DNA of 64,000 nt, taken from NCBI GenBank assembly GCA_913061235.1, contig CAJXTB010000005.1, positions 186,001 through 250,000 on the forward strand, in the 5' to 3' direction. This document shows positions 1 to 64,000 of the stretch, piece after piece. Source of the DNA: an uncultured Pseudomonadota bacterium (lineage in GTDB: Bacteria > Myxococcota_A > UBA796 > GCA-2862545). A program made the translations under genes and the position numbers. Positions within the stretch are counted from its first letter, which is position 1, and each line of letters opens with the position of its first letter. Under the pieces are notes generated by a model. That model saw only the letters and a list, made by a program, of their open reading frames with translations. It was not told the origin of the DNA and made no database searches.

Positions 1-15
1 AACTGAGCGGAATGT

Positions 16-1371
16 ATGGACTTTTTCGAAACCACAGATGATGTCGATCAGCAGCTGCTGGACGTTCGCCGGCAGCTAGACCTGCTACACGGGGACGTTC
101 CGCGGGGTGTGTCGCTGAGTCGGCTGAAGACCCAATCGCCGTTCCACCCGATTCTCATATTGCGGTTGTTGTTTGCCGCGGCGGCAGCCCTCTGCCTAGT
201 GGCGGCATTCGCCGCTTTAATCGTTCCTTATCTGAGCTTTCTTGACACCGGAATTGCGGAGACCGTACGGCGTGTTGAGATGGCTATGGGCGGCACACCG
301 CTTCCCGTCGCGCTCGCCGGTGGTGGGGGGTTGCTGTTGATTGCGTGGTTCGCTGTTGATCAATCGGCTGTTGCCATTGGTCGCGGAAGCACGTTCACCA
401 ACGCTGAAGCACGTGAAAACGACCGACTCAACTCGGAAGTTTCACGCCTCACCCGCCAAAGAGACTTGGTGAAGCGCGCCCACAGCACCCCAATGGCAGC
501 AGTGGCTCGGTATGAAGTTCCCGACCGGGAGCCAGCGAGCCAGATCCCGTCGCTGTACGAACGACCCAAGCCCGCGCCGAGCTACCTGTCGCCGCCATCC
601 ATGCCGCCCCAGGTCGCACCGCCGACCCAGCGCGCTGGCACTCCGCTCCCGGCTGCTCGCAGTGGACACGACGGCTACGCGAGATTTCGGACCCCGGCGA
701 CCAATGGACGAGAAGTCGTCCCAATCGCGAAGCCCACCTTCATCTCTCTACAGCCACAAGACAGGCGGCGGGACGAGGAACCGGGCATTGAAACCCCGAC
801 CGACCAGTACGCTTCTGCAAGCTACTCATCCCCGCCTGACGACCATCAGTACGTGGTTGACGAAACAGAGGATGGACTGACAGCCTCTACCCACCGCGCA
901 GACATCGCGTACGTTGTGGACAGCCACTCGGAGCAAGGGACCTTCAATCGCCGCGTATCGAGTGACATCCCTGCCCTCGCCCGGGTGAGTGAAGAGTGGC
1001 TCTCCGATGCCATCCGAAAAGCCAGCTACCTTGCCGGGTCCTTCCCCATCCAAGCGCGGCTCGAGTTCAGCCAAGACCAGCACGTCCCGTTCACTCTCGT
1101 TCTGGAACGTGCGACACCCGCCATGGCTGTTCGAGCCATGATGGCATTCGTCGAGTTCTTGTCGACCATTTCCTTGCCGCGTAAGGCGCGCATCGATCTC
1201 ATCAGCGTTGCTCACCTCGACCGAACGTTCCATCGCAATGTGCGCTCAGCCTGCATTCCGTATTTTCCAGGCGCTGTGACCATTGCGAATGAGCCGGGTC
1301 GCATCGAGTTGACCTTCGGCAATCCCGACCCCCGTTGGGACCGCTACCCCGTCCTCCCCGTCAGCCAATAG
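16..1371 (+). CDS. Hypothetical two-TM protein with Pro-rich linker
   Basis: This 451-residue protein has no family I recognise. It shows two hydrophobic helices at about residues 46-70 and 97-115. A short charged, coiled-coil-like stretch follows (about 125-155), then a long Pro/Ser-rich linker (about 165-310) and a compact C-terminal domain (about 315-451) with alternating hydrophobic strands. An in-frame stop lies just upstream of the ATG, so the start is inside the window. It ends about 25 nt before the E1 gene, so co-transcription with the dehydrogenase operon is likely. The layout suggests a membrane-anchored scaffold, but function is unknown. Confidence 0.75.
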   Translation: MDFFETTDDVDQQLLDVRRQLDLLHGDVPRGVSLSRLKTQSPFHPILILRLLFAAAAALCLVAAFAALIVPYLSFLDTGIAETVRRVEMAMGGTPLPVALAGGGGLLLIAWFAVDQSAVAIGRGSTFTNAEARENDRLNSEVSRLTRQRDLVKRAHSTPMAAVARYEVPDREPASQIPSLYERPKPAPSYLSPPSMPPQVAPPTQRAGTPLPAARSGHDGYARFRTPATNGREVVPIAKPTFISLQPQDRRRDEEPGIETPTDQYASASYSSPPDDHQYVVDETEDGLTASTHRADIAYVVDSHSEQGTFNRRVSSDIPALARVSEEWLSDAIRKASYLAGSFPIQARLEFSQDQHVPFTLVLERATPAMAVRAMMAFVEFLSTISLPRKARIDLISVAHLDRTFHRNVRSACIPYFPGAVTIANEPGRIELTFGNPDPRWDRYPVLPVSQ

Positions 1372-1395
1372 TTCCCACCCCAGGTGGAGGCCACC

Positions 1396-3600
1396 ATGGC
1401 CGTGTCACGCGTCGCCATTGTCGACGCCAACTTCACCGCGCGCGTCCAAGCGATGCGCGCTACCCCTCCATTCGGCAACCTCGCCGCTCCCATCCGTCCA
1501 GGCTCTGCCCTGACAGCGCGCATGGCGGTTGCCCTCTTTGAAGCTCAGATTGAGTCGCGAATGTGCGACATCTGGTCACGTGCCCTCAAAGCGGACGGTC
1601 AGAGCTTCTACACCATCGGTGGCTCTGGCCATGAGGGCAATGCGGCCATCGGTGCGGTGCTGAAGAGCGATGACTGGGCGTTCTTGCACTACCGAAGCGG
1701 CGCCTTGTTCTGCGCAAGAGCCAAGTTAGCGGCGGGTCCAGAGGGCCCACTCGACGTCTTGTTGGGATGCGTTGCCAGCAGTGATGAGCCCATTGCAGGA
1801 GGCCGCCACAAGGTCTTCGGGTCCGTCCCGCTCAACATCCCTCCACAGACCTCCACCATCGCCTCACAGCTCCCCAAGGCTGTTGGGTTTGCTGTGGCCA
1901 ACGACCGAAAGGCACGAATCGAAGGAAAGCGCGCCAGCGGTATCGCGGTGTGCACCTTTGGAGACGCCTCAGCGAACCACTCTACGGCCACAGGTGCGGT
2001 GAACTCCGCCATCTGGGCTGGCCACCAGAACGTCCCCACTCCGGTGTTGTTCGTGTGTGAGGACAACGGGTTCGGTATCAGTGTACGAACGCCCGAAAAC
2101 TGGATTGCCTCCGCATACGGGGCTCGCCCAGGCCTCGCCTACTTTGCAGCGGACGGACTGGACCTAGTCGCCGCTTATGACGCTGCAAAGGCCGCCACTG
2201 ACTACGTCCGCGAACGTCGCCGCCCTGCGTTCCTGCACCTGTCCGTCGTTCGACTACTCGGACACGCAGGCTCCGATGTTGAGCAGCTGTACCGTACGCA
2301 AGACGAGATTGAAGCCGCAGAAGAGCAAGACCCGCTCATCAAGACCGCCCAGTTATTGGTCGATGCCGGGGTGATGACTCCCGAAGACGTACTCGCGCTG
2401 TACGAGGACGCCCGTGAGCGCCTAGGCGCTATGGCCGCTGAAGCCGTGCGTCGTCCGAAGCTCACCACAGCTGAAGCCGTCATGGCCCCGCTCTTCACGG
2501 ACACTGACGCCAGCGCTGCGGTACCTGTTGCGAGCACCGAAGTACGCGCAGCCACTTTTCGACGCCTGCCCGAAGCCGACGAACGTCCACGACATCTGGC
2601 ATTCCAGCTCAATCGCGCGCTGACAGATGTCATGGCGGGTGCCCCCGAGACCGTTCTGTTTGGCGAAGACGTAGCCAGAAAGGGTGGCGTCTACCATGTC
2701 ACCGCGGACCTCACCAAGCGCTTCGGCGTGGGTCGAGTCTTCAACACGTTGCTGGATGAACAGACCATTCTGGGTCTCGCTATTGGCGCCACCCATGCAG
2801 GCCTGACCCCTATTCCAGAGGTCCAGTACCTAGCGTACTTGATGAACGCCATCGACCAGCTCCGCGGTGAAGCGGGCTCCATGCAGTTCTTCAGCAATGG
2901 CCAACTCAACAATGGAATGGTCGTACGCATTGCCGGACTCGCCTACCAGAAAGGGTTCGGTGGCCACTTCCACAACGACAACGGCATTGCGGCACTGCGC
3001 GAAGTTCCGGGCATGCTCATCGGCTGTCCCTCACGCGCCGAAGACGGCGTACTCATGCTGCGCACGTTGATTGCGCACGCACGAGCAAACGGTCGCGTCA
3101 GCGTCCTGTTGGAGCCTATCGCTCGCTACATGACCAAGGACCTACACGAAGACGGTGACGGCGGCTGGCTGGACGCCTACCCAAGCCCCGAGCAGCACAT
3201 GCCGCTGGGCGAAGTTCGTGTCTACGGTGACGGGACTGACCTCACCATCGCAAGCTACGCCAATGGACTGTGGATGAGCTTGCGCGTGGCTGAACGGCTC
3301 CGGTCAGAAGGTATCAACGCCCGCGTGGTCGACCTACGCTGGCTCGCCCCCTTGCCGATCGACGCCCTTGTCCCACACGTTGAAGCGACTGGCAAGCTGC
3401 TGGTTGTGGACGAGTGCCGGCGGAGTTCCGGCATTGCAGACACAGTCGCCGCTGAGATCTACGAGCGTGTTCCCTCCGTTCGGGTCCGCCGCGTAATGGC
3501 ACCGGACACCTACATTCCGCTTGGCGACGCCGCAAACCTTGTACTGGTTTCCGAAGCCGACATCGAAGACGGCGTGCGCCGCTTGCTGGAGGCGAAATGA
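1396..3600 (+). CDS. 2-oxoacid dehydrogenase E1, alpha-beta fusion
   Basis: This is a thiamine-diphosphate-dependent E1 of the pyruvate / branched-chain 2-oxoacid dehydrogenase type, with alpha (about 1-370) and beta (about 388-734) subunits in one 734-residue chain. The alpha half has the ThDP/Mg motif starting GDAS at about 189, with Asn 194, followed by CEDNGFGIS near 221. The beta half has FGEDVA near 422, the GGVYHVT stretch and the IPEVQYLAY stretch typical of E1 beta. An in-frame GTG lies at 1384, but GGAGG at 1386-1390 sits 5 nt before the ATG at 1396, which I prefer. The substrate (pyruvate or branched-chain) cannot be fixed. No E2 or E3 gene is in the window. It overlaps the acyltransferase gene by 4 nt. 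Confidence 0.92.
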   Translation: MAVSRVAIVDANFTARVQAMRATPPFGNLAAPIRPGSALTARMAVALFEAQIESRMCDIWSRALKADGQSFYTIGGSGHEGNAAIGAVLKSDDWAFLHYRSGALFCARAKLAAGPEGPLDVLLGCVASSDEPIAGGRHKVFGSVPLNIPPQTSTIASQLPKAVGFAVANDRKARIEGKRASGIAVCTFGDASANHSTATGAVNSAIWAGHQNVPTPVLFVCEDNGFGISVRTPENWIASAYGARPGLAYFAADGLDLVAAYDAAKAATDYVRERRRPAFLHLSVVRLLGHAGSDVEQLYRTQDEIEAAEEQDPLIKTAQLLVDAGVMTPEDVLALYEDARERLGAMAAEAVRRPKLTTAEAVMAPLFTDTDASAAVPVASTEVRAATFRRLPEADERPRHLAFQLNRALTDVMAGAPETVLFGEDVARKGGVYHVTADLTKRFGVGRVFNTLLDEQTILGLAIGATHAGLTPIPEVQYLAYLMNAIDQLRGEAGSMQFFSNGQLNNGMVVRIAGLAYQKGFGGHFHNDNGIAALREVPGMLIGCPSRAEDGVLMLRTLIAHARANGRVSVLLEPIARYMTKDLHEDGDGGWLDAYPSPEQHMPLGEVRVYGDGTDLTIASYANGLWMSLRVAERLRSEGINARVVDLRWLAPLPIDALVPHVEATGKLLVVDECRRSSGIADTVAAEIYERVPSVRVRRVMAPDTYIPLGDAANLVLVSEADIEDGVRRLLEAK

Positions 3601-4628
3601 CCCGCCGTGCTCTCCTTGTGTGCCCTGGCCGGGGCTCCTACAGCAAGGACGTCATGGGGCAGCTCGACAATCGCTCCGCAGCGGCGTCGGCCATTGTGGA
3701 TGCCTGTGACGCCGCCCGAACCGCCCGTGGCGTGCCCACGATTCGGGACCTGGACAGAGCTGACCGCTTCAGCGCCGTCAAGCACGTGGCTGGCGAGAAC
3801 GCCTCGCTGTTGACCTTCGCGTGCTCCCTTGCGGACGCAGCCGAAGTGTCGGACGCTTACGACGTCGTGGGCGTTGTCGGCAACAGCATGGGCTTTTACA
3901 CCGCCCTTGCAGCCAGTGGCGCTCTGTCCCTCGAAGACGCCATCATGCTGGTTGAGACCATGGCCCACTACCAGACACGCAACGTGCAGGGCGGCCAGCT
4001 GCTCTACCCCTTCTCAGGCAAGGACTGGCGCTACAACGCCGCTACCCTGCGAGTCATTGATGACGCCATTGCCTCGAGTAACGGTGAAGCCTTCTGGTCT
4101 ATTCGGCTCGGCAACACCGCCGTTCTAGGCGGCACAGATGCTGGTGTTCGCCACTTGCAGCAGGTACTTCCACCGATTGAGCGCGGTGCTCGAACCTTCC
4201 CAATGAAGCTGCCGCTGCACTCAGCTTTCCATACGCCTGTCATGCGCCCAACCTCCGACATCGCGCAGGTTGACCTGGCCGGACTCAACTTCCGAGCCCC
4301 AAACGTGCCGCTCGTGAGTGGCCACGGAGACCTCTTCCGCCCGCGGTGGGCATCTCCAGACGCGCTCCGGGCCTACACCCTCGGTGCACAGGTCTACGAG
4401 CCCTACGACTTCACAACCAGTGTGGGAACCGCCCTGCGACATACCGCTGCTGACGTGGTCATCGCCCTAGGTCCTGGCAATGCGCTCGGTGGCCCCCTTG
4501 CCGCCATCTTGGTCAACGAAGGGTGGCACGGACTACAGTCTCGTGCCGACTTTGATGCCGTGCAAGCAAGCGACGAGCCTGTGCTGTTGTCCTTTGGTAT
4601 GCCCGACCAACGCGCCCGCCTCACGTGA
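3597..4628 (+). CDS. FabD-like acyl-CoA:ACP acyltransferase domain protein
   Basis: This 343-residue stand-alone acyltransferase resembles malonyl-CoA:ACP transacylase. The nucleophile elbow reads GNSMG (Ser97), with Asn where the family usually has His before the Ser. The conserved catalytic His region reads FHTPVM (His212), and the C-terminal ALGPGNALGG loop is present. Its ATG overlaps the stop of the E1 gene (ATGA), implying translational coupling. Since E1/E2 complexes make acyl-CoA and this fold moves acyl groups from CoA to carrier proteins, a role in supplying acyl primers is a reasonable inference. No carrier protein or ketosynthase is nearby. The acyl group is unknown. Confidence 0.85.
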   Translation: MTRRALLVCPGRGSYSKDVMGQLDNRSAAASAIVDACDAARTARGVPTIRDLDRADRFSAVKHVAGENASLLTFACSLADAAEVSDAYDVVGVVGNSMGFYTALAASGALSLEDAIMLVETMAHYQTRNVQGGQLLYPFSGKDWRYNAATLRVIDDAIASSNGEAFWSIRLGNTAVLGGTDAGVRHLQQVLPPIERGARTFPMKLPLHSAFHTPVMRPTSDIAQVDLAGLNFRAPNVPLVSGHGDLFRPRWASPDALRAYTLGAQVYEPYDFTTSVGTALRHTAADVVIALGPGNALGGPLAAILVNEGWHGLQSRADFDAVQASDEPVLLSFGMPDQRARLT

Positions 4629-5158
4629 TTGACGCTCTGCTCGAAGCGTGGGGCCTTAAGGCACTGCCGCGGACAGGATGGGGTCTGCGCGGCATTGAAA
4701 ATGCTGAGTCAGTAGCGGCGCACAGTTGGGGGATAGCAACACTTGTTCTTATCTTTCTGCCCGAAGACCTCGATACAGGCCGCGCACTGACCTACGCCAC
4801 ACTTCACGACCTAGCCGAGGTGCGTGTGGGTGACCTGACCCCGGCGGATGGTGTGCCCGCTGCCGTCAAGCATCTACGCGAACGCGACGCCATGATTGAG
4901 CTGTGCGCCGCGTTGCCTCGAGGCGCACATCTACTCTCAACCTGGGATGCATACGAGGCTCAGTCGGACCCAGAAGCCCGCTTCGTTCGCCAGCTCGACC
5001 GTCTGGACATGGCGCTTCAAGCGTTGCTGTATGAGCGAAACACGGGTGTCGACACTGGCGAGTTCCTCGACTCTGCGGAGTCTGTGATGCAACACCCAGC
5101 GCTAGTCGACGCAATGGCCGCTATCCGGGAGGCCAGGTCAGAGAACGCCCAGCAATGA
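4625..5158 (+). CDS. HD-domain hydrolase (YfbR-like 5'-deoxynucleotidase family)
   Basis: The 177-residue product has the HD-superfamily metal-binding pattern: His in the VAAHSWG stretch, the HD pair in ATLHDLAEV, and a later Asp in the QLDRLDMALQA stretch. Spacing and length fit the YfbR/YGK1 group of 5'-deoxynucleotidases, which dephosphorylate deoxynucleoside monophosphates. The GTG start at 4625 overlaps the preceding stop (GTGA), so it is coupled to the acyltransferase gene. Its 3' end overlaps the convergent HIT gene by 38 bp. The specific nucleotide substrate is inferred, not shown. Confidence 0.82.
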   Translation: MIDALLEAWGLKALPRTGWGLRGIENAESVAAHSWGIATLVLIFLPEDLDTGRALTYATLHDLAEVRVGDLTPADGVPAAVKHLRERDAMIELCAALPRGAHLLSTWDAYEAQSDPEARFVRQLDRLDMALQALLYERNTGVDTGEFLDSAESVMQHPALVDAMAAIREARSENAQQ

Positions 5159-5459
5159 CATGGGCGTGCAGGTGGAACACGGTCTGACCCGCTCCTTCGC
5201 CGTTGTTCACGACAACGCGAAATCCGCCAGGCATGAGGCCAAGCGTTTTGGCGACCGCGTTCGCCCCCAACAAGACTTGGCCCAAGAGCGCCGCGTCCTC
5301 TTCCGTGGCCTCGGACAACATGGCAATGGGCTTCTTCGGGATGACCAGCACGTGGGTCGGTGCCACCGGATGAATGTCCCGAAACGCCAGCACGTGGTCG
5401 TTCTCGAAGACGATGTCCGCCGGAATTTCACGAGCGATGATTTTTTCGAACAGGGTCAT
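5121..5459 (-). CDS. HIT-family nucleotide hydrolase (HinT-like)
   Basis: This 112-residue protein matches the histidine-triad family along its whole length. Near the C terminus lies HLHAH (His96, His98, His100), the HxHxH catalytic triad that hydrolyses nucleoside phosphoramidates and related nucleotides. The N terminus begins with the family-typical TLFEKII stretch, followed by a FRDIHPVAPTH stretch. A longer in-frame extension upstream is rejected because GGAGG precedes this ATG at proper spacing. It is divergent from the ArsR-methyltransferase gene across a 49-bp gap and overlaps the HD-hydrolase gene tail to tail. Confidence 0.93.
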   Translation of the reverse strand: MTLFEKIIAREIPADIVFENDHVLAFRDIHPVAPTHVLVIPKKPIAMLSEATEEDAALLGQVLLGANAVAKTLGLMPGGFRVVVNNGEGAGQTVFHLHAHVIAGRSLTWPPG

Positions 5460-5508
5460 GCAACCTCCAAGTTCGCCAGCCTTAGCCAACCTTCGGTTAG
5501 TGGGCGCC

Positions 5509-6432
5509 ATGATTTTCGATACCCTCTCCGCCCTGTCCGACCCCGTTCGTGCGCGCACCCTCGCTATCCTCACCCGCGAAGAGCTCGCTGTAGGGGAGCT
5601 GACCAAGGTCCTTCAGCTGGCCCAGAGTACCGTCTCTCGCCACCTCAAGGCACTGGAGGCCGCAGGATGGGTCGAGCGGCGAACGGAAGGCACCAAGAGC
5701 CACGTGCGGGTCGCTGAGCATCAGTCCCCAGCCCAGCTGGCACTGTGGCATGCCATTGCACAGGAAATCTCAGCGACTCCAGAAGCCGTTGCCGACAGCC
5801 AGCGTCTCACCGCGATTGTTGCCGCACGCGCAACCGATTCCCGCACCTTCTTCGGTCAGCTTCACGAAGGTTGGGACAGTGTGCGGCGGGAGCTCTTCGG
5901 AGACGGGTTCCTCTTGCCTACTCTGCTTGGACTGGTCGACCCGGTGCTCGTTGTCGCCGACCTAGGCTGTGGCACGGGTGAGGCTGTGGCCATGCTCGCG
6001 CCGCACATCAAACATGTCATTGGCGTAGACCGCGAACAGAAGATGCTCGACATTGCCGCACAGCGTACCGCCGCTGCGACCAACATCGACTTTCGCTGCG
6101 GTGGCCTGACCGACCTGCCCATGGAAGACGCCAGTGTAGACGCCACGCTGTGCATGCTGGTGCTGCACCACATCGCCGACACTGACGGTGTTCTCGCACA
6201 GATCGCGCGCGTACTTCGCCCAGGCGGACGGGCGGTGGTCTTGGACATGGTGGCTCACAACCGCAATGAATACCGTGCCACAATGGGCCACGAGCACCAG
6301 GGCTTCGACGTGGAAGAACTGAGCGCCCTGGCCGCTGCAAACCACCTCACAACGGTGCGGTGGACCCCGTTGCCGGCAACACCAGAAGCCCAGGGGCCAC
6401 CTCTGTTTCTGGCTGTCTTCCAGAGACAGTAG
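5509..6432 (+). CDS. ArsR-type regulator fused to SAM methyltransferase
   Basis: The protein has 307 residues. An N-terminal winged helix-turn-helix of the ArsR/SmtB type (about 1-85) shows the recognition-helix region LAQSTVSRHLKAL. A class I SAM-dependent methyltransferase follows, with motif I DLGCGTG at about 151-157 and later DLPMEDASVD and LRPGGR stretches. The ATG at 5509 is chosen because the upstream in-frame extension would run across the divergent HIT start. Related fusions occur in proteobacteria, sometimes near methionine-cycle genes, but none is next to it here. The short gap holds AACC-TTC-GGTT (about 5488-5498), a possible but weak operator. Confidence 0.88.
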   Translation: MIFDTLSALSDPVRARTLAILTREELAVGELTKVLQLAQSTVSRHLKALEAAGWVERRTEGTKSHVRVAEHQSPAQLALWHAIAQEISATPEAVADSQRLTAIVAARATDSRTFFGQLHEGWDSVRRELFGDGFLLPTLLGLVDPVLVVADLGCGTGEAVAMLAPHIKHVIGVDREQKMLDIAAQRTAAATNIDFRCGGLTDLPMEDASVDATLCMLVLHHIADTDGVLAQIARVLRPGGRAVVLDMVAHNRNEYRATMGHEHQGFDVEELSALAAANHLTTVRWTPLPATPEAQGPPLFLAVFQRQ

Positions 6433-6436
6433 GTCC

Positions 6437-6745
6437 CTAGGTGGTGGTCGCACGCACCCACGAGACGTAGTCCGGTGCAGACGCGCCGGCCTCGACAGTC
6501 AACACCACCACCTCAGGTACATCGCACGGATGCAGTGCCAACAGCCGGTCACGCAGCGCCGTCACCGTCTCTGACGCCGTCTTGAGGACGAGAGTGACCT
6601 CGGCATCGTCCTGCAGTTCACCGTCCCACACGTAGATGGAGCGCACCGGGACGAGGTTCACACACGCCGCAAGCTTCTCTTGCACGACAGCTCGCGCGAT
6701 GTCTGAAGCGCGCTCTGGCGGACAGTTGCACAGGACAACGCGCAT
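6437..6745 (-). CDS. cutA: Divalent-cation tolerance protein CutA
   Basis: This 102-residue protein matches CutA in length and pattern: an N-terminal strand with CNCPPERASDIA, the LAACVNLVPVRSIYVWDGEL core, the EVTLVLKT strand and the final DYVSWV segment. CutA forms very stable cytoplasmic trimers linked to tolerance of copper and other divalent cations. Its biochemical role is still debated. It starts 3 nt after the stop of the secreted protein gene, so it is probably the last gene of the sigma-factor operon. Confidence 0.95.
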   Translation of the reverse strand: MRVVLCNCPPERASDIARAVVQEKLAACVNLVPVRSIYVWDGELQDDAEVTLVLKTASETVTALRDRLLALHPCDVPEVVVLTVEAGASAPDYVSWVRATTT

Positions 6746-6748
6746 GCG

Positions 6749-7231
6749 TCAGTAGTTGGCCGTAATTGCGAAGACGAGCACACCCTCGTCATGCTGGGGC
6801 CCCATGACGATGAACGAACGGTCACGTCGGACACTCACCGTGGTGTCGAGAACCTTGCGACCGTTGGTGAGCATGCGAATCCGCAGGCGGGCATTGCTGC
6901 CATCATGGTCCACAAGCTCGACCTTGAGCTGGCGGTCACCTTGAACGTCGTAGTTCGCTTCATTGCCGTCTGTCAGGCTCTCGCTCTTGGTGTCGAGAAC
7001 CGTGTAGCCGGTGTAGCGCATGTGGCGAAGGTGCTGCAGCAACCCTTCAAGTCGCGAATCGACCCGGGTGTCGCTGTTGTGCGCATGAACGATCATGACC
7101 TGCACATCCACGTCGCGCGAGACCGCTCCGTCACTCACTGGGACAGGGCGAGGCGGGACCTGGGCGGTGGCAAGTGCGCCGAATGACAATGATGCCATCA
7201 GCGCGACCAATGCGAACAACGCAGTCTTCAA
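6749..7231 (-). CDS. Secreted hypothetical protein in sigma-factor operon
   Basis: This 160-residue protein starts with a clear signal peptide (about 1-23, ending in ALATA|Q). The mature part is a small beta-rich domain that begins with an IVHAHNSD stretch and ends with the hydrophobic GVLVFAITANY. I recall similar small secreted proteins beside ECF sigma factors in myxobacteria, but can name no family. Its ATG overlaps the stop of the upstream repeat protein by 4 nt. The likely location is the periplasm, and the function is unknown. Confidence 0.8.
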   Translation of the reverse strand: MKTALFALVALMASLSFGALATAQVPPRPVPVSDGAVSRDVDVQVMIVHAHNSDTRVDSRLEGLLQHLRHMRYTGYTVLDTKSESLTDGNEANYDVQGDRQLKVELVDHDGSNARLRIRMLTNGRKVLDTTVSVRRDRSFIVMGPQHDEGVLVFAITANY

Positions 7232-8454
7232 AGCGTGACTCCCTCGTCGACCCAGACAATGAGGGGAGCATCCCCTTCCGCTGGAATCACATGCACGATG
7301 ACATCGTCTGCGTAGCTCAGTTCTTCAATCGTAACTTCCGACCCAGACGCAAACTGAAGGGCCGGACCGTTGTCTGTCCCTTGCGACGGGGTTGTTGGCA
7401 AGCCAACCATCATGAACAAGACAGCCGCAGCGGCGATCATGACCAAAGCCGGAACGGCGCTTCGCCATGAGTTCGGCGTTGCATTAGCAGGTTTCGGAAC
7501 ATCCACAGGAGCCGGAGCAACGCTCACTTGCTGGACCCGAAGCATGACGGCATCCGCCACGTCTACAGGGCCCGCCTGTGTGCGCAGGGCCGACGCAAAG
7601 GCTGGACCGTCCCAACCGACTACCTCTTCAGGGTCCGCAATACCGAGCTGTGGTGCCACGCTCGCCCACACATCTACCGAGCTCGCTTCTGCGCGCAAGA
7701 CTTCGCGGAGCTTCTGACCGATGTCCGCAAACTCGGTCATGGTCAGGCCCAGCTTGCCGTCACGCATCAGCGCCTGTGCTGCTTCACGGTGTTGTTCGGC
7801 CGGAAGCTGACCATCGAGAATGCCACACAGCCAAGCCGGCTCCACCGCCTCCATGACGGGCTGAACAATGTCGACAACGCCCGCTTCTGAGCGAACGGCT
7901 GCCGCAACATCGACAGGAACATGGCCGACGGCCGTGAGGACGGCAGGTGCGACGTCGATGTCTCCTGCCAACTCTCGAACGGCCTGTGCCACAAGTACTT
8001 GGGACTCCGCGCCCACCGCTGCCAACACAGCTTCGGAGATGTCGAAGCCCAGTGCCGCTTCACGCAGGCCGTGTGTCAGCGACTCGGCAATCGGCAACCA
8101 ACCGTCATCGGGAACTTCCATGTCCGGCACTGGGCCAGCTTCTTCCCGAACCGCGTCCGCTACAGGCGGTCGCTCCGCTGAGCCAATCGCTGCAAGAACC
8201 GCGTCTGCGACGTCGATTCCGGCGCCATCGAACACCGCTTGGCCAACAAGACCTGCAAAGGGGTCAGCATCGAGCAGCGACAACAACGCGCCAGCGTCTG
8301 CTTGTGCATCTTCGTCTGTCAGAACCTCCATTCGGAGCTCTTCCGGCAGCCGGTCGTCTTGCTGAGCCAACGTTCGCGCCCGCTCAAGCTCGACGGGCGT
8401 GTACTCGCCACGTTCGATGCGCACTAGCAAATGAGTAAGGTCGTCCCGCATCAT
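7228..8454 (-). CDS. Repeat-rich single-TM protein, candidate anti-sigma factor
   Basis: This 408-residue protein begins with a charged helical region (about 1-45). It then carries a run of related units of roughly 25-35 residues that alternate patterns such as DVADAVLAAIG and VADAVREEAGPV, at least five copies between about 70 and 330. One transmembrane helix follows near 338-355 (VPALVMIAAAAVLFMMVG) and a short C-terminal, probably periplasmic, domain. It lies 118 bp downstream of an ECF sigma gene on the same strand, the classic place for a membrane anti-sigma factor. It lacks the zinc anti-sigma HxxxCxxC motif, so the role is inferred from position. GGAG sits 6 nt before the first ATG. 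Confidence 0.7.
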   Translation of the reverse strand: MMRDDLTHLLVRIERGEYTPVELERARTLAQQDDRLPEELRMEVLTDEDAQADAGALLSLLDADPFAGLVGQAVFDGAGIDVADAVLAAIGSAERPPVADAVREEAGPVPDMEVPDDGWLPIAESLTHGLREAALGFDISEAVLAAVGAESQVLVAQAVRELAGDIDVAPAVLTAVGHVPVDVAAAVRSEAGVVDIVQPVMEAVEPAWLCGILDGQLPAEQHREAAQALMRDGKLGLTMTEFADIGQKLREVLRAEASSVDVWASVAPQLGIADPEEVVGWDGPAFASALRTQAGPVDVADAVMLRVQQVSVAPAPVDVPKPANATPNSWRSAVPALVMIAAAAVLFMMVGLPTTPSQGTDNGPALQFASGSEVTIEELSYADDVIVHVIPAEGDAPLIVWVDEGVTL

Positions 8455-8572
8455 GCAGCACTCCAGAAGGCGCCAAAGCGAACACCGCTTTGTGCACCGT
8501 CCACCATGGACGCGCAGACGTTGCCGGCATTCACTGAAAACGCCTGGAACCTCTCACATGGCCCTGTCACAC

Positions 8573-9184
8573 TCACTTGGGGCGGTCCTCCGCGAGAATC
8601 GTCTGCAGTTTCTTGCGGGCGTAAAACAGGCGCGACATCACGGTGCCTTCCGGAATGTCCATGACATCGGAGATTTCACGGTACGACAAGCCCTCAAGCT
8701 CGCGCAGCAAGACCGCCTGGCGCTGGTCTTCTGGCAGCTGTTCGAGCGCTTCCATTATTCGACCGTACAGTTGCTTACGCTCAAGAGACTTGGTTGGGCT
8801 GTCACCACTGTGAAGGTCTGAGATGCCGCCGTCACCGTCTCGTGAGGCAATCGCTTCATCGAACGACGTCTGCTTTCTACGCTTGCGCTTGCGAATCAGG
8901 TCGATCGACAGGTTCATCGCGATTCGGTACAGCCAGGTGTAGAAGCTGCTCTCGAGGCGGAAACGCTCCAGATTGTTGTAGGCCTTGACGAACGCCTCTT
9001 GGGTGCAATCACGGGCATCTTCGCGGTTGCGAAGCATGCCAAAGACCATGGCGTAGACACGACTCTGGTACTTCTCTACCAAGCCACGGTACGCGGTAGT
9101 GTCGCCTGCAAGAACCGCTCTGAGCAGCTCGGTATCGGCCTCTCTCGACGCCGCGCGGCTATCTGTCACTGTCTGGGCTGTCAT
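8573..9184 (-). CDS. ECF-family RNA polymerase sigma factor (RpoE-like)
   Basis: The protein has 203 residues. Region 2 (about 25-95) includes the DCTQEAFVKAYNNLERF -10 recognition stretch and FYTWLYRIAMNLSIDLIRKRKR. Region 4 (about 145-200) includes LPEDQRQAVLLRELEGLSY and a helix-turn-helix, EISDVMDIPEGTVMSRL. The domain order is that of a classic short ECF sigma factor that directs RNA polymerase to stress promoters and is held inactive by a membrane anti-sigma protein. The repeat-rich single-TM protein downstream is the candidate partner. The target promoters are unknown. Confidence 0.95.
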   Translation of the reverse strand: MTAQTVTDSRAASREADTELLRAVLAGDTTAYRGLVEKYQSRVYAMVFGMLRNREDARDCTQEAFVKAYNNLERFRLESSFYTWLYRIAMNLSIDLIRKRKRRKQTSFDEAIASRDGDGGISDLHSGDSPTKSLERKQLYGRIMEALEQLPEDQRQAVLLRELEGLSYREISDVMDIPEGTVMSRLFYARKKLQTILAEDRPK

Positions 9185-9214
9185 CCGAACTCCGGGAGGC
9201 TCAAGGCGAACACC

Positions 9215-11860
9215 TCAACCATGCGCTTGCTGCCAATTGTCACCCACTGCTGTGTTGACCGCCAGTGGGACCGCCAACTCTGCAACGCCGCTCATGGCTT
9301 CGCTCACAGCCTTTGTAACGCTCTCAATCTCGTCCTCGGGAACGGAGAGCAACAATTCATCATGAACCTGCAGGAGCAAGCGTGCTTTCGACCCGCTCTC
9401 ACGCAAGACGCTGTCCACCTTGATCATGGCCAACTTGATGAGGTCGGCCGCGGTGCCTTGGATAGGCGTATTGGTAGCTTCACGTTCCGCCGCGGCGCGT
9501 TCATTGAAGCGCCCCGAGTGGATGTCGGGCAACAACCGGCGTCGACCGTACAGAGTCTCGACGTAGCCGTTTTCTTTGGCCAGCTCCTTGGTCGACTCCA
9601 ACCAGGCGCGCACTGTGGGCATGCGGTCGAAATAGTCTTCGATGTACTGGGCGGCTTGTTTCTGTGGAATGCCCAAGTCCCCTCCCAGGCGGAACGCACT
9701 CATGCCGTAGAGCAAGCCAAAGTTGATGGCCTTGGCCGCGCTGCGCAACTCAATGGTCACCGCATCGCGCTCGACACCAAACACCTCGGAGGCGGTCCGG
9801 GCATGGATGTCGTCACCCGCAAGGAACGAGTCCACGAGAGGTCCTTCGCCGGTGAAGTGCGCCAAGATTCGCAGCTCGATCTGCGAGTAGTCGGCAGACA
9901 GGAACTTGTGACCGGGGTCCGGGATGAAGGCGCCTCGAATACGGCGGCCCTCGGCGGTACGCACCGGAATGTTCTGAAGGTTGGGGTTGCCACTCGACAA
10001 GCGTCCGGTGGCAGCTACCGCTTGATTGAAGCTGGTGTGGATACGACCGTCTTCGCCAAGGTAGGTCGGCAGCGCGTCTAGGTAGGTATTGACAAGCTTG
10101 TTGAGCTTTCGATACTCCATGATCTTAGCGGGCAAGGGGTGCAACTCAGACAGCTTTTCAAGCACACTTGCGTCCGTACTGAAGCCGCCTTTGAGCTTCT
10201 TGCCCGTTGGCAGTTCAAGCTCCTCGAACAACAGCTTCTGTAGGTCTTTGCGACCGTCGATGTCGAACTCGCGGCCTGCCGCTTCGAATGCGCTGGCGCG
10301 AGCGAGCTCGACCTGGCCAACGATGTCCTCGCGAATCACGGCCAAGGCGTCAACGTCCAGCCGAATGCCGTGTGCTTCCATCTGGGTGAGCACTGGAACC
10401 AACGGCAACTCGATGCCGTTGTAGAGAGTCTTCATGCCCCCCTTCAGGTGTGGGACAAGCTTCTGACCGAGAAGCCAAGACATGTGCGCGGGCTCAGCAC
10501 AAAACCGGCGTGTCTGCTCAAAGACGACAGGGTCGGCGAAGAGCGCGTCATCCGTGCTGCTCTGACGCGCGTAGTCGGATGGCGTGTAGGTCAGTAAGCG
10601 CTCGGCTAGCTGGACCATGTCGTGAGAGCGCTCATGAGCGGCGACAACATAGTCGGCAAGTAGTAAGTCGTGCTCTACACCCGCAAAGGCGATGCCGGCC
10701 GTTGCCAACGACTGGGTGATGGCCTTGCTGTCGTGGCACACCTTGCGAATGGTCGGGTCCGACAACAGGTCGCTGAGTGGACCACGGAAAGCGCCGACGG
10801 TCAGCGCGCCTCCTGGCTTGGTCCATGGGACATAGACCGCCGTGGCATCCTGGTGGCACAGCGACACACCGAGAAGGTCGGATGTGCGGGCGTCATCTCC
10901 GGCGTAGTGCACACCGACTGCCACCCGACCCGTCTTTCGGACCGAGGCGATGTACGTGTCGAGCTCACCTGCGCTGCCGATGACTCGGTAGCCGGTCACG
11001 TCAACCTTCTTGGCACTCGAGCCCAGAAGCTTGCGAGCCAATGCACCAAACTCCCACTGGTCGAACAACGGGCGAAGCTTCTCGGCATCGATACCCGTCA
11101 TCTTTAGGTCGTCGAGAGTGACCGGCACTGGAGCGTTGATGTCAATGGTGGCCAGCTTGTAGGACAAGCGTGCGTTGTCAGCGTGCGCTTTGACCTTTTC
11201 ACCGGTCTTTCCTCCGATGTCGTCCGCGTTGGCGAGCACGCCCTCAAGGTCGCCGTACTTGGCCAAGAACTGCTGTGCCTTCTTCGGTCCAACACCGGGA
11301 ATACCTGGAATATTGTCCGACGAGTCACCGACGAGGCCGAGCAGATCAATCACTTTGTCCGCGGGTACGCCCATCTTGTCGACCACGTCATCCGGGCCGA
11401 TTTCACGGTCCTTCATGAGGTCCAAGATGTGAATCTTGTCGCTGACGATCTGGCAAAAATCCTTGTCGCCCGTCAACAAAAACACGTCGCACTCATCTGC
11501 GTAGCGCGTAGCCAGCGTGCCGATGACATCATCTGCTTCGTATCCGGGCAAGGTCAGGTACTTCGCACCGAAGCCTTCGATCAGCTCCTCGAAGTGCGGC
11601 CACTGCTGACGCAGGTCCTCAGGCATGTCCGGACGATGCCCCTTGTACTCGGGGTACATCTCGTGGCGGAAGGTACTGCCTTTGTCAAAGCACACCGCCA
11701 CGTAGTCGGGCTGGTGTTCGCGCAAGACCTTCGCGAAGAGTGTGGTGAATCCGTACAGCGCGCGGGTTGGAAACCCATCCTTCGCCGTCATGGGCGGAAG
11801 GGCGAACTGAACGCGGAACGCGTGATTGGAACCGTCGACAAGGAAGAGCTTCTTAGACAC
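9215..11860 (-). CDS. polA: DNA polymerase I, exonuclease-proofreading site degenerate
   Basis: The 881-residue protein has an N-terminal 5'-3' exonuclease (about 1-290, with VGDSSDNIPGIPGVGPKKA), a central 3'-5' exonuclease-like domain (about 300-470), and a family A polymerase domain. The polymerase shows motif A DYSQIELR, motif B with AAKAINFGLLYGMS, and motif C VHDELL. In the central domain the DxE of Exo I is replaced by a VAVGVHYAGDD stretch. The Exo II NxxxD is also missing (KVCHDSKAI), so proofreading is probably lost, as in Taq polymerase. It functions in Okazaki fragment processing and repair. The start is GTG at 11860, preceded by AGGTGG. Confidence 0.96.
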   Translation of the reverse strand: MSKKLFLVDGSNHAFRVQFALPPMTAKDGFPTRALYGFTTLFAKVLREHQPDYVAVCFDKGSTFRHEMYPEYKGHRPDMPEDLRQQWPHFEELIEGFGAKYLTLPGYEADDVIGTLATRYADECDVFLLTGDKDFCQIVSDKIHILDLMKDREIGPDDVVDKMGVPADKVIDLLGLVGDSSDNIPGIPGVGPKKAQQFLAKYGDLEGVLANADDIGGKTGEKVKAHADNARLSYKLATIDINAPVPVTLDDLKMTGIDAEKLRPLFDQWEFGALARKLLGSSAKKVDVTGYRVIGSAGELDTYIASVRKTGRVAVGVHYAGDDARTSDLLGVSLCHQDATAVYVPWTKPGGALTVGAFRGPLSDLLSDPTIRKVCHDSKAITQSLATAGIAFAGVEHDLLLADYVVAAHERSHDMVQLAERLLTYTPSDYARQSSTDDALFADPVVFEQTRRFCAEPAHMSWLLGQKLVPHLKGGMKTLYNGIELPLVPVLTQMEAHGIRLDVDALAVIREDIVGQVELARASAFEAAGREFDIDGRKDLQKLLFEELELPTGKKLKGGFSTDASVLEKLSELHPLPAKIMEYRKLNKLVNTYLDALPTYLGEDGRIHTSFNQAVAATGRLSSGNPNLQNIPVRTAEGRRIRGAFIPDPGHKFLSADYSQIELRILAHFTGEGPLVDSFLAGDDIHARTASEVFGVERDAVTIELRSAAKAINFGLLYGMSAFRLGGDLGIPQKQAAQYIEDYFDRMPTVRAWLESTKELAKENGYVETLYGRRRLLPDIHSGRFNERAAAEREATNTPIQGTAADLIKLAMIKVDSVLRESGSKARLLLQVHDELLLSVPEDEIESVTKAVSEAMSGVAELAVPLAVNTAVGDNWQQAHG

Positions 11861-11920
11861 TGGACCACCTAGATCAGGCAGCCTGCCTAACCCATGACAG
11901 ATCCATTTTTTGGCTCAGAC

Positions 11921-12430
11921 CTATTTGCCTGACGGTGGCGTGGGCGCCGCCGGTTTCCCCATTGGCGCTTTCGGAGCAGCAGCCGGCGCACTTGGCGGTG
12001 GAGATGCCGTAACAGCCACACTTGCAGAGGTCGTCGCCAGATAGGCCGCCTCTGCTGCCGCAAGGTCTCCGACTAGGAACGTGGTCTCACAGGTGCCAGA
12101 GAGCGGAGAACGAATGGCCTGCAGAGCACTGGTCATGCACCGGTCCGCGCCAGAAGTGCTGGACGACAGCACGGACGGGTTCACCAGTTGCTCGTTCTGC
12201 CACGTCCACGCCAAGCGAATCGCAGCACCTGAAGGATGACAGGCGTTGAACGCATCCGCCTGGCTGGCCAGCTGAGCAGCGACGGCCATGGACGCAAACA
12301 GACCGCCACCGGTCAGCTCACAGTGCACATCACGAATCGACAGGTCATCGAGGTTCATCGAGTTCACATTAACGGTGGTGCTCGCGCTTGCTGCCGCCGG
12401 AAGCATCAGAGCCAGGATCAGAATTCGCAT
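11921..12430 (-). CDS. Small secreted hypothetical protein, Pro/Ala-rich C terminus
   Basis: This 169-residue product has a short signal peptide (about 1-17, ending ASAS). The mature region contains four Cys residues (in the HCELTG, NACHPSG, DRCMTS and GTCETT contexts) that could form two disulfides in the periplasm. Its last 30 residues are almost only Pro, Ala, Ser and Lys. I recognise no domain. It lies 60 bp upstream of polA on the same strand and is divergent from the metallophosphoesterase gene across about 200 bp. A role in DNA metabolism is not implied. Confidence 0.65.
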   Translation of the reverse strand: MRILILALMLPAAASASTTVNVNSMNLDDLSIRDVHCELTGGGLFASMAVAAQLASQADAFNACHPSGAAIRLAWTWQNEQLVNPSVLSSSTSGADRCMTSALQAIRSPLSGTCETTFLVGDLAAAEAAYLATTSASVAVTASPPPSAPAAAPKAPMGKPAAPTPPSGK

Positions 12431-12629
12431 GTGTTCTCCAGAGTCACGACTCTAGGTTGGCTCACGCACAGAATCGGTGACAGTCGCTGTCACAGTGGTC
12501 CGATGAACAACCAGTCACCTCACCACCACACTACTCCTGTCAGGCGGCAGAGCCCGACAACAAACAATGACCGCAATGCGCCGCGGCTCGTCGTCCAACA
12601 GGCGACCTTGTTCAACATCGAGAACGTCC

Positions 12630-14027
12630 ATGCATGGCACGCCAAACATCCTAGTCATCAGCGACCTCCACCTCGGTGAGGACATTGGGGCGCTACACCC
12701 CGAGCACATGGACCTGGCTCTCGTCGAACAACAGCTCACGACGTTCATCGAGCACCACGCGATGCACCCAGCCGGAGGACGTCCCTGGCGCCTCATCATC
12801 AACGGCGACATGGTCGACTTCTTGGCAATGAAGCTCATGCCAGCAGACGTCGGTCTGCTCACCGGCATCGATGAAGACGACCACCTGTATGGCCTCGGAA
12901 CTACAGCCCCTGCGGCGCTGGCGAAGGTAGACGCGGTCGTCGATAGGCATCCGGAGTTCTTTGCTGCTTTGGCGCGGTTCGTTGATGCTGGGCACTACGT
13001 CGCCATCGTTATCGGAAATCACGACGTTGAGTTCCACTGGAAACAGGCACAACAGCGCCTACAAGAGCGCTTGCAGGCCACGTTGGTAGACACCACATCT
13101 CTCGACGAACGCCTGAGCTTCCACCCTTGGTTCTTCTGGGAAGACGGTGTCTGGGTGGAGCACGGCCACTTGTATGATCCGTACTGCACCGTTGAAGACG
13201 TCTTGGATCCGTTTACCGACGACGGAACAGACATTGATCCAAGCCTTTCAGCATCCCTCATGCGATACGTGAACAATCACTACGCACCCCACTCTGGGCA
13301 CGATGAGCCCTGGAGCTTCGCCGCCTACTTGGGGTGGTTCGTCAGCCAAGGTGGCTGGCGTATGTGGGATATATTTGGTGCTTTTTGGCAGATGACCCTG
13401 CGTATCCTTCGGAGTGCAGGACGCCTCGCGAGCCCGTCCAAGCTGCGTCAGGCTAGCCGCAGCAAACGCCTCATCCGTCTGCGCCGCCTGGCCAATCGCT
13501 TTCAGCTCGATCCGGACGCCGTGAACTCGGTCGATGAGCTGACCCATGTCCCTGTTGTGATCGACCGTACTCGAGTGCTGCGCTCACTGATGCTGGACCG
13601 CTTGGCCCTGATGGCGCTGGCTGGCTTTGCCGTTGTGGCGCTGCTCTTGATGTCTAGCTGGCCAGTGTTCGCCGTAGTCAGCGCACTGATCGCAATCGGT
13701 CTGTGGCGGGCTCACCTGCACCTCAGCGCTACAACCGCACCACATGTGAACACCGCACAACTGACCAAGGTCGCACGCGAGATCCGCAAGCGAATGGCCG
13801 CCAAGATCGTGGTGTTTGGGCACACCCATGAACCCGTCGCTCAACAAGAAGATGGCGGGTGGACGTTCAACACCGGCTCATGGGTGCCGGATGGCGCAGA
13901 CAATGGGCAGGCCTTCACACACCTACGCATCGTGCGGGGCGCAAAGGACCGCCTACATGCCACACTTCGTCGCTGGACGAAGGGGCGCAGCATTCCGTTT
14001 GTTCCAGGTGCGACCCAGACGGGCTAA
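12630..14027 (+). CDS. Membrane-anchored metallophosphoesterase
   Basis: The protein is 465 residues from the preferred ATG at 12630. A calcineurin-like two-metal site is spelled out by DLH (Asp12, His14), GD (59-60), GNHD (129-132), the EHGH stretch (177-180) and GHTH (397-400). Between EHGH and GHTH lies an insert of about 215 residues. It holds an Arg/Lys-rich helical part and two transmembrane helices at about 326-342 and 344-360, so the active domain is tied to the membrane by a hairpin. The substrate is unknown; nucleotides or lipid phosphates such as UDP-diacylglucosamine are typical of the superfamily. The chosen start begins just before the first strand, and the ribosome binding site is weak. 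Confidence 0.85.
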   Translation: MHGTPNILVISDLHLGEDIGALHPEHMDLALVEQQLTTFIEHHAMHPAGGRPWRLIINGDMVDFLAMKLMPADVGLLTGIDEDDHLYGLGTTAPAALAKVDAVVDRHPEFFAALARFVDAGHYVAIVIGNHDVEFHWKQAQQRLQERLQATLVDTTSLDERLSFHPWFFWEDGVWVEHGHLYDPYCTVEDVLDPFTDDGTDIDPSLSASLMRYVNNHYAPHSGHDEPWSFAAYLGWFVSQGGWRMWDIFGAFWQMTLRILRSAGRLASPSKLRQASRSKRLIRLRRLANRFQLDPDAVNSVDELTHVPVVIDRTRVLRSLMLDRLALMALAGFAVVALLLMSSWPVFAVVSALIAIGLWRAHLHLSATTAPHVNTAQLTKVAREIRKRMAAKIVVFGHTHEPVAQQEDGGWTFNTGSWVPDGADNGQAFTHLRIVRGAKDRLHATLRRWTKGRSIPFVPGATQTG

Positions 14028-14052
14028 TCCGCGCACTCACGCGGAGTCCTCT

Positions 14053-15198
14053 ATGTCGTTCGACCTGTTCAACCCTACCGAAGAACACCGTATGTTGCGG
14101 GAGATGGTGGCCGAGTTCACCACCAACGAAGTCGAGCCGCAAGCCGCAGAGCACGACATCAAAGGCACCATGAACGTTGAGCTGATGCGCCAGTGCGGCG
14201 AGCTTGGCTTGCTTGGCATCACGGTTCCTGAAGAGGGCGGCGGCGCTGGCATGGACACAGTGGCGAGCGTCATCGTCCATCATGAGCTGTCCAAGTCCGA
14301 TCCCGGATTCGCCCTGGCCTACCTGGCCCACAGCTTGTTGTTCGTGAACAACTTCTACTACGCGTCGAATGCTGAGCAGCGCGAGCGATACATGCCTAAG
14401 GTCCTTACTGGCGAGTGGATCGCAGGTATGGGCATGACTGAGCCGGGTGCCGGAACCGATGTTTTGGGCATGTCCTCCACCGCCGTGCGCGACGGCGACG
14501 ACTGGATTCTCAACGGCGTCAAGACCTACATCACCAACGGCTGCGAAGCGCACTGCTTCCAGGTCTACGCCAAGGTCGATGGCCGAATCACCACCTTCGT
14601 CGTCGACCGTGACTGCCCTGGCCTGTCCACCTCACACCACATCGACAAGCTCGGTATGCGCGGCTCCACCATGTCGGAGCTCATCTTTGAGGACTGCCGC
14701 GTTCCAGGCAACAACCTGCTCGGCGAGGTTGGCGGCGGAATGGTCCACATGATGCGCAACCTAGAGATCGAGCGATTGGCCTTGGCCGCAATGAGCCTAG
14801 GCATTGCCGACCGCTGCGTAGAGATCATGGTCAGCCACGCACACGAACGCAAAGCCTTCGGACAGTCCATCAACCGCTTTGGACAGATTCAGAAGTACAT
14901 CGGCGACAGCTACGCCATGACCGAAGCCGCTCGCTGCCTCATCTACAACGTGGCTCAAAACGTCGGCCCGGACGTCCGCAACCGCATCGGCTCCGATGCC
15001 GCCAAGCTCTTTGCGGCTCCCGTTGGTAAGATTGTGGCTGACAACGCCATGCAGGTGATGGGCGGTCAAGGCTACTGCCGCGAGTACCCAGTGGAGCGCT
15101 TGTGGCGTGACGCGAAGCTCATTGAGATTGGTGGCGGAACGCTCGAGAGCCATCAGAAGAACCTGACGAAGGACCTGTCGGCAAAGTTCCGACAATAA
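14053..15198 (+). CDS. Acyl-CoA dehydrogenase (isovaleryl-CoA dehydrogenase type)
   Basis: The protein has 381 residues and the full acyl-CoA dehydrogenase fold. It shows the MTEPGAGTD FAD/substrate loop (about 128-135), a region near 160-164 (ITNG), and the C-terminal MGGQGYCREYPVERLWRDAK stretch. The usual C-terminal catalytic Glu is Gly here (EIGGGT). A Glu occurs at 240 in LEIERLALA, the position used by isovaleryl-CoA dehydrogenases. This supports an isovaleryl- or other branched-chain acyl-CoA substrate, with electrons passed to ETF. GGAG lies about 6 nt before ATG 14053. The reaction would fit leucine breakdown together with the E1, CoA-transferase and thiolase genes elsewhere in the window. 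Confidence 0.93.
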   Translation: MSFDLFNPTEEHRMLREMVAEFTTNEVEPQAAEHDIKGTMNVELMRQCGELGLLGITVPEEGGGAGMDTVASVIVHHELSKSDPGFALAYLAHSLLFVNNFYYASNAEQRERYMPKVLTGEWIAGMGMTEPGAGTDVLGMSSTAVRDGDDWILNGVKTYITNGCEAHCFQVYAKVDGRITTFVVDRDCPGLSTSHHIDKLGMRGSTMSELIFEDCRVPGNNLLGEVGGGMVHMMRNLEIERLALAAMSLGIADRCVEIMVSHAHERKAFGQSINRFGQIQKYIGDSYAMTEAARCLIYNVAQNVGPDVRNRIGSDAAKLFAAPVGKIVADNAMQVMGGQGYCREYPVERLWRDAKLIEIGGGTLESHQKNLTKDLSAKFRQ

Positions 15199-15284
15199 GC
15201 ATCGGGGAGCTTGAGACGGGATGTGATGCGCGGATGTGACTGTCTGCGGTTACTCGACCACCCTCACTGAACTTGGAGGCCACT

Positions 15285-15617
15285 ATGGCTAGCGAACACG
15301 TCATCACAGCAACTGAATCGAGCTTTGATTCGGACGTCATCAACAGCGATGTCACCGTCATCGTGGACTTCTGGGCCACCTGGTGCGGCCCGTGCAAGGC
15401 AATCGCCCCCCTTCTCGATAAGCTCGCAGAAGAACAAGGCGGCAAGGTGAAGGTGGCTAAGGTCGACGTTGACGGAAACCGCGGCATTGCGCTCAAGTAC
15501 GGCGTGACCAGCATTCCTACTCTGCTCGTCTTCAAGGGCGGAGAAGTCGTCAACCGCAAGGTCGGTGCGGGCGGTGGGCTCAACGGTCTACGCAGCCTCG
15601 TTCAGAACCACGTCTGA
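15285..15617 (+). CDS. trxA: Thioredoxin
   Basis: This 110-residue protein has the thioredoxin active site WCGPC (Cys34 and Cys37) in the DFWATWCGPCK context, the cis-Pro loop SIPTLL and the GVTS stretch before it. It reduces protein disulfides in the cytoplasm. There is no signal peptide. An in-frame TTG at 15273 exists, but GGAGG ends 5 nt before the ATG at 15285, which is preferred. The last 53 nt overlap the possible 5' end of the next membrane-protein gene. Confidence 0.96.
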   Translation: MASEHVITATESSFDSDVINSDVTVIVDFWATWCGPCKAIAPLLDKLAEEQGGKVKVAKVDVDGNRGIALKYGVTSIPTLLVFKGGEVVNRKVGAGGGLNGLRSLVQNHV

Positions 15618-16146
15618 GACGCCGCCAGACGCCTCACCATTCGGTGATGCCAGCTGGAACCAGACCCGACGCACAGGCATTGCCTTGGGTGTCGGGTTTA
15701 CGGCGATCTGCGCCCTGCTCGTTGTCGGTTCCCTAAATGAGGGCGACACGGCTGCCGCATATTTCCTGGGGGCGCCCGGTACGGTTCTCGGCGTGATTGG
15801 AACGCTCGTCTTTGCCATGCTGCCGCGAAAGCGCATTGCACTGACAGAGAACGTGCTGCACATCAATGGCACGGCGTACCCACTCGCTCGGATCAGCACA
15901 CTCGGGCTGACTGGCGAAGGCTTCTCGACCTCCAAGGCATTCCACATCACTGTGGAGCCGGAGGCCCAACCTATCTGGATCAGCAAATGGGGTTTCCCCA
16001 GAGTGATTCACATGCACAAGCACCTGGCGACAGCGCTTCCAGTGGACGACCTGCCTCCGGAACGTCCCAACCCATTCTTGCGCCGTTGGCATGAACGCCA
16101 AGCGGAGATTGCGGCCGCTGAAGAAGCTGCGAAACGGCGACGTTAG
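15565..16146 (+). CDS. Two-TM hypothetical membrane protein
   Basis: Up to 193 residues. Two hydrophobic helices lie at about 39-58 and 67-85, followed by a beta-rich domain of roughly 70 residues (LTENVLHINGTAYPLARI, then the FHITVEPEA stretch) that resembles bacterial PH-like folds, and a charged C-terminal helix ending in KRRR. The family is not recognised. The start is uncertain: GTG at 15565 and 15574 lie inside the thioredoxin gene in another frame, while TTG at 15685 would remove the N-terminal segment before the first helix. It probably shares a transcript with trxA. Confidence 0.65.
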   Translation: MRAVGSTVYAASFRTTSETPPDASPFGDASWNQTRRTGIALGVGFTAICALLVVGSLNEGDTAAAYFLGAPGTVLGVIGTLVFAMLPRKRIALTENVLHINGTAYPLARISTLGLTGEGFSTSKAFHITVEPEAQPIWISKWGFPRVIHMHKHLATALPVDDLPPERPNPFLRRWHERQAEIAAAEEAAKRRR

Positions 16147-16265
16147 GGGCGGGCGCTCATGGGGCCTTCATTCCGGCCTGGCTCCCGATGGCCGCCACCT
16201 CCGCGCTCTCATGACCTACGCACTGCCCGTCGAAGCCTACCGAGCAGTGTTCTAAGTCGATGGTC

Positions 16266-17300
16266 TTAGTTCTTGTCCCGCTCTGCTTTCTCGGCCATCG
16301 TCGCTCGGATCGCAGTCAGATCGGCGGCTTCCAACCATGCGTGGAAGATGCCAATACCGGTGATGGGCAGCACGTAGACCGCCCAAAGAACCAGAGCTGC
16401 AGCTTGGCTCTCACCGCGTGAGGCGCCCCACAGAACCAACGACTCGGTCATGGCCACCTGGAAGATGCCCAAGAAACCAGGCGCCTGCGGCAGAGAGATG
16501 GCCACGGTTAGCGCTACAGCAGTGAACAACGCTCCAGCTAGCGGCAGCTTGACGTCCATCGAGTGCATGACTGCAAGGATGGAGAGCGTGGTCAACACCC
16601 ACACGGCCGCAGTCCACGCAAGGCCCCCCATCAGACGCCACGGGCTGCGCGCTGGCTGGAGGCCTTCGACGAGCTGTAGATAGATGCGGAAGCCCCGAAC
16701 ACGCCACGGCCGCCCCAACCACGACAGGCCGGCCTTCGCAGCAAACCGTGCACGACCACTCGCCAGAAGCAACACAGCCACTAGCAACAACACCGTTGTG
16801 ACGCTTACTTCTACGCCCCAGTCGCGGATCTGGTCCATAGCGCCAGATGCCGTGCTGCCGCTCGTATCCATCAAGACCAGGATGACAGCCAGGCAGCCCA
16901 CAACGCCCAATGCGTCCAACAGCCGCTCGACAACGACCGTCGACAAGACCGTCGCAAGCGGCAGGCGACGCTTCACCGAGAGGAACATGGGCCGAATCAG
17001 GTCACCGGCGCGCAGAGGCAGAACAGTGTTCAGCGCATTTCCAATCGTCATGCCACGCCACAGCACGCGTGCCGGCGCGAGTGGATCGAAGTGATGGATG
17101 ACCACACCCCAGCGCATGGCCCGGGCGTAGTAGTCAAGGACGACACAAACTGCGGCAGCAAAGACCCAGAGCGGGTGAACGCGCGACAGCGCCTCCCACA
17201 CTTTGTCCCACTCCAAACTATATAAAAAGCCGCCGAACAGGAGGAGCGAACCACCGATTACTACAAACGTCTTCCAATTAAGTCGGCGTGAGCCAGCCAA
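16266..17300 (-). CDS. Flippase-like membrane protein (LPG_synthase_TM / UPF0104 family)
   Basis: This 344-residue polytopic protein has about seven to eight transmembrane helices. Family marks include the YYARAMRW region, the NTVLPLRAGDLIRPMFL stretch after the second helix, and VVERLLDALG. The family corresponds to the N-terminal flippase half of MprF and to stand-alone lysylphosphatidylglycerol-synthase-TM proteins, proposed to move lipids across the inner membrane. No aminoacyl-transferase domain is attached; a separate MprF C-domain protein is encoded at 46621-47643. A TTG start at 17300 is supported by GGAGG 7 nt upstream. It is divergent from the PfkB gene. Confidence 0.87.
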   Translation of the reverse strand: MAGSRRLNWKTFVVIGGSLLLFGGFLYSLEWDKVWEALSRVHPLWVFAAAVCVVLDYYARAMRWGVVIHHFDPLAPARVLWRGMTIGNALNTVLPLRAGDLIRPMFLSVKRRLPLATVLSTVVVERLLDALGVVGCLAVILVLMDTSGSTASGAMDQIRDWGVEVSVTTVLLLVAVLLLASGRARFAAKAGLSWLGRPWRVRGFRIYLQLVEGLQPARSPWRLMGGLAWTAAVWVLTTLSILAVMHSMDVKLPLAGALFTAVALTVAISLPQAPGFLGIFQVAMTESLVLWGASRGESQAAALVLWAVYVLPITGIGIFHAWLEAADLTAIRATMAEKAERDKN

Positions 17301-17394
17301 TCCACATCCTCCGCCGCCGCCCCCTAACAGGACTACGCTTGCAGGACCTCGGCCACAGCGCTACTCGGCCGCCTTGTCTCGTGGAGGCGGTCGA

Positions 17395-18408
17395 ATGCAG
17401 TGGGATGTCGCGGGTCTGGGCAATGCGCTCATTGACGCTTTGGTAGTGATGGATGACGCAGAAGTTGTGCGCGAGTTTGATCTCGCGCGTGGCACGATGC
17501 ACCCGGTCGACCATGCGCGTTGGCAGCAGGTCTATGAGAAGGTTCGCCTGAATAAGGTGATCTTTGATTCGGGTGGCTCCTGCGCCAATGCGGTCGCTAC
17601 GGCTGGCTACCTGGGCGCTAAGGCGACCTACAGGGGCCAAGTCGGTGACGACCAAATGGGCCGCATGTACGCCCAACGAATGATGGAGGCCTGTGGCAAT
17701 CACAACCTTCAGTTCACCACGGAGGCGGCCACTGGTAAGTGCCTGTCCATCGTGAGCTCGGTCGATGCTGAACGCACAATGCTCACCGACTTGGGTGCTG
17801 CGATTTCGCTAACGGACCTGGGTGACTACGGGAAAGTCCTAACGGACACCAAGATCGCTCACTTCACCGGCTACACGCTGCTTCCTGGGCCCATGCAAGA
17901 CATCGCCATCGGTGCCATGCGCATGGCCAAGGCTGCCGGCGCCCGCGTGGCGTTGGATGCTGCCGACCCCTTCGTGGTGGGCATCATCAAAGACCTGCTG
18001 TGGTCGCTTCTCGAAGAGACCGTCGACACAGTGTTCCTGAATGCAGACGAAGCTCGCATGCTCGCTGACGCTCCCCCAGAAGAAGCCATTCACATCATTG
18101 CGGACCGCGCCAAGGTGCACACCGTTGTCGTGAAGCTTGGCTCCAAGGGCTCACTGATCCGCGTCGGTGCGGAGCTGTACTCGGTCGACGTCTGCCCAGT
18201 GAAAGCCATCGACACAACTGGTGCGGGAGACGCCTACGCAGGTGCCTTCCTCTTTGGTATGTCACGCGGCCTGACCCCCCAGCAGAGCGGTGACCTCGCT
18301 AGCGCCGTCGCAGCTCAGACTGTTGGCCAGATCGGTGCGGTCGTGAAGGACAAAGAAGCACTCGCTGCGGCTCTAGCCAAGGTGATGGGCGGACAGGCAC
18401 CAGCTTGA
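17395..18408 (+). CDS. PfkB-family sugar/adenosine kinase
   Basis: The protein has 337 residues. The PfkB signature DTTGAGDAYAGAF begins at Asp273 and contains the catalytic base Asp279. Earlier motifs are the N-terminal GLGNALIDALV strand and the GGSCANAVATAGYLG substrate loop. The length and the SGGSCAN context resemble the adenosine-kinase-like branch of the ribokinase superfamily. Substrates of that branch include adenosine, sugars and sugar phosphates, so the exact one is open. GGAGG precedes ATG 17395; the longer upstream reading frame would cover the start region of the divergent flippase gene. The FAH-family gene follows 25 bp later. Confidence 0.92.
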   Translation: MQWDVAGLGNALIDALVVMDDAEVVREFDLARGTMHPVDHARWQQVYEKVRLNKVIFDSGGSCANAVATAGYLGAKATYRGQVGDDQMGRMYAQRMMEACGNHNLQFTTEAATGKCLSIVSSVDAERTMLTDLGAAISLTDLGDYGKVLTDTKIAHFTGYTLLPGPMQDIAIGAMRMAKAAGARVALDAADPFVVGIIKDLLWSLLEETVDTVFLNADEARMLADAPPEEAIHIIADRAKVHTVVVKLGSKGSLIRVGAELYSVDVCPVKAIDTTGAGDAYAGAFLFGMSRGLTPQQSGDLASAVAAQTVGQIGAVVKDKEALAAALAKVMGGQAPA

Positions 18409-18433
18409 CAGCGGTGTTCCGTAGAGCGGCTCA

Positions 18434-19201
18434 ATGAGGGTCGGTCGAATCGCGTGGGATGGCTCCGCACACTGGGCCATCCTGAGCGGTGACACGGCAC
18501 GTTTACTCACCGATGCACCGTGGATGGGCGGCATTGCCACCGGAGTGGTGGCGGCATCCCCGCGGCTGCTCGCCCCTGTGACCCCGAGTAAAATCGTGGC
18601 CGTAGGTTCTAACTACCCGAAGCACGCAGAAGAGATGGGCAAACCAGTCCCGCAGGTGCCTCGGTTGTTTCTGAAGCCCCCAAGTGCGGTCATTGGCCCC
18701 GACGTCGCTATTGAGATTCCACCGGGGACCGAGCGCGTGGACCCCGAAGGCGAACTTGCCTGCGTGATCGGTGCAACTCTCAGCCGGGCCACCGAGGCCG
18801 AGTGCTTAGATGCAGTCTTCGGCTACACCTGTCTGAACGACGTGACCTGCCGAGACTTTCAGCGTGCGGATGGTCTGTTCACCCGCGCTAAGGGCTTCGA
18901 TACGTTCTGTCCGATTGGCCCTTGGATTGAGACGGAACTGTCGCCTGACGACCTGTCTGTGGCAACCGAAGTCTCTGGCACACCTCGAGCCGCCGGTCGC
19001 ACATCGGACATGGTGTTCTCAACAGGCCGCCTTCTGGCATTCATCAGCTCGGTGATGACGCTCAATCCCGGTGACGTAGTCACAACAGGTACACCTCCAG
19101 GTGTGGCGCCCATTCATCACGGCGACGAGGTTCATGTGGTGATTGAAGGTATTGGAACGTTGACGAACCCCGTCGTCAATCGCTCGGACCGCGCTCTATG
19201 A
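18434..19201 (+). CDS. Fumarylacetoacetate hydrolase family protein
   Basis: This 255-residue protein has the FAH fold used by metal-dependent hydrolases, decarboxylases and isomerases of oxo-dicarboxylates. It shows the VAVGSNYPKHAEEMG stretch, the metal site DPEGELACVIG, the later TCLNDVTCRDFQ and KGFDTFCPIGPW segments, and TTGTPPGVAP near the C terminus. Its length suits the short bacterial FAH-domain group (hydroxypentadienoate isomerase or acylpyruvase types). The substrate cannot be told from sequence alone. Its stop overlaps the ATG of the next membrane-protein gene by 4 nt. Confidence 0.92.
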   Translation: MRVGRIAWDGSAHWAILSGDTARLLTDAPWMGGIATGVVAASPRLLAPVTPSKIVAVGSNYPKHAEEMGKPVPQVPRLFLKPPSAVIGPDVAIEIPPGTERVDPEGELACVIGATLSRATEAECLDAVFGYTCLNDVTCRDFQRADGLFTRAKGFDTFCPIGPWIETELSPDDLSVATEVSGTPRAAGRTSDMVFSTGRLLAFISSVMTLNPGDVVTTGTPPGVAPIHHGDEVHVVIEGIGTLTNPVVNRSDRAL

Positions 19202-20088
19202 TCCCGTCGCCAAGCAGTGCGCTGCTTCCGCTGGTCTTGGCCGCGCTGTTAGGGTTCGGGCTTCGGTTTCATAGGCCGCGCGTCCGAATAGCTGTGGCAG
19301 TCGCTACGCTGGTCACCATAGTCGGGCTGTTCATCGTACCGTCGCCAGCCTTGCGCACAATGCTCACCACGCCTGCTGGCTGGATTCTTGTGCTGGTGAC
19401 GACGGTCCAGTTCCTCGTCGCACCTCGGGTCCAGCTCGACCACAAGTGGCGTCACGCCATTATCGGTGGTGCACTGCTCGGAGGCTTCGCGACCTCAGCC
19501 GCCATTTTGTCGACCTCTCAGGACCGCGCACATGGCGCGCGGCTGGCCACCTTGGCGTGGGTCGCCGGTGTGTGCTCGCCACTTGGTGGACTAGGCACGG
19601 TCGCCACATGGAGCAATCCAGCATGGCCGTTACTGTCACTGCCGCTGCTCGCGGTGTGCGCGGTGCTGCTGCGCTCTCGTTCACGCACGGCGGCCATCCC
19701 GCCCGAATTCAAGCTGGACCGGCTGAGCCCTTCGGTGATTGCACTCTTCATCGGCCTGCTAGTGTTGGGCAGTGGCGGTGCCTGGCACCTGGCTGGCTGG
19801 GTAAGCGCAGAGACCCCCCTCGCCGTCTACGGACTGACCCTCGCCGGGAGTGCGCTGGTTGACCCAGCAGTGCTGGCGCTCAGCGGCGACCACATCCTCG
19901 GCTTCCATCCCTTCGGTCACATTCGCGGCGAGTTCGCGGTGTGGCTTGGCCTCGCTTGCACCCCGGTTCCCGTCCTCGTTCTGCTGTTCTCACGGTTCGG
20001 TGGAAACGCAGTTCGAGACGCCAAGTATGTACTGATTCCCGGCGTCGTCGGCCTCGTCGTAGCGATTGCGATGACCACGTCGACCTAG
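19198..20088 (+). CDS. Polytopic hypothetical membrane protein
   Basis: This 296-residue, very hydrophobic protein has about nine predicted transmembrane helices spread along the chain and short loops. I do not recognise a family; the WVAGVCSPLGGLGTVATWSNPAWPL segment resembles gating loops of transporters, but this is not diagnostic. It is coupled to the FAH-family gene by an ATGA overlap, so import or export of an oxo-acid is a possible inference. Its stop codon lies in the first unit of a 15-bp tandem repeat. Confidence 0.78.
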   Translation: MIPSPSSALLPLVLAALLGFGLRFHRPRVRIAVAVATLVTIVGLFIVPSPALRTMLTTPAGWILVLVTTVQFLVAPRVQLDHKWRHAIIGGALLGGFATSAAILSTSQDRAHGARLATLAWVAGVCSPLGGLGTVATWSNPAWPLLSLPLLAVCAVLLRSRSRTAAIPPEFKLDRLSPSVIALFIGLLVLGSGGAWHLAGWVSAETPLAVYGLTLAGSALVDPAVLALSGDHILGFHPFGHIRGEFAVWLGLACTPVPVLVLLFSRFGGNAVRDAKYVLIPGVVGLVVAIAMTTST

Positions 20089-20117
20089 ACCACGTCGACC
20101 TAGACCACGTCGACCTA
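20073..20117. repeat. Three perfect tandem copies of a 15-bp unit
   Basis: The unit GACCACGTCGACCTA occurs three times head to tail at 20073-20087, 20088-20102 and 20103-20117. Each unit contains the palindrome GTCGAC, and each copy except the third is followed by G, making CTAG; the third is also followed by G. The first copy supplies the TAG stop of the plus-strand membrane protein, and the last supplies the TAG stop of the minus-strand gamma-glutamyltransferase. The array therefore forms the whole tail-to-tail junction of the two genes. Confidence 0.97.
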
Positions 20118-21779
20118 GTCGTCAGACATCCACACCCCAGCGGGCCAGCCGCCCTTGCGAGGGTCTGCCCCACCAGCCAGGGTCTCCGCACCGGCTGTGA
20201 CCACTTGGACCGCACTGTAGCCACCACGGACGTCCACCGTGTGGCCGCGAGCCGTCAGGGCGTCTTGAACATCGCGGCCAATCTCCGGCTCTAAGAACAG
20301 AATGTCCGGCTTCCACTGGTGGTGGAAGCGAGCGCGAGCCACGGCTTCTTGTGGGTCCAGCTCAAACACCGTCACATTCAAGATGACCTGAATGACGCTG
20401 GAGATGATGGTCGACCCCCCAGATGCACCGACCGACATGACCACGTTGCCGTCTGCGTCCAAGACGAGTGTTGGTGTGGTGCTCGACAGAGGTCGCTTGC
20501 CTGGCTCAATCGCGTTCTCTACACCACCGACCAAGCCGTATGCGTTGGGTACACCGGGTTGAGACGCGAAGTCGTCCATCTCATTGTTGAGAATGAGTCC
20601 AAGCCCAGGAACCACCACCCCGCTTCCGAAGGACGTGTTGACGGTGGTTGTCAGAGCACACGCTCCGCCGTCGGAGTCGACCACTGAAATGTGCTGGGTA
20701 CCATGGTCTTCGGGCAACTGGGCGCCGCGTCCATAGGCATCATTTGGAAGTGTCTGGTCCGGATTGAACGCCCGACGAACGGCCTCGACGCGCGCTTGTG
20801 AGATTAGGTCATCTACGGGGACTTCTACAAAATCTGGGTCCCCCAAGTCACGTGCGCGGTCCGCGTAGGCATGCTTCAACGCTTCAGTGACTCGGTGGAT
20901 GTATGCGGAAGAGTTGTGCCCCATGGCCTGCAGGTCGTCGTCTGCAAGCACTTGCAGCACCTGGCCTAAGACCACACCTCCAGACGAAGGCGGTCCCATA
21001 CTCACGACTGTATAGTCGTGAAACTGCACCACTACTGGATCCCGCTCTTTCACCGAGTAGTCCGCCAGGTCTGCCGCAGTGACAATGCCACCCTGGGCCT
21101 GAACATGGTCGGCCAGCGCCTCACCATCTGATCCGGTGTACAGACTGTCACCGCCTGAGCGCGCCCACCGGGCGATGGTCCGGCCGAGAGCCTTGCGCTC
21201 AACCCAGGTGCCAGGACGGTGTTCTTCAGGGAATTCTGCCTGGATGGTCTCGTATCGGGTTCGGTCTAGAGCGCCGTCTAGGTGAGCCCCCAACGGAAAC
21301 CCCCGCTTTGCCAACCGAACCGCGGGCCGCGCAACTTGGGACAGTGGAAGCGTGCCATGCGTCTCAACCAGCCAAGCTAGACCTCGTGGCTCCCCGGGCA
21401 CCGCCACGGCGAGGCCGCCACGCCGACTCAGGCCGTCGACGATTTCGCCATCGGCGCCAACATACATGTCCGACGTTGCTGCAGACGGGGCCCGTTCACG
21501 AAAGTCCACCGTCCCGACATCATCGGATACCGACCAGATGGCGAACCCACCCCCACCAAGGCCGCTGCCGGCGGGCTGCACAACACCAGCAGCCAAGGCA
21601 GTCGCCACAGCAGCGTCAACAGCATTGCCCCCCTGGGCCAAGATTTCCGCTCCTGCCTGGGACGCAAGCGCATGGTCAGACGCCACGACCGCATCTCCAA
21701 TCTCCGCGTACGGAGCCGCTGCAACAAGAGTGAGGGCTATGACAGAACACAGCCAGATATGGTGGGATTGGCGGAACAT
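20115..21779 (-). CDS. ggt: Gamma-glutamyltransferase (glutathione hydrolase)
   Basis: This 554-residue precursor has a signal peptide (about 1-25) and the Ntn-hydrolase gamma-glutamyltranspeptidase fold. The large-subunit start GDAVVASDHALAS is followed by GGNAVDAAVATALA and GLGGGGFA. The autocleavage/nucleophile Thr lies in DHGTQHISVVD, where the second residue after the Thr cleavage point is Gln rather than the usual Thr. The oxyanion loop GPPSSGGVVL precedes it. The enzyme cleaves gamma-glutamyl bonds, including glutathione, in the periplasm. GGAGG lies 4 nt before ATG 21779. It is convergent with the 19198-20088 gene at the tandem repeat and divergent from the PP2C gene. Confidence 0.95.
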   Translation of the reverse strand: MFRQSHHIWLCSVIALTLVAAAPYAEIGDAVVASDHALASQAGAEILAQGGNAVDAAVATALAAGVVQPAGSGLGGGGFAIWSVSDDVGTVDFRERAPSAATSDMYVGADGEIVDGLSRRGGLAVAVPGEPRGLAWLVETHGTLPLSQVARPAVRLAKRGFPLGAHLDGALDRTRYETIQAEFPEEHRPGTWVERKALGRTIARWARSGGDSLYTGSDGEALADHVQAQGGIVTAADLADYSVKERDPVVVQFHDYTVVSMGPPSSGGVVLGQVLQVLADDDLQAMGHNSSAYIHRVTEALKHAYADRARDLGDPDFVEVPVDDLISQARVEAVRRAFNPDQTLPNDAYGRGAQLPEDHGTQHISVVDSDGGACALTTTVNTSFGSGVVVPGLGLILNNEMDDFASQPGVPNAYGLVGGVENAIEPGKRPLSSTTPTLVLDADGNVVMSVGASGGSTIISSVIQVILNVTVFELDPQEAVARARFHHQWKPDILFLEPEIGRDVQDALTARGHTVDVRGGYSAVQVVTAGAETLAGGADPRKGGWPAGVWMSDD

Positions 21780-21874
21780 GCTGCCTCCAGGTGCGCTCCT
21801 TAACGGCACTTTTGACCCGCACCGCTCGTAGAGCACCAACTTACGCGGTATCCTCGATCTTGAGGAGTACCGAC

Positions 21875-24082
21875 TTGGACCACGCTTGGGGCTACGCGAC
21901 CGACCGGCGGCTTCGTGAGCGAAATGAAGACAGCTTGGGAGCGTTCGAGCTTCCCACGTGCACGCTCATCATCGTGTGTGACGGAATGGGCGGGCATGCC
22001 GGCGGCGACCAAGCCTCAGCCATCGCCGTCCGCGTCATTCATGACACCATGCGTGACAACGAGAACCTGCCCCTCGAGCAGGCACTGTCCGAGGCTATCC
22101 AGGCCGCCAACCGCACAATTTACGAAGTCTCTCGCAAGGTGCGCCGGCTGCTCGGTATGGGAACGACCGTGGCAGCTATTGCTGTCCGAGGTACGCAGGC
22201 TTGGGTAGGACATGTCGGTGATTCGCGCATCTACATGATTCGCGGCACCCGCACAAAGCTGCTGACCCGCGACCACACCATGGTGAATCTGTTCGTGGAT
22301 GCGGAGCTGCTCAGTCCAGAAGACGCGCACAGTCACCCGGAAGCCCACATCTTGGCCCGCTCGGTCGGCGTAGACCGCCACGTTGACGTCGACGTTGACG
22401 GGCCCCATGAACTGCGCTCTGGCGACATTCTCTTCGCCTGCTCGGACGGCGTACACGGCAGCATCGAAGACGACGAGTTCGCGGATGCGGACTGGACCTC
22501 TCCGCAGATTGGTGTCGAGCAGATCCTAAAGGTGGTTCGCGCACGAGAAGGTGACGACAACGCGACCCTAGCCGCCATCGGAATCGGTTTTCCTACCTTG
22601 GAGAACCCGCCGCCATCCATGCTACCAGCGCCAGAAGTCTTGGCCAGCATTGGTATGGGCGGAGGCCACAATGCGCTGGTGCAAGGCATCGCTACCCCAG
22701 TGCCGCAAGCCCCCCGTCCAGCGATTCGTATGCCACATATGGGCAGCGGCGCGTTCGTCTTGGATTCCGGCACACCGATTCGTGAAACCGAAGCCATCAC
22801 GTTCACCCCCTCGAATCAGCGACCGCAGACCCCCCAGTTGGGTGTGCCCACGCCGCATATCGGTCCCGACACGCCGCAAATTACTCCCGCAGAACCCGAA
22901 AACCCACAGCGGATGCGGGTGCCATTGCTCATCGGCGCCGCAGCCGGTGCAGCCTGCCTTGTACTCGCCGGCGCATGGCTCGCCAACCAACGCGCGAGCG
23001 ACCCCAACGCCCCGGTGGAAGTGGCGCCTGCGAATGTCCAAGTCCTGGGGCTTCCGGCCCAAGAGCCAGGCGTAGTTGCACTGCCTGAAGATGCCATGGC
23101 GGTTGTGCAAGAAGATGCTGACACATCCGCTGAAGCCCAAATGGCGATTCCGGATGCTTGGCGCTACGCCCCAACGATGCCCCGTCGCAACCGGCGGGTT
23201 CAGCATCGCCCAACTCGGTATGTTGAGCCTCCTCCGGGGGGGCCAATGCAGCTAGAAGCCGTGCTTGCAGCCAGAAACCGAGAGTGCCCCGAATCGCTCA
23301 ATGCGGTGATGGCCGGCATGCGTGTGAGCACAGACTTTGCCGCACTGTACGCCGAAGCCTGGGAGTGCTTCAGCGACAACAACCAGAGCTTCCTTGCCAG
23401 GCAAGATGTACGCAGCTTGGATGACTTTGCCGACCTAGTGGTCCACTTCCAAGGGTACGCGGCAACGGAACCTGGCAGCCAAAACATCCCAAGCTGGTCT
23501 CGTCCTGCTCGGGGGGGCATCGAGTACCGTATTGATGCCTTGCTGAACTCCGATGACGACGACCGTTTCGCAGATGTGATGGTCGACCGTCTGGGAGGAC
23601 CAGCACTTGCCGAGTCGCTCGTTCGCGATGCCACCCTGGAAATTGGTGCGGCTGCTGCTCTCTCCCGGATCGACGACCCCTCACCAGTCGTTCAATCCTG
23701 GTGGGCCCGCCGTGCGTACTACGGCGCGCGTCTTCTCTCTGGCCTGCCTGGCGAGTTGATTGCACAGTACCGGCCTGACCTACGTGCAGCACTTGTGGCA
23801 GAGTTGGACGCCGCTTCTGGTGGAACCTTCTCCGACCCCGATGCGACCGTCGAGGGCGTGCCCGAGATAGTCCAGACCGCCATGCGCGTAGCTGCGGGCA
23901 GAGAAGACGCGCCCGCTGTGGCACCGCTGCCGTCGCCCACCAGGCCACGTCCAACGGCTCCCACTCCTGTGCCAACGCCCCAGCCAGAGCCCGACACCGA
24001 CGCACCTGTCGACCCGAACGCGCGTCCCATCGTGCATCGAGGCGGCGAGAATCCGATGCCGGAAGAATTCCGCCAACCGTAG
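21875..24082 (+). CDS. Membrane-anchored PP2C-type protein phosphatase
   Basis: The protein has 735 residues from a TTG start at 21875, which has GAGGAG about 7 nt upstream; a GTG at 21791 would extend it but lies against the divergent ggt start. The PP2C metal residues are visible in ERNEDS (Asp19) and CDGMGGH (Asp36), then GHVGDSRIY and CSDGVHG. The catalytic domain (about 1-240) is followed by a Pro-rich linker, one transmembrane helix (about 350-372), an extracytoplasmic domain rich in Arg/Asp, and a Pro-rich tail. It would dephosphorylate Ser/Thr phosphoproteins on the cytoplasmic side. It starts a run with VWA and membrane genes. Confidence 0.9.
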   Translation: MDHAWGYATDRRLRERNEDSLGAFELPTCTLIIVCDGMGGHAGGDQASAIAVRVIHDTMRDNENLPLEQALSEAIQAANRTIYEVSRKVRRLLGMGTTVAAIAVRGTQAWVGHVGDSRIYMIRGTRTKLLTRDHTMVNLFVDAELLSPEDAHSHPEAHILARSVGVDRHVDVDVDGPHELRSGDILFACSDGVHGSIEDDEFADADWTSPQIGVEQILKVVRAREGDDNATLAAIGIGFPTLENPPPSMLPAPEVLASIGMGGGHNALVQGIATPVPQAPRPAIRMPHMGSGAFVLDSGTPIRETEAITFTPSNQRPQTPQLGVPTPHIGPDTPQITPAEPENPQRMRVPLLIGAAAGAACLVLAGAWLANQRASDPNAPVEVAPANVQVLGLPAQEPGVVALPEDAMAVVQEDADTSAEAQMAIPDAWRYAPTMPRRNRRVQHRPTRYVEPPPGGPMQLEAVLAARNRECPESLNAVMAGMRVSTDFAALYAEAWECFSDNNQSFLARQDVRSLDDFADLVVHFQGYAATEPGSQNIPSWSRPARGGIEYRIDALLNSDDDDRFADVMVDRLGGPALAESLVRDATLEIGAAAALSRIDDPSPVVQSWWARRAYYGARLLSGLPGELIAQYRPDLRAALVAELDAASGGTFSDPDATVEGVPEIVQTAMRVAAGREDAPAVAPLPSPTRPRPTAPTPVPTPQPEPDTDAPVDPNARPIVHRGGENPMPEEFRQP

Positions 24083-24157
24083 GGCGGACTGTAAGACTTC
24101 GGCAGTCGCGTCGTTGTCCGTGCACACCCTGGTTCGACCAGCGCACGGAAGGCCCGC

Positions 24158-24838
24158 ATGCCAAAGATTCTGACTACCGTACTCTTAGCGATTGTGGCAG
24201 GCTTCGCAGCGTGGTTATCGCCGGTCTTCACGGACATTCCGTCGCCGCCGCCCGTGCCAATCGTAGAGCCGCCACCGCTGGCCGAGCCACCGCCGCGCGC
24301 AACCACACGTTCCGACCACGTGACGGTGGTGCTGGATACCTCCGGCTCCATGTCCGACCGTGGCAAGCTTTCCTACGCAAAACAGCTGGTGCGGACACTC
24401 AACCTGCGTAGTCACGGCAGCGTATCCGTCGTCACCTTCTCCGACCGCGCGCAGACCGTTGTATCGGCTGATGAACAGCTGGATGACGCCGCTCTCGCAG
24501 AGCGTTTGTACGACGTCACGGACGGCGGAAGCTCGAACCTCTACGAAGGCCTGCGCGTGGCCATTGAGACATCACCAATCGGGTCCGATGTCTTGGTTCT
24601 CTCCGACGGTGCCGCCAATGCAGGCCGTACGACGCCGGACGCACTGCAAGAGCTAGCGGGCCGAATCGGCACCAACGGAGGCCGCTTGTACACGGTCAGC
24701 CTGAGCCCCGACGCCGACAGCGCCTTGGTGCCCCTGAGTCGCATTGGAGGCGGTGTGCACAGGCTCGTGGAGCGGCCGAGGGACATCGTGTCCGTCCTCG
24801 ATGACAACGCCTTTGAAACTCTCGGAGGTGCCCAGTGA
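24158..24838 (+). CDS. Membrane-anchored von Willebrand factor A domain protein
   Basis: This 226-residue protein has an N-terminal hydrophobic anchor or signal (about 1-22), a Pro-rich stalk (28-47) and a VWA domain with a complete MIDAS beginning DTSGS (Asp60, Ser62, Ser64), a TDGGSSN stretch that supplies the Thr, and VLVLSDG. VWA domains bind protein partners through a divalent cation. Its stop overlaps the GTG start of the following membrane protein. It stands between a PP2C phosphatase and a membrane protein, an arrangement that recalls phosphatase-VWA regulatory modules. The partner is unknown. Confidence 0.88.
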   Translation: MPKILTTVLLAIVAGFAAWLSPVFTDIPSPPPVPIVEPPPLAEPPPRATTRSDHVTVVLDTSGSMSDRGKLSYAKQLVRTLNLRSHGSVSVVTFSDRAQTVVSADEQLDDAALAERLYDVTDGGSSNLYEGLRVAIETSPIGSDVLVLSDGAANAGRTTPDALQELAGRIGTNGGRLYTVSLSPDADSALVPLSRIGGGVHRLVERPRDIVSVLDDNAFETLGGAQ

Positions 24839-25827
24839 CGCGCTTTGTACTCGCCGTTTTCGTTTCAACCGGCATTTGTGTCATCGGTGACATCGCTCTG
24901 GGGGATACCGTCGCCCGGTCTGTACTGCTCGGCATGACTTGCGGTGCGGGGTGGTTCGCCTTGGCCCCACGAGACCCATACCGCGTGGTGCTCGCTGCTC
25001 TTGCTGTCAGTTTCGGTGTTGTGGGGTGTACCGCGCTGGGTGCCTCGCCTGCGTTAGCCCTTGGAGCGGTGTGGGGACTCTCCGCCCCCATGCTGCTGCA
25101 GCGGCCATCGGACGGGTTTGCTCGCGTACAGACACTGCTGCTGTCGCTCGCCGGTGCCCACATCGGCCTGTGGCTTGGCCTTCAGGCCCTCGACCCTACC
25201 CTTTGGGCGGGAATGGCTGGAGTGGTCCTCCTGGCCACGATGGGCACCCTTCTTGGCTCTGCTCCACTGTACTGGCAGCCCTACCGGCAACGCCCTACCG
25301 TGCGCCAGATCCAGGTTCACCTTGCGCAGCCGTACCGCCCCGCAGTGCACAATGCGCTACGTCTGACGGACAGAGGCATTCCGCTTGCCCCAGACCGCGC
25401 AACGCAAGCTGGGCTCGACGAAGTCTGCGCATGGGTGTTTCGCCTGCAGCGAAGTGCACAACAACTGGGCGACGACCTGGAGCTCATCGATGAGTCTGCA
25501 GCACGGACTGCACTCGCCCACAGTGCATCGACGGCCCCCCCAGAGACGACACGCACCCAACAGCACGCCACCGACCTGCATCATCGGCAGGTTCTGCACC
25601 ACTGCGAAGTGCTTCGCGCCGAGGTCGCACGTACCGAGAGCACCGTCGCCTTCGCCCAAGCTTGGCTCGCGGATGCTGTGGCCGGGTTGACGGTCGCACG
25701 TGCACGGCCAGACGATGCTGTAGCCCCCGACCTGCTTGTTGTCCTTGAGCGGCTACGGGCGCACGGTGACGTACAAGAGGCCCAGCGCCGTACTCAGCGG
25801 GAGTTCGCTACGCCGGTTTCGGCATGA
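24835..25827 (+). CDS. Hypothetical protein, multi-TM N half and helical C half
   Basis: This 330-residue protein starts with GTG at 24835 inside a GTGA overlap. About six hydrophobic helices fill residues 1-150. The rest is predicted soluble and strongly helical, with many Ala, Arg, His and Gln. I recognise no family. The coupling to the VWA gene and the PP2C gene upstream suggests a membrane component of the same complex. Its last 20 bp overlap the convergent 118-residue membrane protein gene. Confidence 0.72.
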   Translation: MTRFVLAVFVSTGICVIGDIALGDTVARSVLLGMTCGAGWFALAPRDPYRVVLAALAVSFGVVGCTALGASPALALGAVWGLSAPMLLQRPSDGFARVQTLLLSLAGAHIGLWLGLQALDPTLWAGMAGVVLLATMGTLLGSAPLYWQPYRQRPTVRQIQVHLAQPYRPAVHNALRLTDRGIPLAPDRATQAGLDEVCAWVFRLQRSAQQLGDDLELIDESAARTALAHSASTAPPETTRTQQHATDLHHRQVLHHCEVLRAEVARTESTVAFAQAWLADAVAGLTVARARPDDAVAPDLLVVLERLRAHGDVQEAQRRTQREFATPVSA

Positions 25828-26164
25828 GAACTTGGTGAATCGCATCCGCGTCTAGCAACCCCGGTACGCGCTCATCCCGGTCTGCTGTCTGTACCGCGGT
25901 CGTCTCCCCACGCAGGCCGCCTGCCCAGCGTACCCGCCAGCCGTCTCCTGCCAGCTGGTAGCCGGTCCACCGGTAGCTCAATCGGGCACCGAGCTCCGCT
26001 TCCAGACGTCGTGCGTCCTGACCAATTGCAGTCCAGACCGTTCGCCGCCACAGATACCCCTGGAGCTTGAGCACCCACCACATGGCTAGCAAGACAGGAA
26101 TGAGAGTCACCGTTGCCCGGATGAACTCCCCGGACACCATCTTGGAGAGGCCCTCACCGCTCAT
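25808..26164 (-). CDS. Small single-TM hypothetical protein
   Basis: This 118-residue protein has one N-terminal transmembrane helix (about 14-34) followed by a basic, beta-rich soluble part. No family is recognised. Its ATG overlaps the MBL hydrolase stop (ATGA), so it is coupled to that gene. The 3' end overlaps the plus-strand membrane protein gene by 20 bp. Confidence 0.6.
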   Translation of the reverse strand: MSGEGLSKMVSGEFIRATVTLIPVLLAMWWVLKLQGYLWRRTVWTAIGQDARRLEAELGARLSYRWTGYQLAGDGWRVRWAGGLRGETTAVQTADRDERVPGLLDADAIHQVLMPKPA

Positions 26165-27027
26165 GACTCGCTACCCACCTCAACCGTCTCACCCTCGCGT
26201 GCCACGACAACACGCATGGGCCCAGGCGCTTCTTGCCAGTGCTTCGACAACGCATCCATTCGAGTGTCATCTGCGGAGGGAAGATGGTGGAACAAGCACA
26301 GGGTCTTGACCCCAGATGCTGCGCACAACGCTGCTGCATACTCTGGGTAGGCGTGTCCCCACGTCATGCGCTCGACATACTCGGCTTCGCTGAACATGGT
26401 GTCGAAGACAACAAAGTCGGCATCTTGAAGGAACGCTGAGACCCGCTCTTCAGCCGCACTCATGGCCTTGCCGGCAGCGACCCCTTCCCCGTAGGCCGCG
26501 AGTGGAGCCGTGTCCGTCACGTAGCAAAACGACCGACCGCCTCGTTCAATCCGGTATGCCAACGAGCCACCTGGATGATTCAGCGCACAGGCGATGACCT
26601 CAAAGCCAGCCCGCTTGAACGGCTGCCCAGGACGCATTCCAGCAATCACAAGCTTGCAGTTCATGTCGTCGAGGCGAAGCGGATGCAAAGTTCCGTTTAG
26701 GTAGCGTGTGATCTTCTCACTCGCTTCTTCGTCACTAAACGCCGGGACAGTCACGGTCACGTTGACGTCAGGCTGATGCAGCGGCGCAAAGAATGGCAAC
26801 CCGACAACGTGATCGATGTGCACGTGACTCAGCAGGATGTCCACCCGCGACGCGCCGGCACTAGCAATCCTCTGGCCGAGACGACGAATACCGGTTCCGC
26901 AATCGAGGATAAGCGGTGGCTCACCAGGAACCGACACCTCTAAGCAGGACGTATTGCCGCCCCACCGCATGTGGTCGCTGTCTGGCGTCGGAATCGAGCC
27001 GCGAACACCCCAGAAAGTAACGTTCAT
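26161..27027 (-). CDS. MBL-fold metallo-hydrolase
   Basis: This 288-residue protein of the metallo-beta-lactamase superfamily carries HVHIDH (the HxHxDH zinc motif), a later Asp in YVTDTAPL, a FDTMF segment and the C-terminal LFHH. The N terminus MNVTFWGVRGSIPTP matches the group related to PhnP and RNase Z-like phosphodiesterases. The substrate is unknown. An in-frame reading frame continues upstream through the tRNA gene and is spurious; ATG 27027 is the natural domain start, though its ribosome binding site is weak. The tRNA-Arg gene lies about 90 bp upstream on the same strand. Confidence 0.9.
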   Translation of the reverse strand: MNVTFWGVRGSIPTPDSDHMRWGGNTSCLEVSVPGEPPLILDCGTGIRRLGQRIASAGASRVDILLSHVHIDHVVGLPFFAPLHQPDVNVTVTVPAFSDEEASEKITRYLNGTLHPLRLDDMNCKLVIAGMRPGQPFKRAGFEVIACALNHPGGSLAYRIERGGRSFCYVTDTAPLAAYGEGVAAGKAMSAAEERVSAFLQDADFVVFDTMFSEAEYVERMTWGHAYPEYAAALCAASGVKTLCLFHHLPSADDTRMDALSKHWQEAPGPMRVVVAREGETVEVGSES

Positions 27028-27118
27028 CAGGCGATGTTCCACGAATTTGGCACGTTCACTCCTGCGGGGAGTCTCTAGCATACCGCAGAACGCGCTACCG
27101 CGGAACGGATGGGGGTGG

Positions 27119-27195
27119 TGGCGCGCGATACAGGAATCGAACCTGTGACCTCTGGCTTCGGAGGCCAGCGCTCTATCCAGCTGAGCTAACCGCGC
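27119..27195 (-). tRNA. tRNA-Arg (anticodon CCG)
   Basis: Read on the minus strand, the 7-bp acceptor stem GCGCGGT pairs with ATCGCGC, with one G-U pair. The anticodon stem CTGGC/GCCAG encloses the 7-nt loop CTCCGAA, giving anticodon CCG for the Arg codon CGG. The T arm is ACAGG-TTCGATT-CCTGT. The discriminator is G and CCA is encoded (27119-27121). All arms fold, so this is a functional-looking gene. It sits between the 177-residue hypothetical gene and the MBL gene, all on the same strand. Confidence 0.98.
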
Positions 27196-27256
27196 AGCGC
27201 ACCTTCCCACGAGCGAACTCGCAAGAGCCACCATCTTATTCCGACTACAGCGGCTG

Positions 27257-27790
27257 TCAACCCGCTGCGAGACCACCCTGCGACCAAGACTTCATCTTGG
27301 GCAGCGTTTCAGATTCCCAGTTGTTGTCCTGACGAGCCTTGGCGAACACTGTGAACAACGCAGCAACCACCTTTTCCAGCTCTTCGTAGTGGAACATGCG
27401 GTCGTAAAGCGGCGATTCGTCGGCATCGGTTCCGCTTGGCGGAAGCTTTGCGCGCTGAATAGCGACCGCAGCGCCCTTCAAGGACACCGAGTATTCGCGG
27501 TCATCGCGGCGAATGCGCAGACGAATTTCTTCGACCACCTTGCCGCCGGCCAGCGCCGCACGTGACTCAAGCGCTGTGGACGCGTCATCTCCCGTGAGAA
27601 CCGCTGAGACCTTTGTGTCGCCAGGGCGACGGAAGACCAAGCGCTCGTCTACCCAGACCTCGACCTGCCCCATGGGCTCGCCGAGCTCGAAGCGCGCGCT
27701 GTTTCGTTCGCTTTCCCACCACAGCCACACATAAAACTCCGAGGAGAGATGTGGTGGGGTCGGAAGTCCCTCTTCGTTTGCGTCGCTCAT
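27257..27790 (-). CDS. Hypothetical protein coupled to RdgC-like gene
   Basis: This 177-residue protein has no signal peptide or membrane segment. It looks like a small alpha/beta domain with a GQVEVWVDERLVFRR stretch, an EEIRLRIRRDDREYSVSLKG stretch and a C-terminal helical part. No family is recognised. Its start overlaps the stop of the RdgC-like gene by 4 nt, so the two are probably made together and may form a complex. The tRNA-Arg gene follows 61 bp downstream. Confidence 0.75.
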   Translation of the reverse strand: MSDANEEGLPTPPHLSSEFYVWLWWESERNSARFELGEPMGQVEVWVDERLVFRRPGDTKVSAVLTGDDASTALESRAALAGGKVVEEIRLRIRRDDREYSVSLKGAAVAIQRAKLPPSGTDADESPLYDRMFHYEELEKVVAALFTVFAKARQDNNWESETLPKMKSWSQGGLAAG

Positions 27791-28404
27791 TCCGTCTCCA
27801 TCGCAAGGAAGCTAGGTGCCGAGTTCATCATCATTTCGACGGACGACTTGTCTTGTAGCCAATCCAGCGGTGACCATGGCACAAGGCGCAGACCAAAGCT
27901 GTTGAAGAACCGCTTGCGGAAACGGTCTACGACGCTGTCGCTAGACGCAGCAAGCAACAAGAACTGGTCGTCCAGGTGCCAGCATGCTTCGGTGACGGCA
28001 ACGCGCGGAAGCGTCTTCTTGAGCAGCTCGTACTCTAGATCTTCCAGTAGGTCGGTACGCACAGATGCCGGACAGCGTTGAACGCCGCGCTCTTCCGCCC
28101 ACGCTTCACAGCGCTTCTGCAGCATGGCCTTGACCAGTCTGCCAGGTAGCGACTTCTTGTCGACGCGAAGCGCAAACAGCATGTACGAAGGCTCAAACAG
28201 CCACCGCGTGAAGTCGGTGAAATCCATGTCCAAAAGGTTCTGGGTAAGAACCCAGCCCTCGGTCTCTTCTTTGCCGATGTCCGTCAGCGGTTCTTTGAAC
28301 GCGTTCTCTTGCAGGCCCTCACGGAAGCGGTCGCGAAACCCCTCCGGCAAGTCACCGACAACTCGAAAGCGACGGACGGAAAGCGCCCCCGTCATGATTC
28401 CCAA
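27787..28404 (-). CDS. Short RdgC-like recombination-associated protein
   Basis: The 205-residue protein resembles the short RdgC-family proteins of Myxococcota. The opening GALSVRRFRVVGDLPEGFRD is followed by ENAFKEP, GWVLTQNLLD, FALRVDKKSLPGRLVKAML, and LPRVAVTEACWHLDDQ. E. coli RdgC (about 300 residues) forms a ring on DNA and restrains RecA. This version is about two thirds of that length. Homology is inferred from the order of these blocks, so I give no symbol. It is coupled to the 177-residue gene downstream. A 6-bp inverted repeat (28423-28428 / 28435-28440) lies just ahead of the start. Confidence 0.78.
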   Translation of the reverse strand: MGIMTGALSVRRFRVVGDLPEGFRDRFREGLQENAFKEPLTDIGKEETEGWVLTQNLLDMDFTDFTRWLFEPSYMLFALRVDKKSLPGRLVKAMLQKRCEAWAEERGVQRCPASVRTDLLEDLEYELLKKTLPRVAVTEACWHLDDQFLLLAASSDSVVDRFRKRFFNSFGLRLVPWSPLDWLQDKSSVEMMMNSAPSFLAMETE

Positions 28405-28528
28405 AGTGTCTCTCCGGTCAGACCACGGCGATGTCCGTGGGGCCGCGGGCGTAACAGACAGTTGGGCTGGGGACTACACAGTAGGACAAGGTCTCGGCCA
28501 AACGGTCATCCGTTGGCTCTTTGTCCAG

Positions 28529-29305
28529 CTAGCCTTCGCGCAGATGGTCCAGCGCGTGACGGAAAATCACCGCCTCAGAGTCGCCCTTGAGAGTCAGACC
28601 CAACTCAAAGCGCGAGACCCAGCGAATCAGACCAGACAGCTGCATGCCTTCCAGCGTTGTCACTGTGACTGGGGTCTCTTCGTCCAAACAGCGGAACAAG
28701 CGCTTGTCCGAGCATGGGTAGCGGTCTTGCGGCTTGGGGACCGGGTCCTTGGGTTCCGCACCACGTTTCTTGTCGGTCTTGAGGACCTTACGCACGCGCT
28801 TCCAGCTGTCTGGACTCCAGGCAGCCATGGCCTGTAGCTTGTGAATTTCCTCAGGCTCGCCACCTTCCACCGTCAGGTTGAACGAGTACGGAGTCATGGC
28901 CGAGACAACGCCGGTAAGGCGACGACGACCGTGCATATCCACCGTGAGAGGCTCACCACTCTCGGCAAAGACTTCCAGGATGCTGTGGTTGCGGAACTCG
29001 ACACGGTGGGCTTCGAATCTCTGTCGTGCCAGTACTCGCTCAAGATCAGCATGCCCCATTGCGACCTGTGTCGCGAGAGCACGGGAGAGGTCGTGCCGCT
29101 TCATCAAGGTGGCAACCTTGTCTTGGCGAGCCATCCGCTCAAGCGCTTCCGACAAGGTCAGCTTGCCATGAGCAACAGCCATGGCCATCTGAAAAGGCAT
29201 ACCGGACGCAGCAAGCTCTTCAGCTTTCTTGCGCGCCTGCTCCTCAGACTGACCCTTCTTCGCATCTTTAGAGGGGCCGTAGTCTTGAACGAGACGACGT
29301 GGCAT
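28529..29305 (-). CDS. Protein with two Hfq/LSm-like domains
   Basis: The protein has 258 residues. Residues 25-95 are helical with two related segments (AMAVAHGKLTLSEALER and LATQVAMGHADLERVLAR). Residues about 105-160 and about 200-256 each look like an Sm fold: SGEPLTVDMHGRRRLTGVVSAM in the first, and ETPVTVTTLEGMQLSGLIRW followed by VIFRHALDHL in the second, which parallels the KHAIS segment of Hfq. A basic linker (170-195) joins them. Hfq proteins bind RNA as rings. Two Sm units in one chain with a helical domain is unusual. ATG 29305 is preferred, with AAGGA upstream, over TTG 29362. RNA binding is an inference. Confidence 0.8.
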   Translation of the reverse strand: MPRRLVQDYGPSKDAKKGQSEEQARKKAEELAASGMPFQMAMAVAHGKLTLSEALERMARQDKVATLMKRHDLSRALATQVAMGHADLERVLARQRFEAHRVEFRNHSILEVFAESGEPLTVDMHGRRRLTGVVSAMTPYSFNLTVEGGEPEEIHKLQAMAAWSPDSWKRVRKVLKTDKKRGAEPKDPVPKPQDRYPCSDKRLFRCLDEETPVTVTTLEGMQLSGLIRWVSRFELGLTLKGDSEAVIFRHALDHLREG

Positions 29306-29392
29306 GACAATCCTTGGATGATGGGCTGCGTACAGGTTGTCCAAGCTTTGAACGTTGGACAATCGTTTGCTGTCCTAACCGTCCGGCCAACT

Positions 29393-30436
29393 TCAGGCTG
29401 CGCTCTGGCGCAGAAACTCTTCGACCCCAGTCAGCAACGACAACAGGTGGTCCCCGTCGATATGCACCAGCACTCCACGCCCGGCCTTCGACGCTGGTAC
29501 GGGTTTATCAACCCCCCAAGCCACACACAGGTCGTTTCGCGCAAGCGGACCCGTCGCATCAATGTCCGCCGGGTTGGACACGAAGCGAAGCGTCACACGT
29601 GGGTCCAAGCCTTCGCGCAGGGTCTTGTTCCATGCGGGACGGCCGCCGACGACAGTGACGCGACGCAGGCCGTGAAGCATCAAGATCTCCCCGAAGCGGG
29701 CGAGACCACGAGACAGGTCTTGGCCGCCGGGCACATCCGCTCGGTCCGATGCCACCGCAACTGCAGCCAGGGTCTCCGGCAGGCCCGTGGGAACCGAGCC
29801 CCCAACCAACACCAGGCGCTGCTCCAGCACACTCATCACTCGGTCCGGCCTGTCGCAGCGAAGTAGTTCAATGATCGGTCGGAGCTGACGCCGCTCAGCC
29901 AAGGCTGCTAAGGCTCTCTCACATTCGTCCATTCCGCGAAGCCCGCGTTTATGAAGCATAAACGCCAAGAAAGTCTCGTCATCTTCACGTGGTTTCTCAG
30001 CATCGATCAGGGCTATCCGCAGCCGTGAGCGCTCCTGATCCAGTGCCGCTTGTTCGGTGATCAGCGACGCACGTGCCACTTCCAGCGATTGACGCTCAGC
30101 GTGCACTTGGGCAGTGGCCGCTTCAAGCTCGGTCCGCAGACGCGCTAACGCCTGACGCTCAAGGGCCACGCGCGCCGTCTCGCTAGCCAAAGGGACAGAC
30201 GACGTTTCCTGAGCGGGCAGAGGACGGGCGACTGGCGGCCGCACCGGAGGAGGACGACGAACAGGACGTGACGGAGGTACCGCACGAACGGCCGTCCGCA
30301 GTGCATCCTCCGCGTTGGCTGGCAGCATCTGATTGGCGTTGTTGTACTGGGACAACCCCAACGTCTTCAGCAGTTCGAGAAGGTCTTCTGGCGCACGCCC
30401 GAGCTGTCGGGCGAGCTTTCGCACGCGAATGGCCAT
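29393..30436 (-). CDS. IF2_N / coiled-coil / DUF2325-like protein
   Basis: This 347-residue protein has a mosaic layout. Residues 1-50 match the small N-terminal domain of translation initiation factor IF-2 (IRVRKLARQLGRAPEDLLELLK, here on a stand-alone protein). A Pro/Arg-rich linker covers 52-85 and a coiled coil 86-145. A C-terminal part follows in which 258-330 (VTVVGGRPAWNKTL and NDLCVAWGVDKPVP) looks like a Rossmann-type DUF2325 domain. IF2_N domains bind ribosome or other partners. No GTPase domain is present, so it is not IF-2. It lies between the TPR protein and the tandem-LSm gene on the same strand. Function unknown. Confidence 0.8.
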   Translation of the reverse strand: MAIRVRKLARQLGRAPEDLLELLKTLGLSQYNNANQMLPANAEDALRTAVRAVPPSRPVRRPPPVRPPVARPLPAQETSSVPLASETARVALERQALARLRTELEAATAQVHAERQSLEVARASLITEQAALDQERSRLRIALIDAEKPREDDETFLAFMLHKRGLRGMDECERALAALAERRQLRPIIELLRCDRPDRVMSVLEQRLVLVGGSVPTGLPETLAAVAVASDRADVPGGQDLSRGLARFGEILMLHGLRRVTVVGGRPAWNKTLREGLDPRVTLRFVSNPADIDATGPLARNDLCVAWGVDKPVPASKAGRGVLVHIDGDHLLSLLTGVEEFLRQSAA

Positions 30437-30456
30437 GACGCCTCCTGGAGCCTCTC

Positions 30457-32580
30457 CTACTCGCCCACCTCGACAAGCGCCTGTTCAAGCTCTGTCACGG
30501 CTGGCGCTAGCCCCCCTCCACGCGCAGCCGCTTCGCCAGCAAGAATGCGGGCCAAACCGTAGTCCTCGGTGTTGAAGGCTTCAACTGCGACGGCGTATAG
30601 CGCGTGCGTTCCGAGGTCTTCTCCTGTCAGGTGCTCGGCAGCTTTGCGCGCGGCCATTGCCCGATCGGACAGCTCACCTGGCGTGAGAGCCACCTCTGCC
30701 CAGACTTGCCCAGCGAGTACATCATACCCACCTTCTTCCGCCTGCTGGGCGGCTTCGAGGAGTTGAGCGGGTGCTGAGGGTTGTTCGAGCTCAGATGCAA
30801 TCAACGCCCGGGACACACGTGCACGGACGGCAAGCTCTGGGTCACCAACCTGAATGGCCTCCTGCTCGATCTCTTCGTAGAACGGGTACGACGCGATGCT
30901 TGTATTGCGCAGTGCATCTTGGTAGGCGGCCCACGCAAGCCCCCGGCGAGCCGTGTTTCCGTGGTCCACTTCCCCCAGCTCCATGAAGCTCTGTTGAGCC
31001 CGCTCAAAGGCACTGCGAGCCTCCGAGTAGCGTCCTTCGTCGTACGCAGTCCGACCGACCTCGTAGGCTGCTGACGCGTCGTCAAACACGCCACGACGAC
31101 GCACGACTTCATCGAGGCCCATCTCAGAGGCGCCCTCGGTATTGTGGCCTAGTGCAGCCATTGCCACCGCAGCGTTCTCACTGGCCAGTTGCTGCACGCG
31201 TGCCGCACGAGGCCCCGCGACTTCTGCGGCTTCGGCTGCCCGAATGAAGGCTTCTAGCGCACCACCAATGTCATCTCGGGATGCCAACAGCAACCCTTCG
31301 CTCATAGCGACGAATGCAGGTCCAGAAGGGTCTCCGGCTGCCTCAAAGGAGACAAGCGCCTTCTCAGCCCAGATGGCCCGTTGGGCATCATCTTCGGTCC
31401 GACGAACGGAATCCACTGCAATGCGAGCCGCATCCGCACTGTAGCCAAGCGCAGAGAGCTGGTCGTACGATTCGGTGAACCGCGCTTGAGCGGTCGCCGT
31501 GTTGTCTTCAAGCAGCGCGATGCGCGCTTGAAGCTCGGCCAGTCGTGCCTCCGCCACCGGCTGGGCCGATGCCATCAACAAGGTCAGCGCTCGGTCCGCC
31601 TCTGTGCGCGCAAGGGTGACGTTCTGCTCATCTGTTGCCAACAAGCCCGACTGAATGCGAAGGCCAATCTCACGAACCTTGAAGTGGGTACCGTCTACCA
31701 GCCCCAACGCCTCATCGAGGGCAACACGGGCAAGAGCCGGCCTCTCCATGGCCATGTACAGCGCGGCAATATCGCCTAGCGCGGCAAGCCGTTCGCGAAC
31801 CAAGCCGGACTCACGCGCAATTCGAAGCGCCTCTTCAGCCGCGATTCGAGCCGGCTCCATCTGCCCCTGCACACGCGCAATAGACGCCCGAGCGAGCGCT
31901 TGCCGGGCCAGAGAACGACGGTCGGTGCTTGTGTCTTCCCGGAGCGCGGACTCCGCAGCTGCCACATCGCCCTTGCGCAGGTGTTCAACAACGGCACCGA
32001 GGACATCGCGCGCTCCACCGCGACCCGTCAGAGACGCGATGCGAGCCAAGTTGTCGACCGCTCCTTGAACAACGGCATCATCGCCCACTTCCCGGGCTAG
32101 CGTCGCCGCGCGAGCCAGCGACGTCTCCGCTGCGCCGAACTGCCCGGAATCTGCTTCAATCAGTCCGCGATTCAGAAGGATGCGTGCCCGTAGTGCTCGA
32201 TCTGTCCCGGCCACCTGTTCCGCAGCGCTGAGCTCTTCCAGAGCCTCTGCCCCCTGCCCTAGGTCAGCCAGAATCAAGCCACGAAGGTTGAGCAATGGTG
32301 CATATTCGGGTGTTTCACCGCCAAAGGCTGCTGCCTGCGCCGTATCTAATGAGCCGCCTTCGTAGGCTGCAAGCGCGTGTAGATAGGTGATCTGGGGCTG
32401 TTCGGAGGCCGCATCCAAGGCAGCAAATGCCGTAGCGGCTTCGTCCATCTCACCGGCACGAAGCAAGGCAATTGCCGACTCAATCGCCGGTAGAGACGAC
32501 TCCTCCACAACCCAGTCAACCCCCGGTTCTACGACGGGTTCAGCAGCGAGGGCCAGAGTCATCAGCAAGGTCACCAGCAC
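30457..32580 (-). CDS. Secreted or periplasmic TPR-repeat protein
   Basis: This 707-residue protein has a short signal peptide (about 1-15: LVTLLMTLALAAEP) and then almost continuous helix pairs of the tetratricopeptide type through the whole chain, for example the LNLRGLILADLGQGAEALEEL, RALLIASELEQP and YEVGRTAYDEGRYSEARSAFE units. TPR arrays mediate protein-protein contacts, here outside the cytoplasm. A longer upstream reading frame is rejected because GTG 32580 is preceded by GGAG at 6 nt and opens with the signal peptide. It is divergent from the CoA transferase gene. Confidence 0.87.
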   Translation of the reverse strand: MLVTLLMTLALAAEPVVEPGVDWVVEESSLPAIESAIALLRAGEMDEAATAFAALDAASEQPQITYLHALAAYEGGSLDTAQAAAFGGETPEYAPLLNLRGLILADLGQGAEALEELSAAEQVAGTDRALRARILLNRGLIEADSGQFGAAETSLARAATLAREVGDDAVVQGAVDNLARIASLTGRGGARDVLGAVVEHLRKGDVAAAESALREDTSTDRRSLARQALARASIARVQGQMEPARIAAEEALRIARESGLVRERLAALGDIAALYMAMERPALARVALDEALGLVDGTHFKVREIGLRIQSGLLATDEQNVTLARTEADRALTLLMASAQPVAEARLAELQARIALLEDNTATAQARFTESYDQLSALGYSADAARIAVDSVRRTEDDAQRAIWAEKALVSFEAAGDPSGPAFVAMSEGLLLASRDDIGGALEAFIRAAEAAEVAGPRAARVQQLASENAAVAMAALGHNTEGASEMGLDEVVRRRGVFDDASAAYEVGRTAYDEGRYSEARSAFERAQQSFMELGEVDHGNTARRGLAWAAYQDALRNTSIASYPFYEEIEQEAIQVGDPELAVRARVSRALIASELEQPSAPAQLLEAAQQAEEGGYDVLAGQVWAEVALTPGELSDRAMAARKAAEHLTGEDLGTHALYAVAVEAFNTEDYGLARILAGEAAARGGGLAPAVTELEQALVEVGE

Positions 32581-32674
32581 AGTTGTCTCCGAAGTGGTCT
32601 CGTGGGGTATCCCGACACCTAGGATGTGCGCAGCCGTCCTGCCGTGACAAGGATAGCCCTGGCTAGGAGTTGTC

Positions 32675-33814
32675 ATGAACGGCATGCGAATCATCGACTG
32701 TACACGAGTACTAGCGGGTCCATGGGCCACACAGCAACTCGCAGACCAAGGCGCAGAGGTCATCAAGGTCGAATCGCCCGAAGGTGACGAAACCCGTGGC
32801 TATGGCCCGATTGTTGACGGTGAGAGCACCTACTTCCAGGCGCTCAACCGAAACAAGCGCTCGGTGTGTATCGACCTGAAGACGCCACAGGGACGGCGCG
32901 CACTGGATGCCCTACTGCGAACAGCAGATGTACTCGTCGACAATGTCCGCACACCAGCAGCGGCGAAGCTCGGTCTGCTGCCGTCGCGAATTCAGGCAGA
33001 ACACCCGCACCTAGTTCATGTTGGCGTTCGTGGCTTTGGTGTCGATGCCCCAGAAGAGTGGCGTGACCGTCCCGGCTACGACGTGGTCATTCAGGCACTC
33101 AGCGGTGGAATGTCACTCACCGGAATGCCCGATGGTCCGCCCGTCAGGTCTGCCCTGCCTATCGCCGACCTCATCGCGGGCTTGCTCGTGACCCAAGCGG
33201 TGCTGTTGGGCCTGCTACAGCGCCAAACGACGGGCCACGGCTCGCACACCGCTGTGGACATGATGCAGGCAAACACCGCAAGCCTCGTCTACCACGCCAC
33301 TCGGCAGACCCTCGCGGGCGATGCTGGCGGACGCTTGGGCAACGCCCACGCAGGACTGGTTCCATATGACGCGTACAAATGTGCCGATGGCTGGGTCGCG
33401 ATTGGCTGCGGCAATGACCGCATCTGGAAGCGGCTAGTCTCGGCCTTGGGACTGCCAGCAGACCCTTCTCTGGACATCAATCGGCAACGTCTGGCACAGC
33501 GAGAACACGTCGATAGCTTAGTCGCAGACGCGGTTGTTCACCGAACCATGGCCGAGTGTGATGCGTTGTTCGCCACGCACGGAGTGCCCGCAGCCCCCGT
33601 TCAGAGCGTGTCACAAGCCGTGCACCATCCGGCGGTCAAGAACGTCACGATCGACGGAAAGGTCCTGCCTGGCGTCATGTTGCAGACACAGACCACGCGC
33701 ACCGACCATACGCGAGCACCGGAGCTGGGGTCCGACACAGATTCTGTTCTGGTTGCGTGTGGCTACACCACAGATGACGTCGACGAGCTGCGTAGACAGG
33801 GCGTCGTCCGCTAG
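32675..33814 (+). CDS. CoA transferase, class III (CaiB/BaiF family)
   Basis: This 379-residue enzyme matches CaiB/BaiF: RIIDCTRVLAGPWATQQLADQGAEVIKVE at the N terminus, including the LAGP turn, then the ETRGYGP and YFQALNRNKRSVCIDLK segments. The active-site Asp region is the GYDVVIQALSGGMSLTGMPDG segment. It moves CoA between organic acids, or it could be the AMACR-type racemase branch; sequence alone does not separate these. AGGAG lies 6 nt before ATG 32675. Its stop shares CTAG with the stop of the convergent 72-residue gene. Confidence 0.94.
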   Translation: MNGMRIIDCTRVLAGPWATQQLADQGAEVIKVESPEGDETRGYGPIVDGESTYFQALNRNKRSVCIDLKTPQGRRALDALLRTADVLVDNVRTPAAAKLGLLPSRIQAEHPHLVHVGVRGFGVDAPEEWRDRPGYDVVIQALSGGMSLTGMPDGPPVRSALPIADLIAGLLVTQAVLLGLLQRQTTGHGSHTAVDMMQANTASLVYHATRQTLAGDAGGRLGNAHAGLVPYDAYKCADGWVAIGCGNDRIWKRLVSALGLPADPSLDINRQRLAQREHVDSLVADAVVHRTMAECDALFATHGVPAAPVQSVSQAVHHPAVKNVTIDGKVLPGVMLQTQTTRTDHTRAPELGSDTDSVLVACGYTTDDVDELRRQGVVR

Positions 33815-34029
33815 GCTTTCGTCAACGGCGCAGTCAACACCAAGGTCCCGTTCACCGGAAGCATGGCGAAACCGTGGGATTCTTGCCGTGAGCCCGTCGC
33901 GACCACCTCAACGCCGGCCAAGGACTCAGGCACATCGCCGTCTATCTGGAGACGCATGCCGTCCGACGTGACCAAGACCCAAGCACCCATGCCGATGTCA
34001 ACACGCTCAAGGCGTCCGTGAACGGTCAT
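33811..34029 (-). CDS. Small hypothetical protein, 72 residues
   Basis: This 72-residue beta-rich protein (VHGRLERVDIGMGAWVLVT, then the QIDGDVPESLAG stretch) has no recognisable family. The start overlaps the stop of the subtilisin gene by 4 nt (ATGA), which supports real coupled translation. It shares the stop-codon CTAG with the convergent CoA transferase gene. Confidence 0.6.
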   Translation of the reverse strand: MTVHGRLERVDIGMGAWVLVTSDGMRLQIDGDVPESLAGVEVVATGSRQESHGFAMLPVNGTLVLTAPLTKA

Positions 34030-35738
34030 TCGGCCCCCTTCTGGTCGAGCTGTTCGCTACCGGCGAGGGACAGCGCCACAAGTCCAGCCACAACGCTGTT
34101 GCAAACGAGCCAAGCCGAACCCCAGCTGCCACTCATCAACCACGGCTCCACGGACTGGGTCGCGGCGGCGTGAAGCAGCACTCCCCCCACACCCGCACAC
34201 ACGCCAATGAGTATTGGACGCACCCGACGAACCCCTGCGAGTGGGAGCGCCAGCGCGAGCGGCAACGCCGCCGAATAAACGAACGGAACACGGGCGGCCC
34301 ACGCTCCGAGAAGCGTGGAGGGCCAGGTCAGTAGACCATCGCTCAACAGCGCTACCCACCAACGGCCTGACAGACCCGGCAGGTTGTCGAGGAAGAACAG
34401 ACCTCCCGCGGTCAAACCTCCGATAGCTGCAGCCGTCATCCAGAAGCGCTTACGTGCGCCAGCGAGTGACGCAATCGCACCCGCCGCCAAGGCACCTAGG
34501 AAGAACCGGAAGGCTCGCCAGTAGTCGCCCGTTGCGGACAGAGCGCGCTCTAGGTCGAGGGTACCGTGGCCCATCGCTTCGTCCCAGACGTCGCCATGTG
34601 CGCTTGTAAGCAGGGTCTCCTCTACACAGTCGGGGCCACATGTTCCCGTCGACAAGAGCACCGCAGCAGCGCCTGCAACGTGAGGAGCCGCCATGGAGGT
34701 GCCTTGGAGCTCGCGGTACGCATGACCGCCGGGCGCAATGGTGTCTTGTAGAACACCGCCGCCAGCGATGCGCGTGTCACCACCCGGTGCGGCGATGTCT
34801 ACGCCCTCACCAAAAGACGAATACGGGGCCCGGGTTCCGTCCGGGCCCGTCGCACCCACGCCAATCGTCTCGGAGAGCGCTCCGGGCCAGGAGACGCCTC
34901 GCCGGCCCGAGTTGCCAGCAGCGGCAATGACCACAACGCCTTGTTCACGCGCCTTGCGAATCGCTGTGTGTACAACCAGGGAGTAGCTGCCACCGAGGGA
35001 TAGATTGATGACGTCCGCGCCTTCGTCTACGGCGTAGTCGATACCCGCAGCAATGCCCTCCGACGTGCCAGAGCCCGACGCGCTGAGCACCTTGACCGGC
35101 AGAATCGTGGCCAGCGGAGCCACGCCGGCAACGCCGATGCCGTTGTTCGTCGACTGGGCAATCGTGCCAGCCACATGGGTGCCATGCCCATTGTCGTCCT
35201 GCGCGGATGTCACGCCAGGTACAAAGCTCGCCCCCTCCAACACACGGTCGGCATCCAGATCTTCCACGACCGACACGCCGGTATCAATGACCGCGACAAC
35301 AATGCCCTCGCCCTGTGGTGTCTTTGCCCAACCAGCGGGGGCGCCCATGGCCATCAGGTGCCACTGCTTGTCGAGCATCGGGTCGTTCGGGTAGCCGAGC
35401 ATATGAAGCTGTACAGACGGCTCAACCACCTCGACTCGCACATCATCTACAAGCATTGCCACTGCTGCAGCAATGTCCGGTACCGCCGCATGCGCCAGGC
35501 CGTCGTCTTCGGCCAGTGGGTGGACCCAACGCAGGTCGACTCCGAGGAGGGCCCCGACGCTAGCAAGGTCTGCGTCCGTAGAACCGTCCACCATATCGAC
35601 GACCAACTGACCCGGACCTCCCGTCGAAACCACAGCGGGAACCTCTGGAAGCACACGATCTGGAGACATCCAACCCGTCCCGAGAACCCCCGCAGCAACG
35701 GCCACAAGCCCAGCGAGTGTCATGGTTGCACGGTTCAT
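34026..35738 (-). CDS. Subtilisin-like serine protease with C-terminal membrane domain
   Basis: The protein has 570 residues. The N-terminal signal or anchor is at about 6-25. A propeptide-like region follows (about 40-115), then a peptidase S8 domain with catalytic Asp152 (VIDTGV), His185 (NGHGTHVAG), oxyanion Asn276 (AAGNSG) and Ser348 (GTSMAAPH). After about residue 395 come four to five transmembrane helices to the C terminus, so the protease should face the periplasm while tied to the inner membrane. GGAGG lies 7 nt before ATG 35738. It is divergent from the caspase-like gene across about 106 bp. The substrate is unknown. Confidence 0.95.
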   Translation of the reverse strand: MNRATMTLAGLVAVAAGVLGTGWMSPDRVLPEVPAVVSTGGPGQLVVDMVDGSTDADLASVGALLGVDLRWVHPLAEDDGLAHAAVPDIAAAVAMLVDDVRVEVVEPSVQLHMLGYPNDPMLDKQWHLMAMGAPAGWAKTPQGEGIVVAVIDTGVSVVEDLDADRVLEGASFVPGVTSAQDDNGHGTHVAGTIAQSTNNGIGVAGVAPLATILPVKVLSASGSGTSEGIAAGIDYAVDEGADVINLSLGGSYSLVVHTAIRKAREQGVVVIAAAGNSGRRGVSWPGALSETIGVGATGPDGTRAPYSSFGEGVDIAAPGGDTRIAGGGVLQDTIAPGGHAYRELQGTSMAAPHVAGAAAVLLSTGTCGPDCVEETLLTSAHGDVWDEAMGHGTLDLERALSATGDYWRAFRFFLGALAAGAIASLAGARKRFWMTAAAIGGLTAGGLFFLDNLPGLSGRWWVALLSDGLLTWPSTLLGAWAARVPFVYSAALPLALALPLAGVRRVRPILIGVCAGVGGVLLHAAATQSVEPWLMSGSWGSAWLVCNSVVAGLVALSLAGSEQLDQKGAE

Positions 35739-35844
35739 CAGAGGTCCTCCAGTCGTTCTACGCGTAGCACGTTGTCCCCATTGCACCGCACGAGCAATCT
35801 CTGTGGGGTTACAGTAGGCCCCGATCGGAACGGAGAGAACCGCC

Positions 35845-36906
35845 ATGCTGCTGCGAACTGCCCTTCTCATGGGATTCATTTCCGCGGCCCACGCGCAAGA
35901 CGCCCCCCAAGGCCAGCGCGTAGCCGTCGTTATCGGCTTGTCGTCGTACAACTCATTGCCTGACGCCGTCGAGCTCGACTTCGCCCGCTCTGATGCGGCC
36001 CAGGTTGCAAAATCGCTCGAAGACACGGCCCATTTTGATCACGTCTTTCTCTTAGGAGACGGCGAGGCAGACCGCGAGAGCATTCGGCAGACCTTGCGCA
36101 CGGAAGTCGCGCAGCTGATCGGCCCGAATGATACTTTCCTATTGTACTTCGCCGGACATGGTATCGGCGCAGACCTCGGAATCCCTACGTTCCTCGCCTA
36201 CGACTCCACACTCGAGAACGGCCAAGAAGATGGCTTGGTGCTCGACTCTTTTGCACGAGACCTCGGTGTATGGACGGGTGCAGGGCACTCCATCATCGTC
36301 ACCGACGCCATTCACCGCAATCAGCTCGATGGCATTTACTTTTACGGCCCAGCAGCAACGGACTGGCCCACAACACGACCACGCACCGCCATCATCAGTT
36401 CCTCAGAGTCCCAAGAGCCAGCAATTGACGGCGCCTTCGGTGCGGTGTTCACCCAGGCCATCTCCGGTGCCGCAGACGCGAATGACGACTTCAACGTCAC
36501 CGTCAGCGAGATGTTCACCTTCGTTCACGACCAGCTCGGCCCAACCGGGCAGCTGCCGGTCATGGTGGGCGACTTCGACCCGAACATCGTGATCTCCACC
36601 GGTGTTGAACGCAGCTCTGTCGCGATTAGCCAGACTGAGGTTGAGCCAGTCAACGCCTACCCAGACGTCGACATCGACAAGGCCAAGTTCGTGTTTCTTG
36701 AAGGCCAAGCCCAGACGGTGACCTGTCCCAATGTGCCGGTCAAGACCTGTGCCCCCTCTTGCTATGTGTGGGGCTTCAAGGGCGGTGACTGTACGGTCTC
36801 AGCGGTGATTGACGGCTACGCCATGCAGGGCGAAGCGGTCGTCCTGTCACGCGGTCGCTACGAGTGCACCCGGCAAGGTCCCAACCTGGTGTGTACCGGG
36901 CCCTAA
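35845..36906 (+). CDS. Secreted caspase-fold protein, catalytic Cys missing
   Basis: This 353-residue protein has a signal peptide (about 1-17, ending AHA). It has the N half of a bacterial C14 caspase: VAVVIGLSSYNSLP, the LDFARSDAAQVAKSLE helix and the LLYFAGHG strand with the catalytic His105. The usual DxC strand reads IIVTDAIHRNQ, with Ile156 where the catalytic Cys should be, so it should be inactive as a protease. The C-terminal region (about 270-353) is a separate domain with six Cys, probably disulfide-bonded. It is likely periplasmic. The stop shares CTAA with the stop of the convergent cNMP-like gene. Confidence 0.88.
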   Translation: MLLRTALLMGFISAAHAQDAPQGQRVAVVIGLSSYNSLPDAVELDFARSDAAQVAKSLEDTAHFDHVFLLGDGEADRESIRQTLRTEVAQLIGPNDTFLLYFAGHGIGADLGIPTFLAYDSTLENGQEDGLVLDSFARDLGVWTGAGHSIIVTDAIHRNQLDGIYFYGPAATDWPTTRPRTAIISSSESQEPAIDGAFGAVFTQAISGAADANDDFNVTVSEMFTFVHDQLGPTGQLPVMVGDFDPNIVISTGVERSSVAISQTEVEPVNAYPDVDIDKAKFVFLEGQAQTVTCPNVPVKTCAPSCYVWGFKGGDCTVSAVIDGYAMQGEAVVLSRGRYECTRQGPNLVCTGP

Positions 36907-37829
36907 ACCCGGGATGTGATTTCCTCGAAGATACTGTTCTTGGCCTGAATCAAGATGGGTAGCTCAACAACAGCAGATGCCATCCCCTGGATGACTGCGA
37001 GAGCAAGATCATCGTGGGTCTCCATGTTTTCGACCATCGCCTGAACAGGAAGCGAGAGCGTCACTACGTCGGTCTTGGCCACTGCGGTGAACGACATCTT
37101 GTGCAGGACCAAGTGGTCGAGAAACCCGAGTGTCGTCGGCGGAAGCGCCTCAGCAGACTTACCGTCTTGCTGGGTGCATGTCACACGTCCACGGGCAACG
37201 AGAATGCCGCTCTGAGTGACGTCCCCCGCTGTCCACAGCGTCTCGCCGGCCACGTATCGGCGCTCTGTCATCTGACGAGCCACTGGGGCCATGGTGTCGA
37301 GTCCAACGCGTCCCACCAGGTCACCACTGGACAGCAGAATCAACCGGTCCAACAACGACACTGTCGCATCATCGCCAATCTCCACCGGATTCTTCGGAGG
37401 CCGCGGCAGCAGCCCAACGGTCGCCACCACAGCCGCACCCAGGCGGCCCAGCAAGCTGACGAGTCCACGCCGCCCAGACATGAGCATGTCCAGCATGTGC
37501 TCAACGGGGACTTCGAGCACCAAGCCACCTGTCAGGACCTTGAGCTCCGTACCTGGTGTTCGTCCGGCCAACGCTTCGATGAGGCCAACCGGACTTGGCG
37601 GGTCGAACGGCGGAAATGTGTGACCATTGCGGGTGCGCTGGATGATGGCATCCACTGCAACCCACACCACATTCGCGGCCTCATCTTCCCGCAACAAGAC
37701 CTCACCATCCCGTACGACTCGCTCCCGCGAGACCTCGGCCAAACGGCGAACATTGTCTTGAAAGTCGGAAGGAGCAATGCGGGAGAACAGCAGCACGCGG
37801 TCGAGTGGAGATAGCTGTCGTGCCTTCAT
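36903..37829 (-). CDS. Degenerate cyclic-nucleotide-binding-like protein
   Basis: This 308-residue protein appears to contain two divergent cNMP-binding-like beta barrels: residues about 15-115 (VVRDGEVLLREDEAANVVWVAVD) and about 160-265 (YVAGETLWTAGDVTQSGILVARGRVTC). I see no proper phosphate-binding cassette (FGExAL-RAA). The second ends in helical LSLPVQAMVENMETHDDLALAVIQGMAS. The start overlaps the stop of the Npt1/HEAT gene by 4 nt. In related bacteria, translocase, HEAT and cNMP parts can be fused in one protein; here they are separate genes. Ligand binding is unproven. Confidence 0.72.
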   Translation of the reverse strand: MKARQLSPLDRVLLFSRIAPSDFQDNVRRLAEVSRERVVRDGEVLLREDEAANVVWVAVDAIIQRTRNGHTFPPFDPPSPVGLIEALAGRTPGTELKVLTGGLVLEVPVEHMLDMLMSGRRGLVSLLGRLGAAVVATVGLLPRPPKNPVEIGDDATVSLLDRLILLSSGDLVGRVGLDTMAPVARQMTERRYVAGETLWTAGDVTQSGILVARGRVTCTQQDGKSAEALPPTTLGFLDHLVLHKMSFTAVAKTDVVTLSLPVQAMVENMETHDDLALAVIQGMASAVVELPILIQAKNSIFEEITSRV

Positions 37830-40447
37830 ACCGCTCCTACTCTCGCCAGCAGGTCTCTCTGGGCTTCGGCAAGCTCGCGAACCGTACCACTGTTGTCGGT
37901 CATCATGTCGTCCAAGAGCTGGTCATAGCTCCGTTCCCTCGCAGAGGGTCGCGGCACGAGCAGACGCTCGGCAGCTGCGGCAATGGCTGCCCATTCGCCG
38001 TCGGTGGACGCTTCTAGGAGCTCAATACTACTGATGACGGTCTGCCGGTCTATTGAGCTGAGCCCGCGGGAGATAGAGTGGAAGTCCTCGTCAGTGTGGC
38101 TCAGACCGAACACTCGGGTGGCACGCTGAACCGCGTGACGCTGCCGCTCTCCCATCAGGCGGACCAGCATTGGATGGGCACGGTTTCGAACCTGCGGGCT
38201 GGCCTCAGCCCCGAGCTCAAGTTCGCTCGCCAACTCGGCATAGCGCTCCGCCGCTTCCAAGTGGTCTCGTACGACGTGCGCGAGAGTCGCTGAGTCAGGG
38301 CGCGCCTCTGGCCACTCTAAGACCATGGTCTCAAGCGCGCACAGCACCCGGTACGCGACCACACCCGTGTGCTCGCGTACGAGCTGCTCGGTCAAGAATG
38401 AGAGCGCAGATGGCCCCATATTTGCGAGCACCCGGGGTAGCTCCCGTCGAACCGCCAGCGACACGTTCGGGTCCCTGAGCATGGCTGCGCTCGGGGGTAC
38501 AGCGTCGTCTCCAAGCTGTACCAGTACCTCCCGAGCCGCGAGCACAAAGTCTCGCCGGCCGAGCGCCTCAACAATGATGCTCGTGCAGGCAACGTCGTGT
38601 GTTGCCCCCATGGCCCGAAGAGCAGCTTCCCCAATCAGCCCGTCTTGCCGGGACAGGACCACGAGTACTTCTCGCAATGCACCGGTCATCTCGAAGGAGT
38701 CGGTGCGGAAGGACACCGTGCGCAGGAACTCCAGCTGACAGCTTGGGCCGTAGCTGTGAACACGGTCTACCAGCCTACGCTGTGCACTCTGTGGCTCCGT
38801 TCCCAACATCAGCAGCTCTGCAGCAGCCACTGCACGCGATGCAGGCCGGTCGTCCTCCACAATAATCCGCAGCGCTGCGACATCGGGTGCTAGGCGGAAC
38901 CGAGCACGGACCAAGGCACCAACCCGACCCGCCAGCGGGTTGCTTTGAGTCGCTACCGCCGCGAGCAACCGGTCGATGGTTGGCACCACATCCACGCGCC
39001 CAGCCTCGGCAAACACACGGCAGGCATCCGCCACAACCGCACCAGACGGATGATGGAGAATCAACGACGGAATAATGGAGGTCTTACCCTGCCGATGCAG
39101 GATGTTCATCGCCACAACCACGTCTCGGTCGACGTCACTGTTCAGTGCGCCAAGCAGCGTCTCAACCGATGCCAAGTCGAGATCTGTCCGGGCGGTCGAC
39201 GCCAACCGGCTGACCGAGCGTAGAGACCGTCGAAACAGGTCCAGGTAGGGCTGCCGCATCCGGACTGCCACAACAATCCACGCCGCTGCGCTGACCATCA
39301 ACAGCACCCCAAGGACATTGGAGCCGCCGCCAAGCCACAACACGACCAGTACGGCTCCCGACGCCATAATCTGACCACCGCGATGCCCAGCAACATCGAT
39401 GAGTCGCTTGACCGGCCCACGCACATCCGGAAGCATGGGCACGTACAACAACTCGGTCACGGTGCGGTGCAAGGTGTGCTTAAACAAGCCATCTATGGCG
39501 CGCAGTCCAATTGCTGCTGGCAGGGTGCCAAGGGCAACAACGCCGGCCGCAGCAAGTGCTGTGAGGCTGGGGGTCATTGCGCTCACGGTGTTTAGCTGCA
39601 GGCGGTTGATCAGGGGTGTCACAAGGGCAAGCTGAACGAATAACGAGCCCACATTCAACGCCAGGTAGACCACAGCGAAGGTCGATGCCAAGTTCTCAGC
39701 GTCTACGGCCTCCGCGACCGTGGCCTTGAAGACAAAATCCGAGAACGTGAACACTACGGCGGCAAGAACAACAATCGCTGCGACGTACTTTGGATACGGG
39801 TGTGTACGCAGCGCAACAGCGCCGTCGCGAAGCCGAGGTTCCACCGTTTGAGTGGACTTGGCGACACCACCACCGAGAGACATCCAGCCAAAGATGCCCG
39901 CAAGGACAAAGCCCGCAGCCGCAACCAGTAGCAAGTAGCGGGCGTTGAATGTCTGGGCTGCGACAGTCGCTATGGCCGAGCCGGCGATTGCTCCCGACAC
40001 GCTGCCTGCACCAATAAAGGCGAACTGCCGCTTGGCATTTCGAATATCAATGGTACTCGACAACAACGTCCAAAACTGAACAATGAGGACTGAGCCAAGC
40101 ACGCTCGAGTACACATAGAGGATGAACAGCCACGACTGGCTCTGCGACCGCCCAATTGCAGCGAAGATTCCCACATAGACCAACGCGCCGAAGACCGCGG
40201 TCAACGCAAAGGCCGTGCCAGGCGCGAATCGCGAGAACACCCCTCGCATGGCCCGAATCGCGAGCAGCGCGCCAATGCCGACCGTCGCATACATCCATGG
40301 AAGGCGCGACGACGGGATGGACGCCAAGAACAACGCGTCTCGAGCGGTCTCTGCAACCGTGTGCCCCGCCGTCGTCATTCCAAGCACCGCAAAAGCGGCC
40401 CATCGGGATGTGGTCGCTGCGGACGATGCTGGGGACGGCTGGGACAT
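37826..40447 (-). CDS. Npt1-like translocase domain fused to HEAT repeats
   Basis: This 873-residue protein has about 12 transmembrane helices in residues 15-410 with the pattern of Npt1/Npt2 (ATP/ADP antiporter-like MFS) proteins: SSTIDIRNAKRQFAFIGAGSVSGAIAGS, and a LRAIDGLFKHTLHRTVTELLYVP stretch. The remainder (about 430-873) is a helical repeat region of HEAT type (units such as LVDRVHSYGPSCQLEFLR and AALRAMGATHDVACTSIIVEALG). Npt1 proteins in Chlamydia and Rickettsia swap ATP for ADP; free-living relatives have unknown substrates. It is translationally coupled to the cNMP-like gene. Confidence 0.83.
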   Translation of the reverse strand: MSQPSPASSAATTSRWAAFAVLGMTTAGHTVAETARDALFLASIPSSRLPWMYATVGIGALLAIRAMRGVFSRFAPGTAFALTAVFGALVYVGIFAAIGRSQSQSWLFILYVYSSVLGSVLIVQFWTLLSSTIDIRNAKRQFAFIGAGSVSGAIAGSAIATVAAQTFNARYLLLVAAAGFVLAGIFGWMSLGGGVAKSTQTVEPRLRDGAVALRTHPYPKYVAAIVVLAAVVFTFSDFVFKATVAEAVDAENLASTFAVVYLALNVGSLFVQLALVTPLINRLQLNTVSAMTPSLTALAAAGVVALGTLPAAIGLRAIDGLFKHTLHRTVTELLYVPMLPDVRGPVKRLIDVAGHRGGQIMASGAVLVVLWLGGGSNVLGVLLMVSAAAWIVVAVRMRQPYLDLFRRSLRSVSRLASTARTDLDLASVETLLGALNSDVDRDVVVAMNILHRQGKTSIIPSLILHHPSGAVVADACRVFAEAGRVDVVPTIDRLLAAVATQSNPLAGRVGALVRARFRLAPDVAALRIIVEDDRPASRAVAAAELLMLGTEPQSAQRRLVDRVHSYGPSCQLEFLRTVSFRTDSFEMTGALREVLVVLSRQDGLIGEAALRAMGATHDVACTSIIVEALGRRDFVLAAREVLVQLGDDAVPPSAAMLRDPNVSLAVRRELPRVLANMGPSALSFLTEQLVREHTGVVAYRVLCALETMVLEWPEARPDSATLAHVVRDHLEAAERYAELASELELGAEASPQVRNRAHPMLVRLMGERQRHAVQRATRVFGLSHTDEDFHSISRGLSSIDRQTVISSIELLEASTDGEWAAIAAAAERLLVPRPSARERSYDQLLDDMMTDNSGTVRELAEAQRDLLARVGAV

Positions 40448-40457
40448 GGCCCCCGTT

Positions 40458-42305
40458 CTACTCGAAGGTGGGGCTTCCGGGTAGGTACATCACAGCACCA
40501 TCCGCGAAAATTGCATCCAAGAGCAACACTTCGGAGACCGCATCTTCGACCTCTGGCAGCAGACCTTCTACGTGGATTTCGACCGGTACGGCCGCTTCTG
40601 CACTGGCCAGATCATCGAGAAGAATCTCAAAGAAGGACCGAGACTTGGGGTAGCGGTCAACGCCGTATTCGGTCACGCTTGCGAGCTCGGCGGCCTTCGC
40701 CAATGCGTCATCCATTCCACCGATTTCGTCTACCAAACGCCGTTCTAGTGCCTGCTCGCCAGTCCACACGCGGCCCTGTGCAACCTCATGGGCTTCGTCA
40801 CGAGTCAGAGGGCGACCGGCGGTCACGCGGCCGAGGAAGGTCTCGTAGAAATCATCGAGGTAGGTCTGGAAGGCATCCTGCTCCCCTTCGTCGAAGCTGC
40901 TGACCGTGCTGAAGAAGTCGGCGCGCTCGCCCCGCAGGTAGGTGTGGCTGCTGATACCAGCCATTTCGTACGTTCCTGCCAAGTTCATCTTGCCACCCAA
41001 GACACCAATGGAGCCGGTGATGGTCGTGGGATGGCTGAACACGTAGTCGCCAGGTGCTGTGATGAAGTAGCCACCACTTGCGGCGTAGTCGGCCTGACTG
41101 ATGACGACGGGCAGGCCCATTTCCTTGGTGCGCTCAATCTCGCGCCACATCATGTCAGAGGCCAGGGCGGAACCACCTGGGCTGTTGACACGGACGACAA
41201 CCGCAACGACGTCATCGCTCTCTCGGACGGCCTGCATCCACTCACGGAACGGACCATCCGCGAGGGCCGGGCCGCTGAACAAGCCTTGGTTACCGTCTCC
41301 CGAGACAATGGGGCCCTCTGCGAACACAACAGCAATCCGCTTCTCAGCGGTGTCTGCCTGTCGCATGGACTTCACATAGTCTTTGATGAAGGTGAACTTC
41401 TCATCGATCTGCTCATCTGTCAGGTCGGGGGCTGGGGTCTCCAACGACTCCATCCAGCCTTCTGCGCCGAAGTCAGTCACGTTGTAGACCACGGCAGCTG
41501 GGAAGGCCAAGCCGTCCAGCATGCCGCGCTGTACTGCCACTGTTGGCGTGAGCTGCATGTCGTCCACGTAGCCCTGCATGACGTCTACGCTGATGCCGCG
41601 ACCACTCGCCATGCTGCCGACGATGTGCGGCCAGATGCCGTCGAGCAAGTACTCGTACGACTCCATGGCAGACTCTGATGGACCTGTGCGCTCGTAGGGC
41701 TCAACGGCTGTCTTGAAGTCTCCAACGTGCTGGAACTGCGGCACGATGTTGAGCTTCTCAAACATGCCAGCGTAGTAGCTGACGGTGAGCGCCATTCCGT
41801 TGACGAACATGACGCCACTAGGAGCGGCAAGAACGGTGTCACAAGCGCTGGCAAGGTAGTAGCTACGCGTGTCGTACGCTTCAGAGTAGGCCACACAGGG
41901 CTTGTCTGACTCTGCGTAGTCCACCAGAGCATCCCGAATCTCGGTCATGCCGGCCATGCCAATCGCCGGGCCATCCAAGCGGAGGTACAGCCCCGAAATA
42001 CGGTCATCGGTTCCTGCAGCGCGGATGGCCGCCGAGTAGTCGGTCACGATGAGTGGCTTGTCTTCGGGGTCGAGCATGAGACCACCGGACGAGGGCGCGT
42101 CTGTGATCTGCCCTCCCAAGCGCGCGTACATCCAGGTGCCATCATTGACTGAAGCGGAGGTGTCTGCCTTGCTGACCACCCACACCACAAAGCCGATTGA
42201 GGCAACGAAGGCCAGAACGCCTGCGACGGTCAGCCCAACAAGGACGGTGGTGATGAGGCGACTTCCACGACTCTTAGGACGGGGGGCGCGCTTTGGGGTG
42301 GCCAT
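40458..42305 (-). CDS. sppA: Signal peptide peptidase SppA (67K type)
   Basis: The protein has 615 residues. An N-terminal membrane anchor lies at about 18-42. The tandem-domain SppA layout is clear: the catalytic Lys region in the first half (HVGDFKTAVEPYERTG) and the catalytic Ser in the second (VRVNSPGGSALASDMM). The enzyme digests released signal peptides in the inner membrane on the periplasmic side. GGAG precedes ATG 42305 and an upstream in-frame ATG at 42326 has no site. The dam gene lies about 100 bp upstream on the same strand. Confidence 0.95.
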   Translation of the reverse strand: MATPKRAPRPKSRGSRLITTVLVGLTVAGVLAFVASIGFVVWVVSKADTSASVNDGTWMYARLGGQITDAPSSGGLMLDPEDKPLIVTDYSAAIRAAGTDDRISGLYLRLDGPAIGMAGMTEIRDALVDYAESDKPCVAYSEAYDTRSYYLASACDTVLAAPSGVMFVNGMALTVSYYAGMFEKLNIVPQFQHVGDFKTAVEPYERTGPSESAMESYEYLLDGIWPHIVGSMASGRGISVDVMQGYVDDMQLTPTVAVQRGMLDGLAFPAAVVYNVTDFGAEGWMESLETPAPDLTDEQIDEKFTFIKDYVKSMRQADTAEKRIAVVFAEGPIVSGDGNQGLFSGPALADGPFREWMQAVRESDDVVAVVVRVNSPGGSALASDMMWREIERTKEMGLPVVISQADYAASGGYFITAPGDYVFSHPTTITGSIGVLGGKMNLAGTYEMAGISSHTYLRGERADFFSTVSSFDEGEQDAFQTYLDDFYETFLGRVTAGRPLTRDEAHEVAQGRVWTGEQALERRLVDEIGGMDDALAKAAELASVTEYGVDRYPKSRSFFEILLDDLASAEAAVPVEIHVEGLLPEVEDAVSEVLLLDAIFADGAVMYLPGSPTFE

Positions 42306-42404
42306 AGACTCTCCAATCGGATTCACGAGAGCCTACGGCCTAACCGACCCGACTCTTGCAAGATGCCAACAGATGTCCGCTTCGTCTGCCCGACCGCACC
42401 AGTC

Positions 42405-43262
42405 CTACCCAGCGCTTCGGACGCTCCGTGGCCCAATCGAGGCAATCACCTCTCCCACCTTGACGCGGCCGGTGGCAGCGCGACTGATGGCGCGGGCAAC
42501 CCGGGGACGAGCAACGTGCTTGAAGCCCGCTTTTTTCGTGTACAGGTCATCCACAACGTACGGGGTGTCGTGGTTGGAGAGTACAACCAACGCGCCCGAC
42601 AACGCCGCCTTGCGAGCAAGGTAGGCCAGAGCGCGCTGTTCGGCGTCGGCAAAGGCGCCTTTTGCGTAGCCCGTAAAGTTGGCGGTCGCGGTCAGTGGAA
42701 CGTAGGGAGGGTCGCAGTAGACCTGGTCCTTGGGTCCAGCGAGTGCCACGATTTCACGGAAGTCGGCAACGCGAATCTCGGCGTCTTGCAGAGCGGCCGA
42801 CACCGCACGGAATGCGGCAACAGGCGGCAAAGAGACCTTCGTGTAGCGGCCTACAGGCACGTTGAAGAAGCCCTTCTTGTTCTCGCGATACAGGCCGTTG
42901 AAGCAGGAGCGATTGAGCCAGATGAAGCGCGCCGCATGCAGGGGCCCTTCGTAGGGCCCGACGTTGAACGCTTCGCGGACTCCGTAGTAGTGCGCCTCAA
43001 AGCCCTCTCGCGGTAGCTTGGACAGCTCGGCGAGCACGTCATCCAAGCAGTCGCGAATCGCGCAGTGGGTGTGCACCAGCTTTGGGTTGATGTCTGCCAG
43101 AACAGCGGTCGTGACCTCGCCAGCCGCCTTTCGATGGAGGTAGACTGCACACGAGCCAATAAACGGCTCATAGTAAGTCCCCTCACATTTCGTTTGGAAG
43201 GCCTCGGAGATGGCTGGCGCTAGTCGCGCCTTGCCACCTGCCCACTTTAGAATCGGTTTCAT
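42405..43262 (-). CDS. dam: Dam-type DNA adenine-N6 methyltransferase
   Basis: This 285-residue protein has the D12-class layout: N-terminal KPILKWAGGKARL, the SAM site EPFIGSCAVYL (about 32-42) and the catalytic DPPY at 184-187. It should methylate adenine, typically in GATC. No restriction enzyme is adjacent, so it is solitary. ATG 43262 is preferred as it opens directly with the conserved block. Four GATC sites lie in the 138-bp region upstream. The specificity is inferred from the family and has not been shown. Confidence 0.92.
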   Translation of the reverse strand: MKPILKWAGGKARLAPAISEAFQTKCEGTYYEPFIGSCAVYLHRKAAGEVTTAVLADINPKLVHTHCAIRDCLDDVLAELSKLPREGFEAHYYGVREAFNVGPYEGPLHAARFIWLNRSCFNGLYRENKKGFFNVPVGRYTKVSLPPVAAFRAVSAALQDAEIRVADFREIVALAGPKDQVYCDPPYVPLTATANFTGYAKGAFADAEQRALAYLARKAALSGALVVLSNHDTPYVVDDLYTKKAGFKHVARPRVARAISRAATGRVKVGEVIASIGPRSVRSAG

Positions 43263-43300
43263 GAATCCCTCGTTCGGACGCACGGTAGCAAGTCTTCGAG

Positions 43301-43385
43301 GATCCGCAAACTAAGCCGATCAACGTGAGGTTACGTCTCATGACATCCACTCCGGGTTAGTCGGCGTCTAACGATCAAAATGATC
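43301..43385. promoter_or_regulatory. Cluster of four GATC sites in the dam upstream region
   Basis: GATC occurs at 43301, 43318, 43373 and 43382. The last two form the inverted repeat GATCA-AAA-TGATC. The segment is the intergenic space between dam (minus) and the 43401 membrane-protein gene (plus). About one site per 256 bp is expected by chance, so four in 85 bp is notable. It could give methylation-sensitive control of both genes, which is an inference. Confidence 0.55.
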
Positions 43386-43400
43386 AACAGGAGGTCCGAC

Positions 43401-44048
43401 ATGCAAAAGTGGTGGCTCATTGGAGCCGGCGTAGTCGGTGTGGTGCTTGCGGTGGTCTTGCTCGGTCGTCCGTTGGACACCGGTGGCGAAATCACCACCA
43501 TGACAGATGGTCCGGTCACCCTGACCGAGGACGGTGAAGGTGCCCAACCCGGAGGCCTCGTTCGCGACGCCGCTGGCAATCCCGTTGTGGCGGACCCGCA
43601 AGAGGTCGCAGCAGGCGTGACGGCATCGGACCTTCCCGTTCGGGTTGGCGGCCAAGCCATGGTTCGTCCTGGCTTCACGCCACCTGACCCCAGCAAGATG
43701 GTCGCGGGTGCCAACCCCATGGCTCAGCGCGCTGCGGCTCGCCGGGACACACCAGAGGCCCGTCTTGCAGCCCAGACAACAGCCCCCTGGACGCAAGTCC
43801 GCCGTGAGCTCGCCAAGGCAGCTGGAGATGACCCGACCGCTGGTGCGCTGATCGGAGACGTGCAGACGCACCTCGATGACCTGCGCTCAACCCAGCGCGA
43901 CCCCCAAGCTATCGACTTTGATGACGTCGCAAGGCGGCAGTCCGAGCTCTCCGCTCGGGTCCGTCAGAGCCCGTACTACAACTCGGAAGTGGAGCGCATG
44001 TTGGTGCTCGTTGAAGAGCGGGTCAAGACCTACCAGGCCGAGCAGTAG
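43401..44048 (+). CDS. Hypothetical single-TM anchored protein
   Basis: This 215-residue protein has an N-terminal transmembrane helix (about 4-22) and a long, probably periplasmic part that is Ala/Gly/Pro-rich to about 120, then helical (about 130-215, with a QSELSARVRQSPYYNSEVERM segment). No family is recognised. AGGAGG lies 6 nt before ATG 43401; a second in-frame ATG at 43380 lacks a site. It is divergent from dam and shares its GATC-rich upstream region. Confidence 0.72.
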   Translation: MQKWWLIGAGVVGVVLAVVLLGRPLDTGGEITTMTDGPVTLTEDGEGAQPGGLVRDAAGNPVVADPQEVAAGVTASDLPVRVGGQAMVRPGFTPPDPSKMVAGANPMAQRAAARRDTPEARLAAQTTAPWTQVRRELAKAAGDDPTAGALIGDVQTHLDDLRSTQRDPQAIDFDDVARRQSELSARVRQSPYYNSEVERMLVLVEERVKTYQAEQ

Positions 44049-44111
44049 GTCCAGAGACGCGACGGTGACGTTCATGCGCTAAAGGGTCTCCCCGTACTTG
44101 AGGAGATGAGC

Positions 44112-45371
44112 ATGGCCTTCAATCGACGCGTCTTTGTACTTGGTGGACACATCACACCGTTCATCGGCAAGAAGCACCCCGACTTCATCTGGAAGCGGCA
44201 CCCCGACTTCGGAAAGCGTGAGAACCCCACGCTCGAAGAGACCATTTCGGCTGCCGTCAACGGGGCCCTCGACGCCACGGGCACGCCCGCTGAGCTCGTC
44301 GACAAAGCCTGGATCGGTAACTTCGTCGGAGAGCTGTTCAGCAACCAGGGCCACCTGGGCGCTGCGGTCGTGGGCTCCAACCCAGGGCTGATGTACAAGC
44401 CCGTCATGCGTGTAGAGGGCGCTTGCGCCTCGGGTGGACTTGCCCTCGCCTGCGCTGTGGATGCGATTCAAGCCGGCAATGACATCACGTTGGTCGTGGG
44501 CGCCGAGATCCAGACCACCGCGTCAGCACGGACAGGTGGCGACTACTTGGCCCGTGCCTCTCACTACGCTCGCCAGCGGGAGTTGGACGACTTCACCTTC
44601 CCCGCTCTGTTCGCTTGGCGCAACAAGCACATCCTCGCTGAGACCGACACCACTGAAGAAGACATCGGTCGCGTCTCCGTCAAGGCCTACGCCAACGCCA
44701 ACAAGAATGACAAGGCCCACATGAAGGCCGTGTCCCTCGACCTGGCCACCGCACGCGAAGCGGGTCCGAACAACCCGAACTTCCTGGCCAACGAAGAGCT
44801 CGCTCCGTTCATGAAGATGAGTGATTGCTCACAGGTCTCTGACGGCGGCGCTGGGCTCATCCTGGTCAGCGAAGAAGGCTTGCGCAAGCTCGGTAAGGCC
44901 CCAGCAGACGCCACCGAGTTGGTGTCCCTGGCCCAAGTGACCGGCAACCTGTACGACGACGGCAATCCATTGCGTATGGACGCGACCGCCAATGCCCTGT
45001 GCAAGGCCTACGCTGGCGCTGGCATTACCTCCAAGGACCTTCAGGTCGCCGAAGTCCATGACTGCTTCGCGGTCACTGAGCTGCTGATGTACGAAGCCAT
45101 GGGCCTCGCAGAGCCCGGCAAGGGCTTCCAGCTTGTCCGTGAAGGACGCACCGAGCTCACTGGAGACATTCCGGTCAACACCGGCGGCGGACTCATTGGC
45201 TTTGGTCACCCAGTGGGTGCAACGGGCGTCAAGCAGGTGCTCGAAGTGCACCGTCAGATGCGTGGCGAATGCGGAGCTTACCAGCTCGCCAAGAAGCCGA
45301 CCCTGGGTGCCACGGTCAACATGGGCGGCAATGACAAGACTGTCGTCGCCACCATTCTTCGCACCACCTAA
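44112..45371 (+). CDS. Thiolase-family acetyl-CoA acetyltransferase (SCP2-type)
   Basis: This 419-residue enzyme has the thiolase nucleophile Cys in VEGACASGG, the EVHDCFAVTE stretch with His and the C-terminal GGGLIGFGHPVGATG motif. The pattern is that of the SCP2-type/lipid-transfer thiolase group rather than classic AtoB. It would cleave 3-oxoacyl-CoA or condense acetyl-CoA. AGGAG at 44101-44105 directly abuts an ATG at 44106, so translation from ATG 44112 (6-nt spacing) is more likely. Confidence 0.93.
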   Translation: MAFNRRVFVLGGHITPFIGKKHPDFIWKRHPDFGKRENPTLEETISAAVNGALDATGTPAELVDKAWIGNFVGELFSNQGHLGAAVVGSNPGLMYKPVMRVEGACASGGLALACAVDAIQAGNDITLVVGAEIQTTASARTGGDYLARASHYARQRELDDFTFPALFAWRNKHILAETDTTEEDIGRVSVKAYANANKNDKAHMKAVSLDLATAREAGPNNPNFLANEELAPFMKMSDCSQVSDGGAGLILVSEEGLRKLGKAPADATELVSLAQVTGNLYDDGNPLRMDATANALCKAYAGAGITSKDLQVAEVHDCFAVTELLMYEAMGLAEPGKGFQLVREGRTELTGDIPVNTGGGLIGFGHPVGATGVKQVLEVHRQMRGECGAYQLAKKPTLGATVNMGGNDKTVVATILRTT

Positions 45372-45401
45372 GGGCCTGGCCAAAACTGGCTGCCAAGTTT
45401 G

Positions 45402-45433
45402 GGCACCGATGCATCCGCAAGGTCATCGGTGCT
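45402..45433. terminator. Perfect 9-bp hairpin between convergent genes
   Basis: GCACCGATG at 45403-45411 and CATCGGTGC at 45424-45432 form an uninterrupted stem with a 12-nt loop, extended by a G-U pair (45402/45433). It lies between the thiolase stop and the lipoprotein stop. A long T run is absent on both sides, so it is not a classic intrinsic terminator, but a bidirectional transcription-ending or RNA-stabilising hairpin is plausible. Confidence 0.5.
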
Positions 45434-45552
45434 CACGCCACTGGCTGACCCGGCCAACGCATCGGGTGAGCCGGCGTGCCCTCGCCACGCCTCGCCAGCT
45501 GGCCTACTTTCTGTTGGGCAGACTCCAGGCAGCGAGAAGTCGCGTCGCTGGC

Positions 45553-46323
45553 CTACTCAGGCAGCGGCGGGAAGGTCGAGACCGGCTGGAACACCATCTT
45601 TCCGGCGCTCACACTGCTGAGCAGTGAGTTGACGCCGTCAACGTCGGCTCCGTTCGCGTGGTTCAGACCCGCAATGCCGAGAACGTAGACCTCGTTCTCT
45701 GATGGGAAGGCTTCTCCCGGAACTTCGATGCCAGTGACTTCGTCATTGCCGCGTGTGAGGTCGTACACCTCTCGCGCAGTCTGTGGCTCGGTCGAGTAGG
45801 TCAGGTCGCCAGAAGACGCCTCGATGACCACTACAACCACAGCGTTGTAGCCCTGGCCGGTGAGATCGATGCTCACACCCGTGCCAGCAGTCTGTTCGGT
45901 GATCGGATCGAAGTCAGGGGCAATCGGCAGCTCAAGCGTAGCGCTTGCCTCTCCAGACGGCAGGCTCATGGCGACCTGCCATGTGGCACCGTCTTCGTAG
46001 ACCAAACCGCGGTCGGGGGTGATCAGGTAGACGCCCTCTGTCGGGTCGTCGGTCTGCACACCTTCGAGAGTGACCGTGGCGTTGTTGATGGGGGCATTCT
46101 CGATGTCTGCGGCGCTGCTCGCATCTCCCAAGAACAGCGAGAACGCAGTCCCGACCTCAAGGTCGGTCGAGCTAAGGTCGGCCTCCTCCGGTTCGTCTAC
46201 AGCAATGACCAAGCCCAAAGCGATGCTCGGGTTGGTCAGGCCATCAATGGCGTCACGGGTGCTGTCAAAGGCATCACATCCGGCGAGACCCACGGTCGCA
46301 GCCAATACAATCAATCGAGTCAT
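45553..46323 (-). CDS. Hypothetical lipoprotein
   Basis: This 256-residue protein has a lipoprotein signal: a basic start, hydrophobic stretch and lipobox LAGC (Cys at about 16). The mature part is beta-rich, acidic and free of recognised motifs. It is likely anchored to a membrane facing the periplasm or surface. It is divergent from the 57-residue basic protein gene at 46426, across about 100 bp. Function unknown. Confidence 0.75.
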   Translation of the reverse strand: MTRLIVLAATVGLAGCDAFDSTRDAIDGLTNPSIALGLVIAVDEPEEADLSSTDLEVGTAFSLFLGDASSAADIENAPINNATVTLEGVQTDDPTEGVYLITPDRGLVYEDGATWQVAMSLPSGEASATLELPIAPDFDPITEQTAGTGVSIDLTGQGYNAVVVVVIEASSGDLTYSTEPQTAREVYDLTRGNDEVTGIEVPGEAFPSENEVYVLGIAGLNHANGADVDGVNSLLSSVSAGKMVFQPVSTFPPLPE

Positions 46324-46425
46324 TCAAAGTCCTCCAGGCATTGCCTTGACGATAGCCTCTTCGGCTAGTAATTGGGCGGTCTTTACCGACTGGTGCAGTT
46401 ACAGCGCCCACCGGAGACAAATACC

Positions 46426-46599
46426 ATGGCCTCAAATACCAAAATGACCCGCTTCCGCCGCATGCGCCGCAACGCCCGTATGGGCCAAGCTCGCAAGAAG
46501 CTGCTCCGCAAGAATGGCACTACGCCAGTATTCGCGATTCACACTCCTGAATCGCATGAGAATGCTCCCGTAGATCAGCTCCCGAAGTCGGACGACTAG
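46426..46599 (+). CDS. Small basic protein, 57 residues
   Basis: The first 30 residues are very rich in Arg, Lys and Met (TRFRRMRRNARMGQARKKLL), followed by an acidic, Pro-containing tail (HTPESHENAPVDQLPKSDD). Such a composition suits a nucleic-acid- or ribosome-binding peptide. I recall similar short proteins in related bacteria, but name no family. A GGAG-like site precedes the ATG at slightly long spacing. It lies just ahead of the MprF C-domain gene. Confidence 0.65.
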   Translation: MASNTKMTRFRRMRRNARMGQARKKLLRKNGTTPVFAIHTPESHENAPVDQLPKSDD

Positions 46600-46620
46600 A
46601 TCGCACCCATTTGGGATGCG

Positions 46621-47643
46621 TTGCTTAGGACGGTTCTTTCTATACCCGGTCGACTCGTTGAGTGGCTGGACGGAAAGGCTGTGCCTGGGCTTTCTGTCGA
46701 TCAGGATGAGCTCTTCGCCCGTGTAGTGAAAACCGCTCGGCATCCTGAGTCACGACTGGCCTTAGAGTCAGACATGCATCACGTAGTGCAGGGCGGCAAC
46801 GTCCTCGCCTACCAGATGCGTGGTCGTACTGCGTTCGCTGTAGGCGGACTCAATGCAGCACCCGCTGATCGCAGCGCTCTGCTGACAGAGTACCAAGCAC
46901 TCGATGGTGTCCGGCGGCGCTTGATCTTTCCGTTGCGACGGTCAGAGCTGCGCGATGCCATGTCTGCGGACTTCTCACCGATCCAGGTCGGTATTGAGGC
47001 CATTGTCGACCTGCCGACCCTGGCGTTCAACGGCAAAGCCTTCCGAACCGTTCGGAACATGCGCAACCGAGCAGCCCGTCGCGGTGCGCATGTCGAAGAG
47101 GTCAGACCGGACGCCTACCGTGTGCAGCTCGAGCAAGTCCATGCACTCTGGCTGGAGCAGAAGCGTCCCTCGTGGCGAATGAAGCTGCTTGTGGGCTCCC
47201 CTTGCTTGGACCAGCCCCACGACCGACGGTACCTCGTGGCCTTTGCAGATGACGCCGTTGTGGCTTTCATCACCTTACTTCCCGGAGGCCACGGTCAGTG
47301 GGGACTGGACGTCATGGCGCAGCTGCCACAGGCCCCCGCCGGGACCATGGACCTGCTGTTGGCTCACGCCTGTGAACAGCTTCGTGATGAAGGAGCCGCG
47401 ACTCTTTCTCTCGGCTCCTGCCCAATGGCTGGCATCCCGTTGACCGGAAAGGGCTGGCTACTCCGGCGGATATTTCGCGTGCTGTACGCCTCTTCCCTCG
47501 GTAATCGCGTCTTCGGGTTTCGACGTCTACACCAGTTCAAGAGCAAGTTTCGCCCGCGCTGGGTACCCGTGTACTTTGCGGCCTCGCCCAGACTCGGCAT
47601 CTGGAGCCTGTACCTCGGGTGTCGGATGTGGGGCCTGTACTGA
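46621..47643 (+). CDS. MprF C-terminal-domain protein (DUF2156)
   Basis: This 340-residue soluble protein matches the aminoacyl-phosphatidylglycerol synthase domain of MprF: FNGKAFRTVRNMRNRAARRG near residues 138-157, and KSKFRPRWVPVYFAASPRLG close to the C terminus. No membrane half is attached. DUF2156 enzymes move aminoacyl groups from tRNA to lipid, but stand-alone versions may act on other substrates. The start is uncertain: TTG 46621 or GTG 46681. The flippase-like protein at 16266-17300 could be its membrane partner, 29 kb away. holB follows 27 bp later. Confidence 0.85.
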   Translation: MLRTVLSIPGRLVEWLDGKAVPGLSVDQDELFARVVKTARHPESRLALESDMHHVVQGGNVLAYQMRGRTAFAVGGLNAAPADRSALLTEYQALDGVRRRLIFPLRRSELRDAMSADFSPIQVGIEAIVDLPTLAFNGKAFRTVRNMRNRAARRGAHVEEVRPDAYRVQLEQVHALWLEQKRPSWRMKLLVGSPCLDQPHDRRYLVAFADDAVVAFITLLPGGHGQWGLDVMAQLPQAPAGTMDLLLAHACEQLRDEGAATLSLGSCPMAGIPLTGKGWLLRRIFRVLYASSLGNRVFGFRRLHQFKSKFRPRWVPVYFAASPRLGIWSLYLGCRMWGLY

Positions 47644-47670
47644 CGGCGGTCCACTAGATACAGGCCCCCT

Positions 47671-48696
47671 ATGCACACCAACGGTCTCATTGGACACAGC
47701 GCCCTGCTCGCCCGCATGGGGTCAGCGATCGACGCGGACACCCTTCACCACGCGCTCTTGTTTGAAGGCCCACCGGGGGTTGGAAAGCGGACGGTGGCTC
47801 TGCATCTTGCGTTGGCCCACAACTGCCTCGACGACGACGTCCAGGCTCGTCCCTGTACGCGCTGTCGCAGCTGTACGACCATCGCATCGGGTAACCATCC
47901 CGATATTGTGTGGGTAGCACCGGACGCCAAGCAAGCTTCAGGCTCCATTCCCATCGCGCGTATCCGCGAGGTCGTGCGCCAAGCTGGCTACCACCGCTTC
48001 GGAGCCCGGCGTCGCTTCATCATCATTGATCCCGCTGAGGCAATGGCAGGCCCAGCGGCGAACGCCTTGCTCAAGACGTTGGAGGAGCCACCAGACGGAA
48101 CGGGCTTCATCCTGCTCGCCACGAACGCCAATGCACTGCTCCCCACAATCATCAGCCGGTGCCAGCGCGTGCGCTTTGGTCCAGTACCGTCGGAAGCGCT
48201 GATCACCTGGTTGACCGATAAGGGCATAGAGAACGCCCAGGACATCGCGTCCGTCGCGTTTGGCTGCCCTGGTGTCGCTATGGACATGACCGACGGCGCC
48301 CTCGCCACCCGGCGCGAGACCCGAGATGCCCTCATCAACGTACTCCACGGCGACCTCGACACACTATTCAAGTACACCCAAAAGTTATGCTCCGGCGGTC
48401 GAGCTGCGTGGCGACTCAAGGCGGAGCGTGTCTTTGAGCTGCTCGAAGAGCTCATCCGCGACGCTGCGGTCAGCCAGTCCGGGTCCACATCCCCTCTGGT
48501 AAACACCGACCGCCCCGAGGTAGTCGCTCGCTGGGCCGAAGCCCTCTGGCCCGACGGTATTGTTCAGTGTCAAGCAGCCCTGACCGACGTGCGACTCGAC
48601 CTAAACCGAATGGTGTCGGGTAAAACCGCCGTGGATGCCCTACTGTGTACGGTGCGCGAGCAGCTCGGCGTGCCGGAGGCCTTGGCGACTAGCTAG
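47671..48696 (+). CDS. holB: DNA polymerase III delta' subunit
   Basis: This 341-residue clamp-loader AAA+ protein has Walker A GPPGVGKRT (33-41) and a zinc site of four Cys (Cys52, Cys62, Cys65, Cys68). The later FIIIDPAEAMAGPAANALLKTLEEPP is the family's Walker B/sensor region, followed by ISRCQRVRF (SRC motif). The delta' subunit loads the sliding clamp. It shares the palindromic CTAGCTAG region with the stop of convergent folC. Confidence 0.94.
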   Translation: MHTNGLIGHSALLARMGSAIDADTLHHALLFEGPPGVGKRTVALHLALAHNCLDDDVQARPCTRCRSCTTIASGNHPDIVWVAPDAKQASGSIPIARIREVVRQAGYHRFGARRRFIIIDPAEAMAGPAANALLKTLEEPPDGTGFILLATNANALLPTIISRCQRVRFGPVPSEALITWLTDKGIENAQDIASVAFGCPGVAMDMTDGALATRRETRDALINVLHGDLDTLFKYTQKLCSGGRAAWRLKAERVFELLEELIRDAAVSQSGSTSPLVNTDRPEVVARWAEALWPDGIVQCQAALTDVRLDLNRMVSGKTAVDALLCTVREQLGVPEALATS

Positions 48697-50017
48697 TCTC
48701 GTCGCTCTCTGGAACGACGTCTCCGAAACCTTGCCCGGCTACGATCTCGTTCAACACGCCGTCACCGACCAAGCTTCGCACAGCACCGGCAAGGAAGAGG
48801 CTTCCCATGGCCAAGGTCTCATGGGCTTCGGCGTACACTTCAGGCAAGGCTTCTTCGATAGGGCCGCCGTCGGACAGAATGATGTCCATGTCCTGAAGCA
48901 GGGCCGCCAGCTCGTGACTCTTGCGTGCCTTCGGGTGGGCACAGTGTGTCGCTACGACCTCGTCGATGTACGGGATGAGCGGCTCTAGGATGGCCCTCGG
49001 GTCGCGTGTACTGCCCATACCAAACAGCAGAATACGCGACTCTGGCTTTTCGCGACGGGCCAGCCAGCGGGCCAGCGCTTTCGACGCATCCACGTTGTGC
49101 GCACCATCTACCCACAAGTGCTCTTTGACCTCATCGAGCCGACCGTTGATGCGTGCCCGCTGTAGACCACTGCGAATGGCTTCGTCAGGGATGTGAAACC
49201 CCTGCCGACGCAACGCATGGAGAATACCCAGCGCAACCATGGCGTTGCTGCCCTGATGTTCACCGGGCAAAGACAGCTGAAGGCGCTCGATCGTGCCGTC
49301 CGGCGTACCGATCCGCCAGCCACTTCGCGCATTCTCACGACTGAGGTGACGCCCCGGAAGCCAGCAGGGTGAGCCCATACGCGTAGCCATCGTCTCAATG
49401 ACGTCGCGAGCGGGCTTGGGCATCGAGCCCACAATCATGGGTACGCCTGGCTTGATGATGCCGGCCTTTTCCCCCGCGATGGCCTCAATCGTGTCGCCGA
49501 GGACATCCATGTGGTCGAGACCAATCTGAGTGATGGCGGTGACCTGTGGGTGCACAATGTTTGTGGCGTCCAACCGTCCACCAAGCCCCACTTCAACCAC
49601 CGCGACGTCAACTCCGCGTTCTGCAAAGACCTGAAAGGCCAAGCAGGTCAGGAACTCAAAGTAGGTCAGCGGGGAATCTCGGCGCCCTTGGCTGCGTGCC
49701 CAGTCGGTACGCGCACGATCGAGTGCTTCAATCGCCTCAGTCAGCGAACCGTCATCGAGGGGCATGCCGTTGATGCACACGCGCTCATTGACCGCCTCAA
49801 GATGGGGCGACAGGTTGGTACCGACCGTGTAGCCAGCGTCGACCAACACGGAAGTGACCATGGTCGACGTGCTGCCCTTGCCATTCGTTCCAGCAATATG
49901 AACCACCGGGTAGGCACGATGTGGTTCGCCCTGCGCTTGCAGGAAGCCACGCACATCCTCCAATCCGAGCTTGATGCCGCTATCCGCGAGCTGCCGCAAT
50001 ACCGGATGGTGAATCAC
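48689..50017 (-). CDS. folC: Folylpolyglutamate synthase / dihydrofolate synthase
   Basis: The 442-residue enzyme adds glutamate to folates and makes dihydrofolate from dihydropteroate. It has the P-loop GTNGKGST (43-50), TYFEFLTCLAF, VVEVGLGGRLDATN and the LPGEHQGSNAMVALG stretch. The ATG overlaps the stop of accD (ATGA), giving the accD-folC operon known from many bacteria. It converges on holB with an 8-bp overlap. Confidence 0.96.
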   Translation of the reverse strand: MIHHPVLRQLADSGIKLGLEDVRGFLQAQGEPHRAYPVVHIAGTNGKGSTSTMVTSVLVDAGYTVGTNLSPHLEAVNERVCINGMPLDDGSLTEAIEALDRARTDWARSQGRRDSPLTYFEFLTCLAFQVFAERGVDVAVVEVGLGGRLDATNIVHPQVTAITQIGLDHMDVLGDTIEAIAGEKAGIIKPGVPMIVGSMPKPARDVIETMATRMGSPCWLPGRHLSRENARSGWRIGTPDGTIERLQLSLPGEHQGSNAMVALGILHALRRQGFHIPDEAIRSGLQRARINGRLDEVKEHLWVDGAHNVDASKALARWLARREKPESRILLFGMGSTRDPRAILEPLIPYIDEVVATHCAHPKARKSHELAALLQDMDIILSDGGPIEEALPEVYAEAHETLAMGSLFLAGAVRSLVGDGVLNEIVAGQGFGDVVPESDETS

Positions 50018-50925
50018 GCCGGTTCCGAGTCCACTTCTACCAGGCCCGTACTGGGCTGGTTGAGCAGCATGCGGAGAATCTTGGCCACAGAGGCGCGCAG
50101 TTCATCACGCGGCACAATGCGGTCCACCATGCCGGTATCCAGCAGGTATTCAGCGGTCTGGAAGCCTTCAGGAAGCTGCTGACCAATGGTCTGTTCGATG
50201 ACGCGCGCGCCAGCGAAGCCAATGAGCGCCTTGGGTTCCGCCACAATGACGTCTCCCAACATAGCGAAAGACGCTGCAACGCCGCCCGTTGTTGGGTGGG
50301 TAAGGATGCTGATGTAGGGCATACGACCAACATTCTGCAGACGAGCCAGTGCTGCGGATGTCTTGGCCATCTGCATGAGCGACAGAACGCCTTCTTGCAT
50401 GCGGGCACCACCCGAGGCGCACACAACGATGGCTGGACGCTTGCGTTCAAGCGCCCGTTCATACAGCCGGGTCAGCATTTCACCGACCACCGAGCCCATA
50501 GAGCCGCCCATGTAGGCAAAGTCCATGACGCCGAGCTCCACCGGGATGGACTCAATCGTGCCACTGACGGACAAAAAGGCATCATTGCGACCGGTCTTTT
50601 TGTCGGCTGCACGAATGCGGTCTGGGTAGGTCTTGCTGTCGCGAAAGCCCAACGCATCGACCGAGCGTATGTGGGTATCGTGACGTTCCTGTTCGCAGTC
50701 GTTGTCCATCAGCATGGTTACGCGAGCTTCGGCGTCCATGCGGAAGTGATGACCGCACCCCGGACAGACGTCCAAGAACTCGACCAAGACCTCGCGGTAC
50801 GCTGGCTCATTGCAGCCAGGGCAACGCGTGAACAGTTCAGGTACTTCGTCTGGATTGCGACGCGGTGCCGGAGAAGGCGTTGCGACAAAATCGTTGCGTT
50901 GTTCGAACCAGCGATGACCGGACAC
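50014..50925 (-). CDS. accD: Acetyl-CoA carboxylase carboxyltransferase beta subunit
   Basis: This 303-residue protein has the N-terminal zinc ribbon (Cys35, Cys38, Cys54, Cys57), and the crotonase-type carboxyltransferase core: MDFAYMGGSMGSVVGEM, VCASGGARMQEG and LTHPTTGGVAASFAMLGD. It transfers carboxyl from biotin to acetyl-CoA for fatty-acid synthesis. GTG 50925 is chosen as GGGAGG lies 4 nt upstream; longer in-frame starts would run into the divergent LD-carboxypeptidase region. It is followed by folC with ATGA coupling. The alpha subunit is not in the window. Confidence 0.95.
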   Translation of the reverse strand: MSGHRWFEQRNDFVATPSPAPRRNPDEVPELFTRCPGCNEPAYREVLVEFLDVCPGCGHHFRMDAEARVTMLMDNDCEQERHDTHIRSVDALGFRDSKTYPDRIRAADKKTGRNDAFLSVSGTIESIPVELGVMDFAYMGGSMGSVVGEMLTRLYERALERKRPAIVVCASGGARMQEGVLSLMQMAKTSAALARLQNVGRMPYISILTHPTTGGVAASFAMLGDVIVAEPKALIGFAGARVIEQTIGQQLPEGFQTAEYLLDTGMVDRIVPRDELRASVAKILRMLLNQPSTGLVEVDSEPA

Positions 50926-51024
50926 AAGGCCTCCCAAGACAGCCCGGGTGTCTATTGTGCCGCACCCATCCGCGCGAGTGTTGTACGCGATAGCCAGCCC
51001 GTACCTGTTGACACGGACGGTTTC

Positions 51025-51915
51025 ATGGCCCCAATCCTTCCCGTTGGTTCGCACATTGCGGTCATCGCCCCCGCCAGTCGCTTCGTTCCCGACCGCTTGG
51101 AACAAGGACTCAACTTACTGCGTGACTGGGGCTACACCCCCCACGTCTTCGACGGCGTCTCGGATCCGGTGCGCAACTTCGCAGCCCCCGACTCCGTCCG
51201 ACTCGCCCATCTCGTCCGTGCCTTCCAAGACCCGCAATACGACGCGATCTGGGCCATTCGTGGAGGCTACGGCGTCACCCGCTTCATCGACGACGTTCCG
51301 TGGGACACCCTGACCGCAAAACCCCTGCTCGGCTTCTCCGATCTCACGCCATTGCTCGACGTCGCAACCCGACAGATCGGCGCAACATGCGTCCATGCGC
51401 CAGTCATACACAGCCTACCCAGCCACGATGACGCTTCCCTGGCCTGGCTGCGAGCGCTGCTAACCGGAGCCACACGCGAGCCGCTTCGCGGAGACACATG
51501 GGTCGGTGGAGACGCCACAGGACCGCTGGTCGGCGGCAACCTGTGCATGTTGGCGAGCACCTGTGGCACGTCTTCTCAGCTCGATGCCACCGGCTGCATT
51601 GTCGTTCTTGAAGATGTGGGTGAGCCCGCGTACCGCATTGACCGCATGCTCCAACAGCTCGCAAGCGCCGGAGTGTTCAACGGCGTCGCAGGCGTCGCTC
51701 TCGGCACCTTCACCGGCTGCGCCGCACCCGAAGGACAAGGGTGGGACATCGACGACGTGCTTCGCGACCACCTCTCACGTCTTGGAGTGCCGGTCCTCGC
51801 CGGTCTGCCCATTGGTCACGGCGCTGCAAACCATGCCTTTGTGGTGCGCAGCCAAGGCGTGCTCGCCAACGGAACGCTCCGTATTGGTGTATCCGACGGC
51901 CCAGTGGTGGCGTAA
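51025..51915 (+). CDS. LD-carboxypeptidase (peptidase S66)
   Basis: This 296-residue serine peptidase has the S66 triad pattern: nucleophile in GFSD (Ser105), Glu in LEDVGEPAYRIDRM (Glu196 or Glu200), and His in LPIGHGAANH (His265). LD-carboxypeptidases trim the terminal D-Ala of cytoplasmic tetrapeptides in murein recycling; microcin-immunity relatives share the fold. No signal peptide is present. ATG 51025 is the natural domain start. It is divergent from accD. Confidence 0.93.
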   Translation: MAPILPVGSHIAVIAPASRFVPDRLEQGLNLLRDWGYTPHVFDGVSDPVRNFAAPDSVRLAHLVRAFQDPQYDAIWAIRGGYGVTRFIDDVPWDTLTAKPLLGFSDLTPLLDVATRQIGATCVHAPVIHSLPSHDDASLAWLRALLTGATREPLRGDTWVGGDATGPLVGGNLCMLASTCGTSSQLDATGCIVVLEDVGEPAYRIDRMLQQLASAGVFNGVAGVALGTFTGCAAPEGQGWDIDDVLRDHLSRLGVPVLAGLPIGHGAANHAFVVRSQGVLANGTLRIGVSDGPVVA

Positions 51916-51942
51916 ACACACCGGGCGTCGTAGCCTCGGCCC

Positions 51943-53379
51943 ATGACTACAAAACGCCGTACAAAGATCGTTGCCACACTAGGCCCTGCAACCTGGGACG
52001 ACGCCATGCTTGAGGCGCTGCTTGAGGCGGGCGCCGACGTCGTTCGCATCAACTGCTCCCACAGCGACCACAACGCCATTCGACGACAGGTTGCACGCAT
52101 TCGCCGTGCAGCAATGCGCGCAGACAAGCGAGTCGGCATCCTTCTCGACCTACAAGGGCCGAAGATTCGCACCGGCCCGGTTCCGGACGCCATTGACCTG
52201 AAGGTCGACGACCACTTGGTCATCGCGATGGACGACGAGCTGGTCGGTTCTGGCCTGCGCGTGGGCACCACCTACCCAGCAATGGCAGATGACGTGAATC
52301 CGGGGGACGACGTCCTGTTCGATGATGGCGCTCTACAAGGCGTCGTAGAAGCCGTTCATCGCGACAGAGACCCGAAGGAAGTCGTCGTCCGAATGACGGT
52401 GTCTGGCCCGCTCAAGTCGCACAAGGGCATCAACCTTCCCGGCGTCGACATGAGCGTGCCTTCCATGACGGAGAAGGACCGCGGCGACTTGGCTGTCGGC
52501 GCCGATGTTGGCGTGGACTACGTCGCCCTATCGTTCGTGCGCTCGGCCAAGGATGTTGAAGTCCTGCGCGCTGAGATGACGAAGCTAAACGTTGATCTTC
52601 CAGTGATTGCCAAGATTGAGAAGCCAGAAGCAGTCGAGAACATCGATGAAATTCTCGACGTCGTCGAAGGAATCATGGTGGCCCGCGGAGACTTGGGCGT
52701 GGAAATCCGCATTGAGCGGGTTCCAGTTGTTCAGAAGGAGTTGATCCAGTCTGCCTACAAGGCGGGAAAGCTGGTCATCACCGCTACCCAGATGCTCGAC
52801 TCGATGATTCGTAATCCCCGGCCCACGCGCGCCGAGACCACGGATGTCGCCAACGCCATCCTAGATGGAACCGATGCCGTGATGCTCTCAGGCGAGACCG
52901 CAACAGGCTCCTACCCGCTTGAATCGGTCCGAATGATGGACAGCATTGCACGCGAGGTGGAGCAGTCTCGGTTCTTCACCACCACACCGATTGCAGAAAT
53001 TCCGGCACCAGATGGTGTGGCGAGTGTCGTGATTCGTAGCGCCTGTTGGGCTGCGAATGAGGACGAACGTGCACTGGTCGTATTTACTTGGTCTGGAAAA
53101 TCCGCGTTGGTGGCGAGCAAGGCCCGACCGCACGGTCCCATCTACGCATTCGCCTTCAATGGTGAGGTCCTCGACCAGCTGGCACTCGCATGGGGAGTGA
53201 CGCCTCTCGAGCTGCAGGACCTACGTTCGGTCGACGACCTAATCGCAGCCGGCATCAAAGAACTCAAGCGCCGCAAGCTCGTCGTTCCGGGCGACAAGCT
53301 GGTCATCATCGCCGGCAGCTCGCCGGTGGTGGGTGCGACCGACCTAATGAAACTGGAGATTGTCGGGGAGGACGCCTGA
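51943..53379 (+). CDS. pyk: Pyruvate kinase
   Basis: This 478-residue enzyme makes pyruvate and ATP from phosphoenolpyruvate and ADP. It has RTKIVATLGPAT, ADVVRINCSH, DLQGPKIRTG, the active-site motif IAKIEKPEAVENIDEIL with Lys, then MVARGDLGVEI, ITATQMLDSMI and MLSGETATG. The C-terminal allosteric domain (about 360-478) is present. Nothing odd in length. The next gene overlaps or abuts its stop. Confidence 0.97.
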   Translation: MTTKRRTKIVATLGPATWDDAMLEALLEAGADVVRINCSHSDHNAIRRQVARIRRAAMRADKRVGILLDLQGPKIRTGPVPDAIDLKVDDHLVIAMDDELVGSGLRVGTTYPAMADDVNPGDDVLFDDGALQGVVEAVHRDRDPKEVVVRMTVSGPLKSHKGINLPGVDMSVPSMTEKDRGDLAVGADVGVDYVALSFVRSAKDVEVLRAEMTKLNVDLPVIAKIEKPEAVENIDEILDVVEGIMVARGDLGVEIRIERVPVVQKELIQSAYKAGKLVITATQMLDSMIRNPRPTRAETTDVANAILDGTDAVMLSGETATGSYPLESVRMMDSIAREVEQSRFFTTTPIAEIPAPDGVASVVIRSACWAANEDERALVVFTWSGKSALVASKARPHGPIYAFAFNGEVLDQLALAWGVTPLELQDLRSVDDLIAAGIKELKRRKLVVPGDKLVIIAGSSPVVGATDLMKLEIVGEDA

Positions 53380-53417
53380 CCGCAGACAACCCCTTCGCAG
53401 CCCCCGAACAGCGCGTT

Positions 53418-54410
53418 GTGACCCGTCGCTTTCCGCGACCGACATGGCGTGAATGGCTCGGGTTTATGGTTCAGCGAAGCGTGTTTGTGATTGCGGCCTT
53501 GGTTGCGGTCCGAGTGGCCGTTGTGCTCGGCGCCGACAATCCGTGGTACGCCGCCATCCCAATGATTGTGCTGTGGACGCCCACCACGCTGGCAATTGTG
53601 TACAGCCGCTACCTGTCGCGTGCGTGGGACGAACGGCCCGTCGTCCTGATGTCGGGCCTGACGTTGTCGCGGGCCAACTTTCGAGTCTGGATGGCAGCAC
53701 AAGCCGCCGAAGGCGTCATCGCCGGTGGACTGGTCATGACCTTGGCGCTCACCCTTCTCGCCATGCCCACCGCTCTGGCCTGGATTGCACCGATCATGGT
53801 GCTTGCGGGCTTCTACGCCATCAGCGCTCGAATCTTTCGGGTGCGGCTGGGTCGAGGCGTCGTGGCGCTGGCCGAGAATGACCCACAGGCAGCAATCGCC
53901 GCTGTGGACCCCATTCTAGCGTGGTCCCCACTGGCGTGGAGCCTCGCACCTACAGCTCGCCTGGTCCGGGTGCAGTCGTTCATGTTGCTCGGTGACCGAG
54001 ATGCTGCGATTGCCGAGTGCGAACGCGTCCGTGTTCGTGGTGGCGGCACGGCGCGCGCATGGAAAGCGTTGCTCACCGTGGCTGAGGACAACCATCAAGC
54101 GGACGAGGTCTTCGAGACACCGCCGAGACTGCTCGGACAAGCGTGGCACCAGGCCCTGCTGTACGACCTAATGGCGCTGCATCGCAAAGACCGCGCGTCA
54201 CTAGACGCGTCACAAGCCCAGCGTCGAACGTTGGCATCCGCACTCGGCCCGCGTGCTGCAGCGTTGTCTCAGCTGATCGATGCCGCTCGCAGAGGCCTTG
54301 ATGGCGACCTTGGAACACTCGACCATCGTGCCCGTCACGAGGTCGCGTTCGCCGCCGTCATCTGGCCACACGTATGGGAACTGGCCGTCGGAGCGACTCA
54401 ACGGCGCTGA
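53418..54410 (+). CDS. Hypothetical membrane protein downstream of pyk
   Basis: This 330-residue protein from GTG 53418 has about four transmembrane helices (about 15-65 and 95-140), followed by a soluble helical, TPR-like part (about 155-330). Family not recognised. The start is uncertain: the coding frame is open upstream into pyk, and a CTG at 53376 has a strong GGGGAGG site 4 nt ahead and overlaps the pyk stop as CTGA, whereas GTG 53418 has no site. Co-transcription with pyk is likely. Confidence 0.75.
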   Translation: MTRRFPRPTWREWLGFMVQRSVFVIAALVAVRVAVVLGADNPWYAAIPMIVLWTPTTLAIVYSRYLSRAWDERPVVLMSGLTLSRANFRVWMAAQAAEGVIAGGLVMTLALTLLAMPTALAWIAPIMVLAGFYAISARIFRVRLGRGVVALAENDPQAAIAAVDPILAWSPLAWSLAPTARLVRVQSFMLLGDRDAAIAECERVRVRGGGTARAWKALLTVAEDNHQADEVFETPPRLLGQAWHQALLYDLMALHRKDRASLDASQAQRRTLASALGPRAAALSQLIDAARRGLDGDLGTLDHRARHEVAFAAVIWPHVWELAVGATQRR

Positions 54411-54421
54411 TGCGTACGTGG

Positions 54422-55135
54422 CTAGGCGAGCACAGTCCGCAGTACGCGACTGACGGTCTTGACGAACTGCTGCCGCCACACTGGGTCCGTCGCGAGATCT
54501 TGGCGAATCTCGAACTCCACTGCACGTCGGCCGTGGGTAGTTGCGTGGCTCTGCGGGGCGAACATCATGCCACCGCGACCATCCCACGGCTCGTTGTCCA
54601 TGGCTCGGTAGGACGTCTGCAACAGCTCACGAATGGCGATGCCGAGGTCAGGCTGCTGGTCATGTAGAACCCCCACTTCGACGTAGCGGGTCTCACCTTC
54701 GTACACGGGCGTAAAGCTGTGTACGCTAACGACGACGGCGTCGGTCTGGGCAACCATCTCGTCGTAGGCGTCATGGTAAGGCTGGTACAGTTCGCGCACA
54801 CGACGCTCCCGCTCAGCGGCGGACAGGTCGGTATTGAGAGCGACCGGCTCACCGTCAGCCGTGTCACGAAACAGAGTGTTGGAGGTCAGCTCTCGGTTTG
54901 GATCGATGAGCAACCGCGTGAACCGAGAGACAACCGCTGGAGCGCTGAACTCCTTGGCCAACATGCGCGTGATGTGCGCTGCTCCAGGGTCCCATGCCCA
55001 GTGCTGATGCTGGAGGCGCTTGTCCGCGTCTGGCCACGCAAACCCTGGTGGCATGCGGTTGCTTGCATGTTCGCACGACAGTTGAATGAGCGGCGAGGCG
55101 CAGGTCGCTGCAATTCGGGTGACGGCATCACTCAT
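54422..55135 (-). CDS. N-formylglutamate amidohydrolase family protein
   Basis: This 237-residue protein fits the FGase family in length and blocks: QLSCEHASNRMPPGFAW near the N terminus, DPGAAHITRMLAKEF, SRFTRLLIDPNRE, VSVHSFTPVYEGE and the VGVLHDQQPDLG stretch. Members remove formyl from N-formylglutamate in histidine breakdown, but many bacterial copies have unknown substrates. No hut gene is nearby. The start ATG overlaps the stop of the lipoprotein upstream by 8 nt. Confidence 0.88.
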   Translation of the reverse strand: MSDAVTRIAATCASPLIQLSCEHASNRMPPGFAWPDADKRLQHQHWAWDPGAAHITRMLAKEFSAPAVVSRFTRLLIDPNRELTSNTLFRDTADGEPVALNTDLSAAERERRVRELYQPYHDAYDEMVAQTDAVVVSVHSFTPVYEGETRYVEVGVLHDQQPDLGIAIRELLQTSYRAMDNEPWDGRGGMMFAPQSHATTHGRRAVEFEIRQDLATDPVWRQQFVKTVSRVLRTVLA

Positions 55136-56993
55136 CGCTGACTCCACCTGGGTTGCTGGACGAACACGGTAACGTGCCACAGCCACTCACCACGACCCCC
55201 GGAACGTCGGGGTCGAGAAAGGTCATCGTCTGCAGATTCTGTCCTGGCCAGACGCGCGGAGTCGAGTGGGCGCCGGTCGCTGCGGGAGGCCGGTTCTCGT
55301 CTGCGGGCAGCGCACGTTCAGGGTCAAACTGGGCAATTCCGGTGGCGCCAGCAAGCGTTGGGGTCTGCAGCGTCGCAAACTGCCAAGGAAGCTCGACGGG
55401 TACGCCCACCAAGGGCGCATCAATCGACCGGGCCAGCAGCCGGGTTGTCATGTTCGGAACCTGCTCATCTCCCAGAGACTCCTGCCACAACACAGGGACA
55501 TCATCCGGCCAGACATCCATCCACCCAACCGGGTCGACCGGGTCCCAAAACAGCTGGGACGCGGCGTACAGCAGCTGACGGTCGGCGGGGTTTGGGTACG
55601 TATCGAGCAAGAACAGCTCGAAGGTTGGCCACTGTGTCGACCGCTCCAGCATCGTCGACCACATGCCCCCACCGACATGCAAGACAGCGGCATCGAACGG
55701 GGCTCCACTAGCGACCTGAACGGCCCCCTCAATTCCGCCCAGGCTAATTCCGTAGTAGCCGAGCTGACCGCGCCTGGGCAGGCTCTGACCGGACTCGCCC
55801 TGAAACACCGGGTCGTCGAGTAGGTCGCCGGTCAAGATGAGCTCTTGAAGGGCACGAACGCTGAGGTTTGTGTCGAGCAGGCGGTCGCACACACTTGGAA
55901 GCGTGCCAAAGTCTTGAGCGGCTGCCACAGCGGTGATGCGGTCGTCGGTCGACAGGCCATCCCACCGGGTTGCAATGCCAATCGCTCCCATCTCATCGAG
56001 GATAGCGAGCACGCCGTTGCTGTCGTCATCCCCGTCCAGATAAGCTTCTGGAGAGCTGAAGATACCGTGGCCAAACATCACTACCGGTACAGTGCCTGGA
56101 GCCGCGTCCGACACCGACTCGGGAATGTGAATGTACAGCGAATGACTGCCTGTTCCTTGTGCTGAGACCACGCCAGATACCGGGTCGATGCGAAGGAAGT
56201 TGTCCTCCCCAATGACGTTCGGTGTGTCGTATGAACCGGCAGCCGCACGCCATGTACGCGGTGCGATGCGAACCTCTCCGTCGTTGGTGCGGACACGGTC
56301 GAGCGTCCAGCTAGACGGCAACGCGACCGTGCCGAGCAGCTGTTCCAGCGGTTGCCGGCCACTGTCGATGGGGAACGTGGTGATGACAGCGACATCCTCT
56401 TCCGCAAGGCCCATCTCCACCAGCTGTGCGACAGCATCCTGAAGCTCGTCGGCAATGTCGGTCAAGGCCGAGGGCGGGTCATCCGACAGGGTTCGCTCCA
56501 CGCGTTCTGGGCGAGGCAGCGCGTCTGTCGTGACAACAACGGCGACCCGGTGACCGGGCGTCAACGTGACCAGTGGACGGGCGAGTAAGACAGGCTGGGT
56601 GGCATCGGGATGTGCGTCCAGCTCTGCCATCACTGGAAGAAACTCCCCCGTTGTCAGGTCGGCCAAGATGACGCCACCTTGTCCAGGTGTGGGGGTGCGC
56701 CAGTCGGGCAAGCTGTCTTCGTTGACGCCGTCGAGCTCAAAAACGGTGGTCTGGCCCGGTGAAAAGCCAGTTCGCCAGCCGCCGAATCGATCTACAGGCA
56801 ACGGCGTTCCATCCGCCATGACCGGGAGCGCGTCCAGAGGAATGGACAGCGAACCCCCATCCATCAGCAGTGGGTTCGGAAAGACATCAACCATACGCGT
56901 GCCGAGCAGGCCCTCGCCATCGCCGCCGACACCTGTGTCCGAGTCATCGTTGGTACAACCGACCAAGAGTACCAATAGTGCGAGTCGCTTCAT
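55128..56993 (-). CDS. Alpha/beta-hydrolase lipoprotein, lipase-like
   Basis: This 621-residue protein opens with a lipoprotein signal (LLVLLVGC, Cys at 13) and an Asp/Gly-rich linker. A beta-rich domain follows (about 25-250), then an alpha/beta hydrolase core with oxyanion region MFGHGIFSSPEAY and nucleophile Ser in GYYGISLGG. The layout recalls the bacterial virulence-factor lipase-N group found on myxobacterial surfaces. The likely role is extracytoplasmic esterase/lipase activity. It is coupled to the N-formylglutamate amidohydrolase gene. Confidence 0.85.
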   Translation of the reverse strand: MKRLALLVLLVGCTNDDSDTGVGGDGEGLLGTRMVDVFPNPLLMDGGSLSIPLDALPVMADGTPLPVDRFGGWRTGFSPGQTTVFELDGVNEDSLPDWRTPTPGQGGVILADLTTGEFLPVMAELDAHPDATQPVLLARPLVTLTPGHRVAVVVTTDALPRPERVERTLSDDPPSALTDIADELQDAVAQLVEMGLAEEDVAVITTFPIDSGRQPLEQLLGTVALPSSWTLDRVRTNDGEVRIAPRTWRAAAGSYDTPNVIGEDNFLRIDPVSGVVSAQGTGSHSLYIHIPESVSDAAPGTVPVVMFGHGIFSSPEAYLDGDDDSNGVLAILDEMGAIGIATRWDGLSTDDRITAVAAAQDFGTLPSVCDRLLDTNLSVRALQELILTGDLLDDPVFQGESGQSLPRRGQLGYYGISLGGIEGAVQVASGAPFDAAVLHVGGGMWSTMLERSTQWPTFELFLLDTYPNPADRQLLYAASQLFWDPVDPVGWMDVWPDDVPVLWQESLGDEQVPNMTTRLLARSIDAPLVGVPVELPWQFATLQTPTLAGATGIAQFDPERALPADENRPPAATGAHSTPRVWPGQNLQTMTFLDPDVPGVVVSGCGTLPCSSSNPGGVSDE

Positions 56994-57014
56994 GACACCT
57001 CCAGAGGACGCACC

Positions 57015-58589
57015 CTATCTGGATAGTGACGACACGACGTCCAAAAGCTCGTCGTCATCCATCTCACCCGCCGCATAGGCGTCAACAGCACCTTGTAGCG
57101 CGTACAGCTGGTCCGCCAAGCGGGAGCGGGCGTCTGCCAGTTGTTGAGAGACCTGTTCAACCACCTGGACCGTCTCTGCCGACGGCCACCGAATGGGGCT
57201 GTTGAGTACGGTGTCGACGTGAACACGCGGTCGAGTCTGTCCAGTGCCGGCGGGGAGTCCAGCGCGCCATGTCGGGGTCCGCAGCAAGTGAAACAGCACT
57301 CTGGGAGTGTCTGTCCGCAGCGGAAGCCACTCGGGGCTGCCAACACACGACTCACTGTCATCCAGTGAGGGCACAACCGTCACATTCGACTGGGTGGGCC
57401 GAAGCCGAGAGACAAGCACCGTGCCCGGAAGAAAGGCCAGTCGCACGCCCTTGAGCGTTTCGCCGAGGACGCGGGGCAAGCGAACCACCTCACCTAGTGG
57501 CCGACTGGGCTCACCCAGATCCAAGCGGCGCACCGGGGTCGCAGGCAGTCTCGAGGGGTACACCCGTTCTTCACACGCCGTCGCAATGTCACCTACCGTG
57601 GTGCCTTTTGCGGTGTCCATCGCTGGAAGCCACGTATTGACCGGCAGAGAGCGCCACCCATGACCGGCTCGGCGCTCGGCAATTTCGCGCGATTCTGTCT
57701 TCTGCAGTCGTCTGGAAGACACGTCGTAGCCAGGGTCTTCGACACGGCTCCATCGTGTTGTCGTGGCACGTGCGGGTCGGCGAGTCAGCCACACCAGAGC
57801 AGCCCTACCCTGTGCTCCTCCGAACGGACGAAACACGCCCTCGGGAAGCACACAGACGGCCGTCAGGTCAAAGCCGTCCATCAGCTGTTTGCGGGTGTCC
57901 GAATGGTTGGCATTGGCCACAACACTGTATGGAAGGACCACACCAGCGCGTCCACCAGGCCGAACCCAGCTCGCTAGCCGATGCGCAAAGGCTTGGTCGG
58001 ACGACAATCGACGTCCCTGCGGCCAGTCCACCGAATCACGCACCGCAGCACTATCGAGTCGCAGTGAAAACGGCGGGTTGGCGACAACAACGTCGGCCGG
58101 TTCAAGGTCGATAGCAAAGGCATCTCCAACAACCACATCCGCTGGTAGATGCTGATGCAAGAGCTGAAGGCGGGCGAGCTCGGCCAGCCTGGGATCAATC
58201 TCACACCCCCGCAGCACCGCTCCACACTGCCCCGCGACCGCCAAGAGTGCACCACTTCCACAGGTCGGGTCCAATACGGTCTCACCGGAAGCAATGGCGA
58301 GCCGTTGAACAAGTAGTTGTGCAACGGGTGGCGGCGTGAAGAACTGCCCCCGCAAGCCCTTGAAGACATCCGGAAAGAAGCGCTCGTAGGCGAGTCCAAG
58401 CACTCCATCTCCTGGCGCGTTGGGAATCGCATCGACCGCCGCACGTAGCGCTGTGGGCACCGGCTTCCCCATCAGGTGGCAGCGCCAGGCATCCACTAAG
58501 GCGTCAAACGCAGCGCTACCGGTCAGCCCTTGGGCCCGAAGCCTCTGTTCTGCGAGCACCAGCCCCTTAGCGAGAGCTACGGAGCTCAC
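57015..58589 (-). CDS. N6-adenine DNA methyltransferase with HsdS-like C terminus
   Basis: This 524-residue protein has the type I HsdM-type core: the GQFFTPPPVAQLLVQRL stretch, SAM motif I DPTCGSG (107-113) and catalytic NPPF (171-174). Residues about 310-524 look like a target-recognition half (GDIATACEERVYPSR, then the SRLRPTQSNVTVVPS stretch, ending in a helical LADQLYALQGAVDAYAAGEM), as if M and S were fused. No restriction subunit is adjacent, so it is solitary. Its stop region is followed by the lipoprotein gene, and its GTG start overlaps the stop of ygfZ by 4 nt. Confidence 0.85.
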   Translation of the reverse strand: MSSVALAKGLVLAEQRLRAQGLTGSAAFDALVDAWRCHLMGKPVPTALRAAVDAIPNAPGDGVLGLAYERFFPDVFKGLRGQFFTPPPVAQLLVQRLAIASGETVLDPTCGSGALLAVAGQCGAVLRGCEIDPRLAELARLQLLHQHLPADVVVGDAFAIDLEPADVVVANPPFSLRLDSAAVRDSVDWPQGRRLSSDQAFAHRLASWVRPGGRAGVVLPYSVVANANHSDTRKQLMDGFDLTAVCVLPEGVFRPFGGAQGRAALVWLTRRPARATTTRWSRVEDPGYDVSSRRLQKTESREIAERRAGHGWRSLPVNTWLPAMDTAKGTTVGDIATACEERVYPSRLPATPVRRLDLGEPSRPLGEVVRLPRVLGETLKGVRLAFLPGTVLVSRLRPTQSNVTVVPSLDDSESCVGSPEWLPLRTDTPRVLFHLLRTPTWRAGLPAGTGQTRPRVHVDTVLNSPIRWPSAETVQVVEQVSQQLADARSRLADQLYALQGAVDAYAAGEMDDDELLDVVSSLSR

Positions 58590-59632
58590 AGCGCCGGAAA
58601 GGGAATCTCCGCCACAGGGAATGGGAGCGGACAGGTACGCCCGGCTCCAGCATCGCCAATGCGGACCTCCACCCCCTCGTCATGGGGCTTTCTCACAACA
58701 GCCAAAGCGATGTGACCGAAGCGCGGCGAGAGCACGGGGCTTGTGACCGTTCCCACAACCGTGTCGCCGACAAAGACAGAGTCGCCGGTGGTCATTGGGG
58801 CATTACTCATTACGCCAGCGAGGCCCTTTCGCGCCTGGCCCATGACATCCAGGCGATTGATGGTCTCTTGGCCAACGTAGCAGCCCTTCTCGAACGACAA
58901 GATGCGGTCGCGCAGCGCAAGCTCATGGGGCAGCGCCTTAGGCGCCGAGTCTACTCCAAAGCGAATCGTTCCCGACTCAACCCGCAAGACCTCCGAGACG
59001 GCCATGGCTGCCGCGAGCGCCCCCCCCGAAATGAGCGAGTTCCACAGAGGGGCCGCACGGTCCATTGGAACCACAACATCCGTACAGGACACCAACGCGC
59101 GGGCAGACGGTAACAGCGTCACATCGTCCGCGTGGTTGATGCGGGCGCCGGTCTTGGCATGGAGGCCAACCGCACCGAGGGTGATCATTGCCCGTGGCCC
59201 AATGACCGAGAACACCGCAACGTCTGGTTGGTTGAATTCTACGTCATCGACCAAGACATACCGGTCGAAGTGCTCAATAAAGGCATCAGCGCTGGTATCG
59301 GCGAGCAGCAGGCGAATGTGGTCGTCTGCTATGAACGCAGCCTGAAACAATCCTTGCAGCCGGCCACGGTCGTCGCACCACCCTGACTGGAGGGATGCCC
59401 CAATTTTGGCGTTGCGGAAGTTCTGGGTGAACATTCCGTTCGCCCAGCGTCGGACATCCGCGCCCACAAGGTCCACAACGCCGATTCGGCCTTGGTCCAC
59501 CACAATCGCACTGTCATGTGCTGCTCGATAGGCAGTAGCAATCGGCCCATACTGGACAGGTGCACCTAGCGCATTGAGCTGAACACCCATCTGCCGATGC
59601 AATTCTGCCATTGGGCTTGTGGTGTTCGCCAA
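58586..59632 (-). CDS. ygfZ: Folate-binding protein YgfZ (Fe-S assembly)
   Basis: This 348-residue GcvT-fold protein has the YgfZ signature KGCYVGQE (249-256, Cys251). YgfZ/IBA57 proteins help assemble or repair Fe-S clusters with tetrahydrofolate. Residues 40-70 carry the family DLVGADVRRWANGMFTQ segment. The stop region overlaps the methyltransferase gene start, and the acidic membrane protein gene ends 3 bp ahead of its start. Confidence 0.93.
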   Translation of the reverse strand: MANTTSPMAELHRQMGVQLNALGAPVQYGPIATAYRAAHDSAIVVDQGRIGVVDLVGADVRRWANGMFTQNFRNAKIGASLQSGWCDDRGRLQGLFQAAFIADDHIRLLLADTSADAFIEHFDRYVLVDDVEFNQPDVAVFSVIGPRAMITLGAVGLHAKTGARINHADDVTLLPSARALVSCTDVVVPMDRAAPLWNSLISGGALAAAMAVSEVLRVESGTIRFGVDSAPKALPHELALRDRILSFEKGCYVGQETINRLDVMGQARKGLAGVMSNAPMTTGDSVFVGDTVVGTVTSPVLSPRFGHIALAVVRKPHDEGVEVRIGDAGAGRTCPLPFPVAEIPFPAL

Positions 59633-59635
59633 CGG

Positions 59636-59998
59636 CTAGTCGTCCAGCAGGTCGTCATCATCGAAGGCGATGATGGTAGCGCCTGCACTACGTGGTGGCC
59701 GAGCGGGTCGGGCCTTAGGCTCTTCGGTGACGGCCTTGGGCTGTGGCGCCACAATGGTCGCGACGTCATCTTCTTCTTCGTCGTCGAACGCAGCGTTCGG
59801 TTGATCGAATGCCTTGTTCGCAGTGTTCGCAGCGGTGGTGACGGGGTCTACATCACCCTTCTTGCGGATCACGAAGAACCACACGCCGCCGGCGAGGACA
59901 ACGAACGTAACTAGGCAATCGCAGAGAGAGCCAACTAGGCCCAATAGGGGTGCAAGACTTTCCACGCTGTGGTCCTCCGGGGAGCCGAACTCCCACAT
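59636..59998 (-). CDS. Acidic single-TM hypothetical protein
   Basis: This 120-residue protein has one transmembrane helix (about 20-42) and a soluble tail with clusters of Asp/Glu (DDEEEDD and DDDDLLDD) flanking a Pro/Arg-rich part. ATG 59998 is favoured by GGAGG 8 nt upstream; GTG 60046 would extend it into the pseudokinase gene. The pseudokinase is encoded directly upstream, and a partner role is inferred. Confidence 0.65.
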   Translation of the reverse strand: MWEFGSPEDHSVESLAPLLGLVGSLCDCLVTFVVLAGGVWFFVIRKKGDVDPVTTAANTANKAFDQPNAAFDDEEEDDVATIVAPQPKAVTEEPKARPARPPRSAGATIIAFDDDDLLDD

Positions 59999-60029
59999 TG
60001 CGGCATCCTCCGCCACTCCATTCACAAAA

Positions 60030-61088
60030 TCAAGCGCCCACTGCACGGTCGTTCGAGGTTGGTGTGTCCGAACGAGGGGGTAGCTCCCCTTCGACCGCCA
60101 GAGCGAGGCTTACGACAGCTTCATCACTGCCCCACTCGAGCCGCTCCAAAGAGTCACCGGTACCAGGCCTGCACCGCGCACGCCGCCATTGCCACGCCAC
60201 GAACAGAGCGATGGGACCACCGATACACGGCAGTACAACGGCCGCTACCGCACCGATGGCGGCGGTGAATACGACGTCCCTCCAGCCCAGCGCAACACGC
60301 TGCCAACGTCGATTCGCGGGCGACCGCCGCAGCTTCCATCGACGAATGGACCGACGCCACCCGCTGACGGGACTGCCCACACGAATCCACACTGCATCTG
60401 GCCCCTCTACGACCAGCTGGTGGGAATGCCGTGGTGCGAACTCGACATGACGGGCCGGGCCAACTGAGCGCTTGGGAGAGGTCAGCGCGCGCTCGGTCAG
60501 CCGACGCAGGCTTAGAGCGGTCGCAGGACGACAGTCCGGGTCGGGATTGGCCAACATCTTCACGAGGCGGCGCGGACCACGCTTCCCGACAGTGGGGTCA
60601 GCAACCGCCGCTACCCGTTGGACAACGGCCGTCAGGTCGGAGCGCATGCTGGCGGGCTCAACGTGCGGTCCGGTTGCGTCCAGCCAGGCTGAATCCCCAC
60701 TCACCCACATACGCGACCCATCAATGCTTCCAAGCGCAAGACCGGCGACTTGAAGACGGCTCAACGCCGCCGCAAGGTCACTCAGCCAATGAGCACACCG
60801 GTCACAGTCAATGCTGTGGGACCCAGAGATTGCGGTTTGGGGCAACCGGTACCCGAAGACAAGCGCCACCTGTGCGCCATCCCGCCACAGCCCAACAAAC
60901 GGCACGACGCCGCGGCCTTGAATCTGCTGAAGCATGGGCACTTCGGACATCAAAGACGTCCCACCTACGTGCACGCACACCATGCGTTTGGTGACCAGGT
61001 CATTGGCCGTCCACACCACCCGGTCAGCACGGGTCTGTTGCACCTGCCGCAGCCGAAAACGGCCACACAGGTCATGTCCCGGGGTCAC
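60030..61088 (-). CDS. Ser/Thr protein-kinase-like pseudokinase with TM segments
   Basis: The 352-residue chain keeps the overall order of a bacterial Hanks-type kinase: an N-lobe opening LCGRFRLRQV, then a C-lobe pattern with a later DCRPATAL turn like DPxxRPT. Catalytic residues are missing: the strand that should hold the Lys reads MVCVHV (His40), the HRD loop reads LALGSIDGSRMW, and only the DFG-like Asp137 (LDATG) remains. Two hydrophobic helices at about 272-300 follow. It is therefore probably a membrane pseudokinase. GTG 61088 overlaps the stop of the upstream membrane protein gene. Confidence 0.72.
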   Translation of the reverse strand: MTPGHDLCGRFRLRQVQQTRADRVVWTANDLVTKRMVCVHVGGTSLMSEVPMLQQIQGRGVVPFVGLWRDGAQVALVFGYRLPQTAISGSHSIDCDRCAHWLSDLAAALSRLQVAGLALGSIDGSRMWVSGDSAWLDATGPHVEPASMRSDLTAVVQRVAAVADPTVGKRGPRRLVKMLANPDPDCRPATALSLRRLTERALTSPKRSVGPARHVEFAPRHSHQLVVEGPDAVWIRVGSPVSGWRRSIRRWKLRRSPANRRWQRVALGWRDVVFTAAIGAVAAVVLPCIGGPIALFVAWQWRRARCRPGTGDSLERLEWGSDEAVVSLALAVEGELPPRSDTPTSNDRAVGA

Positions 61089-61645
61089 TCGTCGTCCTTG
61101 GCCTTCTTGGGCGCGCTACCAACGATGGCGAACTGCACGAGCACCCCCATCACGAAGAGAACGCCAACGACCAAGGGGTTTTCGAGCATGGCAACCGACC
61201 AGCCGACCAACACCGCACCCATAGCCGGAGTCACTACCTTGAGGACAGGCTGAAGAGTCCACGGAAAGGCCAACGCTCCGACTGCAGCTCCAACGAGTGG
61301 AATCCAAAACGGCAAGGCGAAGCTCGAGGCAACCACCAGACCCACCACGGTTCCAATCACCCCACCAATCGCTACAAGCGCCATGCGATGCGCAATTCCG
61401 GCCAAGATGGCAACGAGAAGGCCAACACACAGTGCCGCCACCAAGATGGCGGTGGGCTCAAGGTCAGGTATCGGTGCGACGTTGGCTGCCGCGTAGACAC
61501 CAACGGCCCCCGCAGCAAAGGCTGAGCCCAACAGTGCGGGCTTGTACAGCCGAGCTCCCGCCAGCAGCGAGAGTGCGCCGAGGGCTCCAATGAGGACGCG
61601 AAGTGCTACGGGTGCTTGGCTTGGGTCTGGGGCGTTGAGTGGCAT
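61085..61645 (-). CDS. Polytopic hypothetical membrane protein
   Basis: This 186-residue protein has about six transmembrane helices and a short Lys/Asp tail. Family not recognised; the even helix spacing resembles small bacterial membrane proteins of the DUF4203 sort, which I cannot confirm. Its stop overlaps the pseudokinase start, so the two are coupled. ATG 61645 is the natural start; a longer upstream frame lacks support. Confidence 0.72.
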   Translation of the reverse strand: MPLNAPDPSQAPVALRVLIGALGALSLLAGARLYKPALLGSAFAAGAVGVYAAANVAPIPDLEPTAILVAALCVGLLVAILAGIAHRMALVAIGGVIGTVVGLVVASSFALPFWIPLVGAAVGALAFPWTLQPVLKVVTPAMGAVLVGWSVAMLENPLVVGVLFVMGVLVQFAIVGSAPKKAKDDE

Positions 61646-61813
61646 GCGCCGCAGTATCGCGCACCGGCGACGCCACGAACATGGGCCCTGTGCAAAAGAA
61701 AACGACGATCGGTATTCCGCGTTCAAAGCGGCACCCGATCCGATCGTGATCTACGAGGTTGCACGGTGATCAGCGACTGCTATCTTGACATCGCAACGCA
61801 ATTGCTGGATCCC

Positions 61814-62116
61814 ATGTCGCCTCAAGCTCTCCGCCGCCTCTTTTTCGCCATCATACCCGCACTGTTCATGGTGTTGGTGGGGCTGTCGACGATGTTCGGC
61901 AGTGAAGGTCTATTGCGGCATCAAGATCTGCAAGAACAGGTGCAGCGAGCCAAGGCTGACCTTGCGGAAGTAGAACGCCAGAACCAGGCAATTATCTACG
62001 ACCTAGCAGCCATGGAGCGCGATCCTGTTGCGGTTGAACGCGCTGTCGCTGACGAACTGGGCTACGCCAAAGAAGGCTCTACGCTCTACCGCTTTGACCC
62101 CGTGGACGACGAGTAG
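61814..62116 (+). CDS. FtsB/DivIC-like septum formation initiator
   Basis: This 100-residue protein has a single N-terminal helix (about 8-28), then a coiled coil (about 35-75, LQEQVQRAKADLAEVERQNQ) and the typical RDPVAVERAVADELGYAKEGSTLYRF ending of FtsB/DivIC proteins. They join the FtsL-FtsQ complex at the division site. A GTG at 61766 with GAGG 7 nt upstream would add 16 residues and is a serious alternative start. It ends 10 bp before the convergent exbD gene. Confidence 0.85.
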   Translation: MSPQALRRLFFAIIPALFMVLVGLSTMFGSEGLLRHQDLQEQVQRAKADLAEVERQNQAIIYDLAAMERDPVAVERAVADELGYAKEGSTLYRFDPVDDE

Positions 62117-62126
62117 CCGTCAGACG

Positions 62127-62570
62127 CTACTGGTCGTCGTCGCTGCCGGCCTCGGTGGCAATCGCGAGCCGCGTAAGTCCAGTGACCCGCGCAGCGTCCA
62201 TCACCCGAACGACGTCTCCGTGGGCCACTCCCTGGTCCGCTTTCATGACGACGAGCGTCTCCAGGTCCACCGCCGCTGCGTCTTGGAAGGCAACTTCCAG
62301 CTGGGCCAGCGTGGTGGGCTCAGAGCCCAGGTGGAGCTTCGTACTTCCGCAGGCAGCGCCACCACTAGGAACACAGCTCAACCACACATTCAGGTCGTCG
62401 TCCGATGCTTCCAAGGTCTGCGCACTGCTTCGCGGCAGGTCGACCTGAATACCGGGCGTTGAGACGAAGGTCGTGGACACCATGAAGAACAGTACGAGCT
62501 GGAACACCACATCGATCATGGGTGTGACATCCACAATCGGGTCGGGGCGACGTGGCGAGCCGAACTTCAT
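62127..62570 (-). CDS. exbD: ExbD/TolR-family biopolymer transport protein
   Basis: This 147-residue protein has one N-terminal transmembrane helix with the conserved acidic residue (DVTPMIDVVFQLVLFF), then a periplasmic domain containing a disulfide-like Cys pair (LSCVPSGGAACG). It pairs with ExbB to use the proton gradient to power outer-membrane work. A GTG at 62609 would extend it, but the family opens with MKFGSPRR. exbB lies upstream on the same strand with a gap of about 160 bp. Confidence 0.92.
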   Translation of the reverse strand: MKFGSPRRPDPIVDVTPMIDVVFQLVLFFMVSTTFVSTPGIQVDLPRSSAQTLEASDDDLNVWLSCVPSGGAACGSTKLHLGSEPTTLAQLEVAFQDAAAVDLETLVVMKADQGVAHGDVVRVMDAARVTGLTRLAIATEAGSDDDQ

Positions 62571-62730
62571 AGCGCTGGCCAAAGACGATGGTGGAAGGAG
62601 TACGGCCACTGATGCGTGCGGGGCGTGCGACAGCTGACGACGGTGTAGCTGGCTATCCAGAGGAAGCCGGGGGGCGAACCGGGCGTGCCAGTGGCATGCA
62701 ATCCGACATCAGCGTTGAGGTCCAGCGCTA

Positions 62731-63351
62731 TCACTGGGCGGTCTCCACATCCTCGCCGACCGTCGCATCGACGAGGTCCAGCGCAATGTCTTCAAGGTCG
62801 ACCAACAAGGCGTCAACTCGCGAGAGCAGGTAACGATTTGCAACCACCGCCGGAATGCCCACGGAGAGGCCGGCGAAGGTTGTGATCAGGGCTTCACTGA
62901 TGCCGCCAGCCAGACTGCCGACGTCTCCCATTCCCGCTGTCTGGATGATGGCAAACGTCCGAATCATTCCGCCCACTGTTCCGAGTAGACCGAGCAACGG
63001 AGTGATCGACGCAATCGTTCCGATGATTGGGGTCCCACGCTCCAGAAGTGCAGCTTCACGTCGACCGACTTCCTCAAGCCGTTCTTTCAACCCGGCTCGA
63101 CTCAGCTGGCGTGACTCAATCGCCACCATGGCCAAGCGCGTCACCGCGATGTCGCGCGTGAGACACAGGGCTCGTGCTTCATCCCACTGCTCAGAGGCCA
63201 TGCGCGCAATGATGGCTTCCGCCAAACTACGTGGCAGCGTGTGTTGACGACGCAACGACCACAGACGCTCCACGAACACCGCCAGCGCTACAACCGAGCA
63301 CAAGGCAATGGGAATCATCACGGGCCCGCCGGCCATCAGCGTTTCAATCAC
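62731..63351 (-). CDS. exbB: ExbB/TolQ/MotA-family proton channel protein
   Basis: This 206-residue protein has three transmembrane helices: about 10-30, and a pair at about 105-130 and 150-170. The GTPIIGTIASITPLLGLLGTVGGMIRTF block is diagnostic for the family. Together with ExbD it forms a proton-driven motor. GTG 63351 has GAGGAG 7 nt upstream; a longer frame is rejected. No tonB gene is in the window. Confidence 0.94.
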   Translation of the reverse strand: MIETLMAGGPVMIPIALCSVVALAVFVERLWSLRRQHTLPRSLAEAIIARMASEQWDEARALCLTRDIAVTRLAMVAIESRQLSRAGLKERLEEVGRREAALLERGTPIIGTIASITPLLGLLGTVGGMIRTFAIIQTAGMGDVGSLAGGISEALITTFAGLSVGIPAVVANRYLLSRVDALLVDLEDIALDLVDATVGEDVETAQ

Positions 63352-63513
63352 GCACCAACTCCTCGAAGTGCGACCGTATCGCATGCACACAGGGAAGGCC
63401 GACGCCAACCCGGAGGTCCACCCCTATACAGTGTCGCGTACGTGCCTATCCGTCACAGCATTTGCTGACGTGCTCGCGCAGACGGTTTCGTAGACACAGG
63501 CTACCCTGCGCCC

Positions 63514-64000
63514 ATGACTCGTAAACGCGTACTCATCGCTGTAGGCATTCTTGCAGGCATTGCCCTGTTGATTGTCCTCTCCGCCATTCCTCGCAGCACA
63601 AAGACTGGGTATGTGGCCCGCCAAGGCTACTATCAGCTAGAGCTTTTGTGGGGCCGGGTTCCCCTCGATCAGACGGGCCAGTACCGCGACGTGACGCCTG
63701 CAGAACAGACGCGATTGGATTGGATCCCAGAGATTCAGGCCTACGCGCGCGAGCTTGAGCTGGAAGCTGACGGCCACTACAACACCATCAACCCCACCTG
63801 GGACCGAACCATCTGGAATGTGTCGGCCAGTGAGCCTCTGGCGTTCAAGACGGTCAGATGGTGGTTCCCTATCGTTGGCCGGGTTCCGTACTTGGGCTTC
63901 TTTAGTGAAGACGACGCAGACCGACGCATGGCGGGGCTGTCGGCACAAGGACTCGACACCTACAAGCGCACCGCAGGCGCCTACTCGACTCTAGGCTGGT
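63514..64000 (+). CDS. Putative aminopeptidase (PF10023-like), truncated by window end
   Basis: The reading frame is open from ATG 63514 to the window edge (about 162 residues). An N-terminal membrane helix (about 6-25) is followed by GYYQLELLWGR, a LDWIPEIQAYARELEL stretch, WNVSASEP, a WWFPIVGRVPYLGFFSEDDA stretch and AYSTLGW. This block order matches the predicted aminopeptidase family COG4324, whose HExxH zinc motif would lie downstream of the window. It is divergent from exbB across about 160 bp. Confidence 0.82.
   Translation, partial: MTRKRVLIAVGILAGIALLIVLSAIPRSTKTGYVARQGYYQLELLWGRVPLDQTGQYRDVTPAEQTRLDWIPEIQAYARELELEADGHYNTINPTWDRTIWNVSASEPLAFKTVRWWFPIVGRVPYLGFFSEDDADRRMAGLSAQGLDTYKRTAGAYSTLGW

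Follow-up and report, generated by a model that had tools for sequence, protein, structure and literature searches.

A gene on the minus strand of the window, the 64,000-nucleotide stretch of bacterial DNA that we analysed, appears to encode a divergent tandem Hfq. We put the probability at roughly 0.6 that this protein forms a three-chain ring of six Sm units, with a divided pore that would bind U-rich 3' ends. The features on which this reading is built are collected in Table 1. The original prediction, made from the letters of the sequence, had placed here an open reading frame for a protein with a helical N-terminal repeat, two Hfq/LSm-like domains (at about residues 105-160 and 200-256) and a basic linker. 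The reading frame is present, running from an ATG at 29305 (-) to a stop at 28529 with a Shine-Dalgarno-like stretch, AAGGA, directly 5' of it, and the gene is single-copy in its own 7.18 Mb genome. The domains were located at residues 101-165 and 199-258, with the Sm strand order in the AlphaFold model. The linker was indeed basic, with a net charge of +6 over residues 164-198; its pLDDT is low at about 171-196 and its disordered part comprises ~20 residues in the model. The head is likewise basic, and the two domains, at -3 and -2, are slightly acidic. At the end of the second domain, the segment described earlier as KHAIS-like reads F-R-H-A-L, a divergent form of the Hfq Y-K-H-A-I motif.

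Table 1. Features of the tandem-Hfq gene and its neighbours (positions in the window).
Feature	Position	Strand	Evidence
Tandem-Hfq protein, 258 aa	28529..29305	(-)	ORF with SD-like AAGGA; 40-member alignment A1
Helical head, two 37-residue repeats (residues 23-59, 60-96)	29018..29239	(-)	hhalign, shuffled control, AlphaFold
Hfq/Sm domain 1 (residues 101-165; invariant K156, aromatic 140)	28811..29005	(-)	A1 profile, VIA-align
Basic, partly disordered linker (residues 164-198; invariant R195 in PQDRY motif)	28712..28816	(-)	charge, pLDDT, A1
Hfq/Sm domain 2 (residues 199-258; invariant G220, G225, H250)	28532..28711	(-)	Pfam, A1 profile, VIA-align
RdgC-like protein, 205 aa, next gene downstream	27787..28404	(-)	PF04381 35.3 bits, cut-off 25
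177-aa protein, no known family	27257..27790	(-)	4-nt overlap with 27787-28404; pairs with RdgC-like gene
Upstream neighbour, 347 aa: weak IF2_N match and long coiled coil	29393..30436	(-)	PF04760 E 0.0033, below cut-off

With the window protein alone as the query, all matches to curated Hfq models fell under their cut-offs. Domain 2 matched Pfam PF17209 with an E-value of 1e-4 and 22.3 bits (cut-off 27), and the protein scored 22.0 bits against TIGR02383 (cut-off 61.7). It scored 20.4 bits against NCBIfam NF010691 (Hfq, 176 positions; curated cut-off 270), which we presume may be a model of the Sphingomonadales tandem Hfq and which had no match above its cut-off in 379 phylum genomes. Searches of PDB sequences gave weak Hfq matches, the best at E 0.0097. 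A profile was built from alignment A1, which holds 40 full-length members that are 20-50% identical to the window protein. This profile detected the Hfq of M. jannaschii (5dy9, E 8.5e-6) through domain 2, and those of S. aureus (1kq1, E 1.8e-4) and Caulobacter (6gwk, E 4.6e-4) through domain 1. The AlphaFold model, for which the input alignments had four rows of window sequences and related loci, reached a mean pLDDT of 81.8 and about 90 across both Sm folds, each with the order of a helix and five strands. The head was modelled as helical at residues 14-104, with a helix pLDDT of ~90, and had no family match in Pfam. Structure prediction and a search against Hfq had been proposed as a check on the original prediction, and both domains took the Hfq topology in AlphaFold, while Foldseek and VIA-align returned Hfq for each. 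In the search with the whole model the matches were taken up by domain 2 (VIA-align Z 7.2, rmsd 0.8 to 3hfo). A separate model of the head and domain 1 again matched Hfq (Z 9.6 over 65 residues, rmsd 2.2 to 3hfo), which made up nearly all of the top 50 VIA-align entries for domain 1. Collectively, the profile searches of PDB sequences and the three structural programs make the assignment of both domains as predicted Hfq-type Sm units well supported.

The two domains are also related to each other. Their profiles aligned with an hhalign probability of 94.9 and a score of 36.8, compared to a maximum of 12.1 in 60 column shuffles, at an identity of about 16-20%. The predicted helical repeat was borne out in the same way, since residues 23-59 aligned with residues 60-96 at a probability of 97 and a score of 43.6 (best of 60 column-shuffled controls, 12.3). 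A tree was built from 80 domain sequences on only 64 columns, and one of its branches parted all first domains from all second domains with a support of 100/99. This split suggests that the duplication is older than the spread of the family and that both units have been retained since its origin; to judge from those few columns, a single parting of the two domains would have preceded the radiation of the family. The family would then be a natural experiment in which a homomeric ring was turned asymmetric through duplication.

K156, R195, G220, G225 and H250 are invariant in all 40 members of A1. Alignment with solved Hfqs placed Y140 of domain 1 and F233 of domain 2 at the position of F42, and this aromatic is kept throughout, as Y or F in 40/40 first domains and as F, Y or W in 40/40 second domains. 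The Y-K-H motif is divided between the domains: its Lys is invariant only in domain 1 (K156) and its His only in domain 2 (H250). At the Lys-equivalent site, domain 2 has R in place of K in the window's order and no basic residue in most of the distant members. The pore-His site of domain 1 holds H in 7/9 distant members (as K-H-D) and mostly L or T in the window's order, where the His may have been lost if the change ran in that direction. The arginine rim and distal-face Tyr of E. coli Hfq have no conserved counterpart in the family, in a mapping of these positions that is in part our assumption.

To define the distribution of the family, genomes were searched with single-sequence queries from three members. 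The window protein found relatives in 44/189 genomes of the phylum, a distant member added one more (G031), and reverse searches with the distant and the third member recovered the close group. One match (L044/G032, E 2.7e-4) was judged false by alignment and dropped, leaving about 44/189 genomes. The sampled phylum is probably Myxococcota, and 32 of the 33 genomes sampled from the window's order carry a tandem Hfq. The plasmid and phage collections gave no tandem-Hfq match. A contig titled as a Klebsiella pneumoniae MAG (L032) holds a close family member together with its neighbours, and is probably mis-binned or mislabelled. In the window's own genome, which is 99% complete, the Pfam Hfq model found only the tandem-Hfq gene, and ProQ was absent. 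The same model found canonical Hfq in 0/189 phylum genomes; its sole match above cut-off (G097) is itself a member of the tandem-Hfq family. The family is widespread, has no name as yet, and occurs in bacteria where standard searches detect no Hfq. In these bacteria the tandem Hfq probably serves as the principal Hfq-type RNA-binding protein. The absence of another Hfq and of ProQ from the genome makes the chaperone role raised in the original prediction more plausible, and the protein is a strong candidate for the missing RNA chaperone of its group. In myxobacteria, small RNAs (Pxr) serve multicellular development, the genomes have been reported to be without Hfq, and an alternative RNA chaperone has been suggested (PMC5568312). 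A cryptic double-Hfq family in about 44/189 genomes, probably of the same phylum, makes this chaperone question testable there.

The gene is followed on the same strand by the RdgC-like gene and then the 177-aa gene in 24/26 loci of the class examined, and an MBL-fold gene often comes after these two. In the window, a tRNA-Arg (CCG) at 27119-27195 (-), with a sigma-70-like promoter directly before it, falls within the start listed for the MBL-fold ORF (26161-27276), so this ORF must truly begin further downstream. The 347-aa IF2_N-like neighbour is kept near the tandem-Hfq gene in part of the order; 11 loci, the window's among them, have it upstream in the same orientation. PADLOC gave no match for four neighbouring proteins. 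Conserved pairing of the RdgC-like protein (about 205-240 aa) with the 177-aa protein is seen throughout the phylum (L136, L137 and L139 are pair loci) without an adjoining tandem Hfq, and in some genomes the two are apparently fused in one open frame. The idea that a hidden tandem Hfq always lies beside the RdgC-like gene was rejected, as 0/20 regions had one adjoining. The pair is thus a separate unit to which the tandem-Hfq gene has become attached in the window's order. In five distant genomes (L036, L038, L039, L042 and L043) the tandem-Hfq gene lies directly 5' of, or overlaps, a conserved gene, which is priA in both loci scanned (L038 and L042).

How such a protein might work can be sketched from these features. 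The two Hfq/Sm units of a chain would most likely sit next to each other, joined by the usual beta4-beta5 contact, and three chains would close a ring of six Sm units in which the two kinds alternate, much like the trimer-of-dimers ring of the original prediction. In its pore, unit 1 would supply a Lys and unit 2 a His, both would contribute an aromatic at the F42-equivalent position, and small RNAs or mRNAs would be bound there by their U-rich 3' ends. In annealing, the arginine rim of Hfq may be replaced by the basic linker together with the N-terminal tail, and the helical heads, three per ring, may recruit a protein partner. This divergent-Hfq explanation is weakened by the missing conservation of the E. 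coli arginine rim and distal-face Tyr. It is weakened further by the apparent loss of the domain 1 pore His in the order, by the lack of a basic residue at the Lys-equivalent site in most distant second domains, and by gene neighbours, RdgC-like and PriA, that are DNA proteins.

The same neighbours invite a different reading, in which a nucleic-acid-binding ring serves DNA maintenance (replication restart, recombination or R-loops) rather than small-RNA regulation, with an RdgC-like or a PriA partner depending on the clade. The position upstream of the RdgC-like gene in nearly all loci of the class and the overlap with, or close approach to, a PriA-type gene in the five distant genomes both fit. 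However, the RdgC-like pair occurs phylum-wide without an adjoining tandem Hfq, so the link is not obligatory, the RdgC-like gene sits elsewhere in the PriA clade, and the relatives of the protein by sequence are RNA-binding Hfqs; we consider this reading unlikely. It is slightly less improbable, at about one chance in four, that the protein is an Hfq-type RNA binder with another assembly. Six first units and six second units could form two stacked homo-rings, or one unit could form the ring and the other decorate it. The strong divergence of the domains agrees with this, and the disordered residues of the linker would permit either arrangement, but an alternating ring fits better with the retention of a different pore residue by each domain in all members (K156 and H250). 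Least likely of all is that the Sm folds now act as a scaffold for protein-protein contacts and bind no nucleic acid. The lost rim and distal-face residues and the slight acidity of the domains would suit a scaffold, whereas the uridine-pocket aromatic and the Lys/His positions are among the best conserved sites, and the head and linker are basic.

Returning to the divergent tandem Hfq, we hold at a little under even odds its widest form, a hidden Hfq at the level of the phylum: an asymmetric tandem ring with a helical, protein-recruiting crown and a divided Lys/His pore that acts as the main small-RNA matchmaker. If true, this would supply such a matchmaker in bacteria that were thought to be without one.

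Compared to Hfq, the family has the same Sm fold in both units, a helix plus five strands, and the pore aromatic is present in both, with the K/H pore positions divided between them. Unlike Hfq, it has two units per chain, each far under curated cut-offs, together with a helical repeat head and a basic linker, and the rim Arg patch is not conserved. The original prediction rightly took one Sm unit per chain as normal for Hfq; the tandem form itself, however, had already been described in Zymomonas mobilis and in six further species of Sphingomonadales, with two Sm domains each, and the authors of that work asked if three chains would form a six-unit ring (PMC2877685). The Sphingomonadales protein (ZMO0347 in Z. 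mobilis) shares the two Sm units per chain. In contrast to the present family, which is only remotely related, it is close to ordinary Hfq, with 60% identity to that of E. coli (PMC2877685), and it differs from our protein, in which a helical repeat head precedes both units. Among the sequences matched by domain 2, the archaeal Hfq-like protein MJ1435 (5dy9, 2qtx) ranks first, and it shares the Glu that follows the pore aromatic, but it is a single unit of 71 aa. Burkholderia Hfq2 is also an enlarged Hfq, but with one Sm unit and a disordered Gly-rich tail, and it occurs alongside an ordinary Hfq (PMC7074383). A tandem Hfq is thus not unprecedented, and the present family is set apart by its remote sequence, its helical repeat head, its predicted divided pore and its presence in bacteria where no other Hfq turned up.

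Follow-up and report, generated by a model that had tools for sequence, protein, structure and literature searches.

A probable exported pseudo-orthocaspase family without the catalytic cysteine in one bacterial order

The window analysed here, a stretch of 64,000 nucleotides from an uncultured bacterium (contig CAJXTB010000005.1, positions 186,001 to 250,000), encodes a caspase-fold protein in which isoleucine stands in the place of the catalytic cysteine, and its relatives within one bacterial order share the loss. Judged from the sequences, cysteine-protease activity has almost certainly been lost in this pseudo-caspase family. A binding or regulatory role is quite probable for it, given its conservation and the precedents of FLIP(L), T. 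brucei MC4, and SyOC. Taken as a whole, the best explanation is a vertically inherited, exported pseudo-orthocaspase that works by binding and not by cutting, which we consider probable.

The pseudo-caspase gene (35845..36906, plus strand) starts with ATG and encodes 353 amino acids (aa). Pfam Peptidase_C14 covers residues 25-232 (E=1.6e-9; 38.3 bits against a cut-off of 21.4) and is matched by 30/30 orthologues at E<=0.1. The original prediction described a secreted caspase-fold protein with an intact YFAGHG motif around His105 and with Ile156, within VTDAIHRNQ, where the cysteine belongs. The open reading frame (ORF) bears out both motifs (His105 at 36157..36159 and Ile156, codon ATT, at 36310..36312, both plus strand), and the Peptidase_C14 match above its cut-off agrees with the fold. 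Compared with the His-Cys dyad of active orthocaspases and metacaspases, the histidine is present and the cysteine absent; with Ile156 replacing one dyad residue of a p20 homologue, the protein is probably a pseudo-orthocaspase. Residues 1-17, before Gln18 (35845..35895, plus strand), form a hydrophobic segment that ends in AHA-Q, the pattern of a signal peptide with a predicted cleavage site, and both the segment and the AxA site recur in orthologues. These signal-peptide-like N-termini support export of the pseudo-caspase, as had been claimed; that it stays in the periplasm, as opposed to going further out, is what we infer. Scans around the gene found no promoter and a single terminator-like site, where 0.9 were expected.

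Structure prediction likewise points to a caspase fold. A model built from three input sequences has a mean pLDDT of 58; at that confidence it aligns to caspase-fold structures, among them Arabidopsis metacaspase 4 (6w8s_C; Z 16.4, 194 residues, 3.5 A), with the alignment extending to residue 253 of the model. His105 and Ile156 come after modelled strands 97-104 and 148-154, respectively. Sequence relatives of the pseudo-caspase in the PDB are only weak fragments, namely the C14 protein GSU0716 (3bij) and two calcium-binding entries, and a PDB sequence search with one Cys-bearing paralogue found no relative.

Matches to the pseudo-caspase occur in 52 of the 58 related genomes searched, the window's own genome included. 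The 30 best-matching ORFs form the alignment used for orthologue counts, from which L040 and L041 were left out as duplicates of L011 and L021; a contig scan for further loci returned two, both duplicates of contigs already found. Position 156 in this alignment is Ala in 16 sequences, Ile in 10, Val in three, Ser in one, and Cys in none. The flanking Asp154 is present in 30/30 and His157 (36313..36315, plus strand) in 29/30, and the dyad position 105 is His in 26, Gln in three, and Glu in one. With nine further members and three more orthologues added to the 30, cysteine is absent from position 156 in 42/42 members examined, all from one bacterial order; matches in the order at E ~1e-15 to 1e-21 fall mostly outside this count. 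The ratio dN/dS is 0.058-0.274 in the 18 closest pairs, indicating purifying selection. Conservation of a non-cysteine residue among orthologues had been named as the outcome that would support the pseudoprotease reading, and the alignment delivers it: no cysteine in 42 members, purifying selection, and, close to the former active site, residues that are invariant in this clade only.

Two simpler accounts can be weighed against these counts. The first, that the gene is decaying or carries a sequencing error, draws on the assembly of this genome in 72 contigs; we reject decay because the frame is open in 30/30 orthologues and dN/dS is well below 1, which leaves this account with a practically negligible probability. 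The second is that a catalytic cysteine sits elsewhere in the same fold, which the original prediction had itself named as the refuting case. Three orthologues do have a single Cys aligned with residue 146, but the caspase domain holds no Cys at all in the other 27 of 30, the window protein among them. Its six cysteines are residues 294, 302, 306, 316, 341, and 350, all C-terminal to the caspase domain, which makes a catalytic Cys at another place in its caspase fold impossible. A shifted cysteine is therefore rejected for the window protein, with a chance close to nil.

Phylogenetic analysis separates the pseudo-caspases from their Cys-bearing relatives. We built a first tree from 39 pseudo-caspase rows and 11 Cys-bearing relatives, a chosen sample to which the window's genome contributes five. 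The two dyad columns were excluded and no root was inferred. One branch of this tree separates all pseudo rows from the Cys-bearing rows with an SH-aLRT of 99. A second tree, likewise without an inferred root and without L001, L002, and L028 (long branches or odd composition), recovers the same split at 99/99, and the split appears in 100% of 200 bootstrap trees. This well-supported branch fits a single loss, and on these alignments the cysteine was apparently lost once in the pseudo-caspase family.

Within the order, a profile of the 30 sequences reaches E<=1e-15 in 46/63 genomes and E<=1e-90 in 37 of those 46. Outside the order, among 377 genomes sampled over the phylum with five candidates scored per genome, its matches are no better than 1.2e-32 and cover the caspase part only. 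Genome G031 has two tandem pseudo-caspase genes (L099; 8487-9788 and 9671-11005, minus strand) and a third on another contig (L104), and Cys is absent in all of them. Divergent pseudo-caspases of family f6 (L105, L106, and L107) lie right after a thiolase gene.

The residues around the former active site raise the question of whether the protein is still an enzyme, with its caspase fold refitted around another active site (e.g., Asp154, Asp110, and His157) for a different substrate. Asp110, Asp154, and Trp174 are present in 39/39 pseudo rows and His157 in 36/39; at those columns Asp110 and Trp174 occur in 0/11 Cys-bearing rows and His157 in 1/11. The absence of Asp110 from the Cys-bearing rows, together with the near-invariance of the two Asp and His157 in the pseudo rows, speaks for such a refitted enzyme. 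Against it, the residue at the nucleophile position varies (Ala, Ile, Val, or Ser), and His105 itself is replaced in 7/39. Moreover, no invariant clade-specific Ser or Thr was found in the pseudo rows: position 185 is Ser in 35/39, but it is also Thr or Ser in 9/11 Cys-bearing rows. We therefore regard a refitted enzyme as quite improbable. An acidic residue (Asp or Glu) occupies position 50 in 36/39 pseudo rows, and this position and Asp154 may correspond to two Asp of the T. brucei MC2 pocket.

The window's genome also encodes caspase-fold proteins of the ordinary kind: six other C14 matches exceed the family cut-off, all with the Cys of the DxC motif. Five Cys-bearing caspase-fold proteins outside the window (L001, L002, L003, L004, and L007) have signal-peptide-like N-termini, and by eye their long C-terminal regions resemble outer-membrane barrels. 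The pseudo-caspase may be a decoy or inhibitor of the same cell's exported Cys-bearing proteins and form pairs with them in the manner of FLIP(L) and caspase-8, a precedent drawn from the available text of PMC7586951. The presence of five candidate partners with signal-peptide-like N-termini speaks for this form of binding; none of them, however, is a close relative of the pseudo clade, and none is encoded inside the window. We consider a decoy unlikely and retain the broader reading of a binding or regulatory protein.

Two further features of the protein bear on what it may bind. Residues 211-222 (36475..36510, plus strand) form an EF-hand-type loop of 12 residues with acidic positions 1, 5, and 12. 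The pattern is present in 30/30 orthologues, and Pfam EF-hand_5 matches 12/30 at E<=0.1. A similar EF-type stretch is found at the corresponding position of several Cys-bearing paralogues, so the loop is not confined to proteins that lack the Cys.

The second feature is a C-terminal beta domain (36664..36903, plus strand) with six cysteines, conserved in 30/30 orthologues. Modelled alone, it gives a small beta fold of eight strands with a pLDDT of 93.8. Comparison with PDB folds gave no clear match: the best structural Z is 6.8, and Foldseek returned nothing at E<=0.001. Set against paracaspases, which join an immunoglobulin domain to the caspase domain, the chains matched are a mixture of Ig-like and transthyretin-like ones. 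Searched with its own profile, the C-terminal domain turns up in 45/60 genomes of the order; in a phylum-wide sample of 282 genomes (19 candidates per genome), 37 have it at E<=1e-5, and all 37 belong to the order. Among some 40 matches listed to other carriers of the domain, ten were fetched, and Pfam identifies every one of them as a Ser/Thr kinase. A hydrophobic segment in these kinases separates the kinase domain from the C-terminal domain, which retains four of the six Cys and an AG-x-C-x-V motif. The window's own genome encodes one such transmembrane Ser/Thr kinase outside the window (L126, G000:C18; ORF 1210-2922, minus strand), whose outer domain is the C-terminal domain of the pseudo-caspase with four Cys. 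The claim that a Cys-rich C-terminal domain is kept alongside the lost nucleophile therefore stands in part: the six Cys are there, but 'kept' is unconfirmed, as the only other copy found in this genome belongs to that kinase and not to another caspase. The domain profile gave no match in two of the three genomes with family f6 pseudo-caspases (L105, L106, and L107) and a separate weak match only in the third.

The genes near the pseudo-caspase were compared across 36 loci (the window, L074-L107, and L113), a set in which short contigs hide some neighbours. SMP, a small protein with a single membrane segment at its N-terminus (43401..44048, plus strand), lies 6.4 kb downstream in the window and has no Pfam or NCBIfam match. 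It is near the pseudo-caspase in 21/36 loci, and in 12/36 its gene immediately precedes the pseudo-caspase, in the same orientation and no more than 80 bases away; none was found beside the three f6 genes. Eighteen of the 21 nearby SMPs are seeds of the profile used for counting, and those of L077, L079, and L089 were found by it. When SMP profiles were compared, one group joined each of the other four (94.0-97.2%), and three of the ten group pairs failed (0.3-2.9%). SMP occurs in 44/63 genomes, including 11 of the 26 without a full-length pseudo-caspase, and was missed by the profile in four of the 37 with one; in two of these genomes, G057 and G061, the locus analysis does show an SMP. These counts do not support an obligate partnership, and SMP is a linked neighbour and a candidate partner. 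A second linked neighbour, a thiolase (44106..45371, plus strand; Thiolase_C_1, E=1.5e-32; start codon uncertain), lies 7.1 kb downstream and is near the pseudo-caspase in 22/36 loci. On the other side, an S8 subtilase (34026..35723, minus strand; PF00082, E=8.4e-51; start chosen by script) is divergent and adjacent in 7/36 loci, each of which belongs to the same family as the window. About 120 bases separate the subtilase and the pseudo-caspase in the window, and the subtilase has several hydrophobic C-terminal segments. Downstream of the pseudo-caspase, an 873-residue membrane protein (37826-40447, minus strand) has a sub-threshold match to the TLC ATP/ADP transporter family (PF03219, E=2.3e-4), and the gene beside it (36903-37829, minus strand) has two cyclic-nucleotide-binding domain matches.

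We conjecture the following mechanism for a pseudo-caspase that binds. The caspase fold, in which an acid at position 50 and the Asp that precedes the lost Cys persist, would serve as a platform, and the clade-specific Asp110, His157, and Trp174 would touch a partner. Calcium may steady or gate the protein. The C-terminal domain would dock it to the envelope ligand or site that the transmembrane Ser/Thr kinases recognise with their outer domain, and a tether may be provided by SMP, whose gene neighbours that of the pseudo-caspase in many relatives. The likely targets would be the same cell's exported Cys-bearing caspase-fold proteins or the kinases. Tethering by SMP is a tentative possibility and a link to the kinases a more doubtful one. 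It is tempting to speculate further that all these parts form an extracytoplasmic signalling module, in which the dead caspase would be a calcium-responsive ligand or co-receptor, with a recognition domain common to transmembrane Ser/Thr kinases and tethered by a dedicated SMP; so complete a scheme is decidedly unlikely. If true, this module would be a bacterial counterpart of control by a receptor and a pseudo-caspase. The family ties a dead bacterial caspase to export, a calcium-type loop, a receptor-like-kinase domain, and a neighbouring anchor protein, and these ties make the role of a dead caspase in a bacterium approachable by direct pull-down and deletion tests.

Pseudo-orthocaspases are already known. 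According to the available text of PMC6426788, 858 of 9,994 bacterial orthocaspases lack one or both dyad residues, and a pseudo-orthocaspase is a p20 homologue in which a dyad residue is replaced and which has neither a p10 domain nor proteolytic activity. As far as that text goes, those reported come mostly from Alphaproteobacteria and Cyanobacteria, their common dyads include YS, YA, FS, QC, and HA, and two Asp of the T. brucei MC2 pocket are conserved in them. Precedents for a binding or regulatory role include T. brucei MC4 (PMC6426788) and SyOC of Synechocystis (PMC7889975), both as described in the text available. A literature search for pseudo-orthocaspases or caspase pseudoenzymes in Myxococcota, with partial coverage of the literature, returned no paper on the window protein's family among the matches listed.

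Like the bacterial pseudo-orthocaspases in those texts (PMC6426788; SyOC, PMC7889975), the window protein is a p20 homologue with a replaced residue of the His-Cys dyad, retained by a bacterial lineage. Unlike those reported there, this family mostly pairs His with Ala, Ile, or Val, carries an EF-hand-type loop and a six-Cys C-terminal domain in common with kinases, and belongs to one other bacterial order. It resembles the transmembrane Ser/Thr kinases of its own order (e.g., L126) in the C-terminal outer domain, with four aligned Cys and the AG-x-C-x-V motif, but those have a kinase domain and a membrane segment instead of an exported caspase domain and lack two of the six Cys. Likewise, the human pseudo-caspase FLIP(L), as presented in the available text of PMC7586951, is a dead caspase fold thought to act by binding; FLIP(L), however, works inside animal cells on caspase-8, whereas the window protein is bacterial and, by its N-terminus, exported.
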